A stretch of 24,835 nucleotides of DNA from a virus. The position numbers and the translations under genes are program-made. The notes under the pieces were generated by a model that saw only the letters and a program-made list of their open reading frames with translations, searched no databases and was not told where the DNA came from. The first letter of the stretch is position 1. The number at the start of each line of letters is the position of its first letter. Positions 1 through 24,835 of the stretch are shown here, piece after piece. Where the stretch lies: IMG/VR virus record IMGVR_UViG_3300029787_000308, positions 1 to 24,835 of that record; one strand, 5' to 3'.

Positions 1-42
1 TACTGTGTTATCTGATACTGTACCATGTAATGTTAATGCCAT
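1..42 (-). CDS. Tail fibre/structural protein, N-terminal fragment (cut by window edge)
   Basis: An ATG at 42 (reading left) directly follows the TAG stop of the upstream fibre gene. It is preceded by GGAGAG at good spacing. The 14 visible residues read MALTLHGTVSDNTV. From memory, this N-terminus recurs in marine phage fibre-like proteins, where it precedes a particle-binding segment. Only the first 14 codons are present, so the function rests on that resemblance and on its place at the end of the tail-fibre operon. Confidence 0.6.
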   Translation of the reverse strand, partial: MALTLHGTVSDNTV

Positions 43-1011
43 CTAACTCTCCAATGCTGTAATTCTAGCTTCTAATTCTTGTATTGTTTTAACTAATGTT
101 GGAACAAGTTGTGATAAATCTATACCTTGATAATCGCCTACTGTTTGTTCTTTTCCATCTTTATCGGTATATGTTTTTGTTGCATCTTTAGTACCATGAA
201 CTGCTTGTTCTATGTAAGGAGATACTTCATGTGCAAGGAAACCTGTTTTGGTTTCTGATTCACCAATAAAATTAAATTTACATGGCTTTAATGATTTAAT
301 TACATTGGTAGCATCGAATGAATAATTAACATTTTCTTTCAATCTATAATCAGATGATGTGTTATAAGTTGTTGATGACCCACTACAAGCAATTGCACCT
401 GCGTAAGTAGAATCTGATGTAAAAAAAGTAGCTGGATTGTTGTTCCCATGTAATACATAAACAATAGCATTTTGATAGGTCGAGTTAGTGTCTATTGTCA
501 TTAAGTGGTCGCCACTTGACCCACCTGATGCAGGGTCGCTTGTTCCAAGACACAATCTTCCATTTGTTTCTATTCTCATTCTTTCTGTGTTACTAGATGT
601 TGTAGCACTACTACCTTTGGTGAAAATAAGAGAATTATTAGAATTTAAATAAGTATGCTCGAATGTGCTTGTGTCGTTAGTAACTCTTGGTAAATCTCGT
701 ATCCATAAACCTGCTTGTGTACCTGCTGACCCTGAGCCATGTAATTTTACATTAACTTCACTAGGAGCTGTTATGTCAGTAGTGATAGCCATTCTATCTG
801 TACCACCTGTTTTGAAATCTATTTGGTCATCTGTACTTGCATGAATAGATGTATCTGCATCAGCATCTAATACTAATTCGTTTCCTTGAATATCAATTGT
901 ACTACCAATAGACATTTTAGTAACATCATTAGACTGCAAGTCGATGTTAGTACTTGTGTCAGATGTGATTTCTAAACCTGTCGAATTGTCTGCATTAATC
1001 TTTATAGCCAT
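43..1011 (-). CDS. Tail fibre with C-terminal S74 intramolecular chaperone domain
   Basis: This 322-residue protein has an N-terminal half rich in Asn, Thr, Ser and Asp, with short beta-repeat-like strings such as DLQSNDVTKMSIGS, as expected for a beta-structured fibre. From about residue 219 it has the S74 (endosialidase chaperone) signature SDYRLKENV (Ser220-Asp221), followed by LKPCKFNF and GFLAHEV near residue 260. It ends in a short amphipathic helix, LVPTLVKTIQELEARI. In this family the C-terminal domain trimerises the fibre and then cuts itself off at the Ser-Asp pair. The expected site here is around Ser220; that is inference. The gene lies downstream of another fibre-like gene and directly before a third. 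No clear Shine-Dalgarno sequence precedes the ATG. Confidence 0.85.
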   Translation of the reverse strand: MAIKINADNSTGLEITSDTSTNIDLQSNDVTKMSIGSTIDIQGNELVLDADADTSIHASTDDQIDFKTGGTDRMAITTDITAPSEVNVKLHGSGSAGTQAGLWIRDLPRVTNDTSTFEHTYLNSNNSLIFTKGSSATTSSNTERMRIETNGRLCLGTSDPASGGSSGDHLMTIDTNSTYQNAIVYVLHGNNNPATFFTSDSTYAGAIACSGSSTTYNTSSDYRLKENVNYSFDATNVIKSLKPCKFNFIGESETKTGFLAHEVSPYIEQAVHGTKDATKTYTDKDGKEQTVGDYQGIDLSQLVPTLVKTIQELEARITALES

Positions 1012-1030
1012 AATATTTTTTTAATTTTAA

Positions 1031-1732
1031 TTATAAAATTACTAACCTCTCTGAAGATGGGATGGTTAAAGTAATCCCTGAATTTATTGTGAGTGGCCCA
1101 GTCATACTCGCAGACTTGTTACTCGATAAAGTATAATTCGTTGTCATAACTCTACTGTTTTCTACGAAGATTGTATCACTACCACCACCTGTAGCACCAC
1201 CTGTTAATGTTCCAAATGATAAATTACCAGAGCCATCTGTTTTTAAGAATTGGTCTGATGTTCCATCAGCACTTGGTAGTACCCATATTTTATTAGCTGA
1301 TAATGCAGGTGCTTCAAAACCTACATAGTTTGAGCCCTCCATAAATCTTAACTCAGTATTACTTCCACCAAGAACTAGATTACCAGTAACCGTAGCATCA
1401 GAAGCAGTTGTGATTGTACCACCATCATTGATAGTGATTGCATCATCACCATCTGTAAATTCTATTAATCCTGTTCTAACTGAATCTGATTTAAAATATT
1501 CTACTGTGTCATTGCTTTGGTCTAATTCTGCTATTGTGATATAGGCATCATTATCTTCGTTTCTAATTTTTAGTAAATTTGTAGACGTGTCATAAAAAAA
1601 TTGATTTGCGAAAGTAGTAGACGGTGCAGAACTTCCTGATTGATTCGACCCTAATGCTTGTAGTGCATTGTTTAAGTCTGTCCTTGTTGCAGGAAATAAC
1701 TGGTTTGCAATATCTAAATCATGTTGTGACAT
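1031..1732 (-). CDS. Putative tail fibre/collar structural protein
   Basis: This 233-residue protein starts MSQHDLDIANQLFPATRTDLNNAL, resembling the N-terminal attachment segments of marine phage fibre proteins. The rest is Gly/Ser/Thr-rich, with alternating beta-like stretches (TITTASDATVTGNLVLGGS, TINSGITLTIPSSERLVIL). No enzymatic motif is visible. An SD-like CGGAAG sits a few bases before the ATG. The gene lies between the J-like tip protein and the S74 fibre, which supports a tail-appendage role. Its receptor or partner cannot be told from the sequence. Confidence 0.65.
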   Translation of the reverse strand: MSQHDLDIANQLFPATRTDLNNALQALGSNQSGSSAPSTTFANQFFYDTSTNLLKIRNEDNDAYITIAELDQSNDTVEYFKSDSVRTGLIEFTDGDDAITINDGGTITTASDATVTGNLVLGGSNTELRFMEGSNYVGFEAPALSANKIWVLPSADGTSDQFLKTDGSGNLSFGTLTGGATGGGSDTIFVENSRVMTTNYTLSSNKSASMTGPLTINSGITLTIPSSERLVIL

Positions 1733-1772
1733 ATAACTTCCGTGTTAATTTTAACCCAATATAACAGAATAG

Positions 1773-4724
1773 TTAAGCAGATTCTACATATCCGTAGCCC
1801 TTTGCTACATAGTCGAAACTTCTACTTACTACACTACCACTAGAATTTTTAAACTTTATAGTAAATCCTGTTGCTGACTTAGATGTCAGTTCATAAAAAT
1901 CACCTGTTGCAAGACTTTGAGCTGATATTCCTAGACCCTGTAATTCTTTGAATGCAGGTGAGAATGTAATTACTTTGCCACTACTAGCCGTACCTGATGC
2001 TACATCATCTTCTGCTGTTGTTCTATCAGGCATATCCACACTTGCTGAAAGTTCATAGATAGCAGGTGTTGCTGTATCAATATCACAAGTAAGTTTTACT
2101 CTGAGTTTTATGTGACTAGCTGTGTAATCTCCCAATACATAATTTCTATAATCATTATAATTCGTACCATCAGTCGATGTTGCAATTAACAGCTCGACAT
2201 TGACATCATTGTGCTCTGTATATCCACCATCAAAATTACCAGTTTGTGAATCGAATGTTCCTAAAAAACTATCGAATAAACTTGCAGTATCAAACCTGTT
2301 GTATTTACAAGTAAAGGTCACTCTGCTGTTATAAATTCCTGATAAATCGAATATAGGAAAATCATACACACCCTCAGAGTTAAATGTAGCAGTACCACCT
2401 GAATCAAAGTTACCTGTCATGTCATCAAAGTTTCCTGAAGCATCATCAAACAAAACACCCTCGATGAGTTGTAAATATTTTACAGTATCTCTCGTGACAA
2501 CTTCTAAATCAGTTCCCATAGTTCCACCAGTATAATTTGGTGACTGAGTAGATGTGGCGACAACATTAAAATCTCTACTAATAGAATTTTTTATAATTAC
2601 AGTCTTTGCTGAGTTCTCACTCTCTAGCCCTAACACATCAATAGCTTTAATCATGTAAGTTCCTGTCTGTGCAGGTAGTGTTATCACATTTGCAGGTTTA
2701 CCAATCTTCTTGGCTACTATCAAGCCCTCTTCAAATTTTTGACTTGTTGTTAAGGGTGAGTGTCTGATTATGTAATGTGATAAATCCAAATCAGAAACAG
2801 GTGTCCAATTAAGATGGACAATATCTCCGACAACGTTACTAGAGAAATTAGTTACATCAGCAGGAGGTGCTGTTTTACCAATGACTTCGTGAGTAGTTGT
2901 AGTGAATGAGCTGTGAACATTAAAAGCATTTATAGACCTTGCACGAACATTATATATTGCTCCATCTTGTGCGTTAACTAATTCAAATATATTACCTTTG
3001 CTTCTACCAAGAGTTACGAATTCACTTCCTGCTTCGTTAGTGTTTTGTGCTTCTACTTCGAATTCATTTGTTGTTCCTTGACCACTTGCACATGTTACTT
3101 TCATTATTGTTATTGGAGTTTCTGCGTAAATTCTTAATTCGTCTGTTACAGTAATAGCAGGTGGTGAAACATCTTCAGGTGTAGGTAAAGTTGTATTGTC
3201 TAATGCAAATGCTGTTTCCTCTGCATTCCAATCATAAACTGTTGAAGCCGTTTCATTTAATATTATAGCTATTCCTAATTCACCTCCCTCGTTACTAAAA
3301 CTCCATTCAGCTACTTCAAAAACTTTACTAGAAAATCCAAGTCTCGTATTAGTTACATTGACTGTATCTCCAACTTGTAATCTAAAACCTGTCATTTTTA
3401 TTCTTGCACTTAAAACAATTTGTTGTCTATTTTTAAACAATGCAATCTTAGCAATACGTTGTGCAGTAGCACTTGATGATGTATAAGGTAAATCAATATC
3501 AGCAAATATAACTTCACCATCTGCATCAGAGAATGTACTGCTCGTTACCATTGGATAATCTGATGGTTGATATGAAGTTTCAGGTGAAGTAAATATTCCC
3601 TTTACTGTATTGAATAAGTCTTTTCTAGACTTCTTGGATTCTATTGCAATTTGAGAAATGAAATCATCATCAGTCAAAGTAATGCTTGGTGATACATATT
3701 GTCCACCTCTTAAAGTGAACTTGCCGTTAGTGTAAGTCAAGATACCTGCACAACTTGTTAATAAATCATCAAGAGTTTGCATCGGTGATATATCACTATA
3801 AACAATACCGTTACATGTATATCTTTTCTCTGTACCACCTCCAGATAAAGTTACATTCTCATCACATAAATTTGCCATTGTGGTAAATGATGTTGTATCA
3901 ATATTGTCTCTACTTATTCCTAAACCGATTCTTGTGTCAGTAAGATAATCGAAAATACATAAAGCAGGGTTACTCGAAAATGCAGTCGAGCCATCTCTAA
4001 AATCAAATATTTTTTTACCTTTGATTTCTGCACTAACATTTGGAATTCCATTTGGATAAGTATCTGCATCATATTCTAATTGTAGATACATATATGCTAT
4101 CCCTCTAAGTCTATGAGCTGATGTCCACTTGCTTACTAACCCTACTAAATCTGCATCTGCTAATTGATTATCACCACCTGTATGAAGTTTGATTTTATTA
4201 CCATAAGAAAAACCGATGCCATATGGTGCATTATTTATTATATTTCTTGAATTTTGAGCATACTTACTTGGTGCTGTTATGTAATATCTAAAAATACCGT
4301 TGGCATCATTTATTGTTTGTCCAGATAAGTTTGTTTGTCTTGCTAAAGTTAATGCTTCATCGTTAAAATATATTGTGTCGAATGACTGTATTTCATGCGA
4401 TGCAACTTGAATAAGCAAATGTAATTGTTGGTTATTATCAGTAGTGTCCATAAACAATATAGACCCTGATTTTTTTGTAGACCCATAAACAATTTCCCTA
4501 TTCGTAATAGGTTGTTTCACCATCAAACTTCTGTTTGTTGCTTGTGCAGAATAAGATTGATTACCTAATGAAGCGATTTTTGGTTTCGGTGCAAGTGCAA
4601 TACCTGTCGCTATCATCGCTGACCCTGTAGCTACTGTAGCCCAAAATCCTGCTGTACCCCATACTGCACCTCCAGTAATAGCTGTGCCTACGACCACCAA
4701 TGCTGTTGATACAATACTACCCAT
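1773..4724 (-). CDS. J-like tail tip / host-specificity protein
   Basis: This 983-residue protein has the size and layout of phage tail-tip attachment proteins (lambda J-like). Residues 4-48 are strongly hydrophobic and Gly/Ala-rich, as in many marine J-like proteins. The central part (roughly 80-500) has the beta-rich character of putative phage tail proteins, including NREIVYGSTKKSGSILF and FRLQVGDTVNVTNTRLGF. A fibronectin-III-like segment follows at about 615-710 (PADVTNFSSNVVGDIVHLNW). Residues 758-777 and 817-838 hold two related repeats built on FDxxTGNFD. The protein probably forms the distal tail tip that contacts the host. It overlaps the upstream HlyC-like gene by 8 bases, implying coupled translation. 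Confidence 0.82.
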   Translation of the reverse strand: MGSIVSTALVVVGTAITGGAVWGTAGFWATVATGSAMIATGIALAPKPKIASLGNQSYSAQATNRSLMVKQPITNREIVYGSTKKSGSILFMDTTDNNQQLHLLIQVASHEIQSFDTIYFNDEALTLARQTNLSGQTINDANGIFRYYITAPSKYAQNSRNIINNAPYGIGFSYGNKIKLHTGGDNQLADADLVGLVSKWTSAHRLRGIAYMYLQLEYDADTYPNGIPNVSAEIKGKKIFDFRDGSTAFSSNPALCIFDYLTDTRIGLGISRDNIDTTSFTTMANLCDENVTLSGGGTEKRYTCNGIVYSDISPMQTLDDLLTSCAGILTYTNGKFTLRGGQYVSPSITLTDDDFISQIAIESKKSRKDLFNTVKGIFTSPETSYQPSDYPMVTSSTFSDADGEVIFADIDLPYTSSSATAQRIAKIALFKNRQQIVLSARIKMTGFRLQVGDTVNVTNTRLGFSSKVFEVAEWSFSNEGGELGIAIILNETASTVYDWNAEETAFALDNTTLPTPEDVSPPAITVTDELRIYAETPITIMKVTCASGQGTTNEFEVEAQNTNEAGSEFVTLGRSKGNIFELVNAQDGAIYNVRARSINAFNVHSSFTTTTHEVIGKTAPPADVTNFSSNVVGDIVHLNWTPVSDLDLSHYIIRHSPLTTSQKFEEGLIVAKKIGKPANVITLPAQTGTYMIKAIDVLGLESENSAKTVIIKNSISRDFNVVATSTQSPNYTGGTMGTDLEVVTRDTVKYLQLIEGVLFDDASGNFDDMTGNFDSGGTATFNSEGVYDFPIFDLSGIYNSRVTFTCKYNRFDTASLFDSFLGTFDSQTGNFDGGYTEHNDVNVELLIATSTDGTNYNDYRNYVLGDYTASHIKLRVKLTCDIDTATPAIYELSASVDMPDRTTAEDDVASGTASSGKVITFSPAFKELQGLGISAQSLATGDFYELTSKSATGFTIKFKNSSGSVVSRSFDYVAKGYGYVESA

Positions 4725-5145
4725 AAAATGCCTTTGTTGATTGAGAAGATATTCTATATATGTTCAAGTCGTTATCCATTCTTATATAATTAACTCGTTG
4801 GTTTGTACCTAATTCTTTTGTAAAGTGATTCTTAGTCCATCTCATTATAGATTGTATTCCATCAATAGCCAATACATCAACCAACCAAACGATATTACCA
4901 CAATTCCAGTCTAGGACTTCACCTGTTTTTTTGAAATGCTCTGAGTTTTTTTCATCCATATAACTCCAAGAAATAAAACCAGTAACTTTTTTGTCGGTAT
5001 AAAATACCTTACATTGTTTGTTATTGAATGTTGTAAGCAGGTAAAAAAATAACTGCTCGTTGAGAATATATTTATATTTATCGAATGACTTATATAATGC
5101 TATGACCTTATAAATGTCATCGAACTTCTTGGAAAGAATATTCAT
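4717..5145 (-). CDS. HlyC-like (RTX toxin-activating) lysine acyltransferase homologue
   Basis: This 142-residue protein aligns, from memory of E. coli HlyC, without gaps over a 45-residue stretch ending in GFISW (HlyC AYCSW). It then matches DWNCGNIVWLVDVLAIDG against HlyC DWTSGDRKWFIDWIAPFGD and INYIR-like NYIRMD against AIRVD. HlyC-family enzymes use acyl-ACP to fatty-acylate internal lysines of RTX toxins. The catalytic Asp92 of HlyC corresponds to Asp90 here, but the position of catalytic His23 is Tyr24. The protein may therefore be inactive, use a different base, or serve another purpose. No RTX toxin gene is visible in the window. The gene sits inside the tail operon between a tail-hub protein and the J-like tip and overlaps the latter. 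AGGAAG lies 7 bases before the ATG. Family membership is likely; function is open. Confidence 0.72.
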   Translation of the reverse strand: MNILSKKFDDIYKVIALYKSFDKYKYILNEQLFFYLLTTFNNKQCKVFYTDKKVTGFISWSYMDEKNSEHFKKTGEVLDWNCGNIVWLVDVLAIDGIQSIMRWTKNHFTKELGTNQRVNYIRMDNDLNIYRISSQSTKAFYG

Positions 5146-5148
5146 TCA

Positions 5149-5721
5149 TCAATTACTTCCTGCACCCCATGCAATCCTTTTATCTTGTAATGATTCAACA
5201 AATTCTAATCCCTTATCACCTGCAAATAAATCTTTTTGGTCTTGGTCTGTATATCTTCTGTTAGTTGGTTTTTCTAAAATGATTAACTTGTTTTCTACAT
5301 CGACTGATATTTGTGCCGTGTTCGAATCTTCAAGTATAGACATGGTGTCGATAAAACCCTCAAAGGTTTGATAAGGTGTATCAACAATAACTGTCCTGTT
5401 GTCGGTAGTAGCAAGAACACCAAAGAAAATTTTTACTACCTTACCTTGCGAGTCTTCTGTTAGTGCAGAAGAAATAATACTGCTATCTAATCCTGATAAA
5501 GTTAACTTGATTCCGTTTGCTCTAATGTCTGCTGACTCATCAACAGGCGAAACAGATAATAAGTTTCCTGACCCTATGTAAGTGACACCACCGATATTGA
5601 TGTCATTATATCCTGTCCATATATTTAGTGGTGTTGTGAATCCAACTGAGACTGCAAAGAACGGTTGTATCTCTGAGCTATTAAGTTGAGCTAGAAAATC
5701 TGTTCCTATAGAACGTGTCAT
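5149..5721 (-). CDS. Tail hub/tip assembly protein (DUF2163-like)
   Basis: This 190-residue protein begins MTRSIGTDFLAQLNSSEIQPFFAVSV and continues with LNIWTGYNDINIGGVTYIGSGNLL. That is the pattern of phage tail proteins that start by describing surface geometry and precede J in the lambda-like order (DUF2163/L-like). It ends LFAGDKGLEFVESLQDKRIAWG, also common in this group. The ATG overlaps the stop of the upstream gene as ATGA. It is probably a tail-tip scaffold or hub component; the exact family name is from memory. Confidence 0.65.
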   Translation of the reverse strand: MTRSIGTDFLAQLNSSEIQPFFAVSVGFTTPLNIWTGYNDINIGGVTYIGSGNLLSVSPVDESADIRANGIKLTLSGLDSSIISSALTEDSQGKVVKIFFGVLATTDNRTVIVDTPYQTFEGFIDTMSILEDSNTAQISVDVENKLIILEKPTNRRYTDQDQKDLFAGDKGLEFVESLQDKRIAWGAGSN

Positions 5722-5948
5722 TTTTTAATTGTTTTTTTTCTTTTTACTTTTGGTTTAGCTTTAGTTTTTGTTTCTGTTGGCTCTACGGTTTTGACTTCCA
5801 TAGCTTGACCCTCTGCTACAAAAACACTAGCCAAGTCTTGTTCCCATTTAGCATTACACTCAACGTGTTCATCTTTTTTATAAACCTTTGTTGCATTACC
5901 ACTTTCATTTGCTGTGCCTACTGCATCTATTAACATTTTAATTTTCAT
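5718..5948 (-). CDS. Small basic-tailed head/connector-region protein, unknown
   Basis: This 76-residue protein has a small folded-looking N-terminal part (MKIKMLIDAVGTANESGNATKVYKK and on to about residue 50) and a C-terminal tail of alternating Lys and Thr (TKTKAKPKVKRKKTIKK). Short proteins of this form, with a beta-rich domain and a Lys-rich tail, are common just downstream of the capsid gene in HK97-type phages, where they have no assigned role. Its stop overlaps the start of the tail-hub gene, and its start overlaps the end of the upstream gene. Head-tail joining is a guess from position only. Confidence 0.55.
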   Translation of the reverse strand: MKIKMLIDAVGTANESGNATKVYKKDEHVECNAKWEQDLASVFVAEGQAMEVKTVEPTETKTKAKPKVKRKKTIKK

Positions 5949-6147
5949 TTTGTACCTCTAATTCATACATTTTTTCTACGACTTCTTCCCATGATATCGG
6001 ATTTGATTCCCACTCGATACCACCGTATAAAAAGTCAATACGATTCTCTAGACCACCTTTGACACGAAACTTCGCATCTTTGTCAATCTTATAAATGGCT
6101 CTTATAATTGCCATCTCTTTATTAGAATATGGTGTATTCATACACAT
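5938..6147 (-). CDS. Small hypothetical protein, possible head-tail connector accessory
   Basis: I place the start at the ATG at 6147 (69 residues, MCMNTPYSNKEMAIIRAIYK), because AAGAGAT lies just upstream at good spacing. The longer frame would begin with TTG at 6183, inside the loop of a 10-bp hairpin. The protein is acidic and helical-looking and ends NPISWEEVVEKMYELEVQNEN. No family is recognised. It overlaps the next gene by 11 bases, in the run of small genes after the capsid protein, where many phages keep connector or tail-completion genes. Confidence 0.5.
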   Translation of the reverse strand: MCMNTPYSNKEMAIIRAIYKIDKDAKFRVKGGLENRIDFLYGGIEWESNPISWEEVVEKMYELEVQNEN

Positions 6148-6162
6148 ACTATATCTCTTTAA

Positions 6163-6194
6163 GTGGTGCAGGACAATGAGCAAACCTGCACCAC
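6163..6194 (-). other. Strong RNA hairpin between capsid-operon genes
   Basis: On the minus strand GTGGTGCAGG (6194-6185 side) and CCTGCACCAC (6172-6163 side) pair over 10 bp around a 12-base loop. The stem is GC-rich in an AT-rich genome and lies in the short gap after the 143-residue structural gene, right before the ribosome-binding site of the next gene. No T-run follows, so it does not look like a standard terminator. A 3'-end stabiliser for the capsid mRNA, a processing site or a partial attenuator would fit. Pairing is read directly; the role is inferred. Confidence 0.7.
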
Positions 6195-6215
6195 CTGTCT
6201 AAATTAATAGACTAA

Positions 6216-6647
6216 CTACGCATCCTCAGAGTCCATAGCATTACCTAAGACTGCTTGAACACTAATAGGAGTCCCATTGCTATGAGTTCCTGTAGCATCT
6301 ATTTTGACTCTAACGTAACGTGCACCACCTATGTAACCTATTTGGCTAGTTTGTGGTGTTTCACCATTAGCATCTAGTGTAAGAAAAATACCACTTGAAT
6401 CAACACTTCCCTCAGTCACACTTGTTGAAGATGTAACTGCTGTAAATGTAGAGTCATCAGTAGATTCTTGAAGAATGAAATCAAACTTCACACTACCTGA
6501 TAATGTATCTCCCTCTATACCACTATTTACTATAAACATTACGGATTCGAATCCTTTTCTGTCGACTGTTGTACCATTTGCATCAGCAGTAAAAACTTTT
6601 GCATCCTGACAGGTAACAGATTTTGTTATATTTGAAATATCTCTCAT
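6216..6647 (-). CDS. Putative head decoration/structural protein
   Basis: This 143-residue protein is Ser/Thr/Gly/Asp-rich, with beta-like segments (GFESVMFIVNSGIEGDTLSGSV, GARYVRVKIDATGTH). It starts MRDISNITKSVTCQDAKVFTADANGTTVD. It lies 11 bases after the major capsid gene and has a strong GGAGG Shine-Dalgarno sequence, as expected of an abundant virion protein. Decoration or head-stabilising proteins usually sit here, and the composition fits. No specific family is recognised, so the assignment is from context. Confidence 0.55.
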   Translation of the reverse strand: MRDISNITKSVTCQDAKVFTADANGTTVDRKGFESVMFIVNSGIEGDTLSGSVKFDFILQESTDDSTFTAVTSSTSVTEGSVDSSGIFLTLDANGETPQTSQIGYIGGARYVRVKIDATGTHSNGTPISVQAVLGNAMDSEDA

Positions 6648-6658
6648 GCTATCCTCCC

Positions 6659-7870
6659 TTATGCACTAATGTTTTGTAATCTGATTGCTTCAGGAAGAAC
6701 TACTGTTCCTCCAACCCTACGTCTTGCGACATATCTAATGTTACCACTTGTAGCTTGTGAGTATGGGTCTCTCATTACTGAAAGATTAACTCTGTCTACG
6801 ATTGTGTATGCTCTAGAGAAGTCTCCAAAAGCGATAGGTTTTGCACTACCACCAATTGACGGCATGTCTGTTGCTAACACATATGGATATCCAACTATTG
6901 TGCTTGGAGCACCGTTAACTAGATTTAATCCAACGTGGAATATTTTTTGACCCTCGCCATCTTCTAATTGTAGAAGTTTAGCGAATGTTGTTCTGTTCAT
7001 AACAAATCTTGAATTACCTAAGTACTCAGATTTGATTGCATAAACTAGGTCTAACAAACCATTTGCTGTAAGTGCAGAGCCACTACCTGAATTAGTAGAG
7101 CCAACACCTGCAGTAGAATCTGTGAAACCTAAAGGTTGTCCAACACCTGAGCCACTTACAAATGCTGTTCCCTCAGCTTTACTAAATTGTTCAGAGAATT
7201 CAGAAGCCATTTCTGACTCTAAATTAAATGCTGAATCTTCTAGCATAGCTTGTGAGATATCAACTAATGCATACTGTTCGTGTGCATCAATTTGCATCAG
7301 ACCAGTTGTGTAGCCAGTTGTTTCAGAACGTGTGCCAGTTTCTGCAACCCATTGAGCTGAGAACTGTCCAGTTCTTTTTGGAATCTCAATTCCTCTTTTG
7401 TTAGTTTGTCTTATTCTTGCGATTGAACGGATAGGAGAAATTTCTGTTACAGTCTTAATGATTTCTTCTACATACTCAGTAGGTGCATAAAATCCACCAA
7501 GAGTATCATCTGATTCATAAAGTGCTTTCTTTTCCATTTCATCTACTTCGCCTTTACGCAACCAATCACCGAATGCTTTAACTCTTATGTCTACATCTTC
7601 TGATTTAACATTAGATGGTCTAGCCATAACAGTTTCAAGTGCTTCAATTTTTGATTGAGCATCTTCAAGGTTTTTAGATTGAAGTTCTGCAGTTTGTTTT
7701 ACTTCAGCAAGTGAAGCAATTTCTTCTGACATTTTATCAACTTTTTCTTGAAGTAAAGGGTCTGCGTGTCCTTTCTGTTCAATTTCGTCTAAACGTTTTT
7801 GGTTTTCAGTTTTGAATTCTTCGAAACCTTTACCAAGTCCGTCTAAAACGTCTTTGATTTCTTCTGACAT
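6659..7870 (-). CDS. HK97-fold major capsid protein
   Basis: This 403-residue protein has an N-terminal alpha-helical, charged segment of about 105 residues with coiled-coil character (MSEEIKDVLDGLGKGFEEFKTENQ onward). That segment probably acts as the built-in scaffolding delta domain and is removed by the protease. The mature part carries HK97-family signatures: LGGFYAPTEYVEEIIKTVTE, GTAFVSGSGVGQPLGF, YVLATDMPSI and AFGDFSRAYTIVDR. Cleavage should fall near residue 100-112; that is inference, since no site is obvious. It lies directly after the prohead protease gene, the standard order. AGAGGA precedes the ATG. Confidence 0.93.
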   Translation of the reverse strand: MSEEIKDVLDGLGKGFEEFKTENQKRLDEIEQKGHADPLLQEKVDKMSEEIASLAEVKQTAELQSKNLEDAQSKIEALETVMARPSNVKSEDVDIRVKAFGDWLRKGEVDEMEKKALYESDDTLGGFYAPTEYVEEIIKTVTEISPIRSIARIRQTNKRGIEIPKRTGQFSAQWVAETGTRSETTGYTTGLMQIDAHEQYALVDISQAMLEDSAFNLESEMASEFSEQFSKAEGTAFVSGSGVGQPLGFTDSTAGVGSTNSGSGSALTANGLLDLVYAIKSEYLGNSRFVMNRTTFAKLLQLEDGEGQKIFHVGLNLVNGAPSTIVGYPYVLATDMPSIGGSAKPIAFGDFSRAYTIVDRVNLSVMRDPYSQATSGNIRYVARRRVGGTVVLPEAIRLQNISA

Positions 7871-7882
7871 TTTAAGTCCTCT

Positions 7883-8533
7883 TTATTTAAGTGTGTTAAT
7901 TAAATGCTTAATACTGTCCACAACTTCACATTGCTCTTTATTAAAAGATTTATGCAGTATACTCGCACTATGTTTTGCAACAGAATTAGACATACCTACA
8001 TCACATAGATATTTTTCTAATTCCCTCACGTCCATTTCAGCTAATTTCACTTTCGTAATTTTAGCTTTTGGATTCATTGGAAAGGTAACCATAGAAATTT
8101 CCATAAGGTCAACTTCTTTGATTACTCTACGTTTGTTTTTATCATCATATTTATAACCGTCAGGTTGTAGTCTGTAGCCAATAGACATCGCATCAAGTGC
8201 ACCCATCTTCATTAGCTCAAAAACTTCTCTACCTTTTTGTGTTCCCATTGCAAGGCGACCTTTAATTTTCAAACCTTTGTTATCTTCTTCTATAGAATCA
8301 ATAACCCCAATCGGCTCGTCAGTCTTATGTTGATAAAGTAATTTGATTTGATTTGGTTTCTTTTCTGAAATACTTTTTAGGAATGCACCTTTTCGAATGA
8401 CATCATTTCCTAAATCTTTATTATTGAATACAGAACCGTATCCCTCGAATGTTCCATCGTCATCTGTTTCTATTTCTTTGTATTCGCATTCTACATCTAA
8501 AATGCTTCTTACTTCTTCTAATAAATGTTCCAT
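7883..8533 (-). CDS. HK97-family prohead protease
   Basis: This 216-residue serine protease matures the prohead by cutting the capsid delta domain. The family's catalytic elements are visible in order: the His in LLYQHKTDEPIG (His69), the Ser in DAMSIGYR (Ser117) and the acidic residue in LMEISMVTFPMNP (Glu145). The N-terminal TFEGYGSVFNNKDLGNDVI is typical. After residue 155 there is a 60-residue tail (VRELEKYLCDVGMSNSVAKH) resembling C-terminal helices in other members. AGGA lies 7 bases before the ATG. It is the first gene of the leftward capsid/tail block and is preceded by a possible promoter at 8563-8592. Confidence 0.92.
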   Translation of the reverse strand: MEHLLEEVRSILDVECEYKEIETDDDGTFEGYGSVFNNKDLGNDVIRKGAFLKSISEKKPNQIKLLYQHKTDEPIGVIDSIEEDNKGLKIKGRLAMGTQKGREVFELMKMGALDAMSIGYRLQPDGYKYDDKNKRRVIKEVDLMEISMVTFPMNPKAKITKVKLAEMDVRELEKYLCDVGMSNSVAKHSASILHKSFNKEQCEVVDSIKHLINTLK

Positions 8534-8562
8534 GTAGCAATCCTTTGCAATGAATTAACATG

Positions 8563-8592
8563 ATTGTATCAACAAAGACTATCTAAGTACAA
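8563..8592 (-). promoter_or_regulatory. Candidate leftward promoter for the capsid block
   Basis: Read leftward, TTGTAC (8592-8587) and TACAAT (8568-8563) are separated by 18 bases, about 30 bases upstream of the protease ATG. The -10 matches the sigma70 consensus at five of six positions; the -35 is weaker. A promoter is expected here, because the plus-strand cassette separates the capsid block from the upstream leftward operon. The score is only moderate because AT-rich DNA gives chance matches. Confidence 0.4.
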
Positions 8593-8638
8593 GGGAATTT
8601 AGGTGATAGTAACATAAGCGACAAGTTGTTTTGGGTCG

Positions 8639-8700
8639 ATTACGGGCATTCTAGGACGTGTTTTTTACGACCTAAAGGTCAGAATCCGTAGAAACTGACC
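8639..8700. other. Structured, GC-richer intergenic patch
   Basis: The 283 bases between the protease gene and the first rightward ORF hold no recognised gene. Within them are GGTCAG (8677-8682) and CTGACC (8695-8700), which pair perfectly around 12 bases. AGGACGT (8653-8659) and ACGACCT (8667-8673) pair with one mismatch around GTTTTTT. TACGG and CCGTA add a possible outer pairing. This could be a regulatory RNA element, an operator or the remnant of an insertion. No tRNA fold was found. Only the repeats themselves are certain. Confidence 0.4.
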
Positions 8701-8753
8701 TCATGGGTATTATTCCTATAGAAAATATATATGAAATTAATTGATATTAGTAC

Positions 8754-8781
8754 TGGACATAACGTCATATAGGAGTAAAAT
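8754..8781 (+). promoter_or_regulatory. Candidate rightward promoter for the inserted cassette
   Basis: TGGACA (8754-8759) and TAAAAT (8776-8781) are separated by 16 bases, just upstream of the rightward cassette. The stretch from the -35 end into the spacer reads ACATAACGTCATATA (8757-8771). The promoter at 22339 carries the same 15 bases with one difference at the same place. The coincidence of position and sequence supports a real, co-regulated promoter pair. Confidence 0.55.
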
Positions 8782-8816
8782 ACTAGGTATAGAAATTGTT
8801 AAACAGGAGAAAATAA

Positions 8817-8900
8817 ATGATAACAATAATTTTTATGATGAGCTTACCAATAATGTTGTATATAGGATATGACATATTAACAACAACAATTAAAATATAA
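8817..8900 (+). CDS. Tiny hydrophobic peptide (27 residues), possible membrane protein
   Basis: A short frame begins at 8817 with ACAGGAGAAAATAA directly before the ATG, a good Shine-Dalgarno sequence. It encodes MITIIFMMSLPIMLYIGYDI followed by LTTTIKI, a single hydrophobic segment long enough to span a membrane. The stop is followed within 15 bases by the ribosome-binding site of the next gene. No family is recognised. The signal is the ribosome-binding site plus the coherent hydrophobic composition. As AT-rich DNA gives Ile-rich frames easily, confidence is limited. Confidence 0.45.
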   Translation: MITIIFMMSLPIMLYIGYDILTTTIKI

Positions 8901-8914
8901 TTAGGAGTAGAAAA

Positions 8915-9241
8915 ATGGCAATGATAAAAGTAAAAGTAAAATATAAAGAGTACGAAAATAGTACATGGGTTGGTACTAAAACAACAACATTGACAATCGA
9001 AATGAATAAAGATGCTTGGAAAAGTTTATTTTATTCATATCAAGATAGCATCTTAACAATGAAGATACTTGGAAATGAACAAAAAATATCTAGAACAGGA
9101 TTAGGGTATAGATTTAAAGAATCTTGTGTTGGAACTAATTACGATATAGAAAAAGTAACTATCGTAAGTGAGTATGATTTTAATACAGAAGATTTTATGC
9201 CTTTATCTGATGCAGATATGATAATTTATAACGGAGCATAA
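8915..9241 (+). CDS. Hypothetical protein of rightward cassette
   Basis: This 108-residue protein (MAMIKVKVKYKEYENSTWVG) has alternating Val/Lys/Thr strands in the first 30 residues, suggesting a beta-rich N-terminus, and an acidic C-terminal third (EYDFNTEDFMPLSDADMII). A strong TTAGGAG sequence precedes the ATG. It is the first sizeable gene of a plus-strand cassette of unknown function inside the otherwise leftward head module. No family, catalytic motif or signal peptide is seen. Confidence 0.6.
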   Translation: MAMIKVKVKYKEYENSTWVGTKTTTLTIEMNKDAWKSLFYSYQDSILTMKILGNEQKISRTGLGYRFKESCVGTNYDIEKVTIVSEYDFNTEDFMPLSDADMIIYNGA

Positions 9242-9243
9242 CA

Positions 9244-9477
9244 ATGACAGTAGCAAAAAAATATAATATCAGGACGAAGTTGAGTGCAGACCGTCAAAAG
9301 TTTTATGACAATCTATCTGAAATTGCTTTATTTAGATTTTACAGATTCGCTTTACATGGAAATTGTGAAAAAATTCTAGCAAGGTTTGTTATAAACCTTT
9401 ACGAGAAAAAGTTTGCAGACCAACCTTTCATCAAATTAATCAAACAAAGTCATGCTGATAGGAATAGATGGAACTAG
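9244..9477 (+). CDS. Small basic hypothetical protein
   Basis: This 77-residue basic protein (MTVAKKYNIRTKLSADRQKF) has a predicted helical, aromatic-rich middle (LFRFYRFALHGNCEKILARFVINLYEKKF is the region at 30-58, described by position here). It starts two bases after the upstream stop, with GGAG nine bases before the ATG, so it belongs to the same cassette. A nucleic-acid-binding role is possible from its charge but cannot be supported further. Confidence 0.55.
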   Translation: MTVAKKYNIRTKLSADRQKFYDNLSEIALFRFYRFALHGNCEKILARFVINLYEKKFADQPFIKLIKQSHADRNRWN

Positions 9478-9961
9478 GATGAAAGACTTTATGACAAATG
9501 ACGACCCTCTTTTAGACGAAGAGGGTTGGACAGAATTGCTGAGACAAGAACGTAGTCTGCGATGGAGAAAAATTAAGTACGGTGTTTTTAAGACTAAACC
9601 TGTACCATATTCTGTAGAAGAAAATCCTCATGTAGACTTTGACAATGTTGATACTGAAATACTACACGACCTTGCTGACCCTTTAGCTTGTGATACGACA
9701 TTGCAAAAACTTCTAAGTGGACATGAAGATGTTAATGCATCACCACTTTATTACAAAGAAGAAAAATATGGTAACTATGACGATGCTTATTTTAAGATAG
9801 CAATAAATAGTCGTAGAGGGAGCATCAATAATAAATACAATAGAAAAATTAAGGAAGCAAAAAGTACAATCAAAGATTCTAGAAAACTTAGAAAAGTTCT
9901 AAACAAATTAAAACAAGAACGTGATAAAGAATTGAAGAACTTAATCAATCTTCAACTATAG
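9452..9961 (+). CDS. Hypothetical charged protein, last gene of rightward cassette
   Basis: The frame is up to 169 residues. The first ATG (9452) lacks a Shine-Dalgarno sequence and overlaps the upstream gene by 26 bases. The ATGs at 9479 and 9491 are alternatives, the latter with AGGA 11 bases before it. Residues from about 120 onward are Lys/Arg/Glu-rich and helical, ending KLKQERDKELKNLINLQL, probably a coiled coil. No family is recognised. Its 3' end overlaps the 3' end of the convergent MuF gene by 17 bases, so the two transcripts meet head-on. Confidence 0.55.
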   Translation: MLIGIDGTRMKDFMTNDDPLLDEEGWTELLRQERSLRWRKIKYGVFKTKPVPYSVEENPHVDFDNVDTEILHDLADPLACDTTLQKLLSGHEDVNASPLYYKEEKYGNYDDAYFKIAINSRRGSINNKYNRKIKEAKSTIKDSRKLRKVLNKLKQERDKELKNLINLQL

Positions 9962-10748
9962 TTTTTATATCGTGATATAAAATAGAACATCGACAGTTAA
10001 TTACATTCAATGCACCACCCGTTGGGTCTCCTGCGAACTTCATCGGAACTTCTCTTACACCACCACCTGCAACAGGAGTAAAAATTATAAAGTCCTCGTC
10101 AATGCCAACTGATGAGCCACTCACCTGTTTATGCCATGACCTTGCTCTAGCATCCTGAGAACTTATCCATTCTTTTTTCGGCTCTTCCAACAAAAGACCT
10201 TTAGCACTTTCATATTGTCCGTAATTCATTGCAGTATGTGTTTCTGTTCTAGCAATCATCTTTGCTCTCGTCTCTGAGAATGTAGAAGATTGTCTGATAG
10301 CAAATGCAGTATCGACTTCGCTTAATCCCTCCTCAATAGATTTCTTGATAACTCTTTGTATGTTCTTTTTTGTCGTAGCCGTAACTAACGTAACGTTCTG
10401 TGCAGTAGAAGAATTTATATATGCTTTTACTATTGGAGTTACTGGAACAAATACTCCATCTTCTTCAAAGATTATTTCTTCTCCCTTGATATCTAAATCA
10501 CGTTTCATGTTTTTATAAACTCTATCAATAACTGTTTCTGCTTGACGACTAAACAATAAATATATCCTGTCGAAAAAATCATCATAAAAACTGTCAGTAA
10601 CCGTTAAGTCTCTTTTATATTCTCTTGATGCTCTTAGTCCATAGCTTTTAAAAGAATCGTATAATCGACCTCTGAATGCCTTAGATAAGGTAACTAAAGT
10701 TCTTAGATTCTCTCTGTAATATTTTCTTTTGCTAATTCTGTTTGCCAT
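9945..10748 (-). CDS. MuF/SPP1 gp7-like head morphogenesis protein
   Basis: This 267-residue protein has a basic helical N-terminal half (MANRISKRKYYRENLRTL). Its C-terminal half matches the phage Mu F / SPP1 gp7 minor head domain: ARTETHTAMNYGQYESAK at about 170-185, WISSQDARARSWHKQVSG, and the closing NVINCRCSILYH near residue 253. Such proteins bind the portal and enter the capsid during assembly, and some help eject DNA. It overlaps the HNH gene upstream by 17 bases. Portal and MuF genes are usually neighbours; here three small or medium genes separate them. Confidence 0.85.
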   Translation of the reverse strand: MANRISKRKYYRENLRTLVTLSKAFRGRLYDSFKSYGLRASREYKRDLTVTDSFYDDFFDRIYLLFSRQAETVIDRVYKNMKRDLDIKGEEIIFEEDGVFVPVTPIVKAYINSSTAQNVTLVTATTKKNIQRVIKKSIEEGLSEVDTAFAIRQSSTFSETRAKMIARTETHTAMNYGQYESAKGLLLEEPKKEWISSQDARARSWHKQVSGSSVGIDEDFIIFTPVAGGGVREVPMKFAGDPTGGALNVINCRCSILYHDIKTIVED

Positions 10749-11010
10749 TGATACTCTCGTTAACTTCTCTTAATAATTCTTCCTGACTCCCAAAGGTTTC
10801 TGTAAACCACTTAGGATTTAGATGGATGGATTCTATAGATGTTCTGTGGTGATGTGGACATAACGGAATAACATCAAAATGATTTCTTTTTGCACCAAAT
10901 CTTTTTACATGATGAATTTCAGCAGGTGTATTGTGATATCCTAGTTTAGTACAAGCGATACAACCTAACTCTACTACCTTTCTCAGATGGTTTCTTTCAG
11001 TCGTCTTCAT
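10732..11010 (-). CDS. HNH endonuclease, packaging-region type
   Basis: This 92-residue protein has the zinc and HNH elements in order: Cys17-x2-Cys20, His33-His34 (AEIHHVKRFGAKRNH), then PLCPHHHR with Cys51 and His53-55, and His63. It resembles compact phage HNH nucleases of the type found near terminase genes in HK97-like phages, which are needed for terminase cutting in some of them. Position between portal and MuF agrees with that. A free-standing homing endonuclease is less likely, as it overlaps both neighbours and seems fully part of the operon. Confidence 0.8.
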   Translation of the reverse strand: MKTTERNHLRKVVELGCIACTKLGYHNTPAEIHHVKRFGAKRNHFDVIPLCPHHHRTSIESIHLNPKWFTETFGSQEELLREVNESINGKQN

Positions 11011-11242
11011 CTACATCTATCATCCATAAATCTTCTACACAAGATTTTAGTATAACAGATATGCCACCTATACCTGAATCCTTAGTGACGGCATTAGCAA
11101 TCTTGTAAGACTGTTTATCTTCTTTAATCAACCAACCTATAGTTCTACATAGTTCAGGTTGACAATTGTCTACATTTTCAACCCACCGTGCATCAGCAGT
11201 ATGGTCTAACCAATCTACCATAATCAACGGATAGTCTTTCAT
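10997..11242 (-). CDS. Small conserved phage hypothetical protein
   Basis: This 81-residue protein (MKDYPLIMVDWLDHTADARW) resembles short phage proteins beginning with a P-L-I-x-V-x-W-x-D-H motif and containing a GWLIKEDKQSYKIANAV-like beta hairpin. These are widespread but of unknown function; the resemblance is from memory. It overlaps the metallophosphoesterase gene by four bases (ATGA) and the HNH gene by 14, so translation is coupled. Confidence 0.65.
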   Translation of the reverse strand: MKDYPLIMVDWLDHTADARWVENVDNCQPELCRTIGWLIKEDKQSYKIANAVTKDSGIGGISVILKSCVEDLWMIDVDEDD

Positions 11243-12264
11243 GCCTTATATTTTTTACCTCTAAAGTATGCAGTTCCATGATAGTTACTGACTTGTACTA
11301 ATTCAGGATGAACTGTTTTCTCTTTAGGGTCAACTGTAATAACTGCGAATCCATTGTTCCAATCATTCGCTACGTTATCTTCTAGATAAGGATGGTATGC
11401 TTCTGATAGATGCCCTGTCTGTATAGACATTGAGCTTGTTGAATATGTGTTAAACGTTCTAGCATTAAGTTGGTGCGTATGCCCTGTAACAATATGGATA
11501 CCTGCTCTCATAGAGTTTTGGTAAGCAGTATGAACACCACCTCTCATTCTATGTTTAATCATAACTGTATCATCTAAAAGATGTGACATTGCCCAACACC
11601 AGTCAGGAAATAAGTTTTGTATCTTAAATGCTTCTAAATCTTCGAATGCTCTACCCCACGACATTGCTACTTTAGATATTCTTGTTTCATGGTTTCCAAA
11701 TGTTGCAATCTGCTTAATAGGATATTTAGCATTGTTAATTACTTTTTGAATCTTGTTAATTTGTTTTTGTGAATCTAGTATCTCTTGTTGTACTGTACGT
11801 TCTTTGGGTCTTATCTCTGTGTGAAACTTTGCAAAAGAAGATAGTATAGACATGTCCATAATGTCTCCGTTAGCGACTACACATTTTAGTTCTCTCGTTA
11901 GAGTAAGTTCTTTGATAATCTTTAATAGTATTTTATATGATGGTGTTTCATGACCCTCGAAATGTGCATCAGAGAATACAACCATTGTGTAAGGATTCTT
12001 AGATACATCAATCTGATTTGTTAATGGAGGTAAGTTTTCACGTTCTGTTCTCGTAACGTAATTAGATTTGTTTGTATGTGGTAATAAAGTTTTTCCTGTT
12101 ATTTCTTCTGCTTGTTGTCTGTAGAATGTCATCGTTCCAGAGTCGGTAGACAATCCTAAATATTCAAACACATCTTTTTGACAATGCATCTGTGGTAAGT
12201 TCCAAACTCTTACAATGTCGTGTGCAGTTGTTATAGATATACTTGACCTATCACTACTAGGCAT
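11239..12264 (-). CDS. Calcineurin-like metallophosphoesterase with N-terminal extension
   Basis: In this 341-residue enzyme all the metal-binding motifs are present: FSDAH (97-101), NGD (132-134), GNHE (190-193) and GHTH (261-264). The family cleaves phosphomonoesters or phosphodiesters with two metal ions, and phage members may process nucleic-acid ends or nucleotides. The substrate here is unknown. The first ~70 residues (AHDIVRVWNLPQMHCQKDVFEYL region) look like a small helical, possibly DNA-binding domain. The gene sits between portal and HNH in the packaging block, starting 9 bases after the portal stop. A role linked to DNA ends during packaging is conceivable but unproven. Confidence 0.85.
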   Translation of the reverse strand: MPSSDRSSISITTAHDIVRVWNLPQMHCQKDVFEYLGLSTDSGTMTFYRQQAEEITGKTLLPHTNKSNYVTRTERENLPPLTNQIDVSKNPYTMVVFSDAHFEGHETPSYKILLKIIKELTLTRELKCVVANGDIMDMSILSSFAKFHTEIRPKERTVQQEILDSQKQINKIQKVINNAKYPIKQIATFGNHETRISKVAMSWGRAFEDLEAFKIQNLFPDWCWAMSHLLDDTVMIKHRMRGGVHTAYQNSMRAGIHIVTGHTHQLNARTFNTYSTSSMSIQTGHLSEAYHPYLEDNVANDWNNGFAVITVDPKEKTVHPELVQVSNYHGTAYFRGKKYKA

Positions 12265-12273
12265 TTTATTCTC

Positions 12274-14496
12274 CTATTTTTTTGAAGATAAAGGATGTGC
12301 AGATGGTAACAAGTCTAAATCAAATTTACCACCTCTAAACTTTCCTGTTCTTACTGCGACAAGAAAAGCATTTACTCTTGCATATGCCCATCTATCTTCA
12401 CCACCACTAGCACGAACACTTGGTCGTACAGATTGTGGGTTTGTTCTGTATGCACCAATGCCACGTCTAAAGACTGCTGACAACATTCCGAGTGTTACTC
12501 GTTTACCTTTTTGGTCTCCATACTTTTCATTATGTTTATCTACTTTACCTTGTAATCCTTTTTTAACACTAGCACTAACACTTGGTGCTTTGGTCTCATC
12601 TTCTTCGTCATCGTGATATGATTTAAGTTCGATACATGCTTCTTCAAAATATTCTACTTCCTCGTCAGACTTTTCTCGTTCACGCATAATCTGATTACGT
12701 TTAGTTTTAGCCCAACTAAATCCTGCATCACCACCCCACAATGCCCAAGCAATTCTACCTGCTGATGGATAACCATCCTCACCTCTGTCAAATCCTTGTC
12801 CTTGCTTATCTACTTCATGTCTAGAGAAGAATGAATACATTCTTAATACTGTGTTAGGTGACAATCTTGTTTTGTTTGCAATGTCTCTTGCTCTTGCTAC
12901 ACCAACACCTGTTCCACCTCTGTTAAATTCTTTTCTCCATTCGAGTCCTCGTTTAGCTTCGCTTACCATTCCGTCTGATGGTGTTAAGTTTAAATCGTCT
13001 AATGCTTTTCTATTGTTGATTGCTTGTTCGTATTCGGCATGACTTCTGCATGGCATATAAACTGTCTGTCCGTCTTTGTCTTGTGAGTGCGTACCGATGC
13101 AACCTATTTCGTCTGCTCTGTCTATTGCTTCTTCTTCTGTTGTGTAGGTATCTACATCAACACTTTCCTTTGTACCATAAGCCATGTCGTAAAGTTTTTC
13201 TCTACCCTCTGCATCTACAGGATTATCATTATCTTCTTCGCTTTCGTTTTCTACAGCTTCACCAATTGGAAATAAGTTAGATGCAATGTAAAGTTCATCT
13301 GCACCATCTATTGGGTCAAGTCCTAGTTTCTCTCTAGCTTCATTCCTTGTAAGTATTCCTGCTGTAACTGCACCTTGAACATTAGTGTAAGTTTGTTTTG
13401 TTTTTTCAGCCATAGCAGGTATAGAGTTGATATCATACTGAATATGAATATCTCCGTTATACAAAGGTGCTAAGTATTCGTTTAAATCTGATTCTACTCT
13501 TTTTAGTAGTGGTATTATTGTTTCTTCGTATAGAGCAAGTTTTGCAGTTTCCATATTAGAATATGTATTCGCTTCAGGAATCCCAATCAACTGTGCAGGT
13601 ACACCGAAACACAATGCAATCTCTCTTGCTGATAAGTTAAGTAATTCTAAGAAGTCCATGTCCTTTGGATTAAGTCCGAGTTGTTGGTAAGAGAAGTTAC
13701 CCTCTAACAACATTGGTCGTCCTGAGTTATGACTACCTTGAAATCTAAATTCTAAATCTTCCAACAACCTTGCTCTCTGCTCATCCGTGAGCTCAGTACT
13801 CATTCCTGTTTCATCAGTCGGCTCAAATTTAAGCATTCCTGATGGAGTACATCCATTTTTTAAAAGAGCAACGTTGTGTAATCCTGCGAGGTTATGTTGG
13901 TCGATGTTGTATGCACTAGCCATGATAGGTGATAGTCCATAGAAGTCATCTAACGGACTCCATAGTTTTGTTTGTTTAATTTGACTCATACCTGTTGTTG
14001 GGTCGACTGGATATGATTTTAAAACTCTACCATCTACAACGTATTCATAAGCATCAGGTATCATTGACTCACCTGCGTTAACTCTCATTCTGTCAGGTCT
14101 TAGTAAATATAATTCTCTTGCAGGTCTTAGTGCATCTGAATCTCTTACGATGTAAGTGTTACCTGAAATCATTAAGTAAGAATAAAGTGATGAGAAGAAT
14201 TCAACACCTGATTGTAAAGGGTTAGGTCTGTTAAGTAATGATATTAGTTCGTGGTTTTCTAAAAGATTATCACCATCATATATGTCTATCTTAACTGCTG
14301 ATGCTGAATTAGCAATTAACTGAATGCATCTGTGGACAATTGCGTTTTCTTCGTAGCCCTCTTTTGCATAGTCTTTATATTTTCTATTAGACTTAGATGC
14401 ATATGCGTTCAACTTATTGAACATTACTTTTGGTGCTTCTTTTCTTTGTGTGACTTGTTGTACTTCTTTTTTAAAAAATCTATCAAATATTCCCAT
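12274..14496 (-). CDS. Portal protein with three extra C-terminal domains
   Basis: This 740-residue protein is far longer than HK97-type portals (about 400). Residues 1 to ~415 are the portal core: NAIVHRCIQLIANSAS, LLNRPNPLQSG, SGNTYIVRD, DDFYGLSPI, FGVPAQLIG, TYSNMETAK, and ITRNEAREKLGL-like ILTRNEAREKLGLDPIDG. Then come a small module at ~450-492 with Cys466 and Cys483 (IGCIGTHS, YMPCRSHAEY), a module at ~505-608 ending GRIAWALWGGDAG, and a final one at ~645-740 (RRGIGAYRTNPQSVRPS, AYARVNAFLVAVRTGKFR, DLLPSAHPLSSK) resembling the domain I recall as DUF5824. The extra modules occur as pieces of other phage structural polyproteins. Their roles, possibly scaffolding or internal head protein, are unknown. 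It starts two bases after the terminase stop. Confidence 0.88.
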   Translation of the reverse strand: MGIFDRFFKKEVQQVTQRKEAPKVMFNKLNAYASKSNRKYKDYAKEGYEENAIVHRCIQLIANSASAVKIDIYDGDNLLENHELISLLNRPNPLQSGVEFFSSLYSYLMISGNTYIVRDSDALRPARELYLLRPDRMRVNAGESMIPDAYEYVVDGRVLKSYPVDPTTGMSQIKQTKLWSPLDDFYGLSPIMASAYNIDQHNLAGLHNVALLKNGCTPSGMLKFEPTDETGMSTELTDEQRARLLEDLEFRFQGSHNSGRPMLLEGNFSYQQLGLNPKDMDFLELLNLSAREIALCFGVPAQLIGIPEANTYSNMETAKLALYEETIIPLLKRVESDLNEYLAPLYNGDIHIQYDINSIPAMAEKTKQTYTNVQGAVTAGILTRNEAREKLGLDPIDGADELYIASNLFPIGEAVENESEEDNDNPVDAEGREKLYDMAYGTKESVDVDTYTTEEEAIDRADEIGCIGTHSQDKDGQTVYMPCRSHAEYEQAINNRKALDDLNLTPSDGMVSEAKRGLEWRKEFNRGGTGVGVARARDIANKTRLSPNTVLRMYSFFSRHEVDKQGQGFDRGEDGYPSAGRIAWALWGGDAGFSWAKTKRNQIMREREKSDEEVEYFEEACIELKSYHDDEEDETKAPSVSASVKKGLQGKVDKHNEKYGDQKGKRVTLGMLSAVFRRGIGAYRTNPQSVRPSVRASGGEDRWAYARVNAFLVAVRTGKFRGGKFDLDLLPSAHPLSSKK

Positions 14497-14497
14497 A

Positions 14498-15775
14498 TTA
14501 ACTTATCCTGAAAACTGCTTTACCTGAGTTCTGTAAACTTGTAATTCCAAACACCAATGCATCTAACCTATCAGGAGATGATACACTATTTCCTGTATAT
14601 TGGCACATTTGTTCTTCTAAGTCTTTAAAAAAACCTACGTGGTGTACCTTTCCTTGTTCGTACAAACTTGATACGGGCTCGGCTCTTAGCATTTTGCCTT
14701 TGCTACTTCGTATTGCTCTGTAAGGTATTTGTCCATCTTGTACTCTCAACAATCTCTCAATTAAATCACCACCGTTGTTTACTTCAGCAGTTATGTAGTT
14801 AGCTTCATACTCGTAATATAACCCAATAGCTTTTTTAATCCAATCATCAGGTGTATATGTACCACTTCTGTCATCTAGTATGTAGTAGTGATTATCTTCA
14901 CCTCTACCAACAACTATGATTCCTGTCTCATCTGAATTAGCATTGCTTGTTACAGCAGGGTCGACTGCGATAACTATCTTACTTAGTTGTGGTTGTTGTT
15001 TTACTCTTGCGTTATCAATCAAATCTCTTTTGAATAAACTACCCTCGATATCTTCTAATATCTCTGCGTAGAGTTCTTGTCTACCTAGTCTAGTGTTTTC
15101 GTATCTATCTTTTAACATTGAGATTGTAGATTTAGCAAGGTTATCTTCGTTCTCAAATGTTGACCCTGTTATTTTCTTTACATCTTTTCTCTCGAACAAT
15201 TCTTTAATGAGTGGTAATGGTCTTGGTGTTGTTGTAATTATGCACTTAGGGTTTTCGCCTAGACGTAAAGCCATCATTAGGTTATCAAAGGTTTCTCTGT
15301 ATCTCCATGATGCAACCTCATCGCACCATACTCTGTGAAAGTTTTGTCCACGAATTCTGTCTGCTTCTATCGCAGGAAAGCCAATAATCTTAGAGCCGTT
15401 GTGAAATGTAATCTCTGATGCAGATTTGTTATAACCTTTGTATGCTAGTAAGTCTTTATCAATGATGCTTATGATTCCTGATTCACCTTGAAAGCAAACC
15501 TTAGATAAGTCTGAGTAAGTTGGTGCAACTACTCCACACATTACGTTGGGTTTCTTTAGACAATAAGTAATCATGTCCATCGCACCAGTCAAAGTCTTTC
15601 CCCATCCACGACCTGCAAGAAACATGTAGATGTTATGTTCGTCATCATCACGGATGACTTGCTTTGGTCTAGACTTTTTATGCCACCATTCAGTCAGAAG
15701 TAGAGTTGCTTTCCTCTGCTTCGATTGCAGAGTCTCGAATGTTTTCGAGTAGTCTCTCAAATTGTCTTTCGTCAT
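14498..15775 (-). CDS. terL: Terminase large subunit
   Basis: This 425-residue DNA-packaging motor has a Walker A AGRGWGKT (54-61), a Walker B ending in acidic residues in HRVWCDEVA (Asp152-Glu153), and a coupling motif TTTPRP (181-186). The C-terminal RNase H-fold nuclease has Asp272 (IAVDPAV), Glu331 (ITAEVNNGG) and Asp402/405 (SPDRLDALV). It translocates DNA into the prohead through the portal and cuts the concatemer. The start overlaps the small-subunit gene by 86 bases, longer than usual, and lacks a strong ribosome-binding site, so translation may be coupled. Confidence 0.95.
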   Translation of the reverse strand: MTKDNLRDYSKTFETLQSKQRKATLLLTEWWHKKSRPKQVIRDDDEHNIYMFLAGRGWGKTLTGAMDMITYCLKKPNVMCGVVAPTYSDLSKVCFQGESGIISIIDKDLLAYKGYNKSASEITFHNGSKIIGFPAIEADRIRGQNFHRVWCDEVASWRYRETFDNLMMALRLGENPKCIITTTPRPLPLIKELFERKDVKKITGSTFENEDNLAKSTISMLKDRYENTRLGRQELYAEILEDIEGSLFKRDLIDNARVKQQPQLSKIVIAVDPAVTSNANSDETGIIVVGRGEDNHYYILDDRSGTYTPDDWIKKAIGLYYEYEANYITAEVNNGGDLIERLLRVQDGQIPYRAIRSSKGKMLRAEPVSSLYEQGKVHHVGFFKDLEEQMCQYTGNSVSSPDRLDALVFGITSLQNSGKAVFRIS

Positions 15776-16073
15776 TTTCTGTATTGATAACCTCTAGTGT
15801 GTTTGTATCTTTCCAACCTGCTTGACATTTCAACCAAAAGATTCCTGCTGTTACAGCTCCCTGTCCATCGCCTGTTGCAATCCTAAATAAGTTTCTTGAT
15901 ACAGATGCGTTTGCTTCTGCTTTACCTTGCATAAGTTCTTGTGAATAATATTTTGTTAATGAGTTCCTTGATATCTCTAGGATAGAACACATTTGTTCTT
16001 GCGTTATTCCTAACCCTGATAAGTTCTTTACCATCTTACTCGTATCTGGTGACTTTGTTATTATCTTTGGCAT
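15690..16073 (-). CDS. terS: Terminase small subunit (putative)
   Basis: In this 127-residue protein an HTH-like segment at about 18-45 (LGITQEQMCSILEISRNSLTKYY) is followed by a helical region (AEANASVSRNLFRIATGDGQGAV) and an acidic C-terminus (ENIRDSAIEAEESNSTSD). That matches small terminase subunits, which recognise the packaging site and hand DNA to TerL. It lies directly before terL. No Shine-Dalgarno sequence precedes the ATG. A -10-like element ends only 8 bases upstream, so the message may be leaderless. Two tandem-repeat arrays lie just upstream and could be its binding site. Confidence 0.75.
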   Translation of the reverse strand: MPKIITKSPDTSKMVKNLSGLGITQEQMCSILEISRNSLTKYYSQELMQGKAEANASVSRNLFRIATGDGQGAVTAGIFWLKCQAGWKDTNTLEVINTENDERQFERLLENIRDSAIEAEESNSTSD

Positions 16074-16079
16074 ATTGGA

Positions 16080-16108
16080 ATATTATATGTCTTTTTATTA
16101 ATGTTCAA
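16080..16108 (-). promoter_or_regulatory. Candidate terS promoter, possibly giving a leaderless mRNA
   Basis: Reading leftward, TTGAAC (16108-16103) is followed 15 bases later by TATAAT (16087-16082), or 17 bases later by TAATAT (16085-16080). The terS ATG is at 16073. Transcription from here would begin at or within a few bases of the ATG, in line with the absence of a ribosome-binding site. The AT-rich setting makes chance matches likely. Confidence 0.35.
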
Positions 16109-16116
16109 ATAAATCT

Positions 16117-16146
16117 TATGTTTTGTTATGTTCTGTTATGTTCTGT
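16117..16146. repeat. Three tandem 10-bp repeats upstream of terS
   Basis: TATGTTTTGT (16117-16126), TATGTTCTGT (16127-16136) and TATGTTCTGT (16137-16146) lie head to tail without gaps; only one base differs in the first unit. The 10-bp period places each unit on the same face of the DNA helix, as expected for a cooperatively bound protein. Location between terS and a ParB-like gene suggests a packaging (pac/cosB-like) or operator/centromere-like site. Confidence 0.8.
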
Positions 16147-16158
16147 ACCATATTTTCT

Positions 16159-16202
16159 CATGAGTTAAACATGAGACCATCATGAGCTACTCCTGAGTAG
16201 TT
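16159..16202. repeat. Four iterons with 11-bp spacing next to the terS repeats
   Basis: CATGAG occurs at 16159, 16170 and 16181, and CCTGAG at 16192, at an exact 11-bp interval. The five-base spacers differ in sequence, so the hexamer is the conserved part. The first copy sits in the palindrome CTCATGAG. The last overlaps the 3' end of the ParB-like gene and a small inverted repeat CTACTC/GAGTAG (16187-16200). This array lies 12 bases from the 10-bp repeats and probably forms part of the same protein-binding site. Confidence 0.75.
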
Positions 16203-16702
16203 GGATACCATGCTTTGGAATACTTGTAGTCTTTTATATTCTTCATTTTGAACACGGACTCTTGATACAATAAATCAATCTCTTTGCTAGATGCACCTAG
16301 TTCTTTTGCAATGTCTTTGTTATGCCACTTATGTTTATCAATCAACTCTCGTATCATTTCAGACATCCTAAGTGCTACATGACTTCCCTTTGCTCTGTTC
16401 ATGCGTACTGTAAGTATCATTGCTTTATCTCTTGGTATATCAAACACAACACAAGGTACTAAGCCACCATAGATTTCTTTTAGTTTCTTAGATTGTTTAC
16501 TTAACATTGTTCTATGAAATCCATCGATGATAATGTTTTCTGTAGATACAATAACTGGTTGTACCCATCCTACTGTTAAGATATTAAGTTCTAATGCTCT
16601 TAGTTCGGCATTCATTACAACGTTAGGATTGTAGTCGTTAGCTACAAGAACGTTTGCATCAATCCATTTTATTTGTTCTATCGGCTCTTTTTTCATAAAC
16701 AT
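16187..16702 (-). CDS. IbrB-like ParB/sulfiredoxin-fold protein (DGFHR type)
   Basis: I chose the ATG at 16702 (171 residues). A GTG at 16741 would add 13 residues; neither has a clear Shine-Dalgarno sequence. The fold signature is a ParB-N/Srx domain: YNPN near the start, then GWVQPVIV, and IIDGFHRTMLS, where DGFHR replaces the GGHRR of true ParB. It then has MNRAKGSHVALRMSEMI and an HTH-like KDIAKELGASSKEIDLL. This matches IbrB, the partner of IbrA, and its DGFHR recalls the DGQHR of DndB. The gene overlaps the 3' end of the PAPS-reductase-like gene by 44 bases, supporting a functional pair. Whether it binds DNA, nucleotides or acts catalytically is unknown. Confidence 0.8.
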   Translation of the reverse strand: MFMKKEPIEQIKWIDANVLVANDYNPNVVMNAELRALELNILTVGWVQPVIVSTENIIIDGFHRTMLSKQSKKLKEIYGGLVPCVVFDIPRDKAMILTVRMNRAKGSHVALRMSEMIRELIDKHKWHNKDIAKELGASSKEIDLLYQESVFKMKNIKDYKYSKAWYPTTQE

Positions 16703-17741
16703 ATTTGTTGATTGGGTATATTTTTCTTTTGTACTCACCACTCATAAAAAATGTAAGTAGATGATAAATCGGATATGCATCAGGACTTTTCCTGTGTGCA
16801 ACAACTGCTTGTTTAAATCTTTCGTATGCTAAATTCTTTTGTCTCGGCTCAGTAATGTAATCTTTTATGTAATCTAAAATTGTTTGTAAGTCTTGACCGT
16901 ACTTTTCTTTTATTATTTCTTGGTTGTACTCTGCATAGTATTTGTCTTGTATAATCATTTCAGGAAACAAGTCTACTACTTGCTGATAAAGTAGAGGGTC
17001 TCTTGTCTTCAGTTTGAAAAATCTTTTAGATGCTTCGTGGTGGACTGGTGTATCTACTCTAAGGTTTTCTTGATTCCACATCTGTCTATCATATATCGAA
17101 CAATAGTTGATGTCGTTATCGTAAAAGTATTTGAATACATCATCTTCTTGCCAGTCGAATATTGGTTTGCATAGTTTTACTCTGTCTGTACCTTTAGTTG
17201 CATTGATATAGTTCTCATTTAACTTTTCCATACACGAGCCATATCTTCTCAATGATTCACTTGCTCTTATGCCGTTTACGAATGCTAATTTACCTTTGTA
17301 AAAAGATGCAGTAAAAGCATCCATAGTAGTTCTGTCGAATACATGTTTATCAGTTATTGCATGTGTTGGCATCGGTCTCATGTGTTCTCTGTCAGCATCC
17401 CATTGTATATAGCTTTGCGTTTGACCTAAGACATATTTTGTTGCGTAAGTTTGTACGCAGAAATACTTCATATCAACCCAATCTAACTCACGATACTTGT
17501 TAAGAAAGTCTACGACTACATTTGGTATTAGTTCTTGGTCTCTAAATACTACGTTTACTTTTTTATGTCCTCTAGCTTCTGCAACTTCTTTGCAAAGATG
17601 CAATGTGGCTAAACTGTCTTTACCACCACTAAACATAACTACTACAGTATCAAATACATCATAGATATGATTAATTCTTTTTATTGCTTCATCATAAACA
17701 TTAGTATCTATGAATTTTCTAATCTTCTTCTTTAGTGCCAT
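16659..17741 (-). CDS. IbrA-like PAPS-reductase-family ATP pyrophosphatase
   Basis: This 360-residue protein contains the PP-loop SGGKDS (38-43), GIRASESLRRYGS (157-169) and KPIFDWQEDDVFKYF (192-206), the core motifs of PAPS reductase-family proteins. Its length and the C-terminal extension after residue 250 fit the IbrA (DUF3440) group rather than true sulfate-assimilation enzymes, and the C-terminal catalytic Cys motif of those enzymes is absent. Family members adenylate a substrate to activate it, often for sulfur transfer as in DndC. It is flanked and overlapped by a ParB-like gene on each side. In E. coli IbrA/IbrB raise expression of immunoglobulin-binding Eib proteins; the phage role is unknown. 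Confidence 0.88.
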   Translation of the reverse strand: MALKKKIRKFIDTNVYDEAIKRINHIYDVFDTVVVMFSGGKDSLATLHLCKEVAEARGHKKVNVVFRDQELIPNVVVDFLNKYRELDWVDMKYFCVQTYATKYVLGQTQSYIQWDADREHMRPMPTHAITDKHVFDRTTMDAFTASFYKGKLAFVNGIRASESLRRYGSCMEKLNENYINATKGTDRVKLCKPIFDWQEDDVFKYFYDNDINYCSIYDRQMWNQENLRVDTPVHHEASKRFFKLKTRDPLLYQQVVDLFPEMIIQDKYYAEYNQEIIKEKYGQDLQTILDYIKDYITEPRQKNLAYERFKQAVVAHRKSPDAYPIYHLLTFFMSGEYKRKIYPINKYVYEKRADRTNKMD

Positions 17742-18327
17742 TGTCTCTTAGATACTTATCTATTCTGCTTGAATGTGTATCAAGTTCAGGAAACTTTTTC
17801 TTCAAATCTTTTAGAAATGTATACCAAAGTTTTTGTTGTGCATCGCTATCGAATACTAGGTTGTATGCAATTGTTGGGATTTTGAATTCTTCATCACCTT
17901 TGTAGTTGTCATCAGATAAGTCAAACTCTCTAAGGTCAACACCTAAATCTAGTGCAGTAAAACCCATGTCTTGGAGTTCAGGTAATTCAAATCTGTTTCC
18001 TAAGATATCGAAGTCGAATTCACCTGCTATGTTTTTATTCAACCTAATATTAAGTTCATCGAATTCTTCTTCTGAAAGTTTTCTATTAGGATAATAAGTC
18101 TGTACTTCTTGTATGCCTAATTTCTTTAATGCTTTTCTTCTACCGTGTCCACCGATGATAGTAAAGTCTGTGTTTACAACTATCGGCTCTGCTAGTCCAA
18201 ATCTTCTTATTGATTCTTCTAGATGTTTAAGTTTGTCAGGTGTGATTTTTCTAGGATTATTTTCATATTCCTTTAGATGTTCTACCTCACAAATCTGAAT
18301 GCTCCACTCTAGTTTGCTCATGCTCAT
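17719..18327 (-). CDS. ParB-N domain protein (GGHGRRKA type)
   Basis: In this 202-residue protein the N-terminal 100 residues form a standard ParB nuclease-like domain: LKEYENNPRKITPDKLKHLEESIRRFG, then EPIVVN, then IIGGHGRRKALKKLG (57-71), and ELNIRLNKN. The C-terminal half (FDILGNRFELPELQDMGF and the acidic DLSDDNYKGDEEF) resembles the region that links ParB-N domains to DNA methyltransferases in phage fusions, but no methyltransferase follows. It overlaps the PAPS-reductase-like gene by 23 bases. Partitioning is not expected, since no ParA is present. A CTP/ATP-dependent clamp or specificity subunit is possible. Confidence 0.85.
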   Translation of the reverse strand: MSMSKLEWSIQICEVEHLKEYENNPRKITPDKLKHLEESIRRFGLAEPIVVNTDFTIIGGHGRRKALKKLGIQEVQTYYPNRKLSEEEFDELNIRLNKNIAGEFDFDILGNRFELPELQDMGFTALDLGVDLREFDLSDDNYKGDEEFKIPTIAYNLVFDSDAQQKLWYTFLKDLKKKFPELDTHSSRIDKYLRDNGTKEED

Positions 18328-18336
18328 TACTATAAC

Positions 18337-19182
18337 CTATATCCAATCATCATAACACTTTGTTTTGTTATTCCACTTAACAGTAAAACTTCCAATCTGT
18401 CCTTGCACGTCAATCTCTCTTACTTTTGCAATCCTTATGTTAGTTGTTTCAGATTGATAATCTCTAGTTACGATAACAATCAAATCACTTTTATTAGCCC
18501 AATGTGAACTACCACTAATATCATATGCAGACTTAACTTCATAAGTACCATCAGCACCTCTTATCTGCTTGGTAGGATGTGCAACCATGAATGTAACTGT
18601 ATCGGTTTCTCTGTTAAATCTTTTTATCTTAGAGATGAGTAAAGATATGTGTTCGTCCTCACGCAGATTTGCTCTCGCAGGATTGATTTCATTATAAGGG
18701 TCTAGCAACATACCATCAATGTTATAAACTTTATGTACTTGTCTAGCTCGGTCTAATATCCAATCTATGTTAGGACTTTCCTCTTTCATGTCTACAAAGT
18801 AAAAATGTTCATGGATGAATTCAATAGCATCTAACACTTCTTTTTCATTTGCTCTGTTGGTAAAGATATGGTCGAAAGGTTTATGACAAAACTTTTCTAC
18901 AAGTCTTTTTAAATTTACTGCATTAGAATGTTCAGGTGAGAATATCATGTAAGACATTCCGTATTGTCTTGCAGTTCTCATGAGAACATCATAAGTAAAT
19001 GATGATTTACCACAATTAGGTATACCAGTCATACAGATGAATGACGGTTTGATTATTTTAAATAAATCTTTACCACTCGTAAAACCTATATCATATCTCT
19101 TTTGTGATTTACCCTCATACAATTCCCATATACTTTCGGTTAAATCTTTTGCACGGAATACACCGTCAATCTTCTTGCTCAT
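18337..19182 (-). CDS. DnaB/Twinkle-like replicative helicase (helicase domain only)
   Basis: This 281-residue RecA-fold ATPase has a Walker A GIPNCGKSS (53-61), Walker B MLLDPYNE (158-165), a sensor-like VAHPTK (200-205), SGSSHWANKSDLIV (223-236) and the terminal VREIDVQGQIGSFTVKWN (254-271). These match the C-terminal helicase domain of DnaB, Twinkle and T7 gp4. No N-terminal primase or DnaB-type collar is present, and no primase gene is visible in the window. It probably unwinds phage DNA during replication. AGAGG precedes the ATG. It lies between the HTH protein and the ParB trio. Confidence 0.87.
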   Translation of the reverse strand: MSKKIDGVFRAKDLTESIWELYEGKSQKRYDIGFTSGKDLFKIIKPSFICMTGIPNCGKSSFTYDVLMRTARQYGMSYMIFSPEHSNAVNLKRLVEKFCHKPFDHIFTNRANEKEVLDAIEFIHEHFYFVDMKEESPNIDWILDRARQVHKVYNIDGMLLDPYNEINPARANLREDEHISLLISKIKRFNRETDTVTFMVAHPTKQIRGADGTYEVKSAYDISGSSHWANKSDLIVIVTRDYQSETTNIRIAKVREIDVQGQIGSFTVKWNNKTKCYDDWI

Positions 19183-19191
19183 TTTCTACCT

Positions 19192-19560
19192 CTACATTGC
19201 TAAAAAGTTTTTATTTCTACCTTTCTTTTTAAATATTTCTTTAGGTTTACGTTGTGCAATATTTTCACTTGAATATATATTAGTATTATGTGAAATATTT
19301 TCACATCGTAGAATGTACCTATTTAGTTTTTTCATTCCATCTTTAGTACGAATCACAGTTATAAACCCTAGTTTTTCTAGTTGTTTTATGTGAGTGACAA
19401 TGCTACGTCTAGAGCAATGCGAGATTTTTGCTATGTGTTCCTGTGATGGATAACAACTGTTCTCGCTATCAGCATAATTTGCTAAAACCAATAACACTAA
19501 TTTACTTGTGGTGTTAGGTGTCTGCTGACGTATTGCCCATGACATTGCTTGGAAACTCAT
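19192..19560 (-). CDS. Winged-HTH replication initiator-like protein
   Basis: In this 122-residue protein residues 1-85 form a winged helix typical of HTH_36/replication protein N-termini: MSWAIRQQTPNTTSKLVLLVLANYAD, CYPSQEHIAKISHCSRRSIVTHIKQLEKLGFI. A basic tail follows (RKPKEIFKKKGRNKN). Such proteins often act like lambda O at the origin, or load a helicase; this one is directly upstream of the helicase gene. It overlaps the repressor stop as ATGA. Confidence 0.75.
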   Translation of the reverse strand: MSFQAMSWAIRQQTPNTTSKLVLLVLANYADSENSCYPSQEHIAKISHCSRRSIVTHIKQLEKLGFITVIRTKDGMKKLNRYILRCENISHNTNIYSSENIAQRKPKEIFKKKGRNKNFLAM

Positions 19561-19745
19561 GTCGTAAAGAAATCATTAGCAGTCACTTTACCCTTAGTAA
19601 CATCGCTGATAATCGCCATATTCTCCCTGTTAGGGATTCTAATACCATATTTGTACTTGTTAAGAGTGTCCTGTTTAATCTTAGTCTCTCTAGCAAATGC
19701 TGACATGGTAAGAGAATTCTTGTCTAAATACTCTCTCAGTTTCAA
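19557..19745 (-). CDS. Cro/CI-type HTH repressor
   Basis: This 62-residue protein starts with TTG at 19745. The start is set by GGAGA six bases upstream and by an in-frame TAA just before it. The nearby ATG is out of frame and is closed by TGA after two codons. The sequence shows a Cro/CI or YdaS-like fold: LTMSAFARETKIKQDTLNKY, then GIRIPNRENMAIISDVTKG. It is the first gene of the leftward operon, divergent from the recombination operon, and lies next to an inverted-repeat operator. It probably controls one or both promoters. With no integrase visible, it need not mean lysogeny. Confidence 0.75.
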   Translation of the reverse strand: MKLREYLDKNSLTMSAFARETKIKQDTLNKYKYGIRIPNRENMAIISDVTKGKVTANDFFTT

Positions 19746-19770
19746 AACATTTCTCCGTTAGTTTCGTTGA

Positions 19771-19799
19771 ATAATAAGGGTTTTATGCCTTTCTGTCAA
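19771..19799 (-). promoter_or_regulatory. Leftward promoter of the repressor/replication operon
   Basis: Read leftward, TTGACA (19799-19794) and TATTAT (19776-19771) are separated by exactly 17 bases: a perfect -35 and a -10 with five of six consensus bases. The repressor start lies 26 bases beyond. This is the best sigma70-like promoter in the window. Confidence 0.75.
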
Positions 19800-19806
19800 C
19801 ATGACA
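19794..19806. promoter_or_regulatory. Inverted-repeat operator candidate overlapping the -35
   Basis: TGTCA-aca-TGACA is a perfect 5-bp inverted repeat with a three-base centre. It covers the -35 of the leftward promoter, so a bound repressor would block it. A further pair, TTGTCC (19809-19814) and GGACAA (19847-19852), flanks the likely rightward promoter. The shared TTG/CAA ends hint at two or three related sites. Confidence 0.5.
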
Positions 19807-19814
19807 TTTTGTCC

Positions 19815-19842
19815 TTGCATAGATGTATGTATGTGTTACTAT
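19815..19842 (+). promoter_or_regulatory. Candidate rightward early promoter
   Basis: TTGCAT (19815-19820) and TACTAT (19837-19842), 16 bases apart, lie 38 bases before the first gene of the rightward operon and between the TTGTCC/GGACAA pair. TTGACG at 19842 has no good -10 at standard spacing. A promoter is needed here; the exact elements are uncertain. Confidence 0.4.
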
Positions 19843-19879
19843 TGACGGACAATAATTGCGTACAATCGCAGGAGCAACA

Positions 19880-20062
19880 ATGAGATATATCATAATAAAA
19901 GAAACATCCTACGGCATTTATGTCGAGGGAAATGAAGCAATGGATAATGAGCGAGATGCAGACATGTTATGTGATGCACTCAACCAAACCTATCCAAACA
20001 AAAAAGCAAAGTTCAGAGTTATTTGTTTACCTGAAAAAGAAAACTTGGAGTTAGTGAAATGA
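19880..20062 (+). CDS. Small early protein, unknown
   Basis: This 60-residue protein starts at the ATG at 19880, because AGGAG lies five bases upstream; a TTG at 19856 would be too close to the promoter. The sequence (MRYIIIKETSYGIYVEGNEA) suggests a small beta-hairpin followed by a helix (ADMLCDALNQTYPN). It is the first gene of the rightward operon and overlaps the ERF start by four bases. No family is recognised. Confidence 0.6.
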   Translation: MRYIIIKETSYGIYVEGNEAMDNERDADMLCDALNQTYPNKKAKFRVICLPEKENLELVK

Positions 20063-20496
20063 ACAAACTTAAAGAAGCACTTAACAATTTTCAAAAAGCA
20101 AATCATAAAGCAAAAAAAGAGAACAAGGGTTTGTATGACCACATGTATGCAAACATTGATACCATCATTGAAGAATGTAATAAGGGTGCAGAGTTCGGTC
20201 TGTCCTTTACACAAACACTCGATTATGAAAATGTCATTGCAGGTGACAAGTTGCATACAATCACCTTTGTTCGCACAATGCTTATGCATACTGAATGCAA
20301 TAATATAATTGAAAGTAAAATACCACTTACAATTAAAAAAGAAAATGACAGTCATGCAGTTGGTAGTGCGATAACGTATGCTAAGAGATACAGTTTAGTA
20401 TCTTTGTACGGACTAGCACTTGATGACGATGGTAATGCAAACTCTGAATCAAAACCACAATATAAAAACACTAACCCTTTTGGAGGAAAAGTATAA
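20059..20496 (+). CDS. ERF-family single-strand annealing protein
   Basis: In this 145-residue protein the ERF core is clear: GLYDHMYANIDTIIEECNKGAEFGLSFTQT, LHTITFVRTMLMHTE, and SHAVGSAITYAKRYSLVSLYGLALDDDGNANSE, ending in the acidic stretch common to the family. ERF proteins coat and anneal single strands for phage recombination, usually with a 5'-3' exonuclease; the PD-(D/E)XK gene at 21445 fills that place. It is shorter than P22 Erf, lacking a long C-terminal domain. Confidence 0.9.
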   Translation: MNKLKEALNNFQKANHKAKKENKGLYDHMYANIDTIIEECNKGAEFGLSFTQTLDYENVIAGDKLHTITFVRTMLMHTECNNIIESKIPLTIKKENDSHAVGSAITYAKRYSLVSLYGLALDDDGNANSESKPQYKNTNPFGGKV

Positions 20497-20934
20497 ATGT
20501 TCAACAATAAACCTAAAACACAAAATGAAGCACAAGCAGAAGCAGATAAAATCGGTGAGTTCTTAAATGATATGGACAAACCAAAAGTTCAAGATAACGC
20601 AGATGTTATTTATGGAACTTTAAATGCTCCAAGACAAGACTCTAGTGGTAACAATATTGATAAGATTGTTCAAGACGGAAAAATAAAAGACGGCTCTGAA
20701 TATGGAATACATATCAAGTGTGTTGAATCAATGAGTCAAGCAGGTAATCAAGTATTCTATCTCTACCAAAAGATAGGTGCAATTTTTCCTGCTGATAAAG
20801 CAGATAAACCTGACCTAGTCTTACAAGGTGATGCAACAATCAATGGACAAGAAAAGTTCGTACAAGGTTACAATCAAAGTAAAGATGGAGACAATTGGGT
20901 CTCTCTCAGCATCTATCCAAAAAGAAATGACTAG
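20497..20934 (+). CDS. Hypothetical protein, possible ssDNA-binding accessory
   Basis: This 145-residue protein (MFNNKPKTQNEAQAEADKIG) has an acidic N-terminal helix and a beta-rich remainder (EYGIHIKCVESMSQ, QVFYLYQKIGAIFP, NWVSLSIYPKRND). GGAGG precedes the ATG. In recombination operons an OB-fold ssDNA-binding protein often follows the annealase, and the strand-rich pattern fits. No clear SSB motif or acidic tip is seen, so this is context-based. Confidence 0.5.
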   Translation: MFNNKPKTQNEAQAEADKIGEFLNDMDKPKVQDNADVIYGTLNAPRQDSSGNNIDKIVQDGKIKDGSEYGIHIKCVESMSQAGNQVFYLYQKIGAIFPADKADKPDLVLQGDATINGQEKFVQGYNQSKDGDNWVSLSIYPKRND

Positions 20935-21454
20935 ACACTACGGTATGACTTTGATACCTGTATCTAAAAAAGATAGGATGTTAGCACTAACAGAAATCGA
21001 AACAGGTATAGGTATCAAGACAGAAGCAAAGACACTTAACACTTTTGATAAGACAATTAGGAAAGTTGACATGTGGAGAATACCTAAACCATCTAAGATA
21101 TATGACATCTTTGAAAAAACAGGTAAAGAAGCAAACAAACTTTTCAATTACGACATATCAGAAATTGGAGATATACAATATCTAGAGTATAAAGTTGGTG
21201 ATTATTACAATATACATTCTGATGTGGACAACGGAACTGCATCTAAAAGGAAGATAAGTATGTCATGGGTATTGGACTCAGAATATGACGGTGGTGATTT
21301 TAAAATCTATGCTCATGGTGAGGGAATGACGGTCAACATAACACCAAGCAACATATTAGCTTTCACAAGTTGGCATGAACATTCTGTAAGTATCGTCACA
21401 GAAGGTGTCAGACGTTGCTTGGTGTGTTGGTATATTGGAGAACAATGGCGATGA
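20927..21454 (+). CDS. 2OG-Fe(II) oxygenase, prolyl-4-hydroxylase/PiuC-like
   Basis: The likely start is the ATG at 20927 (175 residues), which overlaps the upstream stop; earlier starts would lie deep inside that gene. Iron ligands are visible as HSD (His97, Asp99 in YYNIHSDVDNG) and the distal His in WHEHSVSIV (His152), followed by the 2OG-binding Arg in TEGVRRCLVCW (162/163). The GGDFKIYAHGEG and PSNILAFTSW pieces complete the double-stranded beta-helix. Substrate is unknown: protein hydroxylation, or nucleic-acid repair as in AlkB. It sits in the recombination operon between the SSB-like gene and the exonuclease. Confidence 0.82.
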   Translation: MTRHYGMTLIPVSKKDRMLALTEIETGIGIKTEAKTLNTFDKTIRKVDMWRIPKPSKIYDIFEKTGKEANKLFNYDISEIGDIQYLEYKVGDYYNIHSDVDNGTASKRKISMSWVLDSEYDGGDFKIYAHGEGMTVNITPSNILAFTSWHEHSVSIVTEGVRRCLVCWYIGEQWR

Positions 21455-22086
21455 AAAATATAGTACAAAAACAAACTGATAATGGTATGAGATATTACGA
21501 TGTCGAGGGTCAAGCATATGCATCAGTTACAACAGTATTGAACTGCAAACCTAACTACGGTCTACAGAAATGGAGAAAAGAACTAGGTGAAGATGTAGCT
21601 GACTTTGAAACAAAACGTTGTGCAAAACGTGGCTCAGAAACACACGAGTTAATTGAAGCATACCTAACGTCAAGTATACCTACCACAAACAATCTTTTAC
21701 CGATAGCATTGTTCAATATTATGAAACCATACATCGACATGGTTGGTGATGTAAAAATTATCGAGGGTAGAATGTATAGTGACAAATTAAGAATTGCAGG
21801 AACTACAGATTGTATTGGGTATTACAATGACATTTTATCTGTCATAGATTTTAAAACTTCTAACAAGCATAAAGAATATCCGAATGAAAAATACATGATG
21901 CAATGTACTGCGTATGCTTTGATGTATGAAGAAATGTATGGAGAAGAAATAAATCAATTAGTAATTATTAACGGCTCTGAAGATGGAGGTGTTATTTCTT
22001 TTGTAAGAAACAAAGAAAAATATATTCCTAAATTAAAAGAATACATAAACTTTTTTTATAACATGATGGAGAATAATAATGAGTAA
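21445..22086 (+). CDS. PD-(D/E)XK exonuclease (RecB/lambda-exo fold)
   Basis: This 213-residue protein starts at the ATG at 21445 with GGAGA upstream. Catalytic elements occur in order: RGSETHELIE (His67), Glu107, AGTTDCIGYY (Asp122), SVIDFKTSNK (Asp135, Lys137) and a motif MQCTAYALM. These fit phage exonucleases that resect 5' ends for the ERF annealase, though Cas4-like or RecB-like enzymes share the core. It overlaps the oxygenase gene by 10 bases. Confidence 0.85.
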   Translation: MAMKNIVQKQTDNGMRYYDVEGQAYASVTTVLNCKPNYGLQKWRKELGEDVADFETKRCAKRGSETHELIEAYLTSSIPTTNNLLPIALFNIMKPYIDMVGDVKIIEGRMYSDKLRIAGTTDCIGYYNDILSVIDFKTSNKHKEYPNEKYMMQCTAYALMYEEMYGEEINQLVIINGSEDGGVISFVRNKEKYIPKLKEYINFFYNMMENNNE

Positions 22087-22342
22087 ACTTATGAATGATG
22101 AAATAAAAAAATGGTCTGCTACTACAGATGATGTCATTGCTAGACTACAAAAAACTTTAGAACATGCGAAAGAACAGTTAGCAAAAAATCAAACTTTGTT
22201 CAATGATTCTATACACCAAGAAAAATTTAATGACGAAGTTGCCTTGATGTATATACAAGCGATGAACAGTCTAATTGAATCAATTAAATCTCTAGAGACC
22301 TTGATTCATGCTACAAAACTAGGTATGAGAAAAGAGGGTTGA
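22079..22342 (+). CDS. Small coiled-coil hypothetical protein
   Basis: This 87-residue protein is almost wholly helical with heptad-like spacing (LQKTLEHAKEQLAKNQTLF, MNSLIESIKSLETLIHATKL), so probably a coiled coil. It overlaps the exonuclease stop by 8 bases. No family is recognised. Its last codons overlap the -35 of the next promoter (22339). Confidence 0.6.
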   Translation: MSKLMNDEIKKWSATTDDVIARLQKTLEHAKEQLAKNQTLFNDSIHQEKFNDEVALMYIQAMNSLIESIKSLETLIHATKLGMRKEG

Positions 22343-22367
22343 CACAACGTCATATAACAATTAATAT
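22339..22367 (+). promoter_or_regulatory. Internal rightward promoter with shared 15-base motif
   Basis: TTGACA (22339-22344) and TAATAT (22362-22367) are 17 bases apart, a near-consensus promoter beginning at the end of the previous gene. The segment ACACAACGTCATATA (22342-22356) differs by one base from the segment at 8757-8771, in the same place relative to the -35. AGGAGA and an ATG follow at 22399. Confidence 0.65.
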
Positions 22368-22398
22368 ATCTTAACTAATAATTAACAGGAGAAAAATA

Positions 22399-22656
22399 AT
22401 GAGCTATAATCCTAAAACCGATTTCATCTGCGTTAGTAGACGAAGAAGTGGAGACGAAGCAATGCTTTGTTATAAAGATGAGTCTCACCCTACTCTAGGT
22501 CAACGTCCATGTTGCGAAGATTTAGAACTAACAGGAAAAACTTTTATGGGTACAGGTTGTATGCCTGACGATTCTATAATGACTGTTAGAGTTGAGTACA
22601 TCAGAGAAAACAAAGACTTGATAAACGATAACCAAAAAAAACTTAAAGGAGAATAA
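22399..22656 (+). CDS. Cysteine-containing hypothetical protein
   Basis: This 85-residue protein (MSYNPKTDFICVSRRRSGDE) has five Cys residues (FICVSR, MLCYKD, RPCCEDL, TGCMPDD), an unusually high number for this genome and suggestive of metal binding, though no standard finger spacing is seen. CAGGAGAAAAATA precedes the ATG. It is the first gene after the internal promoter. Confidence 0.6.
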   Translation: MSYNPKTDFICVSRRRSGDEAMLCYKDESHPTLGQRPCCEDLELTGKTFMGTGCMPDDSIMTVRVEYIRENKDLINDNQKKLKGE

Positions 22657-22657
22657 T

Positions 22658-22804
22658 ATGACAATCGACTATGTAAAAATAATTAATCACTTACTAGATG
22701 AGAATAAAAAACATGAAGCAGGTGATGCACGAATAACAAAACAAGAATACGAGATGAACAAAAAAACAATTGAGCATTTCAAAGTTAATCTTGGAAACAT
22801 GTAG
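22658..22804 (+). CDS. Small helical hypothetical protein (48 residues)
   Basis: The ATG at 22658 is preceded by AAAGGAGAATAAT, a strong ribosome-binding site, right after the upstream stop. The product (MTIDYVKIINHLLDENKKHE) is charged and helical, with a second part ITKQEYEMNKKTIEHFKVNL. It has even coding composition and tight packing with neighbours. Function unknown. Confidence 0.6.
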   Translation: MTIDYVKIINHLLDENKKHEAGDARITKQEYEMNKKTIEHFKVNLGNM

Positions 22805-22815
22805 AGGTAATGACA

Positions 22816-22950
22816 ATGAGAAGAAATTATCACAAGGTATCAAAGATATCCATAAAGAATAAACATAAATCATACGTTAGGAAATTTCGTAAAAGTCCTA
22901 TTCCTAAAAACAGAAGATTTATGACAACATCGAATACGGTAAAGGTGTGA
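22816..22950 (+). CDS. Very basic small protein (44 residues)
   Basis: AGAGG lies 8 bases before the ATG at 22816; another ATG six bases earlier is too close to it. The product (MRRNYHKVSKISIKNKHKS) contains some 16 Lys/Arg residues and few acidic ones, so it may bind nucleic acid. It lies between two other small genes with almost no gaps. Confidence 0.5.
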   Translation: MRRNYHKVSKISIKNKHKSYVRKFRKSPIPKNRRFMTTSNTVKV

Positions 22951-22952
22951 CT

Positions 22953-23117
22953 ATGGATATACATACAGTCTTGGAAATTAGAGATATGAAACAAGCATTG
23001 TCTGACAAAAAGTTTAATCAATGGTTAGACGATGCAATCATATCTTGCGAAATAATTACTGACGAACAATACAAACAACATTTACATCAAGCGAAAAATG
23101 ACAGACCTAGTAAATAA
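22953..23117 (+). CDS. Small acidic hypothetical protein (54 residues)
   Basis: The ATG at 22953 follows the previous stop by two bases, with AAAGGTG upstream. The product (MDIHTVLEIRDMKQALSDKK, then FNQWLDDAIISCEIITDEQY) looks helical and acidic. Its end overlaps the DUF3310 gene by 20 bases. No family recognised. Confidence 0.55.
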   Translation: MDIHTVLEIRDMKQALSDKKFNQWLDDAIISCEIITDEQYKQHLHQAKNDRPSK

Positions 23118-23328
23118 CCCAAGTCATTACACAACTGGTGATATTGAATGTATTGATGCAATAAAAGCATCTATGAGTGAAAAAGAATTTGTCGGATTTC
23201 TAAAAGGTAACGCAATGAAATACATTTGGAGATACGACAAAAAAAAGAAACCGATTGAAGATTTACGGAAGTCGATTTTTTATATTAACAAGCTAATAGG
23301 AGTAATTAACAATGAAAAAGAAAATTAA
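23098..23328 (+). CDS. DUF3310 protein (T7 gp1.7-like)
   Basis: This 76-residue protein matches the DUF3310 pattern throughout: NPSHYTTGDIECIDAI at the start, FLKGNAMKYIWRYDKK in the middle, and IEDLRKSIFYINKLI at the end. The family includes phage T7 gp1.7, a nucleotide kinase acting on dGMP and dTMP. Whether this short stand-alone form is an active kinase is not known. It overlaps genes on both sides. Confidence 0.85.
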   Translation: MTDLVNNPSHYTTGDIECIDAIKASMSEKEFVGFLKGNAMKYIWRYDKKKKPIEDLRKSIFYINKLIGVINNEKEN

Positions 23329-23536
23329 CAAAACACAAAAAGTTGCAGACCATCTTTTGAAGAATAAAAAGATAACTTCGATAGAAGCATTCAAGAAATG
23401 GAATGCGACAAGATTATCATCAATCATCTATAACCTTAGAAAAAAAGGTTACAAGATTGAGAATGAAGAAATGAGAACACCTGACGGAATAAGGTTTGCT
23501 CGTTATGTTTTTAAAGGGATGGATTTCTCATGCTAG
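23312..23536 (+). CDS. Small HTH DNA-binding protein
   Basis: This 74-residue protein has an HTH of the phage HTH_39/55 type: TQKVADHLLKNKKITSIEAFKKW, then TRLSSIIYNLRKKGYKI, a second helix pair and short wing ending YVFKGMDFSC. It is basic at the N-terminus. It may regulate phage genes, for example the two promoters with the shared motif, but that is only a possibility. It overlaps the DUF3310 gene by 17 bases. Confidence 0.7.
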   Translation: MKKKINKTQKVADHLLKNKKITSIEAFKKWNATRLSSIIYNLRKKGYKIENEEMRTPDGIRFARYVFKGMDFSC

Positions 23537-23631
23537 ATAAAATAGAAGCAATATTTGACAAGTTACCTGACTTCGTCAAAGCAATAATAATGATAAGTAT
23601 AATAGCAATATTTTGGGATATTGTTATTTAG
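23530..23631 (+). CDS. Small single-pass membrane protein (33 residues)
   Basis: The ATG at 23530 overlaps the preceding stop. The product (MLDKIEAIFDKLPDFVKAII then MISIIAIFWDIVI) has a short amphipathic N-terminus and a C-terminal hydrophobic segment of about 16 residues. There is no strong ribosome-binding site, so it would depend on coupling to the HTH gene. It is the last gene before the terminator. A holin-like role cannot be excluded, but a single short span is weak evidence. Confidence 0.45.
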   Translation: MLDKIEAIFDKLPDFVKAIIMISIIAIFWDIVI

Positions 23632-23678
23632 TAGGATTAAAACGGTTTGAGATGTTATAAATAACCAATTCCTACGAT

Positions 23679-23715
23679 AAACCCTCTGAGAAGCGATTTT
23701 TGGAGGGTTTTTTTT
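23679..23715 (+). terminator. Rho-independent terminator of the rightward operon
   Basis: AAACCCTC (23679-23686) pairs with GAGGGTTT (23703-23710) over 8 bp around 16 bases. Eight T residues (23708-23715) begin within the 3' arm. It lies 48 bases after the last rightward gene and just before the end of the convergent tail gene. The reverse strand lacks an equal T-run, so it acts mainly rightward. Confidence 0.85.
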
Positions 23716-23764
23716 ACCCTATAGTTTGATATCACTATATAAGATTAAATGCTAAAAAAGGGTA

Positions 23765-24394
23765 TTACAGGACTTCGGAACAAGAGAAACTTAGCTGATA
23801 AAGACTGTTAACGTTAGTTTGCCACCCTAATTCGTCAGAATCCATCCTAGCCACCATCTTTGTATCTGAGTAAGTTACGACATCATCATCGCTTAATGCC
23901 GTCTTCAAACTTGGCTCGATTTGTAATGTTGCATTACCACTAGAATCTGTTGAGATATCTTCTACAATCATATGTAGCTTGGATGTTGCTCCACTACCGA
24001 ATTGAACGTAGTCACCTTTTTTAAATGCAGTACTTTGAGATGCATTCAGTCCATCGACAATAACTGAGTATGCTCCGATAGCATGGTCTCCATTAACAGA
24101 CATTGTTCCTGATGCAGTTCCACTAATTGTTTTTTTATCAGGGTCTCCAATTAAAAAAGTTCCACGTCTACCGTGAAGTTGTGTAAAGAATGCAGTCCAT
24201 GCACCTGCATCTGCTTTAGACATTGGAGGTAAAGTAACAATCGTACTCCATTTTGTACCTTGATATTCTGCGACTTGTTGCACATATGTAAACGGACTTT
24301 CAGTATAACCTGCTGTTCGCATTAACATCCATTCACTTGTTACAAAGTTTGTAGGACTTGTTGGCATCGTTAGAGGGAATGTAGGAAATGCCAT
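23765..24394 (-). CDS. Tail protein following the tape measure (DUF2460-like)
   Basis: This 209-residue protein begins MAFPTFPLTMPTSPTNFVTSE and contains the pattern of minor tail proteins downstream of the tape measure: FTYVQQVAEYQGTKWSTIVTLPPM, AGAWTAFFTQLHGRRGTFLIGDP, and a C-terminal WQTNVNSLYQLSFSCSEVL. The remainder is beta-rich with an SH3/Ig-like segment (AYSVIVDG, KGDYVQFG). It starts directly after the tape-measure stop (TAAATG) with GGAG upstream. The next tail gene in the usual order (5149-5721) is 18 kb away. Confidence 0.7.
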   Translation of the reverse strand: MAFPTFPLTMPTSPTNFVTSEWMLMRTAGYTESPFTYVQQVAEYQGTKWSTIVTLPPMSKADAGAWTAFFTQLHGRRGTFLIGDPDKKTISGTASGTMSVNGDHAIGAYSVIVDGLNASQSTAFKKGDYVQFGSGATSKLHMIVEDISTDSSGNATLQIEPSLKTALSDDDVVTYSDTKMVARMDSDELGWQTNVNSLYQLSFSCSEVL

Positions 24395-24835
24395 TTAAGC
24401 TCCAAAAGTTTTAGCAAACGCACCACCACGAGAACGTTGTTCTGCAACGGCTTGGATAGTCTGTTGTTTAATTGTAGGAAGTAAGTTTAATACTTCTGCT
24501 CTTATACTCGGTACTAGACCAGTAGTGAATGAAATGTTTTGTACTACATTTACTCCACCACCTACCTTTTCGTTAGGAACAATATGACCTGCTGTTTGTG
24601 GAACAAATACTTCTGCACCTCGTTCACCAACTATCGCAGGTTTGTTTGGTGCAATATAACCACCTTTAGCAAATCCTAACATTCCAGTTATGTCTTTAAA
24701 GATACCTGAGAATCCTCCACCATCTCCACCTAAGTTTGCTTTTATAGAATCAAGTAATGGTTTAAGAATTAGCAACTGAACAATCAAGGATACTACTTGT
24801 GAAATTACACCCTGAAAAATATCTTTCATTGCATC
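24395..24835 (-). CDS. Tape measure protein, C-terminal part (cut by window edge)
   Basis: About 146 C-terminal residues are visible. They include a hydrophobic segment (IFQGVISQVVSLIVQLLIL), a Gly-rich stretch (NLGGDGGGFSGIF), and the typical ending FAKGGYIAPNKPAIVGERGAEVFVP, which recurs in lambda-type tape measure proteins. The full protein sets tail length and would extend well beyond the window. An internal ATG at 24829 is probably not the true start, as the frame stays open to the edge. Confidence 0.8.
   Translation of the reverse strand, partial: DAMKDIFQGVISQVVSLIVQLLILKPLLDSIKANLGGDGGGFSGIFKDITGMLGFAKGGYIAPNKPAIVGERGAEVFVPQTAGHIVPNEKVGGGVNVVQNISFTTGLVPSIRAEVLNLLPTIKQQTIQAVAEQRSRGGAFAKTFGA

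Follow-up and report, generated by a model that had tools for sequence, protein, structure and literature searches.

Whether a PAPS-reductase-like enzyme encoded in one overlapping unit with two ParB-type proteins takes part in sulfur chemistry, in another kind of nucleic-acid modification or in gene regulation is the question raised by a short phage locus. The initial annotation, which described this locus as possibly a compact sulfur- or adenylation-based system, placed it in a 24,835-base viral record, called the window here, which carries siphophage-type genes (terminase, portal, prohead protease, tail genes and an ERF annealing protein). We looked at the layout of the locus, its conservation, the three proteins and their neighbours, and weighed what the locus may do.

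Three Overlapping Genes between Helicase and Terminase Genes

All three genes are read from the minus strand, ParB1 first, then the PP-loop gene and last ParB2, and they are flanked by a helicase gene on one side and the terminase genes on the other. ParB1 (positions 17719–18327) encodes a ParB-N domain protein of 202 aa (ParB_N, E = 3.5e-7), with a nucleotide-binding-type motif, GGHGRRKA, at 18130–18153 of the same strand. The second gene (16659–17741) encodes a PP-loop ATP-pyrophosphatase of 360 aa, which belongs to the PAPS-reductase superfamily (PAPS_reduct, 1.4e-15; phrog_2302, 1e-97), is related to IbrA but without DUF3440, and has its SGGKDS PP-loop motif at 17613–17630 (minus strand). 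ParB2 (16187–16741) encodes an IbrB-like ParB/Srx protein of 184 aa (phrog_2159, 6e-60) with a DGFHR motif at 16511–16525, also on the minus strand. Directly upstream of the trio is a DnaB-like helicase gene (18337–19182, minus strand; DnaB_C, 6.4e-11), and directly downstream, after a gap of 113 bp, is the gene for the terminase small subunit (15690–16073, minus strand; phrog_309, 7.7e-14). The ParB1 and PP-loop genes overlap by 23 nt. The PP-loop gene and ParB2 share 83 nt; with the internal ATG at 16696, which is possibly the real start of ParB2 and where several relatives begin in the alignment, the overlap shrinks to 38 nt. Hence, the overlapping ParB/PAPS-reductase-like/ParB unit exists as proposed, with all three ORFs confirmed. 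This arrangement is not due to chance, since 69 of the 70 non-redundant phage loci show the same order.

The Second ParB Is a Hallmark of the Phage Clade

Viral contigs, phage records and bacterial genomes supplied relatives of the PP-loop protein; the neighbours of these relatives were called by HMMs built here, and the phage loci were counted over the 70 non-redundant loci with enough flanking sequence. ParB1 was found upstream of the PP-loop gene in all but one of these loci and ParB2 in all 70, in phages that include those of Mycobacterium, Arthrobacter and Bacillus. Among bacterial IbrA-type loci, the IbrB companion is regular too (77/79), whereas a ParB1 match occurs in a single one of the 79. 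The second ParB, which had been considered unusual and might have proved to be rarely associated with the pair, is thus a hallmark of the phage clade and not an oddity of the window, because it is the rule in phage loci and nearly absent from chromosomal ibrAB loci. A single-sequence scan gave three ParB1-like loci (L249–L251) in whose retrieved stretch no PP-loop gene was detected.

In annotated phage records, the PP-loop protein (217 records) and ParB2 (219 records) have almost the same distribution, with the same leading host genera. We also compared the evolutionary distances of the three proteins over 96 loci. The mirror-tree correlation was 0.80 for the PP-loop protein and ParB2 and 0.75 for the PP-loop protein and ParB1, the three pairs ranging from 0.74 to 0.80, while 500 permutations gave a maximum r of 0.15. 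This shows that the trio proteins are jointly inherited and co-evolving, with a contribution of shared phage ancestry to the correlation.

The relation to IbrA/IbrB suggested by the initial annotation was borne out. The PP-loop protein is homologous to IbrA over residues 11–296 (hhalign 99.8%, E = 1e-29), ParB2 matches phrog_2159 and is present in every one of the 70 phage loci, and the E. coli pair (ybdN-ybdM in the K-12 annotation) has the same order, a PP-loop gene followed by an IbrB-type ParB gene, usually overlapping. However, DUF3440 gave no match at E ≤ 0.1 in the PP-loop protein of the window, compared to 7e-34 for Enterobacter IbrA, and the cysteines conserved in the C-terminus of the bacterial IbrA type are missing from the phage clade, which adds ParB1 and, usually, a cassette of a GNAT or methyltransferase-like (MT-like) gene plus a Zn/HNH-like gene. 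The homology of the PP-loop protein to IbrA and of ParB2 to IbrB nevertheless raises the possibility of a regulator of the IbrA/IbrB kind, in which the ParB proteins would bind phage promoters, the PP-loop protein would make or sense a nucleotide ligand and the late (packaging) genes would be switched on. The position of the trio just upstream of the terminase genes, the HTH-like region of ParB2 and the name "co-activators of prophage gene expression" in public annotation are consistent with this. The missing DUF3440 part of IbrA argues against it, and it leaves unexplained the swapped, mutually exclusive GNAT and MT-like genes and the Zn/HNH-like protein that travels with them (see below). 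We consider such a regulator quite unlikely.

The PP-Loop Protein Has No Invariant Cysteine

The SGGKDS motif is present in 114 of the 115 phage-clade rows of the PP-loop protein and, together with an adenine-nucleotide alpha-hydrolase-like fold, places the protein in the PP-loop ATP-pyrophosphatase superfamily. Residues that never vary in 71 diverse members of the phage clade are, among others, SGGKDS, D68, E70, R159, E162, R166, D196-W197 and D201; no cysteine belongs to this set. Two full-length members of the family contain no cysteine at all. The AlphaFold2 model of the protein is confident (pLDDT 91.4), and its best Foldseek matches are FAD synthase (8ron) and CysD (1zun), the latter a subunit of ATP sulfurylase; these two were also at the top of a profile search of solved structures. 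Further matches are CysH (6vpu, 1sur), FMN adenylyltransferases, TilS and NcsA. As the folds nearest to the model are those of FAD synthase and CysD, the reaction is predicted to be the conversion of ATP to AMP and PPi, and both this putative chemistry and any candidate substrate are read from the family to which the protein belongs.

Two family assignments were rejected. The CysH motif ECGxH is absent from 115 of 115 rows, and the NCBIfam cysH model gives 23 bits against a cut-off of 165; the DndC model gives 26.5 bits against a cut-off of 290.4. The CysD model also scored far below its cut-off. Since there is no invariant cysteine and no ECGxH motif, and since cysteine-free members exist, assignment to the CysH and DndC families is excluded; the conserved cysteines for an Fe-S cluster or sulfur relay that are a feature of DndC were likewise not found in the 71 members or in the cysteine-free full-length proteins. 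A sulfur relay within the protein itself is excluded, at least for the full-length members that have no cysteine. Among the window ORFs examined, which are a subset of those on this 24.8-kb fragment, no dndD/dndE, SspB/C or desulfurase partner was recognised.

Sulfur chemistry would mean either sulfate assimilation, with a true CysH as an auxiliary metabolic gene, or a DNA phosphorothioation of the DndC type. Public annotation does name the protein a PAPS reductase, weak matches below the cut-off link it to the DndC and CysH models, and phage cysH is taken for a sulfate-assimilation gene in environmental papers (PMC9301287, PMC5463345). Against the missing cysteines, the model scores and the unrecognised partners, this reading is highly improbable. 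Hence, of the two chemistries proposed by the initial annotation, sulfur transfer as in DndC or CysH is not supported and the adenylation half fits better.

A comparable case is CasCysH of type IV-B CRISPR systems, a CysH relative without the catalytic cysteine, for which AMPylation of either a substrate or nucleic acid has been proposed (PMC8175902). We liken the two by description: both are PP-loop proteins without the catalytic cysteine, and the argument for AMP chemistry is the same. They differ in their partners, which here are ParB proteins and a GNAT or MT-like protein, with no Csf genes. CysH itself shares the superfamily and the fold and differs in the motif that the phage clade lacks.

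Two ParB/Srx Proteins with Different Motifs

Both ParB proteins belong to the ParB/Srx superfamily, with the ParB-N fold and a nucleotide motif of the G-x-x-R type, as seen from structure for ParB1 and from profiles for ParB2. The AlphaFold2 model of ParB1 (pLDDT 88.5) matched the ParB-N structures 5k5d, 6sdk and 7bnr in Foldseek, its ParB-N fold being close to CTPase ParB/Noc structures. Across the trio set, its motif is mostly GHGRx or GHTRx, and a C-terminal helical hairpin (IxYxLVFDxxxQQxxWxxFLxxLK...T...R) is conserved. ParB2 has profile matches in the PDB to ParB/Noc at 1e-6 and a sub-threshold Pfam match to ParB_N; DGFHR is present in 100 of the 103 ParB2 proteins of trio members, and the C-terminal HTH-like region is accompanied by a conserved tail of the KYSKAWYP type. 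A Pfam scan of ParB2 gave no DndB match.

The likeness of the ParB1 fold to CTPase ParB/Noc, and the terminase genes that adjoin the trio in the window and in many relatives, would fit a role in segregation, DNA condensation or packaging, in which clamp-type ParB proteins would feed the adjacent terminase and the PP-loop protein would be a nucleotide-dependent accessory. No ParA gene was recognised among the window proteins examined, however, and neither the invariant PP-loop residues nor the acyl- and methyl-tailoring genes are explained by such a role, which we regard as improbable.

ParB-family proteins are also found as partners of DNA modifiers, namely DndB and DpdB (PMC12839542). In the systems of DndC and BrxP, as here, a PP-loop enzyme of the PAPS-reductase superfamily occurs with a ParB-family partner (DndB); Dnd differs in that DndB has DGQHR where ParB2 has DGFHR, and DndA, DndD and DndE were not recognised in the window ORFs examined. 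In Dpd (DpdA, a TGT, with DpdB), a ParB-fold ATPase serves a base-modifying enzyme (PMC12839542), whereas the trio has a PP-loop enzyme instead of DpdA, and no TGT or deazaguanine genes were recognised in the window. A similarity to DndC has been remarked upon in M. abscessus prophages (PMC8092301).

Most Relatives Carry an Exchangeable Two-Gene Cassette

Three genes are all that the initial annotation described, but most relatives have more. Placed either ahead of ParB2, where it separates ParB2 from the PP-loop gene, or immediately behind ParB2, a GNAT-family gene adjoins the trio in 36 of the 70 phage loci and a SAM-methyltransferase-like gene (phrog_11826) in 24, the GNAT counts resting on HMMs built here. 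The two never occur in the same locus (P = 4e-11 under independence). A small Zn/HNH-like protein with the pattern CxxC...HxEDY...CxxCHxxxH, weakly similar to phage endonucleases, is encoded there as well in 46 of the 70. When one GNAT was compared with annotated phages by tblastn, there was no match, as the family is too divergent. Annotated phage records with the MT-like gene number 18. Each of them belongs to a phage group in which the PP-loop gene occurs, and wherever the annotation shows the place of the MT-like gene, it adjoins trio genes.

The tailoring gene has been replaced again and again. The GNAT/MT state requires at least 18 changes on a quickly built tree of 104 PP-loop proteins, for which SH-aLRT was the only measure of support, and the well-supported branches alone force 13 changes for GNAT and 11 for MT. 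The clearest pair of loci is L221 and L224: DNA identity is 92.6% over the entire trio as far as the ParB2 end, an unrelated MT-like or GNAT gene follows, and identity then resumes at 84.6%. When the same loci were used for each tree, the GNAT/MT state changed only 4 times on the Zn/HNH tree, compared to 14 on the PP-loop, 13 on the ParB2 and 11 on the ParB1 tree; the Zn/HNH-like protein thus travels with the tailoring gene, be it GNAT or MT. Because GNAT and MT are swapped on a near-identical trio and the Zn/HNH tree follows the tailoring gene, we interpret the locus as a constant core accompanied by a cassette of two genes, which is exchangeable and was swapped repeatedly.

No GNAT, MT-like or Zn/HNH-like gene was found in the window or in its four nearest relatives, records that may be fragments, and the cluster B3 mycobacteriophage Gadjet has a bare trio like these. 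The claim that no methyltransferase or nuclease partner is visible therefore holds for the window and fails for most relatives, which encode a GNAT or MT-like protein plus the Zn/HNH-like protein. In a PADLOC scan for known defence systems, the GNAT, MT-like and Zn/HNH-like proteins had no match and the trio proteins had weak superfamily matches only.

The tailoring enzymes may point away from DNA. The MT-like protein resembles small-molecule and protein (O-/N-) methyltransferases more than DNA methyltransferases, and the neighbouring GNAT has no detectable similarity to Mu Mom (hhalign probability 0.3%). RNA, proteins and small molecules can all be substrates of GNATs and methyltransferases of the kind found in this slot, and phage GNATs can also acetylate host proteins. 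The target might be tRNA, mRNA, RNA polymerase or some other protein, from the host or from the phage itself, altered in favour of the phage and tailored by the GNAT or methyltransferase. The tRNA-acting PP-loop enzymes TilS and NcsA among the Foldseek matches, the O-/N-methyltransferase likeness of the MT-like proteins and the acetylation of RNA polymerase by Rac-type phage GNATs (PMC7824862) speak for such a target. The two ParB/Srx proteins and the HNH-like partner, on the other hand, point to DNA, and the trio is associated with replication and packaging genes; we judge an RNA or protein target unlikely.

A Possible Phage Nucleic-Acid Modification System

The reading that we prefer, at slightly under an even chance, is that a phage nucleic-acid modification system has the trio as its core. 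Its likeliest target would be DNA of the phage itself, and it would work by AMP-forming (adenylation) chemistry rather than sulfur transfer. The link to DNA or RNA made by the initial annotation is thus retained as nucleic-acid modification, which is still the best reading, while sulfur as its chemistry is not. For the mechanism, we infer that the PP-loop protein would split ATP to AMP and PPi and activate a nucleobase or a donor molecule, which would allow a group bearing a nucleophile to be installed, while ParB1 and ParB2 would be NTP-driven DNA-binding subunits that bring the enzyme to DNA. Where present, the GNAT or methyltransferase would cap the installed group with an acyl or methyl moiety. 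Caps that are swapped so often may be an answer to restriction enzymes able to recognise the modification, and DNA without the matching cap may be read or cut by the HNH-like protein that travels with the tailoring gene. The bare core in the phage of the window implies, on this reading, that the core alone does something useful. More specifically, it is conceivable but rather doubtful that the whole is a previously undescribed DNA hypermodification system, with a ParB-guided, cysteine-free PP-loop enzyme that would activate a base and add a reactive substituent to it, an interchangeable GNAT or MT cap and a co-inherited HNH-like cap reader, whose chemistry is switched by the swap of two genes.

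Several observations count against the modification reading. Adjacent ParB genes are often seen close to phage terminases for unrelated reasons. The MT-like protein is nearer to small-molecule and protein methyltransferases, the GNAT is unlike Mu Mom and the lineage of the window has no tailoring genes. Mom of phage Mu and the Mom-REase fusions are a functional analogy only, namely a GNAT-fold tailoring enzyme beside a nuclease; no similarity to Mu Mom was detected for the trio-linked GNAT, and the window itself encodes no GNAT. Mom is not known to require a PP-loop/ParB core. The Mom GNATs that are fused to nucleases in jumbo phages are a precedent for "protect and attack" (PMC7824862).

IbrA/IbrB and phage "PAPS reductase" genes were already known. 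In the open-access literature, we found no description of the trio with swappable tailoring genes, and within that scope no paper that we found describes that the second ParB is nearly obligatory, that the cysteines and DUF3440 are missing or that the tailoring genes exclude each other. Viral cysH has been listed with the auxiliary metabolic genes that are conserved worldwide and interpreted as a sign that viruses control sulfur cycling (PMC9301287), and the general cysH label is used for sulfate assimilation in environmental surveys (PMC9301287, PMC8879888). Going by sequence, many of the phage "cysH" calls that belong to the PP-loop family of the trio are probably mis-annotated. Since this family lacks the catalytic cysteine of CysH, at least part of the case for viral sulfur metabolism from cysH is probably wrong, and the phage "cysH" genes of the trio family should not be counted as sulfate-assimilation genes. 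The repeated swaps of acyl- and methyl-transfer genes on a constant core look like the signature of an arms race. If the modification reading is true, it would add to the known DNA-modification chemistry, and ParB-fold proteins would gain another role as modification subunits.

Carriers of the trio include M. smegmatis phages of cluster B3 (bare trio), Arthrobacter phages (with MT, as in Salgado, or GNAT, as in Kovu) and B. subtilis phages (with MT, as in 035JT001), and E. coli K-12 has ybdN/ybdM as an orphan pair. With these tractable phages and the K-12 pair, the question of what the trio does is directly testable.

Gene Arrangements around the IbrA-Type Gene in Related Loci

ParB1-type genes occur as a tandem pair 5′ of the PP-loop gene in six of the collected relative loci (L013, L014, L019, L020, L054 and L069), an arrangement found in mycobacterial-type prophages as well as in others. 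An SNF2-type helicase gene lies immediately 5′ of IbrA, or is separated from it by a single gene, both in phages and, among bacteria, in a neighbour cluster with 17 genes (L181, 3920-5593; L255, 3773-5008; L256, 3240-4451). In this helicase and IbrAB layout, the helicase stands at the place that ParB1 takes in the phage clade. In eight bacterial loci, a protein of about 180 aa (L172, 5480-6025) is encoded immediately 5′ of IbrA. This protein is unclassified, with no matches in Pfam or PHROG and no significant match in the PDB, and it resembles a GNAT only by eye.

In Mycobacterium phage Gaia, gp104 (L258, 5308-6207), encoded immediately 3′ of the IbrA-type gene, is a fusion of an ectoine-synthase-type cupin and an IbrB-like ParB, and is a further small-molecule enzyme linked to an IbrA/IbrB-type pair. 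The consecutive genes 154-159 of Microbacterium phage Dewdrop (L259, 1091-6146) encode three glycosyltransferases, an acetyltransferase, a methyltransferase and a PAPS-family 'adenylyltransferase', and are possibly a related hypermodification cluster without the trio.

In a close relative of the window (L018, contig IMGVR_UViG_3300030101_002707), the PP-loop gene is present as two overlapping frames (4992-6040), which reflects either a frameshift or an assembly error.

Other Genes of the Window

On the plus strand, a 2OG-Fe(II) oxygenase gene (PF13640, 20828-21454) is flanked by ERF/ssDNA-protein genes and a PD-(D/E)XK nuclease gene. On the minus strand, the run of tail genes includes one for a small HlyC-like protein (PF02794, RTX acyltransferase family, E-value 1e-12; 4717-5145), and the portal protein (12274-14496) carries a long C-terminal extension with a match to DUF3721 and a weak one to DUF5824.
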